Assembly: GCF_023208195.1 (NCBI RefSeq)
Contig: NZ_CP060034.1
Location: 2,790,001 to 2,854,000 of the forward strand
DNA: 64,000 nucleotides
From: Nocardioides sp. InS609-2
GTDB taxonomy: Bacteria > Actinomycetota > Actinomycetes > Propionibacteriales > Nocardioidaceae
Direction: 5' to 3'
Positions 1 to 64,000 of the stretch are shown here, in pieces. Position 1 is the stretch's first letter; every line of letters starts with the position of its first letter. The translations under genes and the position numbers were made by a program. The notes under the pieces are model-generated. The model did not search any database, was not told the DNA's origin, and saw only the letters and a list, made by a program, of their open reading frames with translations.

Positions 1-430
1 TGGCGCGCTCGGGTGGCGGCGAGCCCGGACTCCCTCGGCACCCGAATCGGTAGCGGGATGGCCGAGCCACCCCGCCTCGCGCGTGCCCGAGAAGTGGCCC
101 TGAGCCGGGGCGGTCGAGGGCCACAACTGGGACACCTGCGTGGATCCGATCACGCCGCGCGCTGCTCACGACGACGAGAATCCGCCAGCCGTCGTCGTCG
201 ATCGCCTCGCGCCGGTCCAGATCGGACTCCCACGCCGCTGCGCGCCCGACGTGGTGGCGGCCGTCGCACTCCACGATCACCCGGGCGGCGCGGTAGGAGA
301 GGTCGTACTCCTCAACGGTTCCCCGTCGGCCGACCTGATGACGAGATTGACCTCCGGCTCCGGCAGTCCGGCGAGCAGGAGGAGCATGCGCAGCCTGGTC
401 TCCATCGGGGAGTCGACGTTGGCGCGCGGC
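1..430 (-). pseudogene. Frameshifted, N-terminally truncated DUF559-type protein remnant
   Basis: On the minus strand a frame starting around 430 reads ANVDSPMETRLRMLLLLAGL and stays protein-like to about 325. It then continues in the next frame as VEEYDLSYRAARVIVECDGR and WESDLDRREAIDDDGWRI. These segments match the end of the DUF559 endonuclease-like domain common in Nocardioides-type proteins with an AbiEi-like N-terminus. The two frames are joined by a one-base loss at the G run (CCCC on the plus strand, 321-324). The first half of the normal protein is absent because the acetyltransferase gene lies directly upstream. Beyond position 1 the frame leaves the window. A sequencing error could explain the frameshift but not the missing N-terminus. 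The family call is from motif memory. Confidence 0.5.
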
Positions 431-445
431 GTCCATCCACAGAGG

Positions 446-1534
446 TCAGCCCCGCCACTCCTCGGCGAGCACGGCGTACTCGAACGAGTCTGTCCACTCG
501 CCCTTGGACCAGAAGTCGCGGAGCTTGTGCGACTCCCGGCGCATCCCGAGCCGCTCGCACAGTCGCGCCGACGCGTCGTTGCGGGCGTCGAGCTGGGCGT
601 TGACCCGGTGCATGCCGTAGTGGCCGAACAGCAGGTCGATCGCCGCCCGCGCGGCCTCGGTGGCGATGCCCCGGCCGAACACGTCGGGGTGCAGCGCCCA
701 GCCGATCTCTGCCTGGGAGTACGACGGCCCCTGGAACATCAGGACCACGTCACCGACCATCCGACCGTCGAGGTCGATCGCGAGCGACAACTTGGTCGAC
801 ACGGCGGGCGTGCGGGCCCGGAAGGCCGCGTAGCCCGGGGTCCACGCGTCCATCAGGGTGTAGTAGGCCACGTCGGGGTTGCCGTAGTAGGACAGCAGCA
901 CCTCAGTGTCCTCAGCCGTGGTCTCCCGCAGGACCAGCCGCTCGGTGCGGATCGGCAGCTCTGGCGGCTTCGGCAGCAGGTGGTCACGGCGTACGTCGTG
1001 GATCCAGACCTCGGGTGAGAGCGGACCACCGAACCGCAGCCGGTCGTAGTCGGTCATCGGCAGCTCGATCTGCTCCAGTCGCTCGACCGCCTCTCCGAGG
1101 GACCCGCGGGCCACGTGGTCGCCGGGGTGCTGCTCGAGGACTGCGATGGCGGCCCTGATCTGCTCGATGTGCTGGGTCTTCTGCTGCATGCGCACGGGTT
1201 GTACGTCGCGCAGGCAGACGTATTGGCCGCTCAGGTAGTCGCCCCACTCGCTCTCGGCGGTCGCCTGCTCCTCGGCGGTCCAGTGGCCGACGAACCAGTC
1301 GTGCAGCCGCTCGACACCTCCGGCCCACGAGATCGGGTCGCGCACGTCGGCGGGCACCATCGGTGTGCCGTCGGAGAGGTAGTAGGACGGCAGCGGCAGC
1401 GAGCCGGCCTCGATCAGCGCCAGCACCTCGTCGTTGGCGGGCACGAAGTGCTCGCGGACGTAGTGGTCGTCGTTCGGGAACATCGGGTGGTCGCCGTTGA
1501 CCTCGAGGTAACGACGTCGCACTGCCTCACTCAT
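446..1534 (-). CDS. DUF6058-like / GNAT N-acetyltransferase fusion protein
   Basis: 362 residues. Residues 1 to about 190 resemble DUF6058 (DHYVREHFVPANDEVL, then LPSYYLSDGTPMVP), a small domain of unknown function in actinobacteria. From residue 194 (PIRTERLVLRET) to the end is a RimJ/RimL-type GNAT domain, with the acetyl-CoA loop DVFGRGIATEA near 284-294 and the late GNAT segment ARLCERLGMRRE. The start chosen is ATG at 1534 because it overlaps the larC stop as ATGA; an upstream extension in this frame is only larC shadow. The overlap implies co-transcription downstream of larB and larC. The acceptor substrate (protein N-terminus, antibiotic or metabolite) cannot be deduced. Confidence 0.8.
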   Translation of the reverse strand: MSEAVRRRYLEVNGDHPMFPNDDHYVREHFVPANDEVLALIEAGSLPLPSYYLSDGTPMVPADVRDPISWAGGVERLHDWFVGHWTAEEQATAESEWGDYLSGQYVCLRDVQPVRMQQKTQHIEQIRAAIAVLEQHPGDHVARGSLGEAVERLEQIELPMTDYDRLRFGGPLSPEVWIHDVRRDHLLPKPPELPIRTERLVLRETTAEDTEVLLSYYGNPDVAYYTLMDAWTPGYAAFRARTPAVSTKLSLAIDLDGRMVGDVVLMFQGPSYSQAEIGWALHPDVFGRGIATEAARAAIDLLFGHYGMHRVNAQLDARNDASARLCERLGMRRESHKLRDFWSKGEWTDSFEYAVLAEEWRG

Positions 1535-2712
1535 CGGATCCCCTTGATCGCGCTTCGCGTCGCCGCTATTGCATCGGCCAGCACGTCGCTGACCGGCCGC
1601 CCCAGCGCCTCGGCGGCGCGCACGACGTCGTCGTACTCGGGCTGGGCGTTGACGAGCTCGCCGTGGTGCCGGGCCAGCTTGACCGCGATCGTGCGGCCGC
1701 CGACCTCGACGGCGATCATCTCGCGGTCGAGGGCATGCTTGCCGAGCGGGATCTCGCGTACGCCGATGGTGCTGGTGTTGCGGAAGATCGCGGCGCGCAC
1801 CGGCTCGGCCAGGTCGCCCCGCACCAGCACGCTGAGGGTGTGCGCCGGACGACCCTTCTTCATGAGAATCGGTGTCAACCAGGCGTCGGAAGCGCCAGCG
1901 GTCATCAGTGCAGCGATGATCTGCGGCCATAGCCGCGGGTCGAGGTCATCGATGTTGGTCTCGATGAGCAGCGGGGTCACCGGCTGCTCCGCAGTCTCGC
2001 CGACGAAGAGCCGCAGCACGTTGGCGTGGCCCGCCGGGTCGCGTCCGCCCGCGCCGACGCCGATCTCCGTGGTCGTCATCGCGGGCTGCGCGCCCCAGGC
2101 TGTTGCGATGGTGGTGAGCAGGGCAGCGCCGGTCGGGGTGCACAGCTCGGTGGCGGGCGCGCCTTCGGGCCCGGCGTACGACGGCACGCCCCGCAGCAGC
2201 TCGGCGACTGCCGGAGGTGGCACCGGCAAGGTGCCGTGCGCGCCGCGGACGCTGCCCGAGCCCACGGCGACGGGGGAGACGGTGACCTCGTGAGCATCCA
2301 GCCACACGAACCCCGCGCTCACCCCCACCACGTCGGCGATCGCGTCCAACGCGCCGACCTCGTGGAAGGAGACGTCCATTGGGTCGCTGCCGTGGGCGGT
2401 GGCCTCGGCGACGGCGAGGCGTTCGAAGACGGCCAGCGCGAGGCGGCGTACGTCGTCGTCGAGCGAGGCGGCGGAGAGCAGGGTGCGGATGTCGCGCCAG
2501 CTGCGGTGGTGCTCGGAGTCGGCGATCTCGACATGGCAGCGGGTGGCGGCGAAGCCGTTGCGCTGCACCTTCTCGACGCGCAGGGTGACCGGCTCGGGGG
2601 CGACCGCGTCGACGGCCTGCTGGATGGTCTCGACGGGCACGCCAGCGCCCACCAGCGCACCCAGTAGCATGTCGCCGCTGGCGCCCGAGGACGCGTCGAT
2701 CCAGATCGTCAT
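1531..2712 (-). CDS. larC: Nickel-pincer cofactor nickel chelatase LarC
   Basis: 393 residues. LarC inserts nickel into pyridinium-3,5-bisthiocarboxylate mononucleotide, the last step to the nickel-pincer nucleotide used by lactate racemase and other LarA-like racemases and epimerases. The N-terminus WIDASSGASGDMLLGAL is the family signature and the protein is full length in one frame. In Lactobacillus plantarum larC is read by programmed frameshifting, which is not needed here. The ATG overlaps the larB stop by 4 bases, so larB-larC-GNAT is one transcription unit. No larA or larE lies in the window, so the client enzyme and the sulfur-transfer step must be encoded elsewhere or supplied otherwise. 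Confidence 0.93.
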   Translation of the reverse strand: MTIWIDASSGASGDMLLGALVGAGVPVETIQQAVDAVAPEPVTLRVEKVQRNGFAATRCHVEIADSEHHRSWRDIRTLLSAASLDDDVRRLALAVFERLAVAEATAHGSDPMDVSFHEVGALDAIADVVGVSAGFVWLDAHEVTVSPVAVGSGSVRGAHGTLPVPPPAVAELLRGVPSYAGPEGAPATELCTPTGAALLTTIATAWGAQPAMTTTEIGVGAGGRDPAGHANVLRLFVGETAEQPVTPLLIETNIDDLDPRLWPQIIAALMTAGASDAWLTPILMKKGRPAHTLSVLVRGDLAEPVRAAIFRNTSTIGVREIPLGKHALDREMIAVEVGGRTIAVKLARHHGELVNAQPEYDDVVRAAEALGRPVSDVLADAIAATRSAIKGIR

Positions 2713-3386
2713 GCGTGCGCCCTCCGGGCGACCCGGGCGGCGAAGACGCCCGCGCCGTACCCGTTGTCGATGTTGACGACCGTGACACCCGGTGCGCAGG
2801 AGTTGAGCATCGCGAGCAGGGCGGCCACGCCACCGAAGCTGGCGCCGTAGCCGACGCTCGTCGGCACCGCCACGAGCGGCACACCGGTGAGCCCGCCGAC
2901 GACCGATGGCAGCGCACCCTCCATGCCGGCCACCACGACCAGGCAGTCGGCGCGCTCGAGGTCGTCGCGCACCGCCAGCAAGCGGTGCAGCCCGGAGACG
3001 CCCACGTCGGTGATGATCTCGACGCCTGCGCCGTGCACCTGGGCGGTGAGCGCGGCCTCGCGGGCGACCGGCCCGTCAGAGGTGCCGGCCGCGACGATCA
3101 TGACCAGGCCGCGGGGCTCCGGCAGCACACCGAGTACGGCGCAGCGCGCCTCCGCGTCAACGGTCGCGCCGAGGTCGGCGCAGGCCGCCTGGGCCTCGGA
3201 TGAGAGCCGGGTGGCCAGGATCGCGCGGTCGGGGTGGCGCTCGGTCAGGGTGCCGAGGATCGCGGTGATCTGCTGGGGGGTCTTGCCGGCGCCGTACACG
3301 ACCTCGGCGTCGCCCGTGCGCTCGGCTCGGTCGAGATCGACGCGGGCGAACCCCAGGTCGGCGGTGCGGGGGTCGGGCTCGGTCAC
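2709..3386 (-). CDS. larB: Pyridinium-3,5-biscarboxylate mononucleotide synthase LarB
   Basis: 225 residues, GTG start. LarB carboxylates and hydrolyses nicotinic acid adenine dinucleotide to give P2CMN, the first step of nickel-pincer nucleotide synthesis. The sequence has the AIR-carboxylase (PurE-like) C-terminal fold seen in LarB: VYGAGKTPQQITAIL near residue 30, GTSDGPVAREAALTAQ and the VAGMEGALPSVVGGL segment. It is the first gene of the larB-larC-GNAT unit, followed by larC with a 4-base overlap. It diverges from the VOC gene at 3481, leaving about 95 bases for both promoters. Confidence 0.92.
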   Translation of the reverse strand: MTEPDPRTADLGFARVDLDRAERTGDAEVVYGAGKTPQQITAILGTLTERHPDRAILATRLSSEAQAACADLGATVDAEARCAVLGVLPEPRGLVMIVAAGTSDGPVAREAALTAQVHGAGVEIITDVGVSGLHRLLAVRDDLERADCLVVVAGMEGALPSVVGGLTGVPLVAVPTSVGYGASFGGVAALLAMLNSCAPGVTVVNIDNGYGAGVFAARVARRAHA

Positions 3387-3480
3387 GCACAGAACCTACT
3401 CGGCAGAAGGCGTTGTCGATGTCGGTGGTCGGGTGTTGTCTTGGCGGTGGGGTCGGTCACTCACGACAGAGGAGCTCACG

Positions 3481-4278
3481 ATGGCCACATTCGACTCATA
3501 TCTCCAGGGCACGCCCAGTTGGATCGAGCACAGCAGTGCCGATCCCGACGCGTCCAAGAATTTCTACGGCGACCTGTTCGGCTGGCAGTACGACGACCAG
3601 CCGATGATGGATGGCGACACCCAGGTCGGCAGCTATGCGATGGCCCAGATCCAGGGCGACTCGGTGGCCGGGCTGGGGTCACAGTTCGGCGATGCCGTCG
3701 GGCAGCCCGCCAGCTGGGGCGTCTATCTCGCGGTCGACGACGTCGACGCCGCGGTGGCCCGGGCGCGTGACGCCGGCGGCCAGGTGCTGGCCGAGCCGAT
3801 GGACGTCAGCGACCAGGGGCGGATGGCCTGGGTGCAGGACCCGGTCGGTGCGGCGGTCGGCCTCTGGCAGGCGGGCACGTTCGCTGGCTCGCAGCGCGCC
3901 AACGAGCACGGCACCAACATCTGGAACGAGCTGGTCACCGCCGACGCCGACCGGGCCACGCCGTTCTACGACCAGGTCCTCGGCATCACGGCCGAGTCGA
4001 TGCCCATGGGTGACGAGGGCGATCCCTACACGACGCTCAACGTCGACGGCCGATCGGTCGCCGGCATCTCGCCGCCGCAGAACGACGGCATCCCACCCCA
4101 CTGGAACGTCTGCTTCAACGTGGACGACGCCGACCAGATCGCCGCCCGCACCTCCGAGCTCGGCGGGCAGCAGGTCATGGCGCCGTTCGACGTGCCGGGC
4201 ATCGGCCGGATCGCGGTGCTGACCGATCCCCAGGGAGCGACGTTCAGCCTGATGCAGAACCCGAAGGAGGAGAGCTAG
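3481..4278 (+). CDS. Two-domain VOC (glyoxalase/bleomycin resistance-like) family protein
   Basis: 265 residues, ATG start preceded by AGAGGAG at 3468-3474. Two tandem VOC domains are visible: residues 1-130 (PSWIEHSSADPDASKNFYGD, then VDDVDAAVARARDAGGQV) and 135-265 (NIWNELVTADADRATPFYDQ, then FNVDDADQIAARTSELGG). This is the layout of the actinobacterial CFP30B/hydroxylase-like VOC proteins. VOC folds bind a divalent metal and act as lyases, dioxygenases or binding proteins; the substrate here is unknown. It converges on pheA and the stop codons overlap by 4 bases, leaving no room for a dedicated terminator. Confidence 0.85.
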   Translation: MATFDSYLQGTPSWIEHSSADPDASKNFYGDLFGWQYDDQPMMDGDTQVGSYAMAQIQGDSVAGLGSQFGDAVGQPASWGVYLAVDDVDAAVARARDAGGQVLAEPMDVSDQGRMAWVQDPVGAAVGLWQAGTFAGSQRANEHGTNIWNELVTADADRATPFYDQVLGITAESMPMGDEGDPYTTLNVDGRSVAGISPPQNDGIPPHWNVCFNVDDADQIAARTSELGGQQVMAPFDVPGIGRIAVLTDPQGATFSLMQNPKEES

Positions 4279-5126
4279 ACGGTGTCTCCGACTTTCCGGT
4301 CGGGCGAGGCCGGGTAGACACCGAGGATCTTCACGTCGGTGGTGAAGAACTCCAGCTCCTCGAGCGCGTTGCGCACCGGGGTGTCCTCGGGGTGCCCGTC
4401 GACCTCCGCGAGGAACTGGGTGGCGGTGAAGCGACCATCGACCATGTAGCTCTCCAGCTTGGTCATGTTGACGCCGTTGGTGGCGAAGCCGCCGAGTGCC
4501 TTGTAGAGCGCCGCCGGCAGGTTGCGCACGTTGAAGATGAAGCTCGTGACGACCGCGCCCTGTTCGCGCGGCGCCTCGACGTACTCGCGGGAGAGCACGA
4601 CGAACCGCGTGGTGTTGTGGTCCTCGTCCTCGACGTCCTCGCGCAGCACCTGCAGGCCGTAGATCTCGGCGGCGAGCGCCGGCGCGAGTGCGGCCTGGGA
4701 GATGTCGTGCGCCTCGGCGATCTCACGGGCAGCCCCGGCGGTGTCGCCCGAGACCATCGGCGTGAGGTGCAGCTCACGGATCACCTTGCGGCACTGACCC
4801 AGCGCGTGCAGGTGGCTGTGCACGGTCTTGATGGTCTGCTCCGACGCGCCCTCGATGGCCATCAGGTGGAACTGGATGCGCAGGAAGTGCTCGCCGATGA
4901 TGTGCAGGTCGGAGCCGGGCAGGAAGTGGTGGATGTCGGCCACCCGGCCGGCCAGCGAGTTGTCGATCGGGATCATCGCCAACTCGGCGTCCCCGCCCTC
5001 GACGGCGGCGAAGACGTCCTCGAACGACGCGCACGCGACGGCCTCCCAGTCGGGGTAGTGCTGGCGGCACACGATGTGGGAGTTCGCGCCAGGTTCACCC
5101 TGGTAGGCGATGCGTCGGGAGGTCAC
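4275..5126 (-). CDS. pheA: Prephenate dehydratase
   Basis: 283 residues, GTG start. It converts prephenate to phenylpyruvate in phenylalanine synthesis in the cytoplasm. The N-terminal PDT domain starts IAYQGEPGANSHI and contains IPIDNSLAGRVADIHHFL and the catalytic NTTRFVVL segment. From about residue 195 there is a C-terminal ACT domain (TSFIFNVRNLPAALYKALGG, then GVNMTKLESYMV), the allosteric phenylalanine-binding module. Length is typical for a monofunctional actinobacterial enzyme with no chorismate mutase domain. It converges on the VOC gene and is probably transcribed alone. Confidence 0.95.
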   Translation of the reverse strand: MTSRRIAYQGEPGANSHIVCRQHYPDWEAVACASFEDVFAAVEGGDAELAMIPIDNSLAGRVADIHHFLPGSDLHIIGEHFLRIQFHLMAIEGASEQTIKTVHSHLHALGQCRKVIRELHLTPMVSGDTAGAAREIAEAHDISQAALAPALAAEIYGLQVLREDVEDEDHNTTRFVVLSREYVEAPREQGAVVTSFIFNVRNLPAALYKALGGFATNGVNMTKLESYMVDGRFTATQFLAEVDGHPEDTPVRNALEELEFFTTDVKILGVYPASPDRKVGDTV

Positions 5127-5193
5127 ACTTCATTTTCCCATGCGCCGGTGCGTGCGGCCGAGCCCGACCGCCGTACGGCCATAGGCTCAGCGC

Positions 5194-5595
5194 GTGCCCA
5201 CGGTCCTTGCCTCTCTCGCCCTGCTCGTGGCTCTGGTCGCGTTCGTCTTCTCGGTCGTCGCGCTCCGGCGCGGATCCTCGGCCAGCCGCAGTGGCGGCGC
5301 CGACGCCTTGCCCGAGGACGTCGTCGGCCTGCGCCAGGAGGTCGCGGCGCTCCAGACCGAGACCCGCACGGCGCTGCGTCACCTCGCCGTCGTCCGGTAC
5401 GACGCGTTCGGCGACATGGGCGGTCACCTCTCGTGGTCGGTCGCACTGCTCGACGACGCCGGCGACGGCGTCGTACTCAGCTCGATCCACGGCCGAAGCG
5501 AAGCCCGCACCTACGCCAAGAGCATCTCCGGCTGGACCTGCGAGCAGCAGTTGTCGCCGGAGGAGGACGAGGCGATCACCCACGCCCGTCCGTAG
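5194..5595 (+). CDS. DUF4446 family membrane-anchored protein
   Basis: 133 residues, GTG start. One N-terminal membrane segment (VLASLALLVALVAFVFSVVA) is followed by a short coiled-coil-like stretch (EDVVGLRQEVAALQTETRTA). A soluble domain with VVRYDAFGDMGGHLSWSVAL is the hallmark of DUF4446. Function is unknown; the topology suggests a single-pass inner-membrane protein with the domain on one side. It is divergent from pheA with a gap of 67 bases. Confidence 0.82.
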   Translation: MPTVLASLALLVALVAFVFSVVALRRGSSASRSGGADALPEDVVGLRQEVAALQTETRTALRHLAVVRYDAFGDMGGHLSWSVALLDDAGDGVVLSSIHGRSEARTYAKSISGWTCEQQLSPEEDEAITHARP

Positions 5596-5656
5596 CGGAT
5601 GTTCAGCGAGTACGCCGAGCCCTAGGGTGCAGGAAACCCGACTGAGAGGTCCACCC

Positions 5657-5950
5657 ATGAGCGAGCTGCACGTCGTTGCCACCATCCCCGCCAAGCCCGA
5701 GGCCGTCGATGCGCTCCGCGTCGCGCTGCGAGCTCTCGTCGCTGCCAGCCGCGAGGAGGAGGGCTGCCTGGCCTACGACCTGTACGAGTCGGCCGCGACA
5801 CCCGGCACCTTCGTGACGATGGAGCGCTGGACCAGTCAGCAGGCGCTCGACGTCCATATGCAGTCGCCCCACATCGCCGAAGCCCTCGCGGCCGCAGACG
5901 GACAGCTCTCGGGTGACATCGCGATCCACCCGCTGGTGCCGATGAGCTGA
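5657..5950 (+). CDS. Antibiotic biosynthesis monooxygenase (ABM) domain protein
   Basis: 97 residues, ATG start with GAGAGG about 9 bases upstream. It is a single ABM ferredoxin-like domain: ELHVVATIPAKPEAVDALR, then EEEGCLAYDLYESA and FVTMERWTSQQALDVHMQSP. Members are small dimeric cofactor-free oxygenases or quinol-handling proteins such as YgiN. The substrate is not predictable here. It follows the DUF4446 gene by 61 bases and may share its transcript. Confidence 0.85.
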   Translation: MSELHVVATIPAKPEAVDALRVALRALVAASREEEGCLAYDLYESAATPGTFVTMERWTSQQALDVHMQSPHIAEALAAADGQLSGDIAIHPLVPMS

Positions 5951-6070
5951 CGCTCTCGAACCTCGTCCGTAGCGATGAGGCCCCGGTGTCGGACGCAGAC
6001 GTCCGGCTGCCGGGAGGGTACGTTCAGGCCAGCGCGAGAGCGTTGAAGTCACCCCCTCGAAGGAGAAATC

Positions 6071-6145
6071 ATGAACACTCGCACCATTGCCATCGCCGCC
6101 CTCGTCATCGCCGTCATCCTGGTGCTCTTCTTCATCCTCCGATGA
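6071..6145 (+). CDS. 24-residue single-pass membrane microprotein
   Basis: A 25-codon frame starting MNTRTIAIAALVIAVI and ending FFILR then TGA. A strong Shine-Dalgarno AGGAG (6061-6065) lies 5 bases before the ATG, and a 14-bp hairpin starts 6 bases after the stop. Almost the whole peptide is one hydrophobic helix with basic residues at both ends. A good ribosome site, clean stop and immediate terminator support a real gene. Function is unknown; comparable peptides often bind membrane complexes. Confidence 0.6.
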   Translation: MNTRTIAIAALVIAVILVLFFILR

Positions 6146-6151
6146 AGAGTG

Positions 6152-6188
6152 CGCGCTGACGCCCGGCTCTCGTGCGGGCGTCAGCGCG
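6152..6188. terminator. Bidirectional terminator between microprotein gene and PAP2-DAGK gene
   Basis: A perfect 14-bp inverted repeat (6152-6165 and 6175-6188, core GCGCTGACGCCCG) with a 9-base loop. The right arm contains the stop codon of the minus-strand gene ending at 6181. There is no T tract, as is common in actinobacteria. Confidence 0.65.
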
Positions 6189-7776
6189 GAACCCGCACCA
6201 GCAGCCGCCCATGGATGCACTCCGTGCGCAGCTCACGCCCCGGGCCGATGGAGTCGCCGTCGAGCTGGCGGGGCGTGTCGGCGGCGGCGCGCACCACAAC
6301 CGTCGAACCGGTCAGCCGCATGATCGTGTCGTCGGTGAACGAGCTGCGCGCGAGCACCCGCGCCGCCAGCGGGATCCACGACAGGAACCGCTTCGGGTGC
6401 AGGATCACCACGTCGAGCACCCCGTCGTCGATGGCCGCGTCGGGCAGCAACGGCATGCCGGCCTGCAGATAGCCGACGTTGCCGACCACCACGGTGCGAG
6501 CCCGGTGCCGGGTGAAGTCGCCGCCGTCGACCGAGATCTCGATGCGCACGGCCGGGAACATCAGTGACCTCAGGCCGGAGATGACGTAGGCCATCCAGCC
6601 GACCTTCTTCTTGAACTCCTCGTTGACGCCCTCCATGAGCGCGGCGTCGAACCCCATGCCGGCCATCACCATGAAGTGCGTGTCCTCGATGCCGTCACCG
6701 CCGACCTTGACCAGGTCGATGGCCCGGTCCTGGCCGTTGAGGCCGACGTCGATCGCCGAGCGCAGGTAGAGCGGGATGCCGAGGTTGCGGGCCAGCAGGT
6801 TGCCCGTGCCGGCCGGGATGATGCCCACCGGGATGCCGGTGCCGGCCAGCTCGGCACACACCTCGCGCACCGTGCCGTCGCCGCCGCAGACGAGCACGAG
6901 GTCGGCGCCGGCCACCGACGCGGCGTGCGCCATGCCGGTGCCCGGGTCCTCGATGGTCGTGTGGTGCCAGCTGGGTTCGTTCCAGCCCGACTCCAGCGCC
7001 ATCGCGTTGACGATCGCGCGGAACTGCCCGACGTCCTCCACCTTGATCGGGTTGAGTACGACGGCCAGCTGGCGCTCGGAGCTGTAGACCTCCGGCAGCG
7101 GCTCGCCGACCTCCGCGGTCGATCGCGGCCGAGGGTCGAGGAACACCTGCGCGAGCAGGGCGATGGCGATGCCGAGCAGCGACCCGCCGATGACGTCGGT
7201 CGGGTAGTGCCGGCCGAGCAGGACACGGTCGAGGCAGACCACCAGCCACAACAGCACGCAGCCGGCCAGCGCGAGGCGCCGCATGTTGCTGCGTCGTACG
7301 AACATCCAGGTCAGCAGCACCAGGATCGTGACGAGTGCCGTGACCGACGAGGCATGCCCCGACGGGAACGACTTGCTCGCCAGCAGCCCGGTGGCATCCT
7401 GCCAGTCGGGTCGACCGCGGCCGAGCAAGAGCTTGAGTCCGGTGGTGACGAGCGAGGTCGTGATCATGACGACGACGACGTACGCCGCGGCCCGGCGGTG
7501 CTTGCGGAGCAGCAGCGCGCCCGCGAGCAGGATGGTCAGCACGGTCATGCCGATCGTGGCGAAGGCGTGCTCCACGACCCGGAGGAACGTCTGGAGCGTG
7601 CCGTACTGGTCTGCCCAGTCCTCGGCCCGGCGGCCGAGCTGGTCGAGCTGGTCGAGGGGCGAGCGGTCGCGGGTGACGAGGAACGCCAGTACGGCGAACA
7701 GCACCAGGGAGAGGCCGGCCCAGCCGAGCAGGCGGACGCGCGAACGTTCGGTCACGAGGCGCAAGTATGCCGCCAC
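6181..7776 (-). CDS. PAP2 phosphatase / diacylglycerol kinase-like fusion membrane protein
   Basis: 531 residues. The N-terminal half is a PAP2 (lipid phosphatase) domain with several membrane helices and the three PAP2 motifs: KLLLGRGRP at 115-123, PSGH at 138-141 and DRVLLGRHYPTD at 183-194. The C-terminal half is a DAGK catalytic domain with GGDGT at 297-301 and PAGTGN at 320-325. Such fusions phosphorylate and dephosphorylate lipid head groups or act on polyprenyl or sphingoid lipids at the inner membrane; the exact lipid is unknown. GTG at 7776 is the longest start and GTG at 7755 is equally plausible; neither has a clear ribosome site. Confidence 0.9.
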   Translation of the reverse strand: MAAYLRLVTERSRVRLLGWAGLSLVLFAVLAFLVTRDRSPLDQLDQLGRRAEDWADQYGTLQTFLRVVEHAFATIGMTVLTILLAGALLLRKHRRAAAYVVVVMITTSLVTTGLKLLLGRGRPDWQDATGLLASKSFPSGHASSVTALVTILVLLTWMFVRRSNMRRLALAGCVLLWLVVCLDRVLLGRHYPTDVIGGSLLGIAIALLAQVFLDPRPRSTAEVGEPLPEVYSSERQLAVVLNPIKVEDVGQFRAIVNAMALESGWNEPSWHHTTIEDPGTGMAHAASVAGADLVLVCGGDGTVREVCAELAGTGIPVGIIPAGTGNLLARNLGIPLYLRSAIDVGLNGQDRAIDLVKVGGDGIEDTHFMVMAGMGFDAALMEGVNEEFKKKVGWMAYVISGLRSLMFPAVRIEISVDGGDFTRHRARTVVVGNVGYLQAGMPLLPDAAIDDGVLDVVILHPKRFLSWIPLAARVLARSSFTDDTIMRLTGSTVVVRAAADTPRQLDGDSIGPGRELRTECIHGRLLVRVPR

Positions 7777-7844
7777 CCGGGCTCAGCCCCCGCACTCGCG
7801 AAACCGGCAGGCGAGCGTCGATGCCGGCTGACAAGATGACGAGC

Positions 7845-8432
7845 ATGAGTGCTGACGACCAGAAGGCGATCCTGCACCGCTATCTCCAGACCGCCCGCGA
7901 GGCGTTGCTGTGGAAGCTCGAGGGTCTCAGCGAGTACGACGTCCGCCGGCCGCTGACCCCCACCGGCACCAACCTCCTCGGGCTGGTCAAGCACGTCGCG
8001 AGCGTCGAGATCGAGTACTTCGGCGACTGTTTCGGGCGGCCTTCGGGCGAGCCGCTGCCGTGGTTCGGCGACGACGCCGAGACCAACGCCGACATGTGGG
8101 CGACCCCCGACGAGTCACGCGACGACATCGTGGCGCTCTACCACCGCAGCTGGGCACACTCCGACGCCACGATCGAGGCGATGGCGCTCGACGACACCGG
8201 GAGCGTCCCGTGGTGGACCAAGCCCGAGGTCACCCTCCAACAGCTCCTCGTGCACATGGTGGCCGAGACCCAGCGCCACGCCGGGCACGCCGACATCGTG
8301 CGCGAGCTGGTCGACGGCGCCGCCGGGTTGCGTGCCGACAACAGCAACGTGCCCGACGACGTCGACTGGGCGTCGTACGTCCAGACGGTCGAGGGTGCCG
8401 CGGCCACCTTCCGCGCCGGGGCCGACGGATAG
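7845..8432 (+). CDS. DinB family (DUF664) protein
   Basis: 195 residues. A four-helix DinB/YfiT-like bundle of the DUF664 type: LWKLEGLSEYDVRRPLTPTG, then GLVKHVASVEIEYFGDCFGR and LVHMVAETQRHAGHADIVRE. The three histidines in these segments fit the metal site of the superfamily, which includes mycothiol- and bacillithiol-dependent transferases. The substrate is unknown. ATG at 7845 is preferred for alignment with the family start; an in-frame ATG at 7836 is the alternative. It ends 9 bases before serS. Confidence 0.85.
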   Translation: MSADDQKAILHRYLQTAREALLWKLEGLSEYDVRRPLTPTGTNLLGLVKHVASVEIEYFGDCFGRPSGEPLPWFGDDAETNADMWATPDESRDDIVALYHRSWAHSDATIEAMALDDTGSVPWWTKPEVTLQQLLVHMVAETQRHAGHADIVRELVDGAAGLRADNSNVPDDVDWASYVQTVEGAAATFRAGADG

Positions 8433-8441
8433 CCTGTCGCC

Positions 8442-9722
8442 ATGATTGATCCGCGACTGCTCCGAGACGATCCCGAACGCGTGCGCGCCTCGCTGGCCAA
8501 GCGCGGCCTGTCCGACGAGGTGGTCGACCGGGCGCTGGCTGCCGACGTGGCCCGGCGCGAGTCGATCGTGGCGTTCGAGGCCAAGCGGGGCGAGCAGAAG
8601 CAGCTCGGCAAGCTGATCCCGCAGGCGCAGGGAGAGGAGAAGCAGGCCCTGCTCGCGCAGACCAAGACGCTCGCCGGCGAGGTGAAGGCGGCCGAGGCCG
8701 CGCAGACCGCAGCCGAGGAGCAGTGGCGCGACGCGATCATGGAGATCCCCAATGTCGCGGCCGACGAGGCTCCGGCCGGCGGTGAGGACGACTTCGTCGT
8801 GCTCGAGACCATCGGCACCCCGCGTGACTTCGCGGCCGAGGGGTTCGAGCCCCGCGACCACGTCGAGCTCGGCAAGATCCTCGGCGCGATCGACCTCGAG
8901 CGGGGTGCCAAGGTCAGCGGCAGCCGTTTCTACTTCCTCACCGGTGTAGGCGCCGAGCTGGAGTTCGCCCTCGTCAACATGGCGATGGAGCAGGCCCGCG
9001 AGGCCGGCTTCACGCCCGTCATCGCGCCATCGCTGGTCAAGCCGCGCGCCATGGAGGGCACCGGCTTCCTCGGTCAGGCGGCCGACGACGTCTACCGCAT
9101 CGAGGGCGAGGACCTCTACCTCGTCGGCACCTCGGAGGTCGCGATGGCGGCCTACCACTCCGACGAGATCCTCGACGTCGAGTCGTTGCCGCGGCGCTAC
9201 GCCGCGTTCAGCCCGTGCTTCCGCAAGGAGGCAGGCTCGCACGGCAAGGACACGAAGGGCATCATCCGGGTGCACTGGTTCGACAAGGTGGAGATGTTCG
9301 TCTACACGACGCTCGAGGACGCCGACGCCGAGCACCAGCGCCTCCTGCAGTGGGAGAAGGACTTCCTCGACAAGCTCGAGCTGGCGTACCAGGTCATCGA
9401 CACCGCCGCCGGCGACCTCGGCCTGAGCGCGATCCGCAAGTTCGACTGCGAGGCGTGGATCCCGACCCAGGGCAAGTACCGCGAGCTCACCTCGACGTCC
9501 AACTGCACCGACTTCCAGGCCCGTCGTCTCGACATCCGGGGCCGCTTCGAGGGCGGCACCCGCCCGGTCGCGACGCTCAACGGCACGCTGACCGCGATCC
9601 CGCGCGCGATCGTGGCGATCCTCGAGACCCACCAGCAGGCCGACGGGTCGGTCAAGGTGCCGAAGGCGCTGCAGAAGTGGCTGGGCCGTGAGGTCCTCGA
9701 GCCGGTGAACCCCGTTGGCTGA
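8442..9722 (+). CDS. serS: Seryl-tRNA synthetase
   Basis: 426 residues, full length. It charges tRNA-Ser (and tRNA-Sec where present) with serine. The N-terminal coiled-coil tRNA-binding arm is residues 1-110 (starting [20 protein letters not shown]). The class II core contains the motif 2 region [20 protein letters not shown] and the motif 3 region [17 protein letters not shown]. The TTG start of the next gene lies 8 bases inside the serS end, so the two are probably co-transcribed. A tRNA-Ser gene is 7 kb downstream. Confidence 0.98.
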
Positions 9723-10560
9723 GGCCGTGCAGGAGGACTGGCAGCCGAAGCTCGTCGCCCTCGACATCGACGGCACGCTGCTCAAGTGGGTCGAGGGTGC
9801 CGGCCAGACCTACGAGCAGATCCCGCCTGCCGTGTACTCCGCGGTGCACCGCCTCCTGGATGCCGGCGCCCACGTCGTACTCAGCTCGGGGCGCTCGCCG
9901 CACGGGATGAGCCCGATCGCCGACCTGCTCAAGATCCCCCGCGACGGCGACGAGCGGCTCTGGATCGTGGCATCCAACGGTGCCGTGGTCTTCCGCTACC
10001 CCGAGCTGGAGGTCGTGCACGAGGAGACCTTCGACGCTAGACCGGCGGTCGAGGCCGTGCTGCGCGAGCACCCTGAGGCGCTGGTCGCCGTCGAGGAGCG
10101 CGGCGTCGGCTACCGCGTCAACCGGCCGTTCCCGATGGGCGAGCTGTCGGGCGAGATGATCGAGACCGCGGTCGCCGACATCATCGCCGGGCCGGTGAGC
10201 CGGGTGATCATCCGCGACCCGGCCGCCACCGCCGACGACTTCGTGGCGCTCGCCGCCCGGCTGGGCCTGCACGGCACCGACTACGTCGTCGGCTGGACCG
10301 CCTGGCTCGACCTGTCGCCGGTCGGGGTCTCGAAGGCATCCGGCCTGGCGCTCGTGGCCGAGCGGCTGGGCGTCGCGCAAGCAGACGTGCTCGCCATCGG
10401 CGACGGCCGCAACGACATCGAGATGCTGCGCTGGGCCGGCCGGGGTGTCGCCATGGGCCAGGCCGTCCAGGAGGTCCTCGACGCCGCCGACCACGTGACC
10501 GACTCCGTCGCCGACGACGGCGCGGCCGTCGAGATCAGCCGCTGGTTCCCCGACTCGTGA
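9715..10560 (+). CDS. HAD-superfamily (Cof-type) hydrolase
   Basis: 281 residues with a TTG start overlapping serS; a GTG at 9727 is an alternative start. The Cof-type HAD motifs are present: motif [14 protein letters not shown], motif [10 protein letters not shown] and motif [18 protein letters not shown], with a C2 cap between. Cof-type enzymes dephosphorylate sugar phosphates, nucleotides or cofactor intermediates in the cytosol. It is directly followed by a paralogue with a GTGA overlap. Confidence 0.9.
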
Positions 10561-11351
10561 AACCACGCCTGGTCGCCACCGACCTCGACGGCACCCTGCT
10601 GCACTCCGACGGCACCGTCACCCCCCGCACGCGCGAGGTGCTCGCCGAGCTCGACCGCCGTGGGGTGCCGGTCGTCTACGTCACCGGCCGGCCGGTCCGC
10701 TGGATGGACGCGCTGTGGGAGACCGTCGGCGGGCATGGCCTGGCCATCTGCTCCAACGGCGCCGTCGTGTACGACGTCGGGGCGCGCGGCATCCGGAGCG
10801 TGCGCCCGATACCGGCCGAGACGGTGCTCGAGGTGGGCGAGCTGCTGCGCCGTGACCTCCCCGGCACGGCGTACGCACTGGAGAAGACCACCGGCTTCGG
10901 CGTCGAGCCGGAGTTCACGCGCCGTCACGACCGCAAGCACATGGAGGTGCCGGTCGCGCCCCTCGAGGACCTGCTCGACGGCACCGTGGTGAAGGTGCTC
11001 GCGCAGATCGAGGACGTCGACCCGGAGGTCTACTGGCGACAGGTGGAGGCGCTGGTCGGCGATCGCGTCACCGTCACCTGGTCGAGCGAGTGGGCGATGG
11101 TCGAGCTGAGCGCCTTCGACGTGACCAAGGCGTCCACGCTGGCGCTCGTTTGCGACGAGTTCGCCATCGACGCAGCCGACGTGGTCGCGTTCGGGGACAT
11201 GCCCAACGACCTCGCCCTGCTCGAGTGGGCGGGCACCTCCTACGCCATGACCAACGCGCATCCTCTGGTGCGTGAGCTCGCCGACCACCTCGCGCCGGCC
11301 AACGACGACGACGGTGTCGCGAGCGTGCTCAGCGACCTGTTTGGCCTCTGA
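10557..11351 (+). CDS. HAD-superfamily (Cof-type) hydrolase, second copy
   Basis: 264 residues. The GTG start overlaps the previous stop (GTGA), so the pair is translationally coupled. HAD motifs: LVATDLDGTLLHSDG, YVTGRPVRWM and AFGDMPNDLALLEWAG. It is a diverged tandem duplicate of the preceding gene. The serS-HAD-HAD order suggests one operon; the physiological phosphate ester is unknown. Confidence 0.9.
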   Translation: MKPRLVATDLDGTLLHSDGTVTPRTREVLAELDRRGVPVVYVTGRPVRWMDALWETVGGHGLAICSNGAVVYDVGARGIRSVRPIPAETVLEVGELLRRDLPGTAYALEKTTGFGVEPEFTRRHDRKHMEVPVAPLEDLLDGTVVKVLAQIEDVDPEVYWRQVEALVGDRVTVTWSSEWAMVELSAFDVTKASTLALVCDEFAIDAADVVAFGDMPNDLALLEWAGTSYAMTNAHPLVRELADHLAPANDDDGVASVLSDLFGL

Positions 11352-11396
11352 GGCTGGGCGCCCTGGCATCGATTCGGGGCCCGTAGAGTGTCCGCC

Positions 11397-11975
11397 ATGC
11401 CACTGATCCGCCAAGCCCTGGTTGTGATGCTGCTGGCGCTGAGCGGGGTGCTGCTCACCCAGCTGCCGGCCCACGCCTGCACCTGCACCCAGCAGACCTT
11501 CGCGGACCAGATCCAGGCCGCCGACGTCGTCTTCACCGGCTCCGTCAGCACGATCTCGCCGCCCAGCGAGGGCACCGTGACCTACGACGTCGCCGCCGAC
11601 CGGATCTTCAAGGGCGGCCTCGGCGGGTCGGTTGTCACCATCCACAGCCCCGCCAAGACCGGGGCCTGCGGACTCGGCGAGCTGCCGGCCGACCGGCCCT
11701 ACGTCTTCCTGGTCGCCCGCTCCGGCACGGCCTACACCGCCGAGTCCTGTGGGGGTACGGCGCCGGTCTCGGCCAAGATGAACGAGCGCGTCGGCCGGCT
11801 GCTCGGTCAGGGCGAGCCGGTCGCCTCGACGACGGCGCCCGAGAGCGCGACGTACACGAAGGTCGAGCAGGCAGCGCCAGCCACGCTGGCCCGGCTTGCC
11901 GCGCCCGGCGCGGCGCTGGTGATCATCGGCCTGCTCGGCCTGATGGTCGTCCGCCGCCTCGGTCGACGCGCCTAG
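11397..11975 (+). CDS. Secreted, membrane-anchored protein with TIMP/NTR-like domain
   Basis: 192 residues. A signal peptide (residues 1-27, ending PAHA) would be cleaved exactly before Cys28, giving a mature N-terminus CTC. Eukaryotic TIMP metalloprotease inhibitors also start with a Cys-x-Cys that chelates the protease zinc. The following ADVVFTGSVSTI, YDVAADRIFKGG and two further cysteines (GACGLG, ESCGG) match the NTR/TIMP-like beta-barrel pattern. A C-terminal helix near residues 168-186, ending in basic residues, would tether it to the membrane. The TIMP relation is a motif-level inference. An in-frame GTG three codons upstream is an alternative start. Confidence 0.7.
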   Translation: MPLIRQALVVMLLALSGVLLTQLPAHACTCTQQTFADQIQAADVVFTGSVSTISPPSEGTVTYDVAADRIFKGGLGGSVVTIHSPAKTGACGLGELPADRPYVFLVARSGTAYTAESCGGTAPVSAKMNERVGRLLGQGEPVASTTAPESATYTKVEQAAPATLARLAAPGAALVIIGLLGLMVVRRLGRRA

Positions 11976-12592
11976 AGGTACATGCCTCCGGCGCCCGGCC
12001 CGGACTCGTCGCCGGGCTGTCCCGTCGGCATCGGCCCACCCGGGTGTCCAGGCTGTCCCTGCGGGTGCCCCATCCCCTCGGGCAACGCGCGGCGCATCTG
12101 CTCCAGTTGCGCACGCGAGGCCACCTGCTGGGCGTAGATCGCGGTCTGGATGCCGTGGAAGAGTCCTTCGAGCCAGCCCACCAGCTGGGCCTGCGCGATG
12201 CGCAGCTCGCTCTCGCTCGGCGTGCCCTCCTCGGTGAACGGCAGCGACAGGCGCTCCAGCTCGTCGACGAGCTCGGGCGCGAGTCCGGACTCGAGCTCCT
12301 TGATCGAGGCGGCGTGGATCTCCTTGAGGCGGTTGCGGCTGGCCTCGTCGAGCGGGGCCGCCTTCACCTCCTCGAGGAGCTGGCGGATCATGCTGCCGAT
12401 CCGCATCACCTTCGCCGGCTGCTCGACCAGCTCGGTGACGTGGCGCTCGCCGTTGCCGTCGCCCGACTCGTCCGCAGCCTGCTCGGCCGCGGCCTCGACG
12501 GCTCCTTCGATCGACGTCGCCGGGACGGTGCCGATCGGCTGCCCGTCGGGTCCGATGACCAGCACGTGCCCTTCGGGGATCTGCTCGCTCAT
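11972..12592 (-). CDS. bpa: Bacterial proteasome activator Bpa
   Basis: 206 residues. Bpa (Rv3780 in M. tuberculosis) is an ATP-independent ring activator of the 20S proteasome that opens the gate for unfolded clients. The DUF2587 core runs from about residue 50 (VTELVEQPAKVMRIGSMIRQ) through QAQLVGWLEGLFHGIQTAIY. The Gly/Pro-rich tail ends in GGMYL, a hydrophobic-Tyr-X motif of the kind that docks in the 20S alpha pockets (GQYL in mycobacteria). Its presence implies the host has a 20S proteasome. The start has AGGTGGG just upstream. It converges with the TIMP-like gene with a 4-base overlap of ends. Confidence 0.93.
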   Translation of the reverse strand: MSEQIPEGHVLVIGPDGQPIGTVPATSIEGAVEAAAEQAADESGDGNGERHVTELVEQPAKVMRIGSMIRQLLEEVKAAPLDEASRNRLKEIHAASIKELESGLAPELVDELERLSLPFTEEGTPSESELRIAQAQLVGWLEGLFHGIQTAIYAQQVASRAQLEQMRRALPEGMGHPQGQPGHPGGPMPTGQPGDESGPGAGGMYL

Positions 12593-12605
12593 GCACCCAC
12601 CTTAG

Positions 12606-13586
12606 TCAGCCGACGGTGAGCACGATCTTGCCCACGTGCCCGCTGTCGTCCATCAGCCGGTGCGCTTCGGCTACCTCGGACAACGGCATCGTCGCGTGTA
12701 CGACGGGGCGCACGGCGCCCTCGGCCACGAGCGGCCACACGTGCTCGGCCACGGCGGCGCAGATCGCCGACTTCTCGTCGGTTGGTCGGGCACGCAGGGA
12801 GGTCGCGATGACGGCGCCGCGCTTGCGCAGCAGCTTGCCGATGTCGAGCTCGCCCTTCGCCCCGCCCTGCATGCCGATGATGACGAGACGGCCCTCGGTG
12901 GCCAGGGCGTCGAGGTTGCGGTCGAGGTACGACGCGCCCATGTTGTCGAGGATCACGTCGGCGCCGTGGCCGCCGGTGACGTCCCTGACGACCTGCACGA
13001 AGTCCTCGTCGCGGTAGTTGATCGTCACGTCGGCACCGAGGTCGGAGCAGACCGCGAGCTTCTCGGCCGAGCCGGCGGTCGTCATCACCTTCGCCGACAG
13101 GGCGGTGGCCAGCTGGATCGCCAGGGTGCCGATGCCACCGGCACCGCCGTGCACGAGGAAGTTCTCACCGGGCTGCAGCCCGGCGACCATGAAGACGTTC
13201 GACCAGACCGTGCACGACACCTCAGGCAGGGCCGCGGCGGTCACCAGGTCGATGCCCGCCGGCACGGGCAGCAGCTGGCCTGCCGGCACGGCCACCAGCT
13301 CGGCGTACCCGCCCCCGGAGAGCAGTGCGCACACCTCGTCGCCGACAGCCCAACCGTCGACGCCCTCACCGAGCGCGACGATCCGGCCGCTGCACTCCAG
13401 GCCGATCACGTCGGAGGCGCCGGGCGGGGGCGGGTAGAAGCCCTGCCGCTGCAGGGTGTCGGCCTTGTTGACGGCGGTCGCGACGACCGCGACGAGCACC
13501 TCACCGGGCCCGGCGACGGCGTCGGGCACCTCGCCCACGGACAGGACTTCGGGGCCTCCGGCTGCGGAGGCGATCACGGCACGCAT
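12606..13586 (-). CDS. NAD(P)H-quinone oxidoreductase, zinc-independent MDR family
   Basis: 326 residues. A quinone oxidoreductase (QOR/TP53I3-like) of the medium-chain dehydrogenase/reductase superfamily. It has the GroES-like N-terminal domain (VAVVATAVNKADTLQRQGFY), the Rossmann signature VHGGAGGIGTLAIQLATAL and the C-terminal HAGKI-like end GHVGKIVLTVG. It lacks the structural-zinc cysteine cluster of alcohol dehydrogenases. It probably reduces quinones or alpha,beta-unsaturated carbonyls with NADPH. It lies 13 bases upstream of bpa on the same strand, so the two may be co-transcribed. Confidence 0.92.
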   Translation of the reverse strand: MRAVIASAAGGPEVLSVGEVPDAVAGPGEVLVAVVATAVNKADTLQRQGFYPPPPGASDVIGLECSGRIVALGEGVDGWAVGDEVCALLSGGGYAELVAVPAGQLLPVPAGIDLVTAAALPEVSCTVWSNVFMVAGLQPGENFLVHGGAGGIGTLAIQLATALSAKVMTTAGSAEKLAVCSDLGADVTINYRDEDFVQVVRDVTGGHGADVILDNMGASYLDRNLDALATEGRLVIIGMQGGAKGELDIGKLLRKRGAVIATSLRARPTDEKSAICAAVAEHVWPLVAEGAVRPVVHATMPLSEVAEAHRLMDDSGHVGKIVLTVG

Positions 13587-13607
13587 GTCGCCAGCGTAGA
13601 GCGGCGG

Positions 13608-13931
13608 TCAGTCCTCGAACTCGTCGGTCGAGTGGTCCACGCTGCTGTCGTCGGGCACCGGGTCGTCGATGTCGGCCGGGTCGGGGGCGTCGGCCGGCCG
13701 GTCCCAGCCCTCGGCGAGCAGCTGGGCGGCAGCGGCCAGCTGCTCGACGCGTTCGGGGTCGGCGCCGTGTGACGCCGCGGCGTACCCGAGGAGGAAGGTG
13801 GTGATGGGCGCCGACTTCTTCTCTACCTGGTGCGCGGAGGTGCGGGCGAGGTCGAGGATCAGGGCCTCGTCGACCTCGGCCTCGACGTCGAGGACGTCGC
13901 TCAGCTCATCGATCCAGTCGTGAAGATTCAC
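13608..13931 (-). CDS. DUF6457 domain protein
   Basis: 107 residues from a GTG start (NLHDWIDELSDVLDVEAEVD). A longer frame to 13967 adds an unconserved N-terminus. Helical, acidic, with LDLARTSAHQVEKKSAPITT and FLLGYAAASHGADPERVEQL typical of DUF6457. In actinobacteria this domain sits next to, or is fused with, molybdenum cofactor guanylyltransferase, and here mobA is immediately upstream on the same strand. A role as a MobA accessory in molybdopterin maturation is inferred from that pairing only. Confidence 0.78.
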   Translation of the reverse strand: MNLHDWIDELSDVLDVEAEVDEALILDLARTSAHQVEKKSAPITTFLLGYAAASHGADPERVEQLAAAAQLLAEGWDRPADAPDPADIDDPVPDDSSVDHSTDEFED

Positions 13932-13997
13932 GGCCCCCACATTTCCGAATCGGAGCGACTCCCGCAAGCCCTGACCGGACCTTTGCTCCGGGAGTCC

Positions 13998-14576
13998 TCA
14001 TCCGCGCAGATCGCGGAGGTCGGCCCAGGTGTCCACGTCGCGTGCCTCGGCCCCTTCCGCAGGCACCTCGGCGACCGTGAGATCGCCCAGTAGCCGGTGC
14101 AGCGGCATCCCGTGCTGGCCCTCGTGATCGGGGCGCACCGCATCGAGCCGAACGGTCTGGACCACGCCCGCCAGCTGGCGGCGTCCGGACTCGTCGACGA
14201 GGAATGCCGCGTCGTACCCGATCGCCGCGTCCCGCAGCCTCCGGAACGTGTACGTCGTCACGCGCGGCATGTCGACCGCCAGCACGCCGAGCCACTCGGG
14301 CGGGTGCAGCAGGGCGTCGCGCCCGGTGAGCAGGCCGGCCGCCGGCCCGCCGGAGGGCGGATCCTCGCGGGTGAACGTCACGGGGCGCTCGGTCGGGACG
14401 GCGGCTCCGACCACCACGACCTCATCGGCGTCGAGCAGCGCGTCGACGGCGAGGGCAAGGAGGGTCCGGCCGGCGACCTCGAGGCCGGCCTTGTCCACGC
14501 CGTCCATCCGGGCGGCGGTGCCGCCGGCGAGGACGACCGCCGAGAAAGCCGGGTGGCGCTGGGGCTCGTGGTCCAC
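13998..14576 (-). CDS. mobA: Molybdenum cofactor guanylyltransferase
   Basis: 192 residues from GTG at 14576. It transfers GMP from GTP to Mo-molybdopterin. The N-terminal nucleotide-binding signature AVVLAGGTAARMDGVDKAGL matches the MobA LAGGxSxRM-DK pattern, followed by EDPPSGGPAAGLLTG and LAVDMPRVTTYTFRRL (the metal-binding Asp region). The mature C-terminus TWADLRDLRG is the usual terminal NTP-transferase tail. The start is inferred by family length, since the upstream frame is noncoding. It is divergent from the nitrilase gene with 25 bases between start codons. Confidence 0.88.
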   Translation of the reverse strand: MDHEPQRHPAFSAVVLAGGTAARMDGVDKAGLEVAGRTLLALAVDALLDADEVVVVGAAVPTERPVTFTREDPPSGGPAAGLLTGRDALLHPPEWLGVLAVDMPRVTTYTFRRLRDAAIGYDAAFLVDESGRRQLAGVVQTVRLDAVRPDHEGQHGMPLHRLLGDLTVAEVPAEGAEARDVDTWADLRDLRG

Positions 14577-14601
14577 GTGCTCAGGGTGGCAGGGTGGCCT
14601 C

Positions 14602-15369
14602 GTGACCGGACAACTGCGGGTGGCGCTCGTGCAGGAGGCATCCACGCTGGACGCCGACCACAACCGCGAGTGGCTCAGTGAGCTCACCCCGCCCGACACC
14701 GACCTCGTGGTGTTCCCGGAGGCCTTCCAACGCGACTTCGGTGACCCCGGCGGAGACCTCGCGCCGTACGCCGAGACGTCCGACGGCGCGTTCGGCTCGG
14801 AGGTGGCGGCCGTGGCTACGGCCAGGGAGACCACGATCGTGGCCGGGATGTTCGAGCCGAGCCCCGACCTGGCCCGCCCGTTCAACACGCTGCTGGTGCG
14901 CGGCGCTGTCGATGCGTCGTACCGCAAGATCCATCTCTACGACTCGTTCGGCTACCGGGAGTCCGACCGGCTCTCGGCGGGGCCACTGGAGCCGGTGACC
15001 TTCGAGCTCGCCGGCTTCACCATCGGCCTGATGACCTGTTACGACCTGCGATTTCCCGAGCTCGCGCGGTCCCTGGTCGACGCGGGTGCCGACGTGCTCG
15101 TCGTGCCGGCGGCGTGGGTGGCCGGCGACCACAAGGTCGACCACTGGCGCACCCTCGTGCATGCCCGCGCGATCGAGAACACCGTCTACGTCGCGGCCGT
15201 CGGGCAGCCGGCTCCGCGCTACTGCGGGCACTCGATGATCGTGGGTCCGTTCGGCGAGGTGGTGGCCGAGGCCGGCCCCGACGCCGACATCGTCCGGGGT
15301 GTGCTGGATGTCTCCGTGATCGCGGAGGCCCGGCGTACCAACCCCTCGCTCGCCAACCGCCGACGGTAG
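14602..15369 (+). CDS. Nitrilase-superfamily carbon-nitrogen hydrolase
   Basis: 255 residues, GTG start. The Glu-Lys-Cys catalytic triad is visible: E40 in VVFPEAF, K109 in YRKIHLYD and C146 in MTCYDLRFPE. The overall pattern is that of omega-amidase/NIT2-like or deaminated-glutathione amidases. Likely role: hydrolysis of a small amide or omega-amide in metabolite repair. It is followed 11 bases later by a membrane protein gene. Confidence 0.9.
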   Translation: MTGQLRVALVQEASTLDADHNREWLSELTPPDTDLVVFPEAFQRDFGDPGGDLAPYAETSDGAFGSEVAAVATARETTIVAGMFEPSPDLARPFNTLLVRGAVDASYRKIHLYDSFGYRESDRLSAGPLEPVTFELAGFTIGLMTCYDLRFPELARSLVDAGADVLVVPAAWVAGDHKVDHWRTLVHARAIENTVYVAAVGQPAPRYCGHSMIVGPFGEVVAEAGPDADIVRGVLDVSVIAEARRTNPSLANRRR

Positions 15370-15380
15370 CCTCTCTGCTC

Positions 15381-16475
15381 GTGTCCTCACCCCCAGGCGG
15401 CCGCCGCGCCGCCCCGCGCCCGCAGTCGCGCCGCCAGCGCACGCGGCAGCAGAAGGCAGTGTCGACACCGACGGAGCCCAAGGCCCCGAGGACGCCACGG
15501 GAGAGCTGGCTCTCCCACCGCACCCCGTGGTTGGTGTGGTGCGTGGTCCTGCTGGCGGGCGCTGTTGCGCTAGGCTGCGCCGCGGCCGAGGTCGGGCCCG
15601 GGTGGCTCGACGGTGCCGGTGCGATCGCGGTCATCTCCGCCTACACCTGGGCACTCGCGGCCCGCACCGGCGGCCGACCGCTGGTCTTCGCCGGCCTCGC
15701 CGCGCTGCTGGGCGTGGTCACGGTCGTCACCCAGATGGAGGTGCTCACCGGCGGAGCGGCGGTGCTGACGTGCGTCGTCAGCGGCGTGCTCGCGGTGATG
15801 ATGACCGTGCCTGCCTCGTCGTACCTGCTGGCCGTGCGGGAGACCCTCATCGCCAGCGGGATCGCGGCGGTGGGCGCCTTCGCCACCGTCGGGTTCGAGC
15901 CGAACGCCGACCGGGAGCGGTTCGAGTACGTCACCCTCGCCATCGGCTTCCTGCTCGTCCTGGTCCTGGTGTTCCGCTTCGGTGCCGGCCTGCACGGCCT
16001 CGGCCGGCGCGGACTCGTCATCGTCCTGGTCGGCTCGCTCGTGCTCGTGCTGACCATCGCGTACGCCGAGCTCTTGCGGCGCTACGGCATCTCCTCGGTC
16101 GTCGAGCCGGCGCTCGACGTAGTCCGCTGGAGCCGGGAGCACCTGGGGGCCTTCCCGAGACCGATCGTGGTGCTGCTGGGCATCCCGGCCCTCGTGTGGG
16201 GAGTGCACATGCGCGCCCGCCGCCGCCAGGGTTGGTGGGTGTGTGCGTTCGGTGTCGCGGCGACGCTGCCGGTGGCGCAGTCCCTGGTCAACCCGCTGGG
16301 CTCGTTCCTCGAGGCCGCGCTGCAGACCGTGTACGGCGTCCTGCTCGGCCTGGTCGTCGGCTACGTCGTCATCCGGCTCGACCTGGCCCTGACCGGCCCG
16401 CGCGGCAGTCGGGCGAGGGCCGCCGAGGCAGCCGCCGCGCACCGCCCCGAGCCGTCCCGCTTCCGCTCCCTCTGA
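15381..16475 (+). CDS. Multi-pass membrane protein of unknown function
   Basis: 364 residues from GTG at 15381. A basic, disordered cytosolic N-terminus (about 50 residues, rich in Arg/Gln/Pro) precedes about ten hydrophobic segments, for example LVWCVVLLAGAVALGCAAA, VLVGSLVLVLTIAYAELL and VYGVLLGLVVGYVVIRL. No enzyme or transporter motif was recognised. The C-terminus is again basic. It is probably co-transcribed with the nitrilase gene, from which it is separated by 11 bases. Confidence 0.75.
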   Translation: MSSPPGGRRAAPRPQSRRQRTRQQKAVSTPTEPKAPRTPRESWLSHRTPWLVWCVVLLAGAVALGCAAAEVGPGWLDGAGAIAVISAYTWALAARTGGRPLVFAGLAALLGVVTVVTQMEVLTGGAAVLTCVVSGVLAVMMTVPASSYLLAVRETLIASGIAAVGAFATVGFEPNADRERFEYVTLAIGFLLVLVLVFRFGAGLHGLGRRGLVIVLVGSLVLVLTIAYAELLRRYGISSVVEPALDVVRWSREHLGAFPRPIVVLLGIPALVWGVHMRARRRQGWWVCAFGVAATLPVAQSLVNPLGSFLEAALQTVYGVLLGLVVGYVVIRLDLALTGPRGSRARAAEAAAAHRPEPSRFRSL

Positions 16476-16530
16476 CACGGCCCGCCCGGCGAGGGGCGGC
16501 TACGTGCCGGTAGGCGCTAGCGTCGTCCTC

Positions 16531-16758
16531 ATGGCCCGCGACACGAGCACCGAGATCCTCGCCGAGATGGTCGCCAACGTCTTGAGCGTGGCGTTCGACG
16601 TCGGGGAGACCGTCACCGAGGGTGACACCGTCGTCCTCCTGGAGTCGATGAAGATGGAGATCCCGGTGATCGCCGAGCGGTCCGGCACGGTCAAGGCGAT
16701 CAAGGTCGCCACCGGAGACGTCGTACAAGAAGGCGACGTCCTACTCGTCCTCGCCTGA
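16531..16758 (+). CDS. Stand-alone biotinyl/lipoyl carrier domain protein
   Basis: 75 residues, ATG start. A single biotinyl-lipoyl fold with the biotinylation motif ESMKM (K41) and paired hammerhead strands VLSVAFDVGETVTEGDTVVL / VKAIKVATGDVVQEGDVLLV. Small proteins of this size in actinobacteria act as biotin carrier subunits or orphan acyl-carboxylase partners. No carboxylase gene is nearby, so its partner is unknown. It lies 46 bases upstream of tRNA-Ser. Confidence 0.85.
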   Translation: MARDTSTEILAEMVANVLSVAFDVGETVTEGDTVVLLESMKMEIPVIAERSGTVKAIKVATGDVVQEGDVLLVLA

Positions 16759-16803
16759 CCGGCCGATTTAGCCGCCCGCCTGCCGTCCGGTAATCTCTGC
16801 GGC

Positions 16804-16893
16804 GGTGGCGTGTCCGAGCGGCCTAAGGAGAACGCCTCGAAAGCGTTTGTCGGTGCAAGCCGACCGAGGGTTCAAATCCCTCCGCCACCGCCA
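16804..16893 (+). tRNA. tRNA-Ser (anticodon CGA)
   Basis: Cloverleaf: acceptor GGTGGCG/CGCCACC, D stem TCC/GGA, anticodon stem AACGC/GCGTT with loop CTCGAAA (anticodon CGA at 16838-16840), a long class II variable arm pairing GTCGG with CCGAC, and T arm GAGGG-TTCAAAT-CCCTC. The discriminator is G and CCA is encoded. It reads UCG serine codons. Confidence 0.97.
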
Positions 16894-16897
16894 ACGT

Positions 16898-16940
16898 AAA
16901 CAGCCTCTGACCTGCGAAGATGCCAGGTCAGAGGCTGTTT
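16898..16940 (+). terminator. tRNA-Ser terminator
   Basis: A perfect 17-bp inverted repeat (AAACAGCCTCTGACCTG at 16898-16914 and its complement at 16924-16940) with a 9-base loop, starting 5 bases after the tRNA CCA end. The right arm ends in TTT. Confidence 0.85.
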
Positions 16941-17117
16941 CGCTCCACACCGTGCCAGTGCCGTGCATGTCGCCCCAAGTCCGCGGCTGGTTGCAGATCG
17001 GCATCGTCAGCGGGGCGATCGGCGACCAGATCGCAGTTCAAGGTGTGCTCTGCTTCGTCGAAGCCGACTGGCCAGGACGGCGAACGAGAACGGGACGGGG
17101 GATCTAGGGTCGTAGGC

Positions 17118-18323
17118 GTGAGCGAGCTCCCCGTCCTGGACGCCAACGATCAACGCATTCTGGGTGCCCTGTTGGAGAAGCAGACGACGGTGCCGGCGGC
17201 GTATCCCCTCACCGCGAACGCGCTGCGCTCTGCCTGCAACCAGTCGAACAATCGCGATCCCGTCGTCGACTTGGACCTGCAGGCCGTCGAGCAGACCGCG
17301 CGCGCGCTCAAGGATCGAGGTCTGCTCCGGATCGTGTGGGCGTCCACCGGTCGACGGACGCTGAAGTATCACCAGGTCCTCGATGAGCGCCTCGGGCTCG
17401 AACTCGACGAGCGGGCACTCCTCACGGTGCTGTTGCTCCGGGGCGAGCAGGCACCGGGCGAGCTGCGCACGCGGACGGAACGGTTGCACGGCTTCGCCGA
17501 CCGGGGTGAGGTCGAGGCGTGTCTGGCTCGGATGGCGGAACGCCCTGAACCGCTGGTCCGCGAGCTGGAACGGCGACCCGGTCAGCAGGATGCTCGCTGG
17601 ATCCATCTCCTCGGTCCGGTCCCTCGGCAGGCTGCCGCTGCAGAGTCTGTTGATCGCGACGCAGTGATTGCCGGGGGAGCGGATGTGCGCGACGAAAACG
17701 TCAGGTCGTCGTACGACGCCGTCGCGACCGCCTATGCCGACCTCCTTGTCGATGAGCTGGAGGGGCTGCCGTTCGAGACCTGGCTTCTTGACCGGGTGGT
17801 CGCCCGTGCGGCTGGGCAGCCTGTGGTGGAGGTCGGGTCGGGTCCGGGGCATGTCACGGCGTACCTGGCTGGTCGCGGAGCCGTTGCAACGGGGATCGAC
17901 CTATCGCCCGCGATGGTGGCCGAGGCCCGGCGGCGCTTCCCGGCACTGACCTTCGAGGTCGGCGATCTGCGTCGGCTGAGCCGTCCCGCGGCGAGCTCAG
18001 GGTGGGCGGCAGTGCTGGGGTGGTACTCGCTCATCCACTTTGCGGCCTCCGAGTTGCCCGACGCGGTCGCAGCCATGGCCCGCCCGCTCGCACCCGGCGG
18101 ATGGTTGGTCCTCGCCATGCACGCAGGGACCGAGATTCGCCACCTCGACGAGTGGTTTGGCCACGAGGTCGACCTCGACTTGGTGCTTCACGATCCGGCG
18201 GACGTGGTTCGGACAGTGGAGGCCGCGGGACTCGTCGGCCTCGAGTGGTATCTGCGCGGACCAGTCACTGCCCGGGGTGAGACCACCGATCGCTTGTACG
18301 TCGTCGGTCGCAAACCCGACTAG
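17118..18323 (+). CDS. DUF480 (YceH-like) / class I SAM methyltransferase fusion
   Basis: 401 residues, GTG start. Residues 1 to about 175 are a DUF480/YceH winged-helix region (LDANDQRILGALLEKQTTVP, then SACNQSNNRDPVVDLD and LLRGEQAPGELRTRTERLHG). Residues about 195-401 are a class I methyltransferase with motif I VVEVGSGPGHVTAYLAGRG and the acidic motif IDLSPAMVAEARRRFP. Stand-alone YceH proteins have no enzymatic domain, so this combination suggests a DNA-binding or protein-binding module steering a methyltransferase. It is the first gene after tRNA-Ser. The substrate is unknown. Confidence 0.82.
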   Translation: MSELPVLDANDQRILGALLEKQTTVPAAYPLTANALRSACNQSNNRDPVVDLDLQAVEQTARALKDRGLLRIVWASTGRRTLKYHQVLDERLGLELDERALLTVLLLRGEQAPGELRTRTERLHGFADRGEVEACLARMAERPEPLVRELERRPGQQDARWIHLLGPVPRQAAAAESVDRDAVIAGGADVRDENVRSSYDAVATAYADLLVDELEGLPFETWLLDRVVARAAGQPVVEVGSGPGHVTAYLAGRGAVATGIDLSPAMVAEARRRFPALTFEVGDLRRLSRPAASSGWAAVLGWYSLIHFAASELPDAVAAMARPLAPGGWLVLAMHAGTEIRHLDEWFGHEVDLDLVLHDPADVVRTVEAAGLVGLEWYLRGPVTARGETTDRLYVVGRKPD

Positions 18324-19043
18324 GTGGTGCGTAGGTCGGCGCGACGGGCGAGGCCCTGGGCGTCGCGCAGCGGGACTCGGGCATCCAGTCGCAGGACTTG
18401 ACCTTCGTACTGAGCACCGGGGTGTGTCTGGCTCGGAACTCTCGAAGCCGCAGATGGCAGCGGTGAAAGTGTGGAGGGCTTCTGCAGCAGTCCACTCGTT
18501 CCGGCCCAGGACTTGACGGTCGTAGGCGGCGGAATGACGCACGGCGACCGGCCAATCGCGTCTGACGCGCCGAGTGGATATGTCCATCGTGTCCGGAACG
18601 TTTCAGGAACCGACTAGGCAGTCGCTCTATGCGGCGGCGCGGCAACCCCGCGATTCGCGGAAGGTGAGAGTCAGGTTTGCGTCTGCGAGTCCCGCTTCGC
18701 CGCATGCAGGTCGTCGCGTTCCCCTCCTAGGACGCGCATCTACTGTCTCGAGAAGAGCTAGCAATGCCAACACAGGTCAGCCAGGCGTATCGAGTCCATG
18801 CGCCGCGGGCAGTCCGCTCCTCGGTGGCCGCACGCAACGCACGACCTACTCGCCAAGGTGGTCGCCGAACTTGTTAAGGGTAAGTCGACGGACAGGATCT
18901 TGAGGACGTAGCGGTCAGCGGGGCGGCCCCGACTTCTCGTGCAGATCCCGGGCAGCTCGAGCGAAGGGGCTGGACGTCCTCCGCCACAAGCAGCACCGCT
19001 TCTCCGGCCGCGAGAGGGCGGGTGGACCAAGACCCCCGTGGTA
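18324..19043. other. 720-bp gene-poor, decayed-looking stretch
   Basis: No convincing gene. Short protein-like pieces appear in different frames without starts or family matches: minus strand near 18340-18580 (YDRQVLGRNEWTAAEALHTF), plus strand near 18785-18911 (HDLLAKVVAELVKGKSTDRI, stop at 18909-18911), and plus strand near 18957-19049 (LDVLRHKQHRFSGRERAGG). The mixed frames suggest relics of inserted DNA downstream of the tRNA, but none could be identified. No promoter or terminator was assigned. Confidence 0.4.
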
Positions 19044-20819
19044 CTACAAGCCCGGGATCCTGATCAGCGCGAACTGGCCGCCCTCACGCTTGTAGGTGAA
19101 GTCAGGATGGCCGTCCCGATTGTTGTCGTCGCCCGGTGCCCGCTCGACCCACAGCGTGTGCGCCTGAACATTGATAAGGAACGCACCGGGTCCGAAGGCC
19201 GACGACGCGTCGACCACGCCCGTCGACTCCCAGGCTCCCCAGTTGCCGGGCGTCCGGCCGTCGACGTCGGTCGTGCCTCCGTCGGCAGCCTGATCGACCT
19301 TGGCGATGACGTCCGGAGTGCCGGAGAACGGCACGAACCACAGCCGAGCCGTCGTGGCGTTCGCATCGGTCGAACCGGACGGGAACTGCTGGCTCGACCC
19401 CGGGTCCTCGGCGATCAGCAGACCGGTCGGCGTCGACTCGAGATTGTCGGGCTGGTGCACCTCCGCCAGCGTCTTGACCGCGTTGTCATCACCCTCCACC
19501 AGCACGGTCAGCGACGTCACCTTGGTCGGGTCCCGCTCGTCCAGCACCATGCGCCAGATCCGGCCGTTGGTCGAGCGGAAGTTGGGCGTATCTAGGCCCT
19601 GGTCGGCGCGCCGTCCTCGGCCCGAATCGGCTAGGTAGACGATGTTGTGCATGCCGGGGCGCTTGTCGTAGGCGATATCCTCGATGCGCACGAACTGGAA
19701 GACGTTGTTGACGTCGCTCCAGTACTCCATCACCCACTGCGGGCCATCGATGCCCGTCGGTGTCGTCAGCCGCAGGTCCGTCTGCCAGCTGCCGTCGTTG
19801 GGGGGTGCGGGGAAGCCAACGTCGGTGGCCTTGATGGTGGTGCCGTCGGGATTCATCCCAGTGGCGATGTTCTTGGGCACCTTGATGAAGTGGCCCTCGA
19901 CGTCGGTTCCGGATCCGGGAAGTACGTCGTAGTAGTTCTTCACGCCGGGGGTGTCGGACACGAAGGCCCAGAGGTCGCCCTTGTCCTTCATCAGGGACTG
20001 GGAGTTCCGCGCGATGTAGGAGTAGACCTGCGATTGCGCCGGCACGGAACCTGCGGGGAAGACGCCTGTGAGTGGCCCGCTGGTGAACGTGTCGTCACCC
20101 GAGAGCACGACCGGCTTCTCGTAACCCGGAATGGGGACTGCGTTCTCGTGGTTGTGGCGGCCCATGCCGTAGATCGGAACGTGCCTACCACTTTTCACGT
20201 CCAACGCCACGACGACGCCGGCCTCTTGCTCGTCGGGGTTCCCCGGGACCGGCGGCCACGAGGCTTCATCGCGGTAGACGTAGTCCGGCGTTTCCTCGTT
20301 GGTGAACAGGGTAGGCCTGCGGAAGCCCTCATGCTCGGTGGCGAGGTAGTTGGAGCAGAACCGCTGAAAGCCCTCGCTGCTGTCGATGGCCATCTCCCCG
20401 CTCAAGATGGCGTCCCCGGACTGGTTCAGCACCAGATGGCTCAGCTGCGCGTTGTCGAAGTCATTCTCGCCGTTGGCGGCAGTGGGCGCGGCTGTCGAGT
20501 AGGGAAAGGGAATCTTGCTCGTCTCGTGGTTGACGTACACGTCGACCAGACCGTGGCGGCCGGGCAGGAGCGAGATCCCGTCTGGGATCGCCTCGAAGCG
20601 GTAGCCGCTGGCGAGCGCATCACCTACCGTAAGTAGGGGCGACACCTCGACGCCAGGTCGAACCGGCGTCAGCATGGCGGGCCGCGACGTGCGGAAGCCG
20701 TCCCGGTGATGGTGATGGTGGTCGTCGTGCGCCGTTGCGGGAGTGACCCCGCTCAGCGCCAGTGCCGCAGTCGTTGCAGCGACCGCTGCCATTGCCGCGA
20801 GAGTCCTGGACTTTGCCAT
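19044..20819 (-). CDS. Secreted PhoX/DUF839 family phosphatase-like protein
   Basis: 591 residues from ATG at 20819, with GGAGGC just upstream. The longer open frame to 21092 is untranslated shadow. An N-terminal signal peptide (AMAAVAATTAALALSGVTPA, cleavage near ATAHD) is followed by a histidine cluster (HDDHHHHHRDG). DUF839/PhoX hallmarks include VYVNHETSK, LFTNEETPDYVYRDE and GRHNHENAVPIPGYEKPVVL plus NLESTPTGLLIAEDPGS. PhoX enzymes are iron/calcium phosphomonoesterases; many DUF839 proteins are untested. No PHO-box-like repeat was seen upstream. The histidine cluster may bind metal. Confidence 0.85.
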   Translation of the reverse strand: MAKSRTLAAMAAVAATTAALALSGVTPATAHDDHHHHHRDGFRTSRPAMLTPVRPGVEVSPLLTVGDALASGYRFEAIPDGISLLPGRHGLVDVYVNHETSKIPFPYSTAAPTAANGENDFDNAQLSHLVLNQSGDAILSGEMAIDSSEGFQRFCSNYLATEHEGFRRPTLFTNEETPDYVYRDEASWPPVPGNPDEQEAGVVVALDVKSGRHVPIYGMGRHNHENAVPIPGYEKPVVLSGDDTFTSGPLTGVFPAGSVPAQSQVYSYIARNSQSLMKDKGDLWAFVSDTPGVKNYYDVLPGSGTDVEGHFIKVPKNIATGMNPDGTTIKATDVGFPAPPNDGSWQTDLRLTTPTGIDGPQWVMEYWSDVNNVFQFVRIEDIAYDKRPGMHNIVYLADSGRGRRADQGLDTPNFRSTNGRIWRMVLDERDPTKVTSLTVLVEGDDNAVKTLAEVHQPDNLESTPTGLLIAEDPGSSQQFPSGSTDANATTARLWFVPFSGTPDVIAKVDQAADGGTTDVDGRTPGNWGAWESTGVVDASSAFGPGAFLINVQAHTLWVERAPGDDNNRDGHPDFTYKREGGQFALIRIPGL

Positions 20820-21167
20820 GCCTCCACCCACTTCCGACCTGTGCGATCCTCGATGTCTAGCAGAGCCAGCGGCGATAGGTCCAGAGACGGCGTGCGCCGA
20901 TCCTTCCGCGGGGCTTCGCGTCGCCACCCGCAAGGAGCACCTCGTGGTCAACGCCGAGGGTGACTTCGTGGTTATCGCAACCGCACCGCTCGACTGGCTC
21001 GGCTCAGGCAGTTGGTGCCAATGCCTGTACGCGAGCCTGACCAGCCGGTACCTCTCTGAGTCCCACTGGCGGCGAAGTGATGCACAGGCCAAGCGCGGAT
21101 CGCGGCTAGATGAGTGACGCGAGCCGAGTCATAGGGCAGATCGCCTCGCGTGGTCGATAGTGGGTTC
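20820..21167. other. Intergenic region between phoX-like gene and a membrane protein gene
   Basis: 348 bases between divergent genes. An open frame on the plus strand (to 21117) has no ribosome site or recognisable domain and largely mirrors the phoX upstream strand. Both promoters should lie here, but none matches a consensus clearly. Confidence 0.4.
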
Positions 21168-21674
21168 ATGGGAAACGAACAACTCGCGTGGTCCGGCCGC
21201 GACTGGAGGATGCCGGTCTGGCTCTGGGTCGGCCTGGCGACGATGTTCGTCAGCGCGCTGCACATCATCATCGACTTCGGCGTCGGCCTGTTCGACCTGC
21301 ACGGGACGCTGACTCTGACCGAGGCGGCAACGCTTGTCGGCGTTGCGCTCATCCAGCTCTGGTGGGCGATTTCCTTCATGGCGGGCGCTCTGGGCAACGG
21401 CAGCGGCGTCGCCAGCGCCGGGATCCTCGGCGCCGGCTGGGCGGCGCTGACCAACGGCTTCCCGATCGTCTACTGCCCGCCCGTGTGCGAAGAGGCGCGG
21501 CCGCTGACCGACCTCGGTCACGTTGGCAGCATCGTGTTCGGCATTCTGCTCGCGTTGGTCGCCATCTGGTCGCTGTGGCGCGCCCGGGTGCGCCCGGGGT
21601 GGTTCATGCCGGCCGTTGCGGCAGCCTTGGTGGTCGGGACTCTCGTGTCGCTGGCGAACACTCCGATCACATAG
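21168..21674 (+). CDS. Small polytopic membrane protein of unknown function
   Basis: 168 residues from ATG at 21168. Five hydrophobic segments, the first WLWVGLATMFVSALHIIIDF and the last near MPAVAAALVVGTLVSLA, separated by short loops. The loop YCPPVCEEARPLTD has two cysteines that could form a disulfide or bind metal outside the membrane. No family recognised. It converges on the sigma factor gene with 28 bases between the ends. Confidence 0.7.
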   Translation: MGNEQLAWSGRDWRMPVWLWVGLATMFVSALHIIIDFGVGLFDLHGTLTLTEAATLVGVALIQLWWAISFMAGALGNGSGVASAGILGAGWAALTNGFPIVYCPPVCEEARPLTDLGHVGSIVFGILLALVAIWSLWRARVRPGWFMPAVAAALVVGTLVSLANTPIT

Positions 21675-21702
21675 GCGCGCCGAAAGCGGCATGTGCGGGC
21701 GT

Positions 21703-22230
21703 TCAAGCTAAGGCCGGTCTCGACGCTGACGAGCGCCTCACCAGCGCCTGCATCTGCGGGTCGGACGCGAGCGCCTGGCGGGCCCGGTGCAGACGGACGC
21801 GCGCCGTGCCAGGCCGGATACCGAGCGCGACCGCGATCTCCGCCGGTGTGAGCCGGTCCCACTCGACGAGCTGGATGAGCTCGCGGTCATCGGGTGAGAG
21901 GCGGCCGAGCGCGGCCACCACGACTTGCTCTGCTGCCTCGTCCTCGGTCGCCTGTTCGGTGGGGTGCGTCGCCAGGTGTACGACGGCCTCCTGGTCGTGC
22001 TGCGCACGTCTGCCGGCAGCGAGGAGGAGCCGGCGCGCTGTGCCGAAGAGCCAGGCCCGGCGCAGCAGGCCAGCCGGCAGCTCCGAGCGGCGGCGCCACG
22101 CGGTCGTGAAGACCTCCGCGACCAGATCCTCGGCGTCGGCCGATCCGCGCCGCCGGATGTAGCCGAATAGCTCCGGTGCCACGGCACGGTAGAGCGCCTC
22201 GAACTCGTCGGAAGTGATGGTGCGTGCCAT
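21703..22230 (-). CDS. ECF-type RNA polymerase sigma factor
   Basis: 175 residues. Sigma region 2 (FEALYRAVAPELFGYIRRRG, DAEDLVAEVFTTAWRR) and region 4 (LSPDDRELIQLVEWDRLTPA, then AVALGIRPGTARVRLHRARQ) are present and region 3 is absent, as in ECF (sigma-70 group 4) factors. Its ATG follows the stop of the upstream membrane-protein gene by a single base (TGA-G-ATG). This is strong translational coupling with the membrane protein as first gene. It probably activates its own operon and an unidentified regulon. Confidence 0.9.
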   Translation of the reverse strand: MARTITSDEFEALYRAVAPELFGYIRRRGSADAEDLVAEVFTTAWRRRSELPAGLLRRAWLFGTARRLLLAAGRRAQHDQEAVVHLATHPTEQATEDEAAEQVVVAALGRLSPDDRELIQLVEWDRLTPAEIAVALGIRPGTARVRLHRARQALASDPQMQALVRRSSASRPALA

Positions 22231-22231
22231 C

Positions 22232-23062
22232 TCAGCGGCCCTGAAAGCCCGCAGGCAGTGCTTGCTGGAAATCCGGCACGAGCGAGGTGCCGATGCAGTA
22301 GGCGTTGTCGGCGAGGGTGTCTCCGAGCGCGTCGACATCCCCGGCCTTCACCGCCTTGCTCACCAGCCGGAGGAAGTAGTACTGGGTCGGGTCGGGGATC
22401 GTCCCGGTGGTCGTCTGGCCAGTCTCAGGGTCGCGGACGTCCGTCCTCAGGGTGCCGTTCCTCTGTACGGAATCAAGCGCCGTGATCGCCGGCCAGTGAC
22501 GAGAGCCGACGAGCATGCGCGCCGCCTCCGCCTCGGCGGTCGTGTCGCCCGCACGCCCTGCCCTTACCCACTCGTTCGACCACGAGCAGACGGCGTGCAC
22601 CGCAGTCCAGCCCCGGATTGCCCCGGATGTGACCGATTGGGTGCGCGGCTCAGGGTCGTTGTCGCGCTTGAGGTCCCGGACGTGCTCGTCGACGGAGACC
22701 TTACGGGCCGCCAAGCTGGGGAACGGGATGTCGCGGATCTCCTCCTCGATCACACGGCGGAAGTCACCGCCCGCCGGGTCGAGGGCCTCGCCCGGCCCGC
22801 CGAGGCGCAGGTCCTCGGCGTCCGACGGGTACTCACCCGTGCGGGCGCTCAGGATGCCGGCAGCCGCGACCCCGGAGACACTCACGACGGCAGCCGCCAC
22901 GCCGGCTCCGATCATCAGCCTGCCCTTGCGCGAGCGGCGGGCCGGCGCGGTGGTCTCGATGCCCGTCTGAATCGCCTCCCAGGTTCGGTCGAGATCAATA
23001 TCCGTCGCGGGAGGGCTTGCTTGGGCGACCAGCCGCGAGTGCTCGTCGGTCCAGGTGTCCAT
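22232..23062 (-). CDS. Single-pass membrane protein, putative anti-sigma/partner of the ECF factor
   Basis: 276 residues from ATG at 23062, with GGAGGA immediately upstream. About 65 cytosolic residues (DIDLDRTWEAIQTGIE), a transmembrane segment LMIGAGVAAAVVSVSGVAAA, then a roughly 190-residue exported part. This topology resembles CU044_5270-type proteins that accompany actinobacterial ECF factors. No HxxxCxxC zinc anti-sigma motif is present, so the anti-sigma role is inferred from topology and coupling. Gene order is partner first, sigma second, the reverse of the usual arrangement. Confidence 0.65.
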   Translation of the reverse strand: MDTWTDEHSRLVAQASPPATDIDLDRTWEAIQTGIETTAPARRSRKGRLMIGAGVAAAVVSVSGVAAAGILSARTGEYPSDAEDLRLGGPGEALDPAGGDFRRVIEEEIRDIPFPSLAARKVSVDEHVRDLKRDNDPEPRTQSVTSGAIRGWTAVHAVCSWSNEWVRAGRAGDTTAEAEAARMLVGSRHWPAITALDSVQRNGTLRTDVRDPETGQTTTGTIPDPTQYYFLRLVSKAVKAGDVDALGDTLADNAYCIGTSLVPDFQQALPAGFQGR

Positions 23063-23299
23063 GGGTCCTCCTCCGTGTTCCGGGCCAGCCTTCACGAGAG
23101 ACGTGTCAGACCGTTACAGACCGCGGAACTTCGGTCCCTCCGGTCACTGAAACCGATGACTCGTCTTGGAACAACGCACGAGTGCACAGATCTCGCCAGA
23201 TCCGGCAAAGCGGTAGACGCCAACAGGCGGTGAAGTGAGACGCCTTGGTCGCGGCGTCAGCAGCCGGGTGTCCCTAGACCGTCGTCAAGCGGGCTGGCT

Positions 23300-23392
23300 T
23301 CAAGGGGGGCCGGGATCTGGGTGGTCGCTCGCGAACTGTTGCGCGCCGTGGTGGATGAGCCCCTGGTCAAGCAGCCACTCGATGGCCCGGCG
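23300..23392 (-). pseudogene. 3' fragment of UPF0158 gene cut off by the IS element
   Basis: 30 codons and a TGA reading RRAIEWLLDQGLIHHGAQQF to the end. This is the normal C-terminus of UPF0158 proteins, whose N-terminal 125 codons lie on the other side of the IS (25068-25445). Joining the two at the duplicated CTAG restores the frame, apart from a TAG codon created at the joint. Confidence 0.75.
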
Positions 23393-23396
23393 CTAG
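23393..23396. repeat. Left copy of CTAG target-site duplication
   Basis: CTAG directly flanks the IS inverted repeat. The matching copy is at 25068-25071. Confidence 0.65.
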
Positions 23397-23412
23397 CCCC
23401 GGTCTTTCATGG
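23397..23412 (+). repeat. IS1380 left inverted repeat
   Basis: 16 bp, 12 of 16 identical to the complement of 25052-25067. Confidence 0.65.
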
Positions 23413-23547
23413 AGGTAGTCGGACGGCTGCGCGTCGAGGTTGACGACGTGTGCGTTGCCTGGGCTGGTTCCGGGGTTGACCTGTAGGCCGACTGTCGCTG
23501 TCGGGTGCGGTTCTCCGGGTCCTCGGGTTGTGGGTGGGCGGGGATGT

Positions 23548-24948
23548 TCAGGCTGGTGGTGGGATCGCTGCGATGTTGGCGAATGTCGCGACGATCGCTG
23601 CCGCCCAGGGCCAGGTGTCGGGGATCCGGAGTTGTCGCCGGCGCCCGGTGTGGACCAGGCGTGCTGGTGCGTGCAGGAGTCGGTAGCGCAACGCTTTCGG
23701 CTCACAGCCGGCGAGCACAGCAGCCTCGCCGGTGAAGGCCAGAAGTCTGGTCCAGGCGGTGAGGTCGGCAGCGATCATGGTCGCTGTCAGCCAGGCCTGG
23801 TTGATCGCGAACTCACGTGAGGGGAATCTGCCCAGGCCGGTGTCCTTGGCGATCCGGATCCGGTCCTCGACGCGGGCGTGAGCACGGTGACGGGCTTCGA
23901 GGAACGCCAGCTGTCCGGTGGTGGTGTTGGTCGCGATCACTTGGTAGCGCCACCCGTCGGCTTCTTCGAACAGCGACAGCTGCGCACCGGGGTGGGGTCG
24001 TTCGCGGCGCACGATGAGCCGCATCCCGGGCGGCCATGCCGTCAGGTCAAGGAGGTCGGTGAGCTCGGCGACGTCACCACCTTCGCGGACCCCACCATCA
24101 GCATCGGACGCGGGTGTCCACACGTGCTTGGGGACGACCTTGATGGCTTCGCGGATCTTCTCGGTGACTGCGTAGCCGACGCTGTACTCCAAGCGACGTC
24201 CCCGCACGCGGCCTTGTTCGGTGAGCCAGGCCAGGAGCTTGTGGGAGGCACCCGCGCCATCGCTGCGGATCAGCAGGTTCTTGCGTTGTGCGGCGGGGAC
24301 CTGGGCGATTGCCGCGGTGAGGACTTCGATGTGATCGGTCGCGGTGTTCGACCCCGCCTTCCCGGTCCGCAACGTGGCGGCGAGGAACTCGCCTGTGTTG
24401 TCGCACCACACCCCGATCGGGTGGTACCCGAACGTCCGCTTGAACGTCGCCGATGCCAACTCTTTCTCGGAGTGGGTGATCACGACCGTGGCATCGACAT
24501 CGAGCACGACCACCTCGCCGAGGTCGGTGCCGGCGACCTTCGAGGCAGGGAACCCTTCGGGTGAGGCGTTCATGAGGGCCCAGACGTGGCGCCGTGTCCT
24601 GGCTCTGGCCACGGCGATTTTCTTGACCTGCCCGGGGCTGATCTCATCCAAAGCCCGCCAGACCGTGGCCTGCGAGGCCACCGCACCGAGCACGGGTTCC
24701 TGGTGGCGCAGGACCTCGATGTCAGCGATCGCTTCACCGCCGTCGGCGATCATCACCGCGACATCGACCAGGACCCGGCCGCGGTCATGGGCAGGGGTGA
24801 ACGAACGTCGTGCCAGGGCCTTCGAGAGCTGTCCAGTCAGCCCGGTCCGATCACCTACGAGACGCAGCCCGACGCTTCCCGCGTGGGCCACCACGCCGAC
24901 ACCGCCCCCAGTTACTGACAGACCCCTCGACCACGAACTACGCTTCAC
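23548..24948 (-). CDS. IS1380-family DDE transposase
   Basis: 466 residues from GTG at 24948 (KRSSWSRGLSVTGGGVGVVA); frames further upstream leave the conserved region. DDE motifs typical of IS1380: VVLDVDATVVITHSEKE (first Asp), LIRSDGAGASHKLLAWL (second Asp) and, towards the C-terminus, the EARHRAHARVEDRIRIAKDT segment with the catalytic Glu. The frame is intact, so the protein is probably functional. It catalyses cut-and-paste movement of the element. Confidence 0.93.
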   Translation of the reverse strand: MKRSSWSRGLSVTGGGVGVVAHAGSVGLRLVGDRTGLTGQLSKALARRSFTPAHDRGRVLVDVAVMIADGGEAIADIEVLRHQEPVLGAVASQATVWRALDEISPGQVKKIAVARARTRRHVWALMNASPEGFPASKVAGTDLGEVVVLDVDATVVITHSEKELASATFKRTFGYHPIGVWCDNTGEFLAATLRTGKAGSNTATDHIEVLTAAIAQVPAAQRKNLLIRSDGAGASHKLLAWLTEQGRVRGRRLEYSVGYAVTEKIREAIKVVPKHVWTPASDADGGVREGGDVAELTDLLDLTAWPPGMRLIVRRERPHPGAQLSLFEEADGWRYQVIATNTTTGQLAFLEARHRAHARVEDRIRIAKDTGLGRFPSREFAINQAWLTATMIAADLTAWTRLLAFTGEAAVLAGCEPKALRYRLLHAPARLVHTGRRRQLRIPDTWPWAAAIVATFANIAAIPPPA

Positions 24949-25051
24949 CTGCAGAGTGCCTTCCAGTTGGAGAACTTGTTCCGTCGCAAGACCAAGTTTC
25001 CCCTGCTGGGCAGGCACTTCTGTGTTTCTACGCGCCGATCAAGCCGCCGAC

Positions 25052-25067
25052 CCGTGAATGATCCGGG
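25052..25067 (-). repeat. IS1380 right inverted repeat
   Basis: 16 bp imperfect complement of the left end (12 of 16), abutting the CTAG duplication. Confidence 0.65.
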
Positions 25068-25071
25068 CTAG
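25068..25071. repeat. Right copy of CTAG target-site duplication
   Basis: CTAG abutting the right inverted repeat. On the minus strand its TAG acts as the stop of the truncated UPF0158 frame. Confidence 0.65.
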
Positions 25072-25445
25072 GCGCGAACCACATCACGCAGGGTGTGCCA
25101 TGGCGAATTCAATTCGGGGTGGTGTTCATAGGCCTGGTTCTTGAATCGTCTGAGCGCTCCCCGCCCCTGCAGAGACTGGGCCAGGCGTCGGCCGACCGCG
25201 CTGTAGCTGATGCCGTCAGCAAATTCGGCCATGTCCTGAAACCACACGTAGGACGGGAGAGGATCGACGGGGATGAGATCGAGCTCGTCGATCTCGACGG
25301 GGTTCTCCCCGTCGATGCCCGTGTCGCTGGTCCAGAACACCACCTGCCCGGTTCGCGGGTCGATGAGCCATCGGTGCTCGTAGTCAGTCTGATCCGCGAG
25401 CGCGGTGGCGATCTCCCCAACGTCGATTCCGCCCAGGTCGAGCAT
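25068..25445 (-). pseudogene. 5' part of UPF0158 gene interrupted by IS1380
   Basis: 125 codons from ATG at 25445. UPF0158 features: an N-terminal acidic stretch, WLIDPRTGQVVFWTSDTG, SYVWFQDMAEFADGI and the arginine-rich ALRRFKNQAYEHHPELNSPW. The frame ends in a TAG contributed by the target duplication, and the last 30 or so codons of the family lie beyond the IS at 23300-23392. The truncated protein keeps most of the domain, so residual function is possible. The role of UPF0158 proteins is unknown. Confidence 0.8.
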
Positions 25446-25575
25446 CTACTCAGGGTAGAACCCGAGCCCGGCGTCCCGGAAGAACCGTATGAACGGCGTC
25501 GCGACTGTCGGCCGGCTCACGGTGGTAAGACCCACTTCGTGGGTCGCCCGGATCGCGGCATATGAGTGCGCTTGC

Positions 25576-26027
25576 CTACTTGGAGGAACGCACCTCGAAC
25601 CGATAGGTGGGCGGGCTCCCCTGGTCGTCCCGAATGATCGCGGTGCCTGCCTTTGTGCCATGAGGGATGCGAACTGCAGCGTCGAACCCCATGTCTGGTT
25701 CTCGGGGCGTCAACTCTCCCAGCGGCACGGTCTGGCCACCTGGCAACGTGAGGGTTAGATGTACGGGAGCCAGCGGCTCCAGCGGATCGCCGCCCCAGTG
25801 TCGTTGCAGGTGGATGTGTACCAATGTCCGAAGATCGTGAGCGTTTCACCAGGGCTGGCGAGGGGCGCCGGTGCGCCGTAGCGGCCCCTTGGCGGCTGGT
25901 GATCCAGGTACGGTCCAACGCGCGACGCGGTCGAGCCACCTGTCGGAGTGGGTCCACAACCGACGAGGGTGACGACGACCGTGGCCAGCACGGCGATGCT
26001 GTTATGCCGTCGTCGACGCGCACCCAT
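25576..26027 (-). pseudogene. Frameshifted lipoprotein gene
   Basis: The start is ATG at 26027, with AAGGAGG 6 bases upstream. The N-terminus (RRRRHNSIAVLATVVVTLVG then Cys) is a lipoprotein signal with lipobox LVGC, followed by LASPGETLTIFGHWYTSTCN. A one-base loss in the G run at 25793-25796 shifts the frame. The next frame continues naturally as GGDPLEPLAPVHLTLTLPGG to FDAAVRIPHGTKAGTAIIRD and a stop at 25576. Repaired, it encodes about 150 residues, an exported lipid-anchored beta-rich protein of unknown function. A homopolymer sequencing error is a real alternative to true inactivation. Confidence 0.7.
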
Positions 26028-26190
26028 GCCCACCTCCTTGTTGAATCAGTCTGACGCGTGGCCCACCGGTTCAGGTCCGATCCATGCGACACCGTTGCTT
26101 CATTCAACGGCACCAGGCACCACGGACTGGGGCGGATGAGTGCACTCGCTTCACGAGGTTCGTGACCTTCGGCAGGAGTACGCTCTCGGC

Positions 26191-26502
26191 ATGAGCCGGA
26201 TGGTGGGTGCCGCCGAAGCGCGTCTCCGGCAGGCGCTGGCCCTCACCCTGGGTGGCACGGGTGCGTTCATGATTCTCTCGCTGCTGACAACGACGACGAG
26301 CGCACCCTCAGCCGTGATGCTTGCCGCCGTCTCCGCAACGGTCGCGGCCGTCGTCGGGATGAACCGACTGCCGGTGACGCTGGTGAGCGGCCCGCCTGGG
26401 CTGCCTCGGCGCAGTGCTGGTGAAGTGCCAGCGCTCCGTGCCGGGCGCGTGACCGACTCGCCCCGACACCCTCTGCGTCCCCGCGCTCCTGGACTGGTCT
26501 GA
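26191..26502 (+). CDS. DUF6412 family small membrane protein
   Basis: 103 residues from ATG at 26191 (CAGGAG about 13 bases upstream). A hydrophobic hairpin (LTLGGTGAFMILSLLTTTT, SAVMLAAVSATVAAVVGM) is followed by a basic, proline-rich tail. This matches the DUF6412 proteins encoded next to a second YidC in actinobacteria, and yidC follows 59 bases downstream here. A role in assisting that insertase is inferred from neighbourhood only. Confidence 0.68.
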   Translation: MSRMVGAAEARLRQALALTLGGTGAFMILSLLTTTTSAPSAVMLAAVSATVAAVVGMNRLPVTLVSGPPGLPRRSAGEVPALRAGRVTDSPRHPLRPRAPGLV

Positions 26503-26561
26503 CCCGTCGCTTTGTTGGCGACGCGCGCTCAGACCACTTTCACTAACCCAGGAGTAACCCC

Positions 26562-27353
26562 ATGTCTCTTCTCGATCCCTTTTCTTATGCACTCGCTGCC
26601 GTTCTTGCCGCAGCCCAGGTCGGACTGACCTCCCTAGGCGCCGACCCCATCGCCGGCATCTCGTGGCTGCTCGCCATCGCCGCCGTCGTCGCCGCGGTCC
26701 GCATTGCACTGCTCCCACTGGTCGTCCACGGCGTCCGTCTTGCGCACGCCTCGGCAAGGGCGCAGCCACACCTGCAAAATCTCACCAACCGGTACGAGAA
26801 CCGCAAGGATCCCGAGAGCATGCGCCAACTCTTGGAGGAGCGTCGTCGCATCAGCGCCGAGCACGGCGTGTCACGACTCGGTTGCTTACCCATGCTCCTC
26901 CAGTTGCCGATCTGGCTGTCCCTCTACCACCTGCTCGCAGACGTCGCCGGTGGCGCAGCGGTTGGGGCGATGACTCCGGAACTTGTCGCGTCGCTGGGCG
27001 CCGCCACCCTTCTCGGGGTTCCTCTGGCAGAACGGGGATACCTCGGTGCCGGCGCCACGCACTTCGTCGTCGTGGCGGGCATGGCCCTGACAGCGGCCGC
27101 CCTCGCCTACCTCACACAGAGGTACCTCGTCGCCCCCAACACCTCGATCGACGGGCAGCCGGAAGTTGTGACACGAATCCAACACCTCATGCCGGCACTC
27201 TCGGCCCTCGGTTTGATCGTGGCGGGCGGCGTCGTACCCCTTGCCCTTCTCTCCTACTGGGTCTGCAACTCGGCGTGGACGATGGGACAGTCAGCGGTCA
27301 TCTCGCGATGCTTCCCCACACCCGGCAGCCCAGCCGCCACTCGCGCGCGGTGA
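26562..27353 (+). CDS. YidC/Oxa1 family membrane protein insertase (accessory paralogue)
   Basis: 263 residues, ATG start with AGGAG 9 bases upstream. YidC/Oxa1 core: a first membrane segment, a cytosolic helical hairpin (HLQNLTNRYENRKDPESMRQ), then LGCLPMLLQLPIWLSLYHLL and three more membrane helices including LSALGLIVAGGVVPLALLSY. It is shorter than the housekeeping YidC and lacks the long C-terminal tail. It sits in an accessory cluster rather than the rnpA-yidC-jag locus, so it is probably a second copy. It inserts small membrane proteins into the inner membrane. Confidence 0.9.
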   Translation: MSLLDPFSYALAAVLAAAQVGLTSLGADPIAGISWLLAIAAVVAAVRIALLPLVVHGVRLAHASARAQPHLQNLTNRYENRKDPESMRQLLEERRRISAEHGVSRLGCLPMLLQLPIWLSLYHLLADVAGGAAVGAMTPELVASLGAATLLGVPLAERGYLGAGATHFVVVAGMALTAAALAYLTQRYLVAPNTSIDGQPEVVTRIQHLMPALSALGLIVAGGVVPLALLSYWVCNSAWTMGQSAVISRCFPTPGSPAATRAR

Positions 27354-27454
27354 AACCAACAGCGTCCGTGACGATGTGCGCAGTCTGCGGCAAATCCGGA
27401 TGTGCTCCCGGCTCACCCCTCCGCTGTCTCGGTGGCCAGTGTGGGATCGCAGCG

Positions 27455-28249
27455 GTGAGTTCGGCACGTGCCAAGTCGCTCCCGTTTGCCGTTGCGAGTG
27501 GGGCGGCTATCGGCGTCCTCGGCGGCATGATCGGGCTCGGTGGCGCAGAGTTCCGGCTCCCGCTCTTGATCGGCGCCTTCGGGTTCGTCGCCCTTCAGGC
27601 CGTCGTCTTGAACAAGGCACTAAGCCTGGTTGTGGTCATCACCGCGTTGCCAGCACGTCTGCTCGGGGTTCCCTACAGCAGCGTGGCGGATCACTGGACG
27701 GTGATCGTCAACCTCCTCGCTGGCAGCCTCATCGGAGCGTGGCTCGGAGCGACCTGGGCCACGCGGATGCAGTCCAAGACGCTCTATCGGGTGCTAGCCG
27801 TACTGCTCGTGGGCATCGCCGTCACCCTCGTCGCCACCCACCTGGGCGATCTACGCCCGAGCGGCATTACGGGACCGATGCAGGTCACGGCCGCGGTGAT
27901 AGCCGGAGCGGGGATCGGTGTCGTCGCGGCCCTGATGGGTGTGGCCGGAGGCGAACTGCTCATCCCGGCCATCGTGTTGCTCTACGGCATCGACATCAAG
28001 GTCTCCGGGTCGCTGTCGCTCGCGGTGTCGCTGCCCACCATGCTGGTGGCGTTCGCCCGCTACAGCCGCGACCAGTCCTTCGCCGTCCTGGCCGAGAACA
28101 AGACCTTCCTGGTCGCCATGGCAGCCGGATCCGTCACAGGAACACTCATCGGCGGGCTCCTCCTGGACGTCGTTCCCAGCCTCGTCCTCATCCCGCTGCT
28201 TGCAGCCCTCCTGGTCCTATCAGCCGTCAAGGTGTGGAGCCACGAGTAG
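27455..28249 (+). CDS. TauE/SafE (TSUP) family sulfite/sulfur-compound exporter
   Basis: 264 residues from GTG at 27455. The two homologous TSUP halves are visible (AIGVLGGMIGLGGAEFRLPL and AGIGVVAALMGVAGGELLIP) with about eight membrane segments. An in-frame ATG at 27374 would add 27 residues containing five cysteines (MCAVCGKSGCAPGSPLRC, then GGQC). This could be a metal- or sulfur-binding tail, so the start is uncertain. It lies about 100 bases after yidC and is probably co-transcribed with it. The exported compound could be sulfite, sulfoacetate or another anion. Confidence 0.85.
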   Translation: MSSARAKSLPFAVASGAAIGVLGGMIGLGGAEFRLPLLIGAFGFVALQAVVLNKALSLVVVITALPARLLGVPYSSVADHWTVIVNLLAGSLIGAWLGATWATRMQSKTLYRVLAVLLVGIAVTLVATHLGDLRPSGITGPMQVTAAVIAGAGIGVVAALMGVAGGELLIPAIVLLYGIDIKVSGSLSLAVSLPTMLVAFARYSRDQSFAVLAENKTFLVAMAAGSVTGTLIGGLLLDVVPSLVLIPLLAALLVLSAVKVWSHE

Positions 28250-28389
28250 CAAAAGGGCCACGAGCGCTCCTCGGCATTTGAATGCACTGTCCGCGGCATG
28301 ACCGGATGGCCGCAGCGAGGCTATGCGGCAGGAGCGGATGCGTCAGGCATTGCCCGAGCAGAAGACGACGAGGCCGTCGCGCCGTTCCT

Positions 28390-28611
28390 TCAGCGGCGTA
28401 GCCATTCGCCCAGATCGGCGTCAACCAGTAGTGCGCGGGCTTCCGCGTCCCGCTCATCCGGCACCAGAACTCTCTGTTGGATGACCAGGATGGATCCCTC
28501 CAGGACGCTCATGTCGCGGTCGGCGACGTGGTGAGGGATCTGGGCCTCCTCCAGCAGGCCCTCGATCACGGATAACAAGCCGGGATCGTTCGTTCTGACC
28601 AACTCACCCAT
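28390..28611 (-). CDS. DUF2007 (putative signal-transducing) protein
   Basis: 73 residues from ATG at 28611, with GAGGAG about 10 bases upstream. It is the typical short DUF2007 fold: VRTNDPGLLSVIEGLLEEAQ, then HVADRDMSVLEGSILVIQQR and VLVPDERDAEARALL. The domain resembles a GlnB-type fold; its ligand is unknown. It converges with the TSUP gene. Confidence 0.85.
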   Translation of the reverse strand: MGELVRTNDPGLLSVIEGLLEEAQIPHHVADRDMSVLEGSILVIQQRVLVPDERDAEARALLVDADLGEWLRR

Positions 28612-28704
28612 GTGACTTCGCTCCTCGCATTTCCCCTGGGTCTTCACGGTAGCGCGCGTCCCTCACCTGTAGCCCGACGCGGCCATGTCGCGCCGGACGA
28701 TCGC

Positions 28705-28785
28705 TCATCGGCTACTACGAGACTTCCCACCAGGCGCTCCTTCCTCGCCGGCCATGCTGGCGCCGGTGTGTCGAAGGTCGTGCAG
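28705..28785 (-). pseudogene. Tyrosine recombinase (integrase) C-terminal scrap
   Basis: 26 codons reading NLHDLRHTGASMAGEEGAPG then leaving the family before a stop. LHDLRHTGAS is the box II H-x-L-R-H motif of actinobacterial tyrosine integrases. The catalytic Tyr segment and all upstream parts are missing. It marks a former integration event on the right border of the accessory stretch that begins at tRNA-Ser. Confidence 0.55.
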
Positions 28786-28796
28786 GTTCGCTGCGT

Positions 28797-30974
28797 TCAG
28801 AGCAGGGCGCCGTACCACGCGTTGGCCCGACGACCGGCGACCACGGCCCGCTCCCAGGCGACACCGATGGTCAGCAGCGCGGCGCCGGCGAGGCCGAGGA
28901 TGATCCAGCCGGGCACGTACGCCATCAGCGGACCGCCCTGGGTGATCGCGACGACGATCAGGACCACACCACCGACGGTGACCGGCGCCTGCCACTGCTT
29001 CGTCAGGCCAGCCACGAGTGCCAGCAGCCCGGCCGCCGTGACGAGGAGGAGGCGCAGGGCGCTGCCCTCCCCGACGGCGACCATCAGGGACGGCACCAGC
29101 GCGACGGTGAGCGCCGGACCCATGGTGACGAACGTCGGCAGCTCGTGGTTGCGCGTCCACTGGACCCAACCGATCGCGGCGAGCAGCAGTGCGAGCGGAG
29201 CCGTGTAGGCCTCGATGGTGGTCACCTCGGCCTCCGACATCAGGACGCTGAGACCGGCCGAGATGCTCAGCGAGCCCAGGTAGGAGAACGCGAGCCGTCC
29301 GGGGGTGGCGGCGTACAGCAGCGTCAGCACGCCGAGCGTGATGAGCACGCCGGCAAGCTGGTACGACGACTCCGACGCGCTGGCGAGCACGGCGGTGGCC
29401 GACCAGACGACGCCGAACACCAGCGCCAGACCCTCGACCGGGCGCCGCTCGACACCGCGGCGGGCGCTCAGGCTGGCCAGGCCGAGGTTGCTCGCGACGA
29501 GGACCAGCGCGGCCGGCCACCACACCACCGCGTCGGAGTCCCGCAGCGCGGTGAACAGGGTGGCCAGCACTGCCGTCTCGGCCAGCGCCACCCAGAGGAC
29601 GGAGCGGGTGCGCAGCGCGGCCACGACGGACGGCACGGCCCAGGCCAGGGCGGGAGCGACCGGCACCCACCAGGCGGCCGTCCCGGCATCGGAGACTCTG
29701 TCCATGAGCAGCCGACCCGTGGCCGCGCCCTCTTCGGACAGCACGAGCACGAGCAGGAAGAGCACGGGCTGGGCCGCCCACGCCACGATCTCGACCGCCT
29801 TGGCCCACGGGCGCTGCGGGACGACACTCAGCCCGGCAGTGACGACGGTCAGGGCAGCCGCGAGGACCACCGACACCCCGACGACCACGAGCCGCGGCGC
29901 GTCGAGGAGCGGGATGCCCAGCACCGGGACCAGCCAGAGCACAGCCGCTACCGGCACCAAGTCGACGCGCCTGGCAGCAATCATCGCTGCGACGGGGACG
30001 ACCAGCAGCAGCGCGAAGGCGCCGTACCGCTCGGAGATCGAGGACGAGGGGTCGTAGCCGAGTCCGAGACAGGTCAGGACGTAGGTGGCCAGTGCGAGCC
30101 CGGCCGAGAGGAGCAGCGGCATGGCCGACAACGGCACCCGCACACCGGTCAGGCCCGGAGCGGGTGTGTCGAGGCGGCACGCCGAGTACGCGCCCGCGCT
30201 GCTGACGGCGGCGAGCACCAGCGCCAGGCCGGACAGCGTCAACGGGGCGGGATCGAGCGCACTCAGGGCCGACCAGCCCGCGACGGCGAGCATCGCGGTG
30301 CCGGCCGGTCGGTAGACGAGGACCCGTCGCAGCGTCTCCCCGGCAGATCCGCGGGGGACGAGGCGGTCGAAGCCGAGAAGCAGCACCCCGCCCAGCAGGC
30401 CGGCGCCGGCCCAGTAGGCGTCGGCTGGCAGATCGCCGAGACCGGCGAGATCCAGCCAGTGGGCGGCCGCGAGGTCGAGGGTGAGCAGGCCGGTCGCGAT
30501 CACCGCAGCGGTCTCGGCGGCGGCGGGCAGCCACTTCTTCGTCGCCAGCGCCGAGCCGGCGACGGCGGCACCCGTCAGCGTGACCATGATCAGCGCCTGG
30601 CCGACCAGGCCGACGACGAACCACACCACGAGCAGGAAGAACGACGCGGCCGAGAGCAGCAGCAGGGCACCGAGTCCGAGAAGGATCTGCTGGCCCGACA
30701 CCTGCCTGCGGGGAGCGTGAGCAGCCGCGGTGCGGGCGGCGGGGTAGGGGCCGACGGCGTACGGCTCCGTCGCGGGGACGGCACCCAGCGGGGCCATCAG
30801 TGCCTGGATCAGGTGGCCCGACTCGGCCTTCAAGGCCGCGATCTGCTGGTCCACCTGCCAGAGCCGGACGGCCTCGGGTCCGACCAGCCGCAGGCCGCAC
30901 GCGGTGCACGCCTGCACGCCGGGCTCGAGCATGGTGGCGCAGTTCGGGCACGGGAACGCGTTGGGAGAGGTCAC
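28797..30974 (-). CDS. Large zinc-ribbon multi-pass membrane protein (SCO7613-like)
   Basis: 725 residues from GTG at 30974; GTG at 30989 is also possible. An N-terminal zinc ribbon (CPNCATMLEPGVQACTACG) and a short helical linker (LWQVDQQIAALKAESGHLIQ) precede about twenty hydrophobic helices to the C-terminus. This layout matches actinobacterial SCO7613-type membrane proteins of unknown function. No transporter motif is evident. The gene is monocistronic, divergent from glsB. Confidence 0.75.
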   Translation of the reverse strand: MTSPNAFPCPNCATMLEPGVQACTACGLRLVGPEAVRLWQVDQQIAALKAESGHLIQALMAPLGAVPATEPYAVGPYPAARTAAAHAPRRQVSGQQILLGLGALLLLSAASFFLLVVWFVVGLVGQALIMVTLTGAAVAGSALATKKWLPAAAETAAVIATGLLTLDLAAAHWLDLAGLGDLPADAYWAGAGLLGGVLLLGFDRLVPRGSAGETLRRVLVYRPAGTAMLAVAGWSALSALDPAPLTLSGLALVLAAVSSAGAYSACRLDTPAPGLTGVRVPLSAMPLLLSAGLALATYVLTCLGLGYDPSSSISERYGAFALLLVVPVAAMIAARRVDLVPVAAVLWLVPVLGIPLLDAPRLVVVGVSVVLAAALTVVTAGLSVVPQRPWAKAVEIVAWAAQPVLFLLVLVLSEEGAATGRLLMDRVSDAGTAAWWVPVAPALAWAVPSVVAALRTRSVLWVALAETAVLATLFTALRDSDAVVWWPAALVLVASNLGLASLSARRGVERRPVEGLALVFGVVWSATAVLASASESSYQLAGVLITLGVLTLLYAATPGRLAFSYLGSLSISAGLSVLMSEAEVTTIEAYTAPLALLLAAIGWVQWTRNHELPTFVTMGPALTVALVPSLMVAVGEGSALRLLLVTAAGLLALVAGLTKQWQAPVTVGGVVLIVVAITQGGPLMAYVPGWIILGLAGAALLTIGVAWERAVVAGRRANAWYGALL

Positions 30975-31089
30975 CAGCTCATCGTCCACTGCCGGGGAGC
31001 CTCGCTGATGCGCATTGCTACTCACACCGGCTTCCGATCCTCGGTGCGCTGCCCACGGTCTGCGTGGGGAGCGCCGGTAGGCTTGCGCC

Positions 31090-31350
31090 ATGTTCGGATT
31101 CCTCGTAGCGGGCCTCATCATCGGCGCCCTCGCACGCCTCATCAAGCCCGGCAAGCAGAACCTGGGCATCCTCGCCACGCTCGGGCTCGGCCTTGTCGGC
31201 TCCCTCATCGGTGGGACCATCGCGTGGCTCATCGGCACCGGAAGCATCTGGGAGCTCGACTTCCTCGGCTTCGTGCTTGCCGTCATCGCCTCCGTGCTGC
31301 TCATCGGCGTCGCCGAGTCGGTGGCGGGCAGGAACAAGAGCGCCGTCTGA
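31090..31350 (+). CDS. GlsB/YeaQ/YmgE family stress-response membrane protein
   Basis: 86 residues, ATG start. Three short hydrophobic helices with glycine zippers (FLVAGLIIGALARLIKPGKQ, GLVGSLIGGTIAWLIG), as in transglycosylase-associated/GlsB proteins induced by stress and involved in envelope homeostasis. It is followed by a hairpin terminator. Confidence 0.88.
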   Translation: MFGFLVAGLIIGALARLIKPGKQNLGILATLGLGLVGSLIGGTIAWLIGTGSIWELDFLGFVLAVIASVLLIGVAESVAGRNKSAV

Positions 31351-31365
31351 CCAGGCTCTACTGAG

Positions 31366-31406
31366 CGTGGTGGGTCCGGACAACCCCATGGACCGAACCC
31401 ACCACG
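31366..31406. terminator. Hairpin between convergent glsB-like gene and tadA
   Basis: 10-bp perfect inverted repeat CGTGGTGGGT (31366-31375) and ACCCACCACG (31397-31406), followed by TTCGTG. It lies between the two convergent stops and could act in both directions. Confidence 0.6.
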
Positions 31407-31440
31407 TTCGTGATTCGCCGCCGGTCCGGCAACGGATGGG

Positions 31441-31902
31441 TCAGCCGCGATGTTCTGCGAAGAATTTCTCGAGCAGCTCGGTGCTCTCGCCCGCCAGCAC
31501 TCCCGAGACGACCTCGGGGCGGTGGTTGAGGCGACGGTCCCGTACGACGTCCCAGAGGCTGCCGACCGCGCCGGCCTTCTCGTCGTGCGCGCCGTAGACG
31601 ACGCGAGCCACGCGCGACAGCACAGCGGCTCCGGCGCACATCGTGCACGGCTCGAGGGTGACCACGAGGGTGCAGCCCTCCAGGCGCCACTCGCCGCGGG
31701 CCAGGGCAGCCGCCCGCAGGGCCACGACCTCGGCATGACCGGTCGGGTCGTGTGCGGCCTCGCGGACGTTGCGTCCGCGGCCCAGCACCTCACCGTTGCC
31801 GGAGAGTACGACGGCTCCGATGGGCACGTCCTCGGTCTCGAGCGCGGCGCGCGCCTCGGCCAGGGCCAGCCGCATGGCCGGTGCCCAGTCGTCAGGAGTC
31901 AT
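31441..31902 (-). CDS. tadA: tRNA-specific adenosine deaminase
   Basis: 153 residues. It deaminates A34 to inosine in tRNA-Arg(ACG). The zinc/catalytic signature [11 protein letters not shown] (HAE) and [11 protein letters not shown] (PCxxC) is present, with [19 protein letters not shown] and [10 protein letters not shown] typical of TadA. Its ATG overlaps the upstream gene stop (ATGA). It is co-transcribed with the TadA-associated protein. Confidence 0.95.
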
Positions 31903-32384
31903 GCAGACGTGAGCCCGACCGCGTCGTCGAACAGCGGCCCGAACCCCAGCTTGCGGGCGATGTCGGACAGCATCTCGTCGGGGTAGAGCTCGAAGTCGTC
32001 GAGCAGCACACCCATGTCCATGGCGTGCATGCCGAGGTCGCCGAGCAGGTCGAGATCGCCGGCGGGCACCTGCTCGTCCTCGTCGTCGAGTCCGGGGATG
32101 CCGAGGAACTCCACAGCCGAGCTGGCGAGCTCCCACTCGTCGGCCGCGGTGACGTCGGAGAGCAGCACGCGAGTGCTGGCGCCGGCGACGCGGACGATCA
32201 CGAAGAAGTCCTCGTCGACCGCGACCATGCCGACCGCGCCACCGTCGCCGGGGAAACGGCGCAGGGCGTGGGCGAGCGTGTCGACCGACTCGAGCACCGG
32301 GTGGGCGATCGACTGCACCTGCCAGACGCCCTCCTCGCGGTAAGCGGCCACAGCGAAGTCGACCCCGTCGGCCATGTCAGCCAT
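31899..32384 (-). CDS. tRNA adenosine deaminase-associated protein
   Basis: 161 residues from ATG at 32384, with AAGGGA upstream. An acidic protein with [40 protein letters not shown] and [20 protein letters not shown]. This family is consistently encoded next to tadA in actinobacteria, here with a 4-base overlap. Its biochemical role is unknown; coupling suggests a modulator or chaperone of TadA. Confidence 0.85.
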
Positions 32385-32501
32385 GGTGATCCCTTCCGCT
32401 CGGCGCCATCCGGACACTTCAAGAGTGGCAGATGTGCGCCCCCCGGCCAACCCCGATTGCGGCCGAATGACTGGCCGCGTTGCTGCACTAGGGTTTCGGC
32501 C

Positions 32502-33143
32502 ATGCGCACCCACGTCGTCGACCACCCCCTCGTGGCCCACAAGCTGACCGCTCTCCGCGACGAGTCGACCGACTCGCCCACTTTCCGGCGGCTCGCCGAC
32601 GAGCTCGTCACCCTGCTCGCCTACGAGGCCACCCGCGACGTCCGGGTCACCACCGTCGACATCGTCACCCCGGTCGCCCCGGCCACGGGGGTCAAGCTCG
32701 CGGCACCCAAGCCACTCGTCGTACCCATCCTGCGGGCGGGGCTCGGCATGCTCGACGGCATGATGCGGCTGCTGCCGACGGCCGAGGTCGGTTTCCTCGG
32801 GATGGTGCGTAACGAGGAGACCCTGGAGGCGGCGACGTACGCCGAGCGGCTGCCCGACGACCTGTCGGGACGCCAGTGCTACGTGCTCGACCCGATGCTG
32901 GCGACCGGCGGCACGCTCGCGGCCGCGATCCGCTTCCTGACCGACCGCGGCGCCGACGACATCACCGCCATCTGCCTGCTCGCCGCGCCCGAAGGCTGCG
33001 CCCGGCTCGAGCAGCAGGTCGCCGACATCGACGTGCCGATCACGATCGTCACCGGCGCGATGGACGAGAAGCTCAACGACAAGGGCTACATCGTGCCCGG
33101 CCTCGGCGATGCCGGAGACCGGTTGTACGGCGTCGCCGGCTGA
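32502..33143 (+). CDS. upp: Uracil phosphoribosyltransferase
   Basis: 213 residues. Pyrimidine salvage: uracil plus PRPP gives UMP. The signature [19 protein letters not shown] is the PRPP loop. [20 protein letters not shown] and the C-terminal [20 protein letters not shown] uracil-binding loop are intact. Full length. It is divergent from the tadA pair. Confidence 0.97.
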
Positions 33144-33191
33144 CGTCAGCCCGACGAACGGGGTTTGCGCGGACGTATCTGCGGGGGCGGG

Positions 33192-34577
33192 CTACAGCGC
33201 CTTCACGGCGCTGAGCAGCTTGCTCATGGTGTCCTTGGCGTCGCCGAACAGCAGCGACGTCTTCTCGTCGAAGAGCAGCTCGTTCTCAATGCCGGCGAAG
33301 CCGGGCCGCATCGAGCGCTTCATGAAGATGATCTGCTTGCCCTCGTCAGCGTTGAGGATCGGCATCCCGTAGATCGGGGCACCCGGCGAGGTCTTGGCAG
33401 CCGGGTTGACGACGTCGTTGGCGCCGACGACCAGCACGACATCGGCCTCCTTGAAGTCGCCGTTGATCTCGTCCATCTCCTGGAGCTGCTCGTACGGCAC
33501 CTGGGCCTCGGCGAGCAGCACGTTCATGTGGCCGGGCATCCGGCCGGCGACGGGGTGGATGGCGTAGTCGACCTGCGCTCCGCGCTCGGTGAGTACATCG
33601 ACCAGCTCGCGCAGCGTGTGCTGTGCCTGGGCCACGGCGAGCCCGTAGCCGGGGACGATGATCACGCGATCGGCGTACGCGAGGAGGATCGCGGCGTCCT
33701 CGGGGGTGGCCGAGCGGACGGGCCGGTCGGACGCCTCGCCGCCGCCGAGCGTTGAGCCGCCCTTGAGGGCGCCGAAGAGGATGTTGGCCACCGACCGGCC
33801 CATCGCGTTGGCCATCAGCAGGGTGAGGAACGTGCCGGACGCGCCGACGAGGGTGCCGGCGACGAGCAGCACGGTGTTGGACAACACGTAGCCGCCGGCC
33901 GCGACCGTCAGGCCGGTGAACGCGTTGAGCAGCGAGATCACGATCGGCACGTCGGCGCCGCCCACGGGCAGCACGAGCAGCAGCCCGAAGACCAGGCCGA
34001 TCAGGGCGAGCAAGACGCCGATCCACAGCTCGGGGCCGCGCACGAGCACGACCGAGAGGGCGACCGAGGCGATGAGCACGCCGCCGAACGCGATCGGCAG
34101 GCCGGGGAAGACCACCGGCCGCGAGGTCATCAGCTCCTGGAGCTTGGCGAACGTGACGACCGAGCCGGCGAACGACACCGAGCCGACCACGATCGTGAAC
34201 GCGGTGGCGACCAGGGTGAACCAGCCGATCGAGTCGCCCTGCGGCAGGATCTCGTCGAGCTCGAGCACCGCGACCAGGGCAGCCGCCCCACCGCCGACGC
34301 CGTTGAACAGCGCCACCATCTGCGGCATCTGCGTCATCTGCACCGTGCGGGCGCCGTACACGCCGGCGACGGTGCCGACCGCGATCGCGACCAGGATGAG
34401 CGGGACGTTCTTCATGTTGTCGAGATACGTGAACGGCAGCGCGCACGCCACGACCGCTGCGCCGGCGCCGATCAGGTTGCCGGTGCGCGCGGTCTTCGGA
34501 CCCGACAGTCCCTTGAGGGCGAGGATGAAGCCGACCGCGCAGAGCAGGTAGACGAACTGTGCCCAGACCGGGATCAC
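33192..34577 (-). CDS. pntB: NAD(P) transhydrogenase subunit beta
   Basis: 461 residues from GTG at 34577, preceded by GGAGGAG. The membrane domain II has eight to nine helices. The soluble domain III starts near residue 290 and contains IIVPGYGLAVAQAQHTLREL (NADP-binding) and KEADVVLVVGANDVVNPAAK. With the two alpha subunits it forms the proton-translocating transhydrogenase that makes NADPH from NADH. Its start overlaps pntAB by 4 bases. Confidence 0.96.
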   Translation of the reverse strand: MIPVWAQFVYLLCAVGFILALKGLSGPKTARTGNLIGAGAAVVACALPFTYLDNMKNVPLILVAIAVGTVAGVYGARTVQMTQMPQMVALFNGVGGGAAALVAVLELDEILPQGDSIGWFTLVATAFTIVVGSVSFAGSVVTFAKLQELMTSRPVVFPGLPIAFGGVLIASVALSVVLVRGPELWIGVLLALIGLVFGLLLVLPVGGADVPIVISLLNAFTGLTVAAGGYVLSNTVLLVAGTLVGASGTFLTLLMANAMGRSVANILFGALKGGSTLGGGEASDRPVRSATPEDAAILLAYADRVIIVPGYGLAVAQAQHTLRELVDVLTERGAQVDYAIHPVAGRMPGHMNVLLAEAQVPYEQLQEMDEINGDFKEADVVLVVGANDVVNPAAKTSPGAPIYGMPILNADEGKQIIFMKRSMRPGFAGIENELLFDEKTSLLFGDAKDTMSKLLSAVKAL

Positions 34578-34885
34578 TTGGCTCCTCCGGTCGTCGTGGC
34601 CCTGGGGGTCTTCTTGCGTGTGAACATCTGCAGCATCCGGTCGGTGACCACGAAGCCGCCGACCATGTTGATGGTGGCGAGCACGATCGCGATCAGGCCG
34701 ACGATCACGCCGGGACCCTCGATGTGCACCGTCACCAGGATCGCGCCGAGAAGGATCACGCCGTGGATGGCGTTGGCGCCGGACATCAGCGGGGTGTGCA
34801 GCGTAGAGGAGACCTTGGAGATCACCTCGATGCCGACGAACACGCTGAGGACGAAGATCGTCAGCCAGACGATGGCGATGCTCAC
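34574..34885 (-). CDS. pntAB: NAD(P) transhydrogenase subunit alpha part 2
   Basis: 103 residues. Three membrane helices (IVWLTIFVLSVFVGIEVISK, IHGVILLGAILVTVHIEGPG, VGLIAIVLATINMVGGFVVT), the part corresponding to the C-terminal membrane domain of E. coli PntA. The split three-gene form is usual in actinobacteria. It overlaps both neighbours by 4 bases. Confidence 0.95.
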   Translation of the reverse strand: MSIAIVWLTIFVLSVFVGIEVISKVSSTLHTPLMSGANAIHGVILLGAILVTVHIEGPGVIVGLIAIVLATINMVGGFVVTDRMLQMFTRKKTPRATTTGGAK

Positions 34886-36087
34886 TGCTGTGCCTCCTGG
34901 TCGAAAACGTCGTCCGGGTTTCGAGACGGTTGCTGCGCAACCTCCTCAACCAACGGAGGCCCCTCGATCGCCTCGCGCGTCGGCTCATGCCGGATCGCGC
35001 CGTCGTGCGTGACGCAGGCGCCGGTCACGATCTCGTCGTCGAAGTCGGGGGCGAAGACGCCGGTCTCGTCGCCACTGCTGGTCATCAGGGTGAGCAGGTT
35101 GACGACGTTCTGCGCGTAGAGCCGCGACGCCGGGCCGGGCATCTGTGACGGCACGTTGCGCCCGCCCCAGACCTGGGCGTTGCCGATGCGGACGACCTCT
35201 CCGGCGATCGAGCCCTCGACGTTGCCGCCGGTCTCGGCGGCCAGGTCGACGACGACCGAGCCGGGCTTCATCTCCTCGACCATGGCCGCGGTCACCAGCA
35301 TCGGCGCGGTGCGCCCCGGCACGGCTGCGGTGGTGATGAGCGCGTCGGCGGCCGCGATGTAGGGGGTGAGCAGCTCGCGCTGGCGGGCGGCGCGGTCCTC
35401 GGTCATCTCACGGGCGTAGCCGCCGGCCCCCTCGAGCGTCTCGAGCTCGAGGTGGATGGGCTTGGCGCCCATCGAGGCGATCTCTTCTGCCGCGGCCGCG
35501 CGGACGTCGTACGCCCGGACCACCGCGCCGAGACGCTTGGCCGTCGCGATGGCCTGGAGGCCGGCGACACCCGCACCGAGTACGACGACCTCGGCAGGCT
35601 GCACGGTGCCGGCCGCCGTCATGTTGAGAGGGAAGAAGCGCCGCAGCATTCCGGCGGCGACGATGGCGCTTCGGTAGCCCGCGACCAGGGCCTGCGACGA
35701 GAGCGCGTCCATCGACTGTGCCCGCGAGATGCGCGGAACCAGCTCCATCGCGAACGCCGTGACGCCGCAGTCGCGCAGGTCGGCGACCACGTGCTGCTCG
35801 GTGTTCACCGGCAGGAACGAGATGGTGGCCGCGCCGCGCTTGAGGCGGCGTACGGCGTCGGTGGAGAGCGGTTGCACCGACACCACCACGTCGGCGTCAG
35901 CCAGCGCGTCCTCCTCGATGACGGCGCCGGACTCGGCGTACTCGGCATCGTCGATGAGGGTGTGCTGGCCCGCGCCGGGCTCCACGGCGACGGTGTATCC
36001 GAGTCCGGTCAGCTTGCCGACCAGCTCGGGCACCATCGCGACGCGGGCCTCGCCGTCACGGGTTTCCCTGGCTACTGCGATCTTCAC
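34882..36087 (-). CDS. pntAA: NAD(P) transhydrogenase subunit alpha part 1
   Basis: 401 residues from GTG at 36087 (KIAVARETRDGEARVAMVPE); an ATG at 36108 would add seven unconserved residues. This is the NAD-binding domain I, related to alanine dehydrogenase: VVLGAGVAGLQAIATAKRLG Rossmann motif, RAQSMDALSSQALVAGYRSA and the hydride-transfer loop TPYIAAADALITTAAVPGRT. First gene of the pntAA-AB-B operon. Confidence 0.95.
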   Translation of the reverse strand: MKIAVARETRDGEARVAMVPELVGKLTGLGYTVAVEPGAGQHTLIDDAEYAESGAVIEEDALADADVVVSVQPLSTDAVRRLKRGAATISFLPVNTEQHVVADLRDCGVTAFAMELVPRISRAQSMDALSSQALVAGYRSAIVAAGMLRRFFPLNMTAAGTVQPAEVVVLGAGVAGLQAIATAKRLGAVVRAYDVRAAAAEEIASMGAKPIHLELETLEGAGGYAREMTEDRAARQRELLTPYIAAADALITTAAVPGRTAPMLVTAAMVEEMKPGSVVVDLAAETGGNVEGSIAGEVVRIGNAQVWGGRNVPSQMPGPASRLYAQNVVNLLTLMTSSGDETGVFAPDFDDEIVTGACVTHDGAIRHEPTREAIEGPPLVEEVAQQPSRNPDDVFDQEAQQ

Positions 36088-36153
36088 GCGTCGAAACCTA
36101 GGCGACATTCCGCCATGCGAACACCCGTCTCAGTGTGGTGTCGCGAAGTTCTC

Positions 36154-37251
36154 TCACTGGGTGGGCAGTGCGGCCCCGGTTTCGACGTCGAACGCGTGCA
36201 GGCGGCCCGGCTCGATGGTGAACCACACGGTCTCGCCGCGCTGGGGCACCGAACGCGGCGCGATGCGGGCCACGATGTGGTCGGCCTTGAGGTTGTCGCC
36301 GAGCAGGTTGCCGTAGAGGAACGCGTCGGAGCCGAGCTCCTCGATGACCAGCGCCTCGACCGGGAACGACCCGGGGTCGCTCTCGCTGGCCAGGATCATG
36401 GCTTCGGGCCGGAAACCGATTTGCACCTTGTCGGAGGTGAGCGCCCCGACGGTGGAGCGCGGCAGCGGCACGGTGGCGTCGCCGATCACGACATTGCCGT
36501 CAGCGACCGCGAAGGTGCCGAGGTTCATCGCGGGCGAGCCGATGAAGCCGGCAACGAAGGCGTTCTTGGGGTTGTCGTAGAGGCCGAGCGGGGTGTCCAC
36601 CTGCTGGAGGACACCGTCCTTGAGTACGGCGACGCGGTCGCCCATCGTCATCGCCTCGACCTGGTCGTGGGTGACGTAGACCGTGGTGATGTCGAGCCGG
36701 CGCTGCAGGGAGGCGATCTGGGTGCGGGTGGAGACGCGGAGCTTGGCGTCGAGGTTGGAGAGCGGCTCGTCCATCAGGAAGACGCGCGGCTGGCGCACGA
36801 TCGCGCGACCCATGGCGACGCGCTGGCGCTGGCCACCCGAGAGCGCCTTCGGCTTGCGGTCGAGGTAGGCCTCGAGGTCGAGGATCTGCGCGGCGTCCTT
36901 CACGCGCTGGTCGATGTCGGCCTTGCTGTTGCCGGCGATCTTGAGCGCGAAGCCCATGTTCTCGGCGACGCTCATGTGGGGGTAGAGCGCGTAGTTCTGG
37001 AACACCATCGCGATGTCGCGGTCCTTGGGACGCAGGTTCGTGACGTCCTTGTCGCCGATCCGGATCGTGCCGGACGTGACGTCCTCGAGCCCGGCGAGCA
37101 TCCGCAGGCTGGTGGACTTGCCACAGCCGGACGGCCCGACCAGCACCAGGAACTCGCCCTCGGCGATCTCGAGGTCGAGGGCATCGACGGCAGGGTCGGT
37201 GGACCCGGGGTAGATGCGGGTGGCCTGGTCGAACGTGACGCTCGTGGACAT
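36154..37251 (-). CDS. Carbohydrate ABC transporter ATP-binding protein (UgpC/MsiK type)
   Basis: 365 residues from ATG at 37251. ABC ATPase: Walker A VGPSGCGKSTSLRMLAGLE, signature ALSGGQRQRVAMGRAI, Walker B VFLMDEPLSNLDAKLR and H-loop YVTHDQVEAMTMGDR. A C-terminal TOBE/regulatory domain follows from about 240 (VQIGFRPEAMIL). No permease or binding protein is nearby. This fits an MsiK-like ATPase shared by several sugar importers, but the sugars cannot be named. Confidence 0.92.
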   Translation of the reverse strand: MSTSVTFDQATRIYPGSTDPAVDALDLEIAEGEFLVLVGPSGCGKSTSLRMLAGLEDVTSGTIRIGDKDVTNLRPKDRDIAMVFQNYALYPHMSVAENMGFALKIAGNSKADIDQRVKDAAQILDLEAYLDRKPKALSGGQRQRVAMGRAIVRQPRVFLMDEPLSNLDAKLRVSTRTQIASLQRRLDITTVYVTHDQVEAMTMGDRVAVLKDGVLQQVDTPLGLYDNPKNAFVAGFIGSPAMNLGTFAVADGNVVIGDATVPLPRSTVGALTSDKVQIGFRPEAMILASESDPGSFPVEALVIEELGSDAFLYGNLLGDNLKADHIVARIAPRSVPQRGETVWFTIEPGRLHAFDVETGAALPTQ

Positions 37252-37405
37252 GGGTTCCTGTTCCTTCGGGCCGCTGGCGGGGTGACGCCGGGCGACGAGG
37301 GGCGGCTGGTCGAGGCCGACCAACGAGTGAGGTTCGTCTCAGTCTGCCTGAACTCGATGCGATCGGCGACCGTGTCGCCGCCTGTCGGACCTGTCGGGCA
37401 CCGGG

Positions 37406-37801
37406 CTACCCCGCCAGGACATCGGCGAGCCCGGTGCGGGCGAGGTAGTCGCGCAGGGTGTTGCGGCTGAGGGTGAGGCAGCTGAGCTTGTCCTCGATCG
37501 ACCGCAGCTCCTCGGCGAGCTGGCCGGCCAGGGTCGCGGAGCAGTTGTCTGACCATCCGGCCGCTCCGGCCTGCATGTCGACGACGGCGGCGATCAGCTT
37601 GGTCGGCATGCCCGAGCGGACCAGGCTCCGCACGGTCTGCACCCGGTCCACGTCGCCGACGGCGTACTCGCGGTAGCCGTTGTCGGCGCGCGACGGCTGC
37701 ACGAGGCCCTGCTGTTCGTAGTAGCGCAGCATCCGGGGCGGCACCCCGGTGCGTTCGGACAGCTCGCCGATCCTTATAGCTGGTCTCCTTGACATTGACA
37801 T
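37406..37801 (-). CDS. MerR-family transcriptional regulator
   Basis: 131 residues from ATG at 37801; ATG at 37795 is an equally plausible start. The MerR winged helix (RIGELSERTGVPPRMLRYYE, then YREYAVGDVDRVQTVRSLVR) is followed by a dimerisation helix and a short effector tail with two cysteines (DNCSA, LSCLTL). It is divergent from an MFS efflux gene and a MerR-type operator overlaps its 5' end. It very likely controls both genes in response to a drug or small molecule. Confidence 0.9.
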   Translation of the reverse strand: MSMSRRPAIRIGELSERTGVPPRMLRYYEQQGLVQPSRADNGYREYAVGDVDRVQTVRSLVRSGMPTKLIAAVVDMQAGAAGWSDNCSATLAGQLAEELRSIEDKLSCLTLSRNTLRDYLARTGLADVLAG

Positions 37802-37820
37802 CAATGTCAGACTCTACCGT
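37789..37820 (+). promoter_or_regulatory. MerR-type operator/promoter of the MFS gene, likely leaderless
   Basis: A -35 element TTGACA at 37789-37794 is followed by the dyad TGACAT-CA-ATGTCA (37796-37809) and a weak -10 near 37814-37819 (CTACCG), a 19-base spacing. The long spacer carrying a dyad is the classic MerR design. The -10 ends 7 bases before the MFS ATG (37827), so transcription should start at or next to that ATG. The -10 match is poor. Confidence 0.55.
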
Positions 37821-37826
37821 CGAAGC

Positions 37827-39041
37827 ATGACCTCTTGCCAGACCCTTCCCGAACCCGTTCTCGCCACCCCCGCGTTCTCGTGGCGGCCACTGCTGCTGCT
37901 CGCGTTCGGGGCCTTCTGGACCGTCACCCTCGAGATGCTGCCGGCTGGCCTGCTGCCCGCGATGGGCGCCGACCTGGGCGTCCGGCCCTCGCGTGTCGGG
38001 CTGCTCGTCACGGTCTGGGCGCTCACCGTCGGGATTACGACGGTCCCGCTCAGCAGGGCCACCCGGCGCTGGCGCCGCCCTTCGGTCCTGGCCATGTCCC
38101 TGGTTGTGCTGGGCCTGTCGACGGTGCTGACGGCGATCGCGCCGACGTACCTGACCGTGGCTGCCACGCGCCTCATCGCCGCAGCGGGGCATGGCCTGTT
38201 CTGGTCGGTCCTCCTGGTGTACGCCGCCTCGCTGGCGCCCGAGGGGCTGGCCGGGCGCGCGATCTCGGTCGTCTTGGCCGGTCCCATCCTCGCCAGTGTC
38301 ATCGGCCTGCCACTCGGCACCTGGCTCGCCGGTCCGTTCGGCTGGCGCTGGGTGGTCGGCACGGTCGGCGCCGCGATGGTGCTGGGTGCGTTGATGCTCG
38401 TGCGGCTGCTGCCCGACGACGACGTGCCGCGCGTCGTACCGGCAGAGCGGGAGGGCCGCGACCCGACGGCGTACCTCGTGATCGGTGGCGCCCTGCTAGG
38501 GGCGTTGGCGTTGCTGGCACACTTCGCCGTCTTCACGTTCGTCGCCCCGCTCTCCACGCAAGGGTGGAACCTGTCGGCGGATTCCGTCGGCCCGTTGCTG
38601 CTCGTCTTCGGGATCGCGGGCGCGGCCGGGCTGGGGCTGAGCGGCGCCGTGCCCGACAGGTTCGGCCAGCACGCGCTGATCGCGGTGGTCGCCCTGCTGG
38701 CCGTGACGTTCGCGGTGCTTGCGTGCCTCGGCGACAGTCCCGCCGCGGTGCGTGGCCTGGTCGCCGCGTGGGGGCTCCTCCTCGGGATGCTGCCGCCGCT
38801 GCTGCAAGGTCAGGTGATCGGGGTCGCCTCGCCCGAGTTCCGCGATGCGGCTGGCGCGATCCTGGTGACGGTGTTCAATCTCGGCATCGCCGCGGGCGCG
38901 GTGGTGGGCGGCCAGGTCATCGACCTGTGGGGCCTCGACCGGTTGCTGCCGGTCGCCGCAGTGGTCAGCCTGCTGAGCGCGGTCGGGCTCGGCCTGCTGA
39001 TGCGTCAGAGGTTGACACCGACGACCGCCCCGATGCCGTAG
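37827..39041 (+). CDS. MFS efflux transporter (DHA1/Cmx type)
   Basis: 404 residues from ATG at 37827, with no ribosome site. Twelve membrane helices. The motif TVTLEMLPAGLLPAMGADLG and the motif C-like ISVVLAGPILASVIGLPLGT fit drug:H+ antiporters of the chloramphenicol/sugar-efflux (Cmx/AraJ) type. The MerR regulator next door suggests drug-inducible export; the substrate is unknown. Its 3' end overlaps the convergent VIT-like gene by 37 bases. Confidence 0.88.
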   Translation: MTSCQTLPEPVLATPAFSWRPLLLLAFGAFWTVTLEMLPAGLLPAMGADLGVRPSRVGLLVTVWALTVGITTVPLSRATRRWRRPSVLAMSLVVLGLSTVLTAIAPTYLTVAATRLIAAAGHGLFWSVLLVYAASLAPEGLAGRAISVVLAGPILASVIGLPLGTWLAGPFGWRWVVGTVGAAMVLGALMLVRLLPDDDVPRVVPAEREGRDPTAYLVIGGALLGALALLAHFAVFTFVAPLSTQGWNLSADSVGPLLLVFGIAGAAGLGLSGAVPDRFGQHALIAVVALLAVTFAVLACLGDSPAAVRGLVAAWGLLLGMLPPLLQGQVIGVASPEFRDAAGAILVTVFNLGIAAGAVVGGQVIDLWGLDRLLPVAAVVSLLSAVGLGLLMRQRLTPTTAPMP

Positions 39042-39736
39042 GTCACCGCCATCGCGAGCAGGCCGCCGGCGATGTTGCGGGCGATGGCCCGACCCGAGGG
39101 ACTGCGGCCCAGCCAGGCGCTGGCCCGGCCGGTGAGCGCGAGGGCGACGAGTACGGCGCCGACGGTCACGGCGAGCCGGGCGCCCGGCGGCGCGAGCAGG
39201 ATCGTGAGCAACGGCAACAGGGCGCCGAGGGTGAACGACAGCATCGACGCCCACGCTGCGTGCCACGGGTCGGTGAGCTCGTCGGGGTCGATGCCGAGCT
39301 CGGCCTCGGCGTGCGCACCGAGGGCGTCATGGTCCGTGAGCTGCCGCGCGACCTCGAGCGCGAGGTCGGGCTCGAGGCCCTTGCCCTCGTAGATGCCGGC
39401 GAGCTCGGCGAGCTCCTCGTCGGGCATCTCGACCAGCTCGCGGCTCTCCTTACGCAGCAGCGCCCGTTCGGAGTCGCGTTGGGTGCTGACCGAGACGTAC
39501 TCACCGGCAGCCATGCTCATCGCGCCTGCCACCAGTCCGGCGACGCCGGCCACCAGGATCTGGGTCCGATCGTCGGTCGCGCCGGACACACCGACGACGA
39601 TGCCCGCGGTCGACACGATGCCGTCGTTGGCGCCCAGCACGGCCGCGCGCAGCCAGTTGAGGCGCGATGCGTTGCTCTCGGCGTGCGGCTCATCGTCGTG
39701 CTGGCCGACCTGCACGTCCGCGGAGTCGGTGGTCAT
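39005..39736 (-). CDS. VIT1/CCC1 transporter family protein
   Basis: 243 residues from ATG at 39736. VIT/CCC1 features: LNWLRAAVLGANDGIVSTAG in the first helix and AGAMSMAAGEYVSVSTQRDS in the second, then an acidic cytosolic domain (ELVEMPDEELAELAGIYEGK) and three further membrane helices. The family moves Fe2+ or Mn2+ out of the cytosol. It overlaps the MFS gene tail by 37 bases in convergent orientation. Confidence 0.9.
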   Translation of the reverse strand: MTTDSADVQVGQHDDEPHAESNASRLNWLRAAVLGANDGIVSTAGIVVGVSGATDDRTQILVAGVAGLVAGAMSMAAGEYVSVSTQRDSERALLRKESRELVEMPDEELAELAGIYEGKGLEPDLALEVARQLTDHDALGAHAEAELGIDPDELTDPWHAAWASMLSFTLGALLPLLTILLAPPGARLAVTVGAVLVALALTGRASAWLGRSPSGRAIARNIAGGLLAMAVTYGIGAVVGVNL

Positions 39737-39822
39737 GAGTCCATCGTTCAAGGTGCCTACGGACGCCGCAAGCAAGGCAAGGCTCGGCTGTCGGTGCCGA
39801 CGTGCCGCCTAGAGTCACTCAC

Positions 39823-40725
39823 ATGCCTCGCATCCTCGTCACCGGCGCAACCGGCTTCATCGGTCGGCGGCTCGTCCCCGCGCTGGTCGAGGAGGGCCAC
39901 GAGGTGCGTGCGATGACGCGCAACGCCGCGTCGTACGACGGGAACGGCGAGGCCGTGCAGGGCGACGTGCACGACCCGGCGTCGCTCACCGAGCCGATGG
40001 CCGACGTCGAGATCGCCTACTACCTGGTGCACTCGCTCGACGACAAGGACTTCGAACAAAAGGACGCCGACGCGGCGCGTGCCTTCGGGGAAGCCGCAGC
40101 TGACGCGGGCGTGCGGCAGATCATCTACATGGGTGGCCTCGGCAATGACGATCAGGAGCTGTCGGCGCACCTCCGCTCGCGGCGCGAGGTCGAGGGACTG
40201 CTGGGCGAGGCGGGCGTGCCCGTGACCGTGCTGCGCGCGGCGATCGTCGTCGGCGACGGCGGCATCTCGTGGGAGATCACCCGGCAGCTCGTCAAGAAGC
40301 TCCCCGCCATGGTGGTGCCGAAGTGGGCGCAGACGCGCACCCAGCCGATAGCCCTCGACGACGTGATCCGCTACCTGGTCGGTGTGGCCGACCACGACGA
40401 CGCGATGGGCCGGGTCTTCGAGATCGGCGGGCCCGACCAGCTCAGCTACATCGAGATGCTGCGCATCGCCTCCGAGGTCGACACCGGTTCGGAGGTGCCG
40501 ATCATCACGGTGCCGGTGCTGACGCCCCGGCTGTCGTCGTACTGGCTGGCGCTGGTGACCGACGTCGACGCCACCACCGGTCGCAACCTGATCGACTCGA
40601 TGGGCACCGAGGTGGTCGTGTCGGAGCACTCGATCCGCGAGATCGTGCCGGGGGAGCCGCTGAGCTATGCCGAGGCAGTACGCCGCGCGCTCGAGGACTC
40701 CCGCGCGTCAGACGACGAGGGGTAG
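39823..40725 (+). CDS. NAD(P)-binding atypical SDR / NmrA-like protein
   Basis: 300 residues from ATG at 39823. The N-terminal TGATGFIGRRLVPALVEEGH is the glycine-rich dinucleotide motif of extended/atypical SDRs. YYLVHSLDDKDFEQKDADAA and IIYMGGLGNDDQELSAHLRS resemble SDR-a5/NmrA-type redox sensors and epimerase-like proteins, without the usual YxxxK catalytic pair in the expected place. Possible role as redox sensor or reductase. Its end overlaps the convergent CPBP gene by 18 bases. Confidence 0.85.
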   Translation: MPRILVTGATGFIGRRLVPALVEEGHEVRAMTRNAASYDGNGEAVQGDVHDPASLTEPMADVEIAYYLVHSLDDKDFEQKDADAARAFGEAAADAGVRQIIYMGGLGNDDQELSAHLRSRREVEGLLGEAGVPVTVLRAAIVVGDGGISWEITRQLVKKLPAMVVPKWAQTRTQPIALDDVIRYLVGVADHDDAMGRVFEIGGPDQLSYIEMLRIASEVDTGSEVPIITVPVLTPRLSSYWLALVTDVDATTGRNLIDSMGTEVVVSEHSIREIVPGEPLSYAEAVRRALEDSRASDDEG

Positions 40726-41403
40726 CACGCAGAGCATCGTGACCGACCACGCGAGGTGGGTCAGGATCGGCGCGAGGATGCCGCCGGACGCGCGGCGCTC
40801 CAGGCCGACGACAGCACCGAGCAGCAGCGCGGCGAACGTGAGCATGACGTTGCCGGTGGCGGCTGTCGTGATGGCGTAGGCGACCGCGGTCACGGCGACC
40901 ATGTGCCGCCGGATCGCGGCATAGAGCGCGCCTCGGAAGAAGAGCTCCTCGGCGATGCCGTTGAGCATCGTGATCAGCAGGAGCAGCAGCAGCGAGCCCT
41001 CGTCGGCGTACCCGGTGACGTTGCGGACCTGGTCGGCGAGCACCGGGATCTCACGCACCACGAGGGCTCCGACGACGAACACACCGGCCAGGCCGAGGCC
41101 GACGAGCACGGGCTGGACGACCGGTCGCGCCGAGTGCTCCTCGGTGCCGACACGACCGAGGTGGAGGGGACCGGAGGCGAAGGCGCCGAGAGTCCAGACC
41201 AGGGCGAGGCCGAGCGTCGCGGCATAGAACCACCCGCTGCCCTGCTCGATGCGCAGCGAAACGCCGAGCAAGGCCGCCCCCACGATGATGGTGGCCACGG
41301 CGACGATCCGCCGGCGCCGGAACGCCGTGTCGGACTGCCAGTGGTCGCGTGGGGTCACGTCCCACAGGTGACGGCGCAGATAGCTGCGCGCTTGGCTGAC
41401 CAC
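40708..41403 (-). CDS. CPBP (CAAX-like) family intramembrane protease
   Basis: 231 residues from GTG at 41403. Several membrane helices; motif 1 EELFFRG (E152, E153, R157) is intact and a late His (LTHLAW, H216) fits motif 3. The motif 2 F-xxx-H histidine appears to be missing in TTAATGNVMLTF. That may mean altered or lost proteolysis, or a different helix supplies it. The family includes Rce1-like and bacteriocin self-immunity proteases. It precedes thpR closely on the upstream side of the same strand. Confidence 0.82.
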   Translation of the reverse strand: MVSQARSYLRRHLWDVTPRDHWQSDTAFRRRRIVAVATIIVGAALLGVSLRIEQGSGWFYAATLGLALVWTLGAFASGPLHLGRVGTEEHSARPVVQPVLVGLGLAGVFVVGALVVREIPVLADQVRNVTGYADEGSLLLLLLITMLNGIAEELFFRGALYAAIRRHMVAVTAVAYAITTAATGNVMLTFAALLLGAVVGLERRASGGILAPILTHLAWSVTMLCVLPLVV

Positions 41404-41407
41404 TCCC

Positions 41408-41986
41408 TCAGCCTTGCACGGGGCCGTTTCCCAGGGTGAACGTCTCGACCACGTCGTACCTCGGGCGCTTGCGCGGACCCTCACCGAGGTACGACGCGAC
41501 GAGGGCGATCTCGTCGAGGTGCCAGGCCGGGCCCCGGTAGCCGTCGAGCACCCGGACCCACCGGGTGAGATTGTCGGGGTGGCCGAGTCGGGCGACCGTG
41601 AGGTGCGGCCGGAAGCGCTGCCCATCGACCGGGGCGCCGGCCTTGCCGGCCGCGGCCCGGGCGCCGGTGGCGAGTCGTCGCAGCTCCTCGTGGTCGTCGG
41701 CCTCGATGCCCGCGGTCAGCACGCGGCCTTGGTCGGGGTGCGGGAAGGCGCCGCCGCCGGTGACGTGCAGGGTCATCCGGCTTCTCTTCGCCGCCGCCCG
41801 GGTGAGCCGGTCGCTGAGATCGTCGAGCGAGCGGTCGGGCACGTGCGCCATGAAGGCGAGGGTGACGTGCCAGTGCTCCGGGATGGTCCAGCGGTACGCC
41901 GCCTCGCCGCGTCGTACGGACAGGAACTCGTCGAGGTCGTCGACGACCTCGACGGGCGGGACGACCGCGACGAACATGCGGGTCAT
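41408..41986 (-). CDS. thpR: RNA 2',3'-cyclic phosphodiesterase (2H family)
   Basis: 192 residues from ATG at 41986, with AGGAC upstream; ATG at 41977 is possible. The two HxT catalytic motifs of the 2H phosphoesterase fold are present: HVTLAFM and HLTVARL. ThpR opens 2',3'-cyclic phosphates on RNA; its biological substrate in bacteria is not settled. It lies 8 bases downstream of the acyl-CoA dehydrogenase gene and is probably co-transcribed. Confidence 0.9.
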   Translation of the reverse strand: MTRMFVAVVPPVEVVDDLDEFLSVRRGEAAYRWTIPEHWHVTLAFMAHVPDRSLDDLSDRLTRAAAKRSRMTLHVTGGGAFPHPDQGRVLTAGIEADDHEELRRLATGARAAAGKAGAPVDGQRFRPHLTVARLGHPDNLTRWVRVLDGYRGPAWHLDEIALVASYLGEGPRKRPRYDVVETFTLGNGPVQG

Positions 41987-41994
41987 CGCTGTCC

Positions 41995-43149
41995 TCACAG
42001 GCCCAGGTCGCGCCCGATGAGCATCTTCATGATCTCGTTGGAGCCGGCCCAGATCTTGGTGACGCGGGCGTCGCGCCAGGCGCGGGCGACACGGTACTCG
42101 TTCATGTAGCCGTAACCACCGTGCAGCTGGACGCAGTGGTCGAGCACGTCGTTCTGCACCTGCGAGGTCCACCACTTGGCCTTGGCGGCGTCCACTGGAG
42201 TCAGCTCGCCCCGGGTGTGCTTCATGATGCACTGGTCGACGAAAGACCAGGTGACCTCGACCTTCGTGACCAGCTCGGCCATCAGGAACTGGTTGGCCTG
42301 GAACGACCCGATCGCCTGGCCGAAGGCCTTGCGGTCCTTGGCGTACTGGATCGTCTCCTCCAGGATCTGCGCGGCGTGGCCGATGTTGGTGATCGCCGAG
42401 CCGAGGCGTTCCTGCGGCAGGAACTGCATCATCGAGATGAAGCCGGTGTCGAGCTCGCCGATCAGGTCGTCGTTGCTGACCCGGACGTCCTCGAAGGCCA
42501 GCTCGGCGGTGTCGGACTCGTCCTGGCCGACCTTGTCGAGCACCCGGCCGACGGAGAAGCCGTCGAGACTGGTGTCGACGCCGAACAGCGAGATGCCCTT
42601 GGCCTTCTTCTCCGGCGCGGTGCGGGCCGCGACCACGACCAGGTCGGCGCTGCCGCCGTTGGTGATGAACGTCTTGGAGCCGTTGATGACCCAGTCGTCG
42701 CCGTCGCGGACCGCAGTGGTCTTGAGGCTGGCGAGGTCGGAGCCGCCACCGGGCTCGGTCATGCCGATCGCGGTGAGCAGCTCGCCGCTGCAGAACTTCG
42801 GCAGCCAGCGCTGCTTCTGCTCGTCGGTGGTGAGGTGCACGAGGTACGGCGCCACGATGTCGGAGTGGATGCCGACACAGCTCGGCAGGGTCATGTTGAT
42901 CTTCGCGAGCTCCTCGGTGAGCACCGCGTTGAAGCGGTAGTCGCGGGCCCCTTCTTCGAGCTGGCCGCCGTACTGCTCGGGGACCTCGAGGCCGAGGAAG
43001 CCCTGCTTGCCGGCCTCGATCCAGAACTCGCGCGGCAGCCCGTGGTTGTCTGCGTGGGACTCGAGGTGGGGGACGACCTGGCGGTCGAGGAACTCCTTGA
43101 CGGAGGACCGGAAGGTCTCGTGGTCGTCGTCGTAGATGTCGCGCTTCAT
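41995..43149 (-). CDS. Acyl-CoA dehydrogenase
   Basis: 384 residues, full length. FAD-dependent alpha,beta-desaturation of acyl-CoA in fatty acid or branched-chain degradation. Signatures: AIGMTEPGGGSDLASLKTTA (FAD/substrate-binding), NGSKTFITNGGSADL, KAFGQAIGSFQANQF and the C-terminal YRVARAWRDARVTKIWAGSN followed by EIM, where the Glu is the likely catalytic base. Chain-length specificity cannot be read from the sequence. Confidence 0.95.
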   Translation of the reverse strand: MKRDIYDDDHETFRSSVKEFLDRQVVPHLESHADNHGLPREFWIEAGKQGFLGLEVPEQYGGQLEEGARDYRFNAVLTEELAKINMTLPSCVGIHSDIVAPYLVHLTTDEQKQRWLPKFCSGELLTAIGMTEPGGGSDLASLKTTAVRDGDDWVINGSKTFITNGGSADLVVVAARTAPEKKAKGISLFGVDTSLDGFSVGRVLDKVGQDESDTAELAFEDVRVSNDDLIGELDTGFISMMQFLPQERLGSAITNIGHAAQILEETIQYAKDRKAFGQAIGSFQANQFLMAELVTKVEVTWSFVDQCIMKHTRGELTPVDAAKAKWWTSQVQNDVLDHCVQLHGGYGYMNEYRVARAWRDARVTKIWAGSNEIMKMLIGRDLGL

Positions 43150-43241
43150 GGCGTCGATGTTACCGGCGGGTTCGCGAGCCCGAGTCGTCCGCCTCGGAGC
43201 GGGTCCTGACCCGGTCTCGGGCGGACGAGTCGACGAAACCG

Positions 43242-43604
43242 GTGACGGAGCAGCCCTCCGACGGCGTCATCGACCGGGCCGCCACCGGCCCGTGGAGCGT
43301 GCCGCCTGCCTGGCTGGGCACCCGTCCGTTGCCGCGCACCAGCGCGATCACCGGCGGGTCGGCGTACTCGCAGCACGCCTACGGGCTGGCGATCGACGTC
43401 AACACGTTCCAGAACCCTTATGTGAAGGACGATGTGGCGCTGCCCGAGCTGGCGTCGTCGTACCTGCGCCGCGACCGGGTGCGGCCGGGGATGCTGGTGA
43501 CGGCGGGGCCGGTGATCCGGGCCTTCGCCGCGATCGGCTGGGAGTGGGGCGGCAACTGGCGCACCCTCAAGGACCTCCAGCACTTCAGCCTGACCGACCG
43601 ATAA
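43242..43604 (+). CDS. M15 family D,D-peptidase-like protein, shortened
   Basis: 120 residues from a GTG. The zinc-site motifs of VanY-like M15 peptidases are present: SQHAYGLAIDVNTFQNPYVK (His and Asp ligands), then GWEWGGNWRTLKDLQHFSL (last His ligand). The N-terminal TGPWSVPPAWLGTRPLPRT resembles the start of longer (about 250-residue) homologues. The roughly 110-130 residues normally between these parts are missing, with an in-frame junction near LPRTSAITGGSAY. It may be inactive or a minimal enzyme. There is no signal peptide in this short form. Confidence 0.65.
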   Translation: MTEQPSDGVIDRAATGPWSVPPAWLGTRPLPRTSAITGGSAYSQHAYGLAIDVNTFQNPYVKDDVALPELASSYLRRDRVRPGMLVTAGPVIRAFAAIGWEWGGNWRTLKDLQHFSLTDR

Positions 43605-43660
43605 CTGGGTACCAACAGTTCACGGGTAGGCTTTGAACGATCCAATTCTTGAGGAGACGC

Positions 43661-45870
<2,210 letters not shown>

Positions 45871-45871
<1 letters not shown>

Positions 45872-48800
45872 TGCGCACGCCCGTGAGCACCTACCGGCTC
45901 CAGGTCACCGAGGAGTTCGACCTCTTCGCGGTGGCGCGGCTGTTGCCGTACCTCCACGACCTCGGCGCCGACTGGGTCTACCTCTCGCCGCTGCTCGCGG
46001 CAGAGGTCGGCTCCGACCACGGCTACGACGTGGCCGACCACCACCACATCGACCCGGCTCGTGGTGGTGCTCCGGGGCTGGCCGCGGTGTCGGCCGAGGC
46101 GCACCGGCTGGGCATGGGCGTGCTCGTCGACATCGTGCCCAACCACGTCGGCGTGGCCGAGCCCGCCGGCAACATGTGGTGGTGGCACGTGCTCACGCAC
46201 GGCCAGGAGTCGCCGTACGCCGGGGCTTTCGACATCGACTGGGCCGCCGGTGGCGGTCGGCTGCGCATCCCGGTCGTCGGCGACGACGACCTGCTCGACG
46301 GCGGCGGCATCGGCAACCTGCGGGTCGAGGCGGGCCAGCTGCACTACCACGATCACGCCTACCCGCTGGCTCCCGGCAGTGCCGACGACTGGGCCACCGA
46401 CGGCGCCGACGCCGACGCCGTGCACGCGCGCCAGCACTACGAGCTGGTCTCGTGGCGACTGGCCGACGCGGGGCTCAACTACCGCCGCTTCTTCGCGGTC
46501 AACACGCTGGCAGCGATCCGCGTTGAGGACCCCGAGTGGTTCCGCCGGTCGCACCAGCTGATCGGCGAGTGGTTCGCGGAGGGTCAGGTCGACGGCCTGC
46601 GGGTCGACCACCCCGACGGCCTGCGCGAACCGGTCGGCTACCTCGACGACCTCGCCGAGCTGACCGGCCACGCCTACGTGCTCGTCGAGAAGATCCTCGA
46701 GCCCGGCGAGGAGCTGCCGACCGACTGGGCCACCGCCGGCACGACCGGGTACGACGTACTCGGTCTGCTCGACCGCGTGCTCACCGACCCGGCCGGGGCC
46801 TCGCCGCTGGGTGAGCTCGACGAGCGGCTCCGTGGCGGGCCGGTCGACTGGCACAAGATGGTGCACGACAACAAGCGCACCGTCGCCGACACCATCTTGC
46901 GCTCGGAGGTGCTGCGCATCGGTCGCGAGCTGCGCGTCGAGATCGCCGACGCCCCGGCCGACACCGAGGACGCCGTCGCCGAGCTGATCGCGTGCTTCCC
47001 GGTCTACCGCTCCTACCTGCCGGGCGGGCGGGACCACCTCGACCAGGCGTTCGCACTGGCTCGTGAGCACCGGCCCGGCCTGGTGCCGACCTTCGACGTG
47101 CTCCTGCCGGTGCTGTCCGACCCCGAGCGGCCGCCGACCCTGCGCTTCCAGCAGACCAGCGGCATGGTGATGGCCAAGGGTGTCGAGGACTGCTCGTTCT
47201 ACCGTTGGTCGCGGCTCACCTCGCTCAACGAGGTCGGCGCCGACCCGTCGATCTTCTCGATCACCCCGGCCGACTTCCACGCCGCGATGGCCGACCGGCA
47301 GCACCACTGGCCGACCGCGATGACCGCGCTGTCGACCCACGACACCAAGCGCGGCGAGGACGTCCGCGCCCGCATCACTGCCCTCGCCGAGGCTCCTGCG
47401 CTGTGGGAGTCGGCTCTCGACCGGCTGCTGGCGCTGGCGCCGCTGCCCGACGCCGGCTTCGGCAACCTGCTGTGGCAGGCGATCCTGGGTGCCTGGTCCG
47501 CCGATGCCCGTCTCCGCGACCGCCTGCACGGGTACGCCGAGAAGGCGATGCGCGAGGCTGGTGACCGCACCACGTGGACCGCGCCCGACGAGGCCTACGA
47601 GGTCGCCGTACACGCGGCTGTGGATGCTGCCTTCGACGACGAGCGCGTCACCGCGGTGCTCGCCGAGGTGCTGGCTGCCGTCGCCGACGCCGGCTGGAGC
47701 AACGCCCTGGCGGCCAAGCTGCTGGCGCTGACGATGCCGGGCGTGCCCGACGTCTACCAGGGCAGCGAGCTGTGGGAGCAGAGCCTGGTCGACCCCGACA
47801 ACCGTCGGCCGGTCGACTTCGAGTCGCGGGCGTCGCTGCTCGAATCCGTGGCCTTTGGAGCGCGACCGGCTCTGGTCGGTGGCCTGGACGACGCGGGCGC
47901 GGCCAAGCTGCTGCTCACCCGCGCAGGGCTGATCGCCCGTCGTGACCGGGCCGAGCTCTTCACCGGTTACACGCCCGTCGAGGTCACCGGCGGGGCCGCC
48001 GACCACGCACTGGCATTCGACCGCGGCGGCTCGATCACCGTGGTCACCCGGCTCCCGCTGGGCCTCGCGGCCCGCGGCGGGTGGGGCGACACCGCCATCT
48101 CCCTGCCCTCGGGCGAGTGGGTCGAACAGCTCTCCGGCAGCACGCTCACGGGCACGGTCGCTCTCGCCGACGTGCTGGCCGAGCACCCCGTCGCGCTTCT
48201 GCTCCGCGCCCAGCCGACGGCCGGCGAGGCACCCCGCAGCCGCTTCGACATCTGGGCGCCGCGACCCGAGCGGGTCGAGCTCCAGGTCGACGACCGACGT
48301 GTGCCGATGACGCGTGGCAACGACGGCTGGTGGACTCCCGCTGAGCCGACGCCGGACGACGAGGTCGACTACGGCTACGTCGTCGATGACCGTGACATCG
48401 CGCTGCCCGCCCCCCGGTCGCGGCGCCAGCCCGGCGGCGTACACGCGCTGTCGCGGACGTTCGATGCCTCGGCCCATGAGTGGCAGGACGGCGCGTGGAC
48501 CGGGCGTCAGCTGGCCGGCGCGATGATCTACGAGCTGCACATCGGCACGTTCACGCCCGAGGGCACGCTCGACGCGGCGCTCGGCCGGCTCGACCACCTG
48601 CGCTCGCTGGGCGTGGACTTCGTCGAGCTGCTGCCGGTCAACGCGGTCAACGGCACACACAACTGGGGCTACGACGGCGTCCTCTGGTCGGCTGTCCACG
48701 AGCAGTACGGCGGCCCCGCGGCGTACCAGCGCTTCGTCGACGGCTGCCACGCGGCGGGCATCGGCGTGATCCAGGACGTCGTGCACAACCACCTGGGTCC

Positions 48801-49977
48801 GTCGGGCAACTATCTGCCGGCCTTCGGGCCGTATCTCAAGGACGGCGCCAACACGTGGGGTGACCTGGTCAACCTGGACGGCGACGGCAGCGCCGAGGTG
48901 CGCCGGCTGATCCTCGACAGCGTGCACGTGTGGCTGGGCGACTACCACGTCGACGGGCTGCGGCTCGATGCCGTGCACGCGCTCTCCGACGACTCCGAGG
49001 TCCACCTGCTGGAGGAGATGGCAGTCGAGGTGGCGGCCCTCTCGGCCCACGTCGGCCGCCCGCTGACGCTGATCGCGGAGTCCGACCTCAACGACACCCG
49101 GCTGGTGATGCCGCGCGAGGGTGGCGGCTACGGACTCGACGCCCAGTGGAGCGACGACTTCCACCATGCCGTGCACGTCGCGCTGACCGGCGAGACCGAC
49201 GGCTACTACGCCGACTTCGAGCCGTTGACCGCGCTGGGCAAGGTGCTGACGGCCGGCTTCTTTCACGACGGCACCTTCAGCTCGTTCCGCAATCGTCAGC
49301 ACGGCAAGCCGGTCGATGTCGAGCGGATGCCCGGCTGGCGGCTGGTGGTCGCCAACCAGAACCACGACCAGATCGGCAACCGCGCCCGCGGCGACCGGCT
49401 GGCCGAGGCGCTTGACGACGACCAGCTGGTCTGCGCGGCGCTGCTGACCCTGACTTCGCCCTTCACTCCGATGCTCTTCCAGGGCGAGGAGTGGGCGGCC
49501 ACGTCTCCGTTCCAGTTCTTCACCTCGCACCCCGAGCCCGAGCTCGGTCGCGCAACGGCCGAGGGCCGGCTGGCGGAGTTCGAGCGGATGGGCTGGGACC
49601 CGGCCGTCGTACCCGACCCGCAGGACCCCGCGACCTTCGAGCGATCCAAGCTCGACTGGTCGGAGCTCGACGGTGGCCGGCATGCGGTGGTCCTCGACGC
49701 CTACCGCCGGCTGGGTGCGCTGCGGCGAGAGCTGCCCGAGCTCACCTACCCGCGTCTGAGCTCCGTCGAGGTTGATGTCGACGAGGTACGACGCGTGCTG
49801 GTGATGCGCCGCGGTGCTGCCGTCGTCGCGGTGAACTTCTCCGACACCGAGGTGAGCGTCGGGCTTCCGTCGCGGAGCGAGGTGGTCTTCGCGACGCCTG
49901 CTGGGGCGAGCGTCGACGGCGTCTCGGTGGTGCTGCCGGCGCATGCCGGTGCGCTGCTGCGGCCGCTGATGGGTTAG
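45871..49977 (+). CDS. treYZ: TreY-TreZ fusion: maltooligosyl trehalose synthase and trehalohydrolase
   Basis: One uninterrupted frame of 1368 residues. Residues 1 to about 785 are TreY (GH13_26), which isomerises the reducing end of maltodextrin to maltooligosyl trehalose: [45 protein letters not shown] (nucleophile near 244) and [14 protein letters not shown]. Residues about 789-1368 are TreZ (GH13_10), which releases trehalose: a CBM48-like start [26 protein letters not shown] near 929, [22 protein letters not shown] (nucleophile near 1027) and LIAESDLND. The two are normally separate genes. Translation is coupled to glgX. No frameshift or internal stop is visible at the joint. Confidence 0.95.
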
Positions 49978-49984
49978 CTGACGG

Positions 49985-50046
49985 GGTAGTCCGGGCCGTT
50001 TCGCACCTGGATCGGCCGGGCGAGGTGCATTTTGCCCCGGACTACC
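49985..50046. terminator. Nested hairpin between convergent treYZ and cobB
   Basis: An 11-bp perfect outer stem GGTAGTCCGGG (49985-49995) and its complement at 50036-50046 encloses an inner stem GCACCT (50003-50008) / AGGTGC (50023-50028). The right outer arm covers the cobB stop codon. Probably a bidirectional terminator. Confidence 0.6.
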
Positions 50047-50737
50047 TCCGGGTCGACAGCAGGTCGTCGACCCAGGCCGGCACCAGCTCGGTGGCCGGGC
50101 CGGTGCGTGACTGCCGGAAGTCGTCGGCTCCGTCACTGGGCTCGAGGTTGAGCTCGAGGGTGTCAGCTCCCGCGGCCACGGCGTACTTCACGAAGGCGGC
50201 GGCGGGGTAGACCACGCCCGACGTGCCGATCGAGACGAACAGGTCGGCGTCCCACAGGGCTTCGTGGATCTCGTCCATGCCGTAGGGGATCTCGCCGAAC
50301 CACACGACGTCGGGCCGCAGGGTCTGCCGCCCGCAGCCCGGGCAGGCCGGCTCGTCGCGCAGGTCGATCGTCCACTCGTGGCGGGCATCGCAAACGACGC
50401 ACCAGGCCGCTGTGAGGCGGCCGTGCATGTGGTGCACGCGCTGCGAGCCGGCGCGCTCGTGCAGGTCGTCGATGTTCTGGGTGACGAGGAAGAGGTCGTC
50501 GCCCAGCTCCTGCTCGAGTCTGGCCAGCGCCTCGTGGGCTGCGTTCGGCCGGACCCGACCCAGCACTGCCCGGCGTTCGTCGTAGAACCGCTGCACCAGG
50601 ACCGGATCGGCCGCGAACGCCTCGGGCGTCGCGACCTGCATCGGGTCGTGGCCCTCCCAGAGCCCGTCGGCGTCGCGGAACGTGGCCAGCCCGCTCTCGG
50701 CGGAGATGCCGGCTCCGGTCAGGACGACGACGCGCAT
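50042..50737 (-). CDS. cobB: NAD-dependent protein deacylase (sirtuin, class III)
   Basis: 231 residues. Sirtuin motifs: TGAGISAESGLATFRDADGL, TQNIDDLHERAGS with the catalytic His in HHMHG, a zinc ribbon of two cysteine pairs (CVVC and CPGC) and GTSGVVYPAAAF. Y52 and R55 in FYDERR are the class III pair that favours succinyl/malonyl removal (SIRT5-like). Its ATG lies 4 bases after a TGA that would end a menB-like reading frame (PWYY-stop), so it was probably the second gene of a menB-cobB operon before the insertion. Confidence 0.94.
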   Translation of the reverse strand: MRVVVLTGAGISAESGLATFRDADGLWEGHDPMQVATPEAFAADPVLVQRFYDERRAVLGRVRPNAAHEALARLEQELGDDLFLVTQNIDDLHERAGSQRVHHMHGRLTAAWCVVCDARHEWTIDLRDEPACPGCGRQTLRPDVVWFGEIPYGMDEIHEALWDADLFVSIGTSGVVYPAAAFVKYAVAAGADTLELNLEPSDGADDFRQSRTGPATELVPAWVDDLLSTRR

Positions 50738-50743
50738 CAGCTC

Positions 50744-50757
50744 AGTAGTACCAGGGG
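50744..50757. repeat. Distal copy of the 14-bp menB-end direct repeat (putative att)
   Basis: AGTAGTACCAGGGG, identical to 53960-53973 at the true menB 3' end. On the minus strand it encodes the end PWYY followed by TGA, 4 bases before the cobB start. Confidence 0.5.
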
Positions 50758-50911
50758 AAGCGCGGCACGCTCAGCGACTGTTGACGGCCATCGTCGGCAT
50801 TGTGGGGCTGACCTGCGGAAACTCGTTGACGACCGTTGGCCGCGGACGGTCGCCGTTGGTCCTCCTGCCACGCATTTGCCACGCACGAGCGCGTCATCAG
50901 CCGCCTCCGGA

Positions 50912-51234
50912 TCGCCCTGGTCTTCGCTGAGCGTGGCCTCCCAGTCCTGGCCACCGTGAAAGACGCCGAGGATGTCGACGACGATCTCATCGGACGACTC
51001 GTCGAGCGCCTAGGCGACGAGGGTCCTCTTCTTGAAGGTGGTCGTCCGCATGCCCGGTCGGACGTCGTCGCGCGCTTGGCCGGCTAGCGGGAACACCAAG
51101 ATGGCGTCGATGTGGTCGAGGATCGCCGACACGAACTGCTGGGCGATCTCGGCCGACGCCGCCTGGGTGATCCAGTTGTCGAGATCCTGGAGTTGCTGCT
51201 CGGCTTCGGGGGAGTAGTTGATCCGGCCCGTCAT
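50912..51234 (-). pseudogene. RelE/ParE-type toxin with in-frame amber codon
   Basis: The ATG at 51234 overlaps the antitoxin stop (ATGA). ParE fold: INYSPEAEQQLQDLDNWITQ and GMRTTTFKKRTLVA, then TAG at 51012-51010 after 74 codons. The same frame continues past the TAG as DESSDEIVVDILGVFHGGQD and WEATLSED, the normal end of the family, where the replaced residue is usually Tyr. A Tyr-to-amber change therefore removes the C-terminal strand that carries catalytic residues in this fold. The 3' limit given is where family similarity ends. Confidence 0.75.
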
Positions 51235-51476
51235 GAACGGGCGGCCCACTTGGCTTCGAAGCGAAACCTGACTTCTTCGGCGGGGATCGCGCGTGACGGG
51301 TCGGCCTTCAGGGCGTCATACGCCGTCGCGGCCTCGGTGTGCAGCCGCTCCTCTGCCGCGGCGTCGAAGGCCTCGTCCGACTCGACCGATTCGAGGAGCC
51401 GCAGTGCTACGTCCTTGCGCACCGAAGGAGGCAGGGACATGCCCGCCTCGTAGAACTCCGATGCACTGAACGTCAC
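51231..51476 (-). CDS. Addiction module antitoxin (TIGR02574-like)
   Basis: 81 residues from a GTG. SLPPSVRKDVALRLLESVES and DPSRAIPAEEVRFRFEAKW match the short helical TIGR02574 antitoxin family that pairs with RelE/ParE toxins. It is followed by the toxin with a 4-base overlap. It is intact although its toxin carries a nonsense codon, a common decay order since antitoxin loss would be lethal first. Confidence 0.82.
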   Translation of the reverse strand: MTFSASEFYEAGMSLPPSVRKDVALRLLESVESDEAFDAAAEERLHTEAATAYDALKADPSRAIPAEEVRFRFEAKWAARS

Positions 51477-51617
51477 GCCATGAGTCTACGTCTGGCAGAC
51501 GACAGCCGGCAGCCTCGAGCATTCTGACTGCGGCTGCTTGTTTCATTGACCCAGGACCGGCGTACGGGCGGCCGGTGCCGGACGCCCGTACGCGGAAGAG
51601 ATGACGTGAGAGGCGGG

Positions 51618-52289
51618 TCAGGGCTGGAGCCGCGAGGCGGTCCATCCTTGGTCGTCGAGCGTGTAGCTGAGACGACGGTGCAGACGGCTGCTCCTGCCCT
51701 GCCAGAACTCGATCCGCTCGATGCGCAACCGATAGCCGCCCCACCCGTCGGGGCGGGGGACGGGTCCGTCGGTCTGAGCCAGTGCCTCAGCTCGTCGGTG
51801 GAGTTCCTGCTCGTCTGCGAGCGGGGCGCCTTGGTTGGAGGCTGCAGTGGTGGCTTGGGCCGCTAGCGGACGGGCGGAGAACAACTGGTCTGCCTCGGCG
51901 TCGTCGAGTCGGGTGACGGAGCCGACGACATTGATCTGTTGCAGTGTTTCGCGCCAGTAGAAGTTGATGGCCGCGTACGGATTGCTCCGTAGGTCGTGGC
52001 CCTTGCGGCTCCCGTGGTGCGTGGTGAAGACGAGTCCGCCGGTTTCCTCCACGCCCTTGAGCAGCACGACACGGGTCGAGGGAACTCCGGAGCAGTCTGA
52101 CGTGGCGAGCGTCACAGCAAGAGGTTCGCGGACCACCCCTTCGGCCGCCGCGATCCAAGTGCCGAGCAGTGCCACCGGGTCGTCCGGAGGTGAGTCGAAC
52201 TCAGGCAGTTGGAGCGATTCGTCACCGCTCAGGGTGTTCGCTGGTGAGGGTGTTTCTGGCTTCAGACCTGTGCTTTGTGCAGGCCGCAT
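51618..52289 (-). CDS. PhzG-like pyridoxamine 5'-phosphate oxidase family enzyme
   Basis: 223 residues from ATG at 52289, with AGGAGG 4 bases upstream. FMN split-barrel flavoenzyme of the PNPOx/PhzG type: PLAVTLATSDCSGVPSTRVV, GLVFTTHHGSRKGHDLRSNP (FMN-binding), INFYWRETLQQINVVGSVTR and the C-terminal PNPOx dimerisation region GGYRLRIERIEFWQGRSSRL. Its position in the decayed element, beside aminotransferase and FAD-protein relics, suggests secondary metabolism (PhzG-like oxidation) rather than vitamin B6 synthesis. It is the only fully intact enzyme gene in the element. Confidence 0.85.
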   Translation of the reverse strand: MRPAQSTGLKPETPSPANTLSGDESLQLPEFDSPPDDPVALLGTWIAAAEGVVREPLAVTLATSDCSGVPSTRVVLLKGVEETGGLVFTTHHGSRKGHDLRSNPYAAINFYWRETLQQINVVGSVTRLDDAEADQLFSARPLAAQATTAASNQGAPLADEQELHRRAEALAQTDGPVPRPDGWGGYRLRIERIEFWQGRSSRLHRRLSYTLDDQGWTASRLQP

Positions 52290-52304
52290 TTCGCCTCCTA
52301 CGAG

Positions 52305-52330
52305 GCTGTTCCGACCGAGTTCGGAACAGC
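52305..52330. promoter_or_regulatory. 10-bp dyad upstream of the PhzG-like gene
   Basis: GCTGTTCCGA (52305-52314) and TCGGAACAGC (52321-52330) with a 6-base centre, ending 16 bases before the PhzG-like start and just outside its Shine-Dalgarno. Probably an operator, or a leader hairpin, in the space shared with the divergent aminotransferase remnant. Confidence 0.5.
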
Positions 52331-52379
52331 AAGGGGGGAGACGTTAGCAGGTCCCGAAGACGTTTCAACCCGACCTCAG

Positions 52380-52807
52380 GGCCTCGAAATCAAGTTGATC
52401 GAGAACGACTCGCCTCTCTTCACACCCGCAGTCCAAGTGCTCTACGCCTTCGACCAGGCCCTGGACCTCGCCCTCGAGGAGGGCGTCGACGGACGCATTG
52501 CCCGATGCCAGTCCTTGGCCGCTGGGCTTCGCGAGGGGATTCGCGCGCTGGACCTGGAGTTCCTGCTCCCTGAGGAGCACTGGAGCAACAGCGTCAAGAA
52601 CGTCCACGTGCCGGAAGGGGTCTCGTACGCCGACCCGCATGACGAGCTCCGCGAACGCGGCTTCACGATCTACGGCGTCCAGGCCCAGCTAGGGGAGGTC
52701 TTCAGGATCGCAACATGGGTCAGGTCAACGCACAGTCGATCGAGGACTTCCTGGTGGCTCTGGGCGACGTCCTGGGCAGTCTGGCCAGTGGGGAGGCCGT
52801 CGCATGA
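52380..52807 (+). pseudogene. C-terminal fragment of a class V aminotransferase
   Basis: Starts abruptly as GLEIKLIENDSPLFTPAVQV and continues FDQALDLALEEGVDGRIARC, LLPEEHWSNSVKNVHVPEGV and FTIYGVQAQLGEVFRIAT. This is the C-terminal domain of alanine-glyoxylate or 2-aminoethylphosphonate-pyruvate type (class V, PLP) transaminases. A one-base loss near 52714 shifts the frame; it resumes as MGQVNAQSIEDFLVALGDVL and stops at 52807. The N-terminal PLP-lysine part is missing, so it is inactive. Its stop overlaps the next start (ATGA), a relic of an operon. Confidence 0.7.
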
Positions 52808-52899
52808 GCGCCCGCAGACTCGCCGTCGTCGGCGGCGGTCCCAGTTGCACCTACGTCACGGAACGACTCGCTGCCACGTTGCCGCAGATCACCGAGCAG
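52804..52899 (+). pseudogene. N-terminal fragment of an FAD/NAD(P)-binding protein
   Basis: ATG at 52804 overlaps the aminotransferase stop. The encoded RRLAVVGGGPSCTYVTERLA is the Rossmann start of actinobacterial FAD/NAD(P)-binding proteins with the GGGPSCTYV signature. Homology ends after about 28 codons, where the sequence turns into the antisense of a sirtuin. A breakpoint therefore lies near 52890-52900. Confidence 0.6.
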
Positions 52900-53287
52900 C
52901 TCGAGCTCGAGCGTATGGGCGCCCTGCTCGGCGGCCCAGTGCGCGAACGCCGCTGCCGGGTAGACCACAGAAGAGGTACCGATGGTGACGAAGAGATCGG
53001 CCTCCTGCAGCGCTTGGAGCACCCTCGTCCATGCGGTAGGGGATCTCCCCGAACCAGACGATGTCGGGGCGCAGCATCGCCGCGGCGCAGCCCGGGCACG
53101 CGGGGCAGTGTGAGAGGTTGCCGGCCCAGGTGAAGCGGTAGCCGCAGGCCAGGCACAGTGCCGACCTCAACTCGCCGTGCATGTGCAGGACGTTCTTCGA
53201 GCCGCCGCGTTCGTGCAGGTCGTCAACGTTCTGGGTGATCATCAGGAGGTCGTCGCCGAGCGACTCCTCGAGGCGGCCGAGCGCCAT
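52900..53287 (-). pseudogene. Sirtuin (cobB-like) internal fragment, frameshifted
   Basis: Reads GRLEESLGDDLLMITQNVDD, HMHGELRSALCLACGYRFTW, CPACPGC and RPDIVWFGEIPYRMDE. A one-base gain near 53025 then shifts the frame to LQALQEADLFVTIGTSSVVY and AAEQGAHTLELE. It parallels residues about 70-195 of the intact CobB 2.5 kb away but is clearly diverged, so it is not a fresh duplicate. The NAD-binding N-terminus and C-terminus are absent. Confidence 0.75.
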
Positions 53288-53408
53288 CGAGGAAGCCGCA
53301 GCTTTCCTGAAAGTGCCCGTCGCGACGATGCGCTACTGGCGCGCTGACCTCGTGCTCTGGCGCGCCGAGCAGGGCCGCCGACCCGAGGAGGCTTCTCCAC
53401 AGGCGTGA
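53283..53408 (+). pseudogene. Excisionase/HTH fragment
   Basis: 41 codons: EEAAAFLKVPVATMRYWRA, then DLVLWRAEQGRRPEEASPQ and TGA. The first part is the MerR-like helix-turn-helix of actinobacterial Xis proteins. The GP-xx-RxGRRVVY wing normally between YWRA and DLxxW is missing, indicating an internal deletion, and the N-terminus is lost at the sirtuin junction. It lies 63 bases upstream of the integrase, the usual xis-int order. Confidence 0.6.
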
Positions 53409-53471
53409 CCTTCGAGCAGCCCTGTTGTCGGTCCCGCGAGTCACGATGAGTCATCGAGGAGAGGAACAACG

Positions 53472-53955
53472 ATGGCCGGGAGCATTGCCAAACGTCAGGA
53501 CGGCAGATGGCTCGCCCGCTGCCGCGACAAGGCCGGCAACGAACGGGCTCGACACTTCGAGCGGAGGTCGACGCTTAACGCTGGCTCGACGAGATCGCGT
53601 CGTCCGTCGTGAGCGGCACGTACGTCGACCCAAAGGCCGGCGTCACCTTCAAGCAGTTTTACGAGGACTGGTCGCAGCGGCAACCGTGGGTGCCCTCCAC
53701 TCAGGCGAACGCGGAACTCGCGACCAGGTCCACAACCTTCGCCGCCTTGCCCATGAAGGCGATCCGCCGCTCCCACGTCGAAGCATGTGAAGGTGATGTC
53801 GACCCGATGGGCGCCGAGCACGATCAAGACCAGGTTCGTGATCGTGCGATCGGTGTTCCGAGCAGCTGTCGCCGACCGGGTCATCGCCTTCGACCCGAGC
53901 GCCGGCGTCGCCCTGCCGTGTCGTCGCCAAGCCGTGGCAGCCATGCGGACCCCTC
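53472..53955 (+). pseudogene. Integrase (tyrosine recombinase) remnant, frameshifted and truncated
   Basis: ATG at 53472 after GAGGAGAGG. AGSIAKRQDGRWLARCRDKA is the AP2-like arm-binding start of actinobacterial phage/ICE integrases. The frame breaks near 53578 and continues in others as WLDEIASSVVSGTYVDPKAG, TFKQFYEDWSQRQPWVPSTQ, PMKAIRRSHVEA and STIKTRFVIVRSVFRAAVAD to CRRQAVAAM. The catalytic domain is absent; the sequence runs straight into the menB stop region. Confidence 0.8.
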
Positions 53956-53957
53956 AG

Positions 53958-54875
<918 letters not shown>

Positions 54876-54929
54876 GGCGCCATCGTAGGGACGCTGGAAT
54901 CCCGGCCGGCGACGTGGTGTTGTGAAGGC

Positions 54930-55382
54930 ATGACTCTTCAAGGTGTTTACGAGCCGAGCCCGGCCCAGTGGGTGCGCGACCAGGTTGCCGAGTTCGAGGC
55001 CTCCGACGGCCAGCGATCCAACACGCTCCGCGACTCCGAGGACCCGATCGTGGTCATCACGTCGCTGGGCGTGAAGTCCGGCAAGCTGCGCAAGAACCCC
55101 GTGATGCGGGTGGAGCACGACGGCAAGTACCTCGCGGTGGCCTCCAAGGGCGGCGGGCCCGAGGACCCCACGTGGGTGGCCAACTTCCGCACCCACCCCG
55201 AGGTCGACCTTCAGGACGGCGCTGACAAGGCGACGTACACCGTCCGCGAGCTCTCCGACGACGAGCGCGCCGAGTGGTGGGAGCGGGCTGTCGCGACGTG
55301 GCCGACCTACGCGGAGTACAAGAAGAAGACCGACCCCATCGACCGCACGATCCCGCTCTTCCTGCTCGAGCGAGCGAAGTGA
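54930..55382 (+). CDS. Deazaflavin (F420)-dependent nitroreductase family protein
   Basis: 150 residues from ATG at 54930. DDN/FDOR-A split barrel: DPIVVITSLGVKSGKLRKNP, VASKGGGPEDPTWVANFRTH and WWERAVATWPTYAEYKKKTD, the F420-binding pattern of mycobacterial Ddn-type enzymes. It likely reduces quinones or other electrophiles with F420H2. Its presence implies coenzyme F420 in this host. It ends 13 bases before the photolyase gene and is probably co-transcribed. Confidence 0.9.
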   Translation: MTLQGVYEPSPAQWVRDQVAEFEASDGQRSNTLRDSEDPIVVITSLGVKSGKLRKNPVMRVEHDGKYLAVASKGGGPEDPTWVANFRTHPEVDLQDGADKATYTVRELSDDERAEWWERAVATWPTYAEYKKKTDPIDRTIPLFLLERAK

Positions 55383-55395
55383 CCGCAGGCATCGC

Positions 55396-56740
55396 ATGAC
55401 AGCGGTCATGTGGTTCCGCCGCGACCTGCGCCTGCGCGACAACCCGGCGCTGCGAGCGGCGGCCGCTAACGGCGACGTGCTGGGACTCTTCGTGCTCGAC
55501 CCGGTGCTGTGGCGCTCGGCCGGTGCGGCCCGTCGGGGCTGGCTGGCGGCCTCGCTGCGCGCCCTCGACCAGTCGATGGACGGTCGGCTCTGCATCAGGC
55601 TGGGCGCGCCCGCCTCCGTGGTGCCGAGCGTCCTGGCCGAAGTCGGGGCGACGGCGCTGCACGTCGCCAACGACTGCACGCCGTACGCCCGGACTCGCGA
55701 CCGTGCCGTCGTCGCTGCCCTGCCGGAGTCGGTGTCCGGCCTCGCCAGCGGGACGCCGTACGCCGTGCCGCCGGGGAGCGTGAGGAACGGCTCGGGCGAC
55801 CCGTACAAGGTCTACACGCCGTTCTCGAAGGCATGGCGCGCTTTCGGCTGGGACGACCCGTCGCCCGCGCCGCGAGGCGTGGGTCGGGGACGAGAGCGAC
55901 CAGCGAGTCGAGGCCATGCTCGACGCGGCCATCGCCGCGGCTCCGCCAAGGATGCCGACGGCCGGTGAGGACGCCGCGATGAGGCGTTTCCGGGCGTTCG
56001 TCGAGCGCGACATCGACGACTACGACAGCATCCGTGACGACCCGGGCGCCGACCGCACCTCGCGGATGTCGCCGTACCTCAAGCTCGGCGTGGTGCACCC
56101 GCGGCAGCTGCTCGCGGAGACTGCCGGGAGGCGGTCGCAGGGTGCTGCGACGTACGAGAAGGAGCTGGCCTGGCGCGAGTTCTACGCCGACGTGCTGCAC
56201 CACAACCCCGATTCGGCGTGGAGCGACCTGCGGCCGGTGCCCGGCCTGACGTACGACGAGCCGGACGACGCCATCGAGGCCTGGAAGACCGGCACGACTG
56301 GCTTCCCGATCGTCGACGCCGGCATGCGGCAGCTGCTCGCCGAGGGCTGGATGCACAACCGGGTGCGGATGATCACCGCCAGCTTCCTCACCAAGGACCT
56401 GCACGTCTGGTGGCCCGTGGGCGCGCGCCACTTCCTCGACCACCTCGTCGACGGCGACCTGGCGTCCAACAACCACGGCTGGCAGTGGGTCGCGGGCACC
56501 GGCACCGACGCCGCGCCGTACTTCCGCGTCTTCAACCCGATCACCCAGGGCGTGAAGTTCGACGCCGGGGGCGACTACGTACGCCGATGGGTGCCGGAGC
56601 TCGCGCACCTGCCGGGCAAGGCGTCGCATGAGCCGTGGGAGCACGACGACGGCTATGCGCACGGCTATCCCCGCCGGATCGTTGACCATGCCGAGGAGCG
56701 ACTGGTGGCGCTGGATCGCTACCAGCGCGGGCGGCCCTGA
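55396..56740 (+). pseudogene. phr: Deoxyribodipyrimidine photolyase, frameshifted
   Basis: Class I CPD photolyase/cryptochrome. The N-terminal antenna domain reads VMWFRRDLRLRDNPALRAAA to VYTPFSKAWRAFGWDDPSPA. At about 55871-55875 the frame changes, and the FAD domain resumes as EAWVGDESDQRVEAMLDAAI, then RTSRMSPYLKLGVVHPRQLL, GFPIVDAGMRQLLAEGWMHN and SNNHGWQWVAGTGTDAAPYF. A two-base loss in a CG run (or one-base gain) explains the change; repaired, it would be about 448 residues, normal length. Everything else is conserved, so the change is very recent or a sequence error. Confidence 0.85.
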
Positions 56741-56741
56741 C

Positions 56742-57377
56742 TCAGCCCGGGCGGTCCTGCACCTGGGCCCGGTCGGTGATGTCGAGCGCGAGCCCGGCGA
56801 GGTGGTCGAGCCGGGCCAGCTCGGAGTCGAGGAACTCCGGGCCGCCGCGCCGCCCGAGCACCAGCGCCTCGCCGCCGAGGGAGCAGCCGCAGAGCAGCAG
56901 GTTCTCGTCGTCGCTCTCGATCCGCCGGGCGCCGTTGAGCGCCGGCCAGTCGATGGTGGGCGGCGCGGCCTCGGTGGCACGGATGATCTCGGTGCCCCCG
57001 TCGTTACGACGTACGCGGGCGCCCCAGTCGACGCGGAACGTCACCGGCATCAGATCGATGAGCCGGTCGAGGGCCTCAGACGGGCTTGCCGTCAGGGCCT
57101 CGACGACCTCGAGGTCGAGGAAGAGGTTGCCGCCTGCGTTGTAGCGGCTGATCCAGAGCACCTGGACGCTGTCGATGGTGTTGCAGGCGGAGACGATGGA
57201 GTCGGGCATCACGCCGGGCACCAGCTCGAGCATGATGTCGTCGATCGCGGTGCCGTCGGAGGTCTTCTCGACGATCTGGATCGCCTCGATGTCGCCGCCG
57301 GCCTCACCGATCGCGGTCGCCAGTCGACCCAGCGATCCGGGTACGTCGAGCAACTCCACGCGCAGCAGGAACGACAT
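56742..57377 (-). CDS. ACT domain-containing protein
   Basis: 211 residues from ATG at 57377, with GGAGG 5 bases upstream; GTG at 57380 is an alternative. The N-terminal ACT domain (LRVELLDVPGSLGRLATAIG, then GDIEAIQIVEKTSDGTAIDD) is followed by a second ACT-like half and a C-terminal domain (LDRLIDLMPVTFRVDWGARV, LGGEALVLGRRGGPEF). No catalytic domain is attached. It probably senses an amino acid or related ligand. It converges on the photolyase gene. Confidence 0.8.
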   Translation of the reverse strand: MSFLLRVELLDVPGSLGRLATAIGEAGGDIEAIQIVEKTSDGTAIDDIMLELVPGVMPDSIVSACNTIDSVQVLWISRYNAGGNLFLDLEVVEALTASPSEALDRLIDLMPVTFRVDWGARVRRNDGGTEIIRATEAAPPTIDWPALNGARRIESDDENLLLCGCSLGGEALVLGRRGGPEFLDSELARLDHLAGLALDITDRAQVQDRPG

Positions 57378-57455
57378 CACGGCCTCCAGAGGTCGGTTGC
57401 CCCGACCCTAGCCGGGAGTTGTCACATACACGTTTCGCACCGTGCCACCGGACGG

Positions 57456-59216
57456 TCAGGATTCGGCCAGTCGCCGGGCCAGGCCGGTCGCGCGCTGGGC
57501 CCGATGGCCGACGGCGGCCCGGACCGCCGACTCGGGTCCGATGACCCGCACGCGCGTGCGCGCCCGGGTGACCGCGGTGTAGAAGAGCTCGCGGGTGAGC
57601 AGGCGGGAGTCCTCGTCGGGGAGCAGCACGGTGACGACCTCGGCCTGGCTGCCCTGGCTCTTGTGGATCGTCATCGCGTGCATCGTGTCGACGTCGCCCA
57701 GGCGTGAGGGCGCCACCTCGAGCGGCCCGTCGCTGCCGATCAGCGCCACCCGGCGTACGCCGCCGCGGTCGACCACCACGCCCACGTCACCGTTGTAGAT
57801 GCCGAGGGCGTAGTCGTTGGCGGTCACCAGCAGCGGCCGCCCAACGTATGCGGACTCGTAGAGCGGGTCGCCGGTCTCGGCGGTGATCCATTGCTCGACG
57901 CGACGGTTCCAGTGGCGCACGCCGTAGGGGCCGTCCCGGTGGGCACACAGCAGCCGGTGCCGGTCGAGTGCCTCGAGCGCCTTGTCTGCCCGCCCGGCCG
58001 CAGCGGCATCGCGCACGGCCAGCGCAACCTCGACCGAGGTGGAGCGGATCTGGCCGGCCGGGTCTTCGTCGAGGATCCACTCGACGGCCGAGTGCCCGGC
58101 AGAGAGCGCCGCGACCACCGCGTCGGCGTCACCATCGCGGAGCGCCTCGGCCAGGGTGCCGATCTCGGTGCCGTAGCGGTGAGTGGTGCGCAGAGCGGCC
58201 ACGGGCGAGTCGGCCCGGCCGTCGAAGCCGCGCACCAGGTCGCTCAGCACCGCGCCGGCGTCGACCGACGACAGCTGGTCGGGGTCGCCCACCAGGATCA
58301 TCCGGGCATCGGGCCGGACGGCTTCGAGCAGCCGCGACATCATCGTCAGCGACACCATCGAGGTCTCGTCGACGACGATCACGTCGTGGGGCAGCCGGTT
58401 GTGGCGGTCGTGCCGGAACCTCGTCGAGTTGCCCGGGTGGGTGCGCAGCAGCCGGTGCAGGGTGCCGGCCTGGAGGCCCGCGAGCCTCGCCTGGTCGGCG
58501 GCCGAGAACCGGGCGGCCGCCGCGTGCACGGCCTCCTGCAGCCGGGCGGCCGCCTTGCCGGTGGGCGCCGCCATCGCAACCCGCATGACCTCGCCCCGGG
58601 CTTCGTGCTGCTCGGCCAGTGCGACCAGCAGGCCGGCCACGGCGGTGGTCTTACCGGTGCCCGGGCCACCTGTGATGACGGTGGTCCACTGGCTGGCGGC
58701 GCGCACACACGCGGCCCGTTGCTCGTCGTACCCCGAGAGCGGGAAGACCCGGTCGAGGGACGCGTGCATCAGGTCGGGGTCGTGGGGCGGTGTGGTCATG
58801 GCGCGGGCGGTCAGGTCGTCGAGGACCTGCGTCTCCTGCTCGTGGTAGCGGTCGAGATAGAGGAGGCGGGCGTCCCACCGCAGCACGCCGAGGTCGACGA
58901 GCGGGCTGGCGGCGACCGCGTCGGACCACACTCCCGGCTCGGGCCACGGCAGCTCGGTCGTCTCATCGCCTGTCGTAGCCTCGCCGGCAACGGTGGCCAG
59001 GTCGAGGCAGACCGAGCCGGCGCGGACGGCCCGGCAGGTCAGCGCGATCGCGAGCAGCACCTGCTCATCGTGCTCCCCACCCAGCTGGCCGAGGGTCTGG
59101 GCGATGTGGACGTCGGCCGACCTGATCACGCCTGCGGCGTTGAAGACGGCGAGCAGTCCGTGCGCGTTAAGTGCCAGCGCGGCGTCGTACTGATCGGTGG
59201 TCTCGAAGTCGCTCAT
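57456..59216 (-). CDS. recD: Exodeoxyribonuclease V subunit alpha RecD
   Basis: 586 residues from ATG at 59216. 5'-3' SF1B helicase of the RecBCD recombination/repair complex: Walker A VITGGPGTGKTTAVAGLLVA, motif II VIVDETSMVSLTMMSRLLE, motif III MILVGDPDQLSSVDAGAVL and the C-terminal AMTIHKSQGSQAEVVTVLLP with LFYTAVTRARTRVRV. Its start overlaps the recB stop by 4 bases, so recC-recB-recD is one operon. Confidence 0.96.
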   Translation of the reverse strand: MSDFETTDQYDAALALNAHGLLAVFNAAGVIRSADVHIAQTLGQLGGEHDEQVLLAIALTCRAVRAGSVCLDLATVAGEATTGDETTELPWPEPGVWSDAVAASPLVDLGVLRWDARLLYLDRYHEQETQVLDDLTARAMTTPPHDPDLMHASLDRVFPLSGYDEQRAACVRAASQWTTVITGGPGTGKTTAVAGLLVALAEQHEARGEVMRVAMAAPTGKAAARLQEAVHAAAARFSAADQARLAGLQAGTLHRLLRTHPGNSTRFRHDRHNRLPHDVIVVDETSMVSLTMMSRLLEAVRPDARMILVGDPDQLSSVDAGAVLSDLVRGFDGRADSPVAALRTTHRYGTEIGTLAEALRDGDADAVVAALSAGHSAVEWILDEDPAGQIRSTSVEVALAVRDAAAAGRADKALEALDRHRLLCAHRDGPYGVRHWNRRVEQWITAETGDPLYESAYVGRPLLVTANDYALGIYNGDVGVVVDRGGVRRVALIGSDGPLEVAPSRLGDVDTMHAMTIHKSQGSQAEVVTVLLPDEDSRLLTRELFYTAVTRARTRVRVIGPESAVRAAVGHRAQRATGLARRLAES

Positions 59217-62200
59217 CGGCCCGCCTCCATCAGCAGGCCGTCGAGCAGCGCCGAGAGGTCCTCGACGAGCCCGATCGGCGGCCGCCAGGAGAAGATCCCG
59301 CACGGTGCCCCGTCGACGAGCGGCGTCTCGGGCCCGCACATGCCGCGCAGGTAGAGATAGAGCACGCCGCCGAGGTGCTGGTCGGGGTCGTAGCCGGGCA
59401 GCCGCCAGCGCAGGAAGCGGTGCAGCACCACCGTGTAGAGCAGCGCCTGCAACGGGTAGTCGGAGTGACCCATCGCCTCGTCGAGCACCGAAGGCCGGTA
59501 GTCACGCGCGGTCAGGTCGCCGCCCATCTCGCCGAGCCAGTTGGTCTTGTAGTCGACGGTGAGATAGCGCTCCGCGCCGTCGACCGGCACCCGCATCACC
59601 ACGTCGATCGAGCCGGTGAGGTAGCCGCGCAACGGCTGCCCGGCCAGTGCCGCGTCGGCGTCGAGGGTGGCGGCGTAGGCCAGCAACGGGTCGCCGTCGG
59701 TGAGGTGCCGGCGCAGCAGCGGCGCGAGGTCGCCGAGCGTCACCCCCTCCACGGAGTACGACGTGTCGTCACCGCCCGCGAGCGGCAGCTCGAAGTCGAG
59801 CTCCTTGAGCCGGTCGGCCGTGGCCACCTGCATGAGCGTGGCGTCGCCAGCGAGCGGGCCGAGCGGGCTGGCGCAGACCGCGACCAGGGCGTCGGCGAGC
59901 TCGTCGGCGTCGAGGTCGACCGGCCACCAGATGCGCTGGTCGGCGATGTGGGCGAGCAGCTCGGCTCGGAAGTCTTCGGCATCGGGCTCGGCGTGCTCGA
60001 GCACCGCGTGCACCAGCGAGCCGAACGTCGCCCCGACCGGCAGGGCGGCCATCGGCGACGGCACTGCCGCCAGGTCGAGCTGGTCGGGAGCGGCGGCGAC
60101 GAGGAGCTCGACCTCGTCGTCGAGCTCGGGCACCTCCTCGGGCTCGCTGAGGTGACGGTCGGCGCCATGGGCCGATGACTGGGCGGCCGCCGAGAGCGAG
60201 GAGTAGGAGGTGCGGCGCCAGCTTGTGTCGACCGCCCGGGTGAACCGGCGGGCGTCGAGGTGGGGTCGATCGACGGCGAGCTCCCCCTCGGGAGCGAGGT
60301 CGGGCGACGCGAGCTCGGGGCTCAGCCCGCCCGCCGTCTGCCAGTGACCCAGGATCTCGACCATCCGGTCGTCATCGACGATCGGCTGCTCGTCGGGCAC
60401 CAGCGACATGCCCGGGCGTCGCCCGAACAGCACCCGGTGCAGCGGCGACGCGGGGGTGTTGCGCTCGGCCGCGGCGTACCACGCGACGACCTGCGACTGC
60501 GCCCGCGTGAGGGCGACGTAGAGGAGGCGCAGCGACTCGCCCGCGTCCTCGGAGGCGTGCCGGGCGAGGTGGGCCGAGCGGTGCGGGCTCTGGCCGCCGA
60601 CGTCGCGGCAGCGGTGTCCGTCGTCGTCGTGGAAGAGCGGCACACCCGGCTCGCGGCCGGTGTAGCGGTCCCACAGGGTCGGGACGTAGACGATGGGATA
60701 TTCGAGCCCCTTGCTGCCATGCACCGTCACCAGCTGCACGGCCGCGGCATCGGAGTCGAGGCGGCGGGTGCGCTCGGAGGCGACCTCGAACTTGTCGTCG
60801 GCCACCTGCGCACGCAGCCAGCCGAGCAGGCCGACGATGCCGAGCCGCTCCTCGACCGACACCTTGTGCAGCGCCTCGCCGATGTGGCGCAGGTCGGTGA
60901 GGGTGCGCTCGCCGCCGACGCGCGCCAGCACCCGCGCGGTGAGCCCGTCGACGACCGCGCACTCGAGTACGGCGGCCACACCGCGCGCACCCAGCACCTC
61001 CGCCAGCGTGCGGACCGTGTCAGCCAGGTGGTCGGTGCCCTCGTCGCCACCGGCGTCGAGCTGGGCGGCGCTGAGCCCGAAGAAGGAGGTCAGCGCCGCG
61101 CCCCGCACCCGGTCGGCGCGGTGAGGTTGTTCGAGCGCCTCGAGCAGGCTCAGCCACTCGGTCGCGGCCGGCGTATGGAAGACCGAGCCACCGGCGTTGA
61201 CCACCGACGGGATGCCCACCTCGGCCAGGGCCAGCTGGGCCGCCTGCAGGTCGGACCGCTTCGCCGCCAGCACGGCGACATGGCCCGGACGCACCGGCTC
61301 GCCCTCGAACGTCGCATCCGATCGCAACAGCTTCGAGATGTCGTGGGCCAGGTCCTTGATCACGTGGTCGCGCCACCGTGCGACCGCCGGCTTGCTGCGC
61401 GGACCGGCACCGATCTCGGCGCGTCGCGCCAGCCGCACCCGAAACGCAGGACCGGCCCCGGCCAGTCGGGACTCCTGGTGGTGCGCCTCGACGGGGTGTA
61501 CGACGATGCGCTCGTCGCCGAGGGCCGCACCCTGGAGCACCACCTGCACGGCATCGAGGAGCGGCTTGTCGGAGCGCCAGTTGACGCCGAGGGTCTGCCG
61601 GGTCGTCGCGGTCTCGGCGGCCGCGAGGTAGGTGACGATGTCGCCGCCCCGGAACGCGTAGATCGCCTGCTTGGGGTCGCCGATCAGCACCATCGTCGCG
61701 ACCTCGGTGAAGGCGCGATGGAAGACCTGCCACTGCACCGGGTCGGTGTCCTGGAACTCGTCGATCAGCGCCACCTTCCACCGGTGTCGCATCCGCGCGC
61801 GGGCGGGAGCGTCGACGTCGGCGAGGGCGTCGGCGAGCTGGCTCAGCAGGTCGTCGTAGCTGAGCACACCGAGCCGGCGCTTGCGCCGCTCGACCTCTTC
61901 GAGCACGTCCTGCGCGAAGAGCACCCGCGCGGCCGCGACCGAGTCGGGCGCCTCGGTCAGCACGGCCAGCGGCTCGACCCGGGCCCTCGGGTCGTCGACC
62001 ACCGCGCGCGCGATCTCGAGCGCTTCGCGACGCGACCACATCGGCTTCTGCTCAGCGGCGAACCGGGCGAGGTAGAGGTCGTCGACGACCTCGCTCGTCA
62101 GCTGTTCGAGGTCTTCGACCAGGGTCGCGGCCGAGTCGGTGTCGCCGGCGACCCCCAGGCTGCGCAGCACCAGCTGGCAGAACTGGTGGATCGTCGCGAT

Positions 62201-62548
62201 CGTGGCCGCGTCGAACGACGTGAGCGCGATCGTCAGGCGCTCGTGCATCGCGGCGCGCTTCGACGGGTCGGCAAGCAGGTGGTCGAGCAACTTGCTCTCT
62301 CGTCGAGGTGCGTCGGGGTCGGCCAGCGCCCGCTGCGCTTCGTCCAGCTGCTCGCGCACCCGCTCGCGCAGCTCCTGGCTCGCGGCGCGCGTGAACGTCA
62401 CGACCAGCAGCTCGTCGAGCGTGGCCTCGCCCTCCGCGACGTACCTGGTCACGAGTGCCGCGATCGTCCACGTCTTTCCGGTGCCGGCACTGGCCTCGAG
62501 CAGGGTGGTGCCGGTCGGCAGGGGGGCGGCGATGTCGAAGGTGTCCAC
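59213..62548 (-). CDS. recB: Exodeoxyribonuclease V subunit beta RecB
   Basis: 1111 residues from GTG at 62548, two bases after the recC stop. UvrD-like 3'-5' helicase plus nuclease. Walker A is LLEASAGTGKTWTIAALVTR; helicase motifs include ALIDEFQDTDPVQWQVFHRA, GDPKQAIYAFRGGDIVTYL and VQLVTVHGSKGLEYPIVYVP. The C-terminal RecB nuclease motif LTVDYKTNWLGE carries the D-x-K catalytic pair. With RecC and RecD it resects double-strand ends. Confidence 0.96.
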   Translation of the reverse strand: MDTFDIAAPLPTGTTLLEASAGTGKTWTIAALVTRYVAEGEATLDELLVVTFTRAASQELRERVREQLDEAQRALADPDAPRRESKLLDHLLADPSKRAAMHERLTIALTSFDAATIATIHQFCQLVLRSLGVAGDTDSAATLVEDLEQLTSEVVDDLYLARFAAEQKPMWSRREALEIARAVVDDPRARVEPLAVLTEAPDSVAAARVLFAQDVLEEVERRKRRLGVLSYDDLLSQLADALADVDAPARARMRHRWKVALIDEFQDTDPVQWQVFHRAFTEVATMVLIGDPKQAIYAFRGGDIVTYLAAAETATTRQTLGVNWRSDKPLLDAVQVVLQGAALGDERIVVHPVEAHHQESRLAGAGPAFRVRLARRAEIGAGPRSKPAVARWRDHVIKDLAHDISKLLRSDATFEGEPVRPGHVAVLAAKRSDLQAAQLALAEVGIPSVVNAGGSVFHTPAATEWLSLLEALEQPHRADRVRGAALTSFFGLSAAQLDAGGDEGTDHLADTVRTLAEVLGARGVAAVLECAVVDGLTARVLARVGGERTLTDLRHIGEALHKVSVEERLGIVGLLGWLRAQVADDKFEVASERTRRLDSDAAAVQLVTVHGSKGLEYPIVYVPTLWDRYTGREPGVPLFHDDDGHRCRDVGGQSPHRSAHLARHASEDAGESLRLLYVALTRAQSQVVAWYAAAERNTPASPLHRVLFGRRPGMSLVPDEQPIVDDDRMVEILGHWQTAGGLSPELASPDLAPEGELAVDRPHLDARRFTRAVDTSWRRTSYSSLSAAAQSSAHGADRHLSEPEEVPELDDEVELLVAAAPDQLDLAAVPSPMAALPVGATFGSLVHAVLEHAEPDAEDFRAELLAHIADQRIWWPVDLDADELADALVAVCASPLGPLAGDATLMQVATADRLKELDFELPLAGGDDTSYSVEGVTLGDLAPLLRRHLTDGDPLLAYAATLDADAALAGQPLRGYLTGSIDVVMRVPVDGAERYLTVDYKTNWLGEMGGDLTARDYRPSVLDEAMGHSDYPLQALLYTVVLHRFLRWRLPGYDPDQHLGGVLYLYLRGMCGPETPLVDGAPCGIFSWRPPIGLVEDLSALLDGLLMEAGR

Positions 62549-62550
62549 CC

Positions 62551-64000
62551 CTATATGCCTCGGATGCTCTCGCGGTCGCTGAGCAGCGGACCCCACACGC
62601 GCCAGGCGTAGTGACCCAGCCGATGCGTCGGCCCGCCTGACGTCTCGTCGGCCCGCAGCGGCGTCGTCAGCATGGAGTACGCCGTGTGCTCGCCGAACGC
62701 GCGAACGTGCCACGCGTCGGAGTCCTCCTTCGGGAAGCCGGTCTCGTCGAAGCGCGGTGTAGTCCACTCGCGCGCGGCCTTGCCGTCGGGGTCGGCGTCA
62801 CGCCCGGCCGCTGCGTAGACGTGGTCGGTGGCGTAGGCCAGGGACGTCTTCACCGGCAGTGGCAGCGGCTCGCACAGGCCGCGTTCGTAGACGTCGACCA
62901 GCTCGCGCAGCCACGCCCGTGCCTCGTGGTCGGCGAGCGGCTTGATCATCGCGATCTGGCCGCCGGAGCGGTGCTTGCCGATCGTGTGGGCGGTCCAGTT
63001 CTCGTCGGGGTGGCCGGCGGCCAGCGCCAGCGCGTCGATCCAGGCCGCGAGGCGCTGCTTGGCGCCGAGGTTGGAGTAGCTCACCGCCACCAGGTTGTTG
63101 CCGAAGACATTGCCGACCGTGCCGGTGAGCCGCCGGTCGCCCAGGTCGATGTCGACGTCGAGCGACCGCGCCGGACCGGTGCGCAGCGCCTGCCCCTGCG
63201 TCACGAGGGGGCGGACCTTCTGCACGACGTTGGTGAGAACGCCGGCGCCCAGGTCGCCCGGCGGCAGCAACCCGCGCAGCTGCTCGGCGGTCATGCCGGC
63301 CTGCGGGTCGGCACCGGCGAGCACGTCGGTGACCAGCCGGTCGCCGACGGCCCACTGCTCGAGGTTGTCGAGCTCGATCGGGATGGCGTCCTTGGCCTCG
63401 TCGGCGTCGTACGGCGTGGAGACCCGCAGCCGGCTGCGGAAGAACGCCTTCACCGGGTGGCGGTAGAAGTCGTGCAGGTCGGCCAGCGACACGTCGCTCG
63501 CCAGTGGCGCCGGTGGCAGCGGCTCGGGCACCAGCTCACGCACCTCGGTGCGGGTGCCGCGCGCGGCCTCGGCGCCCGCGAGCGCGGCCCGGTCGAAGGT
63601 GAAGGGCAGGGTGCCGACCAGCCCGGCCGGCACGAGGTTGATCTCGTCGAACGGCTGGAGCGGGTGCCGCACCAGGGCCCGGTCGCGAACCGGCTCGGCG
63701 GCGGTGCGGTCGAGGGCGTCGAGCAGCTCGCCGAGGGGTACGGCGGGCGGTCGCTCGGCGCCGTTGTGCTCGCCCCGGCCGGCGTAGGTCACCACGAGCG
63801 TCTCGGTGGCGGCGCCGATGGCGTCGAGGAGCAGCTGGCGGTCCTCGGAGCGGAGGTCGCGCTCGCCGGTGCGCGGCCGGCGAGCCAGCACGTCGTCACC
63901 GTCGACGGACGCGATGCGCGGGAAGACCCCGTCGTCGAGGCCCACCAGGCAGACGACCCGGTGCGGCACCGACCGCATCGGCACCATCGTGCAGACCGTG
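62551..64000 (-). CDS. recC: Exodeoxyribonuclease V subunit gamma RecC (3' part, continues beyond window)
   Basis: About 483 C-terminal codons are present and the gene start lies beyond 64000. Signatures: MRSVPHRVVCLVGLDDGVFP, SLADLHDFYRHPVKAFFRSR (inactive nuclease-like domain near the C-terminus) and QLLLDAIGAATETLVVTYAG. RecC recognises Chi-type sites and holds RecB and RecD. The stop TAG is followed after two bases by the recB GTG. Whether the N-terminal part is intact cannot be seen. Confidence 0.93.
   Translation of the reverse strand, partial: TVCTMVPMRSVPHRVVCLVGLDDGVFPRIASVDGDDVLARRPRTGERDLRSEDRQLLLDAIGAATETLVVTYAGRGEHNGAERPPAVPLGELLDALDRTAAEPVRDRALVRHPLQPFDEINLVPAGLVGTLPFTFDRAALAGAEAARGTRTEVRELVPEPLPPAPLASDVSLADLHDFYRHPVKAFFRSRLRVSTPYDADEAKDAIPIELDNLEQWAVGDRLVTDVLAGADPQAGMTAEQLRGLLPPGDLGAGVLTNVVQKVRPLVTQGQALRTGPARSLDVDIDLGDRRLTGTVGNVFGNNLVAVSYSNLGAKQRLAAWIDALALAAGHPDENWTAHTIGKHRSGGQIAMIKPLADHEARAWLRELVDVYERGLCEPLPLPVKTSLAYATDHVYAAAGRDADPDGKAAREWTTPRFDETGFPKEDSDAWHVRAFGEHTAYSMLTTPLRADETSGGPTHRLGHYAWRVWGPLLSDRESIRGI

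What the first reader, a model, noticed from the sequence alone, without database searches (positions are those of the whole stretch)
50744..53973. Decayed integrative element split an ancestral menB-cobB operon
The sequence AGTAGTACCAGGGG at the menB 3' end is repeated exactly next to cobB. Cutting out everything between the copies gives the menB terminus PWYY, TGA, 4 bases, then the cobB ATG. That is a tight operon joining menaquinone synthesis and a class III sirtuin. The intervening 3.2 kb holds xis and int relics in the usual order beside menB. Protein-coding 3' ends are known integration targets, but I know of no description of menB as such a site.
Basis: partly seen in the sequence, partly recalled or inferred. 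Interest (0 to 1): 0.72.

Follow-up and report, generated by a model that had tools for sequence, protein, structure and literature searches.

The report
Decayed mobile element at menB end
A worn-out mobile DNA element sits exactly at the end of a vitamin K2 biosynthesis gene in an actinobacterium, and less decayed relatives of it use the same landing spot in related bacteria, a landing spot that I did not find described.

Summary
The 14-bp repeat is exact, and the joined flanks read menB ...PWYY-TGA-4 bp-ATG cobB. Five of 140 menB loci from the same genus (Nocardioides) have that tight order without an insert. The 3.2 kb between the repeats is the remnant of a tyrosine-integrase element: its int and xis relics match elements at the menB 3' end elsewhere, and its right arm matches four of them at 46-49 of 60 bases (random maximum 31). 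Nocardioides sp. CAN_BIN07 (L297) has a 7.9-kb version with the same toxin-antitoxin pair (91%/84%), the same att ends, cobB and treYZ neighbour. Wider picture: 32 of 140 menB loci carry the family's left-end signature. Of 62 related integrases treed, all 19 with menB in the fetched flank fall in one 21-row clade. Five better-preserved elements examined carry restriction or DNA-methylase genes. The window's insert also holds a foreign cobB relic and a PhzG-like gene. It is a dead member of a known kind of element, at an attachment site I found no description of.

The parts
53958..54878 (-). menB, 1,4-dihydroxy-2-naphthoyl-CoA synthase; its 3' end is the attachment site
   Evidence: PF00378; NCBIfam NF006186 571 bits, TIGR01929 412 bits
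53960..53973 (.). menB-side core copy (attL); the stop here is now TAA
53472..53954 (+). tyrosine integrase relic, N-terminal and central parts only, frameshifted, cut off at about codon 163-169 beside the core; catalytic domain missing
   Evidence: tblastn with L118 int: 50% over residues 23-107 and 70% over 109-164, E 2e-35; E 1e-31 to 4e-34 with L054, L090, L110 ints
53262..53408 (+). excisionase (HTH_17-type) relic, middle part lost
   Evidence: 35-36% to Xis of L054, L110 and L118 elements, E 1e-9 to 7e-9; 29% to that of L088, E 4e-8; weak HTH_17 hit
52828..53296 (-). second, foreign cobB (sirtuin) relic, about residues 66-217, frameshifted
   Evidence: SIR2 E 5e-19; best stretch 78% to cobB of G023, 62-70% to the other best rows including G126 (70%), 60% to the window's own cobB; not placed in a tree
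52380..52721 (+). C-terminal fragment of a class V aminotransferase (PhnW-like)
   Evidence: TIGR03301 E 3e-17, far below its cut-off as a fragment; PDB class V aminotransferases, E 7e-7
51618..52289 (-). open PhzG/PdxH-type FMN oxidase gene, passenger
   Evidence: PF10590/PF01243; NF038138 PhzG 270.8 bits, cut-off 270; 56% to the gene after cobB in G126
51231..51476 (-). antitoxin of an addiction module
   Evidence: PF09720, 21.8 bits, just below its cut-off of 23.3; 84% to the copy in the L297 element
51010..51249 (-). ParE-type toxin of the addiction module
   Evidence: PF05016 34.1 bits; 91% to the copy in the L297 element
50758..50817 (.). element right arm (GCAGGTCAG ... CGCTGAGCGTGCCGCGCTT)
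   Evidence: searches (L133; L088; L297) of 60 bases identical without gaps, 47 with a gap (L082); maximum of 3000 random places 31
50744..50757 (.). cobB-side core copy (attR), followed by a TGA that I take for the old menB stop
50042..50737 (-). cobB, Sir2 family NAD-dependent deacylase, the gene that directly followed menB before insertion
   Evidence: PF02146 E 3e-45; NF001755 288 bits, below its cut-off of 318

Best explanation
The stretch 50744-53973 is a decayed integrative element. Its tyrosine integrase inserted it by recombination between a copy of the menB 3' end carried by the element (CCCCTGGTACTACTGA) and the same sequence in menB. The insertion left menB with its PWYY C-terminus and pushed cobB, which had followed menB after 4 bp, 3.2 kb away. 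The element then decayed: the catalytic half of int was deleted up to the core, xis was broken and most of the backbone was lost, leaving a toxin-antitoxin pair, a PhzG-like gene, an aminotransferase fragment and a foreign cobB relic. The element belongs to a family whose integrases form one clade tied to menB. Shown: core pair, right arm, int and xis homology, the syntenic longer copy in L297, insert-free relatives. Inferred: that recombination happened through this core, that the cobB relic and PhzG-like gene came together from a lineage with the G126-type order, and that cobB lost cotranscription with menB.
For: Exact core pair. Empty-site match to 5 of 140 extant loci. Right arm shared with L133, L082, L088 and L297. 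Int relic E 2e-35 and xis relic E about 1e-9 to menB-element proteins. L297: menB, int pieces, xis, further genes, antitoxin and ParE, core, cobB, treYZ-type gene; 78% identity over 1471 bp from the toxin-antitoxin pair through attR into cobB. 19 of 140 menB loci with int, xis or second-core evidence and 32 of 140 with the left-end signature. In the tree of 62 of 63 named integrases the 19 menB-adjacent ones fall in a 21-row clade (100/99).
Against: The window lacks the left-end signature (score -33.5), which I ascribe to the deletion into the core. No relaxase remnant was found in the insert (best hit E 0.005). Six of the nine second-core elements have a different right arm (13-18 of 60 bases), so the family has at least two arm types and the window matches only one. 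The genome has no related integrase at E<=1e-90, so movement cannot be shown. The nearest relative by cobB, G100, lacks the tight order.
Confidence: 0.93

Rival explanations
1. The second core is a leftover of a partial duplication of the menB-cobB region (there are two cobB copies), and the int and xis relics arrived independently.
For: A second cobB relic lies inside the repeats.
Against: The relic cobB is closer to G023 (78%) and to several other species than to the neighbouring cobB (60%), so it is not a recent local duplicate. The sequence beside the second core is an element right arm. L297 has the same ends around an int-xis element.
Confidence: 0.03
2. Composite or tandem origin: two or more menB-targeted elements inserted in series, and the foreign cobB-phzG block lay between two att sites; the window shows the collapsed array. 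(A refinement of the best explanation, not exclusive with it.)
For: A further left end follows the second core in L088, L090, L110 and L234, 4 of the 9 loci with a second core at 0-1 mismatch; cobB followed by a PhzG-like gene in G126.
Against: Only two cores remain in the window. In the 7 of 9 second-core loci where a cobB was found it lies outside the two cores.
Confidence: 0.45
3. menB and cobB were never a functional operon; tight spacing in a few genomes is chance in a labile neighbourhood.
For: Only 5 of 140 loci have gaps of 20 bases or less, median 4.3 kb among 86; G100 differs.
Against: cobB is downstream on the same strand in 86 of 86 loci where it was found at all, 54 of 140 having no hit in the fetched stretch. 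The five tight cases are scattered over the window's own cobB clade. L297, whose cobB is only 67% like the window's, would have a 34-bp gap after the stop without its element.
Confidence: 0.3

Closest known systems
Integrative and mobilizable elements with tyrosine integrases that use gene 3' ends as attB (recalled: tRNA, tmRNA, guaA, icd, prfC, dusA sites)
   Same: Tyrosine integrase with PF00589 domain, small HTH excisionase, direct-repeat core that rebuilds the gene end, TrwC relaxase in better-preserved relatives
   Different: The site is the 3' end of menB; the integrases form their own clade; the window copy is dead
[quoted passage not shown]
   Same: Actinobacterial hosts, tyrosine integrase, site-specific integration
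   Different: menB elements have a TrwC relaxase gene in 12 of the 19 loci with int, xis or core evidence; the AICE hallmarks RepSA and FtsK/SpoIIIE were not searched for
Defence genes carried by mobile elements
   Same: Five better-preserved relatives examined carry type I RM (G058, G109), an MmeI-type IIG enzyme (G016), a MamI-like type II system (G056) and a DNA methylase (G141)
   Different: The window copy keeps no RM gene that I saw, only a toxin-antitoxin pair with no PADLOC match

Membership tests
menB-3'-end tyrosine-integrase element family (described here) | Core identical to the menB 3' end at both ends | tested here: met
   14 bp exact; in relatives the shared core includes the TGA
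menB-3'-end tyrosine-integrase element family (described here) | Integrase of the menB clade next to menB, read towards menB | tested here: met
   Relic only: 50-70% identity to L118 int, catalytic part missing; the relic was not placed in the tree
menB-3'-end tyrosine-integrase element family (described here) | Conserved right arm (one of two types) | tested here: met
   Matches L133, L082, L088, L297; not L054, L057, L090, L110, L129, L234
menB-3'-end tyrosine-integrase element family (described here) | Left-end signature GTTTGCGCAGGTCAGAG after the menB stop | tested here: not met
   Score -33.5; int is cut off at the core, so this end appears to be gone
Integrative and mobilizable element | Relaxase (TrwC/MobF) | tested here: not met
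   None detectable in the window's insert; present in 13 of 140 menB loci. I call the window feature a remnant, not an IME
Integrative element | Excision or integration activity | not testable with these tools
   Needs an experiment; int lacks its catalytic domain

The most novel reading that the evidence does not exclude
The 3' end of menB is a dedicated landing pad, not described in the papers I could search, for a widespread clade of restriction-carrying mobilizable elements in several actinobacterial families. These elements stack in tandem there and can carry off the neighbouring sirtuin gene, so that cobB alleles and cobB's link to menaquinone synthesis are reshuffled between species.
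Probability: 0.35. Interest if true: 0.6.

Novelty: new member of a known kind. Interest (0 to 1): 0.45.

Why it matters
It gives an apparently unreported, very conserved attB (CCCTGGTACTACTGA in 129 of 140 menB 3' ends) with a matching integrase clade. That predicts where restriction-carrying islands may sit in Nocardioides and neighbours, and offers a candidate integration tool for these actinobacteria. It also shows how two adjacent genes can be separated without damaging the upstream one.

Tried and rejected
Local duplication of menB-cobB was rejected: the relic cobB is foreign and the flank of the second core is an element arm. A universal tight operon was rejected: 5 of 140 loci. The PhzG-like gene is not the genome's only PdxH-type gene: a 37% copy lies elsewhere. 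The left-end pattern had one N too many; its near-null result (1 of 245) is invalid and was replaced (32 of 245 genomes, 5 of 26 genera by the tool's tally). The pattern at 1 mismatch also hits ordinary menB ends (CCTTCCCC...), so only its 15 exact sites in 14 of 215 genomes are meaningful. The profile was trained on 16 of the 32 loci it then scores; the other 16 are new, though L228 and L232 are near-copies of a trained one; the random-place maximum of 32.5 probably hit a true site. Right ends further than about 18 kb from menB could not be seen in the fetched stretches. First integrase tree: 40 of 63; repeated with 62 of 63, L301 dropped as 73 aa. In the extra tree the label 'menB' rests on 1.5-kb flanks, so L136, L137, L138, L150 and L161 read 'other' although searches put menB about 1.6-5.1 kb away. 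L249 (Leekyejoonella) stays an exception: no menB in 20 kb, but a core-like TTCCCCTGGTATTTCTAG shortly past int, in the other orientation, near a contig end. Literature searches without a relevant hit; the 2020 TIGER paper is not held.
Full report
What was checked. The two 14-bp copies are exact and at the stated places. The menB copy is the coding end of menB; the other ends 6 bp upstream of the cobB start and lies in no menB gene.

Insert-free relatives. The window's genome is one contig of 4.52 Mb. Its genus is Nocardioides: contigs of same-genus genomes G141, G058 and G056 have the lengths of named Nocardioides records. At E<=1e-60 menB was found in 146 of 147 genus genomes, but in G057, G089, G094 and G106 only a distant relative. 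cobB was found in 137 of 147 at E<=1e-20. I fetched 140 menB loci from the 146 relatives; the six left out are G031 (no hit), those four, and G144 (no 3' end). cobB was found in the fetched stretch of 86 of 140, always downstream on the same strand; 54 had no hit, 9 of these with less than 15 kb past menB. Gaps of 20 bases or less from the last menB codon occur in 5 of 140 (G005, G072, G086, G076, G136; starts as aligned by tblastn). In the cobB tree of 85 rows all five lie in the window's own 31-row clade (99/92), but the window's sister row, G100, has 9.8 kb of other reading frames there. So the tight order is real and preceded the insertion, but it is not the rule.

The insert is an element. 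The int relic matches integrases of elements found at menB in other genomes (E 2e-35 to L118) and stops at about codon 163-169, beside the core. That deletion would also explain why menB now ends in TAA and why only 14 bp of the core remain; in relatives the shared core includes TGA. The xis relic matches their Xis. The 60 bp beside the cobB-side core match the right arms of L133, L088 and L297 at 46-49 of 60 without gaps and of L082 at 47 with a gap; 3000 random places reach at most 31. Six other second-core elements (L054, L057, L090, L110, L129, L234) have a different arm (13-18 of 60). Those six have int sequence closer to the L110 type, while L082, L088 and L297 are closer to the L118 type, so there are two subtypes and the window fits the second. 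In L133, L088 and L297 the motif GCAGGTCAG or a one-base variant occurs near both ends, as expected of arm-type integrase sites (inference).

The best single comparison is L297, Nocardioides sp. isolate CAN_BIN07. It has menB, core, left signature, a broken int, xis, further genes, an antitoxin and ParE 84% and 91% identical to the window's, the right arm, the core, and a cobB start 34 bp after the TGA. The stretch from the toxin-antitoxin pair through attR into cobB aligns at 78% over 1471 bp with the window, and the next gene at 78% over 1071 bp; in the window that gene is a TreY-TreZ fusion.

How common the site is. 19 of 140 menB loci show int, xis or a second core. 32 of 140 have the left-end signature, 16 of them outside the profile's training set. 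Nine of 140 have a second core at 0-1 mismatch to the 17-mer, and 4 of these 9 are followed by another left end, that is, tandem elements. Across the family the corrected pattern occurs in 32 of 245 genomes and 5 of 26 genera by the tool's tally; I did not check each of these sites for menB.

Integrase clade. A scan of one genome per species gave 63 related integrases; the scan works through two short peptide patterns, so it is not complete. 19 have menB in the fetched flank. In a tree of 62 of them all 19 fall in a 21-row clade (100/99) with two others: L254, whose contig carries the core and signature at its end, and L249, unresolved. Hosts of the 19 include Nocardioides, Marmoricola, Aeromicrobium, Intrasporangium and Nostocoides. 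Of 8 genus integrases at 59-61% identity that are not next to menB on their contig, 7 were treed and form a separate 7-row clade (100/100); one (L146) lies close to what looks like a tRNA 3' end (read by eye).

Cargo. A TrwC-type relaxase is found in 13 of 140 menB loci (family call on the L118 protein). In the five elements whose larger cargo proteins I scanned, out of the nine with a second core, there are type I RM genes (G058, G109), an MmeI-type enzyme (G016), a MamI-like system (G056) or a DNA methylase (G141). G109 has only an int fragment. Several scanned proteins had no match.

Passenger genes in the window. Between xis and the toxin-antitoxin pair lie a frameshifted cobB relic, best match G023 (78%), then 62-70% to several others including G126, and 60% to the adjacent cobB; an aminotransferase fragment; and an open PhzG-like gene. 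Only 3 of 147 genus genomes have that gene at E<=1e-45: the window's, G126 (56%) and G079 (47%); in G126 it follows cobB directly on the same strand. G023 and G126 are sisters in the cobB tree (100/99). The simplest reading is that a cobB-phzG block from such a lineage travelled with the element; this is inference.

Literature. Searches gave no paper naming menB as an integration site in what I saw: listings, and passages of PMC11706625, PMC3339403, PMC12884075, PMC8190616, PMC2909200 and PMC12424338. The other listed papers (for instance 20 of 27 listed) were not opened. A figure legend in PMC3339403 lists a naphthoate synthase gene near type I restriction genes in Histophilus somni (passage only), without an attachment site. 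PMC12884075 (passage) says that many attB sites lie in protein-coding genes. Island databases may list menB without comment; I could not search them.

Verdict. The window feature is a dead remnant; the interest lies in the recurrent menB site and its integrase clade.

Noticed in passing
52828-53296: Foreign cobB relic inside the element, best match the cobB of G023.
   Followed up: partly
51618-52289: Open PdxH-type gene that just passes NCBIfam's PhzG (phenazine oxidase) cut-off (270.8 against 270); a second PdxH-type gene lies elsewhere in the genome.
   Followed up: partly
45871-49977: One open frame of 1368 aa that matches TreY (residues 4-778) and TreZ (791-1330), a TreY-TreZ fusion downstream of cobB.
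   Followed up: no
L088, L090, L110, L234: Second core followed by a further left-end signature: tandem menB elements.
   Followed up: partly
L249, shortly past position 10162: Leekyejoonella: core-like TTCCCCTGGTATTTCTAG after int in the opposite orientation, near a contig end.
   Followed up: no
L146: A related integrase outside the menB clade lies near what looks like a tRNA 3' end.
   Followed up: no
L107, after the menB stop: Short tandem copies of CTACTACTGAGCCG right after menB in G023.
   Followed up: no
G057, G089, G094, G106: No close menB found; the best hits listed for the first three are 46-47% identical.
   Followed up: no
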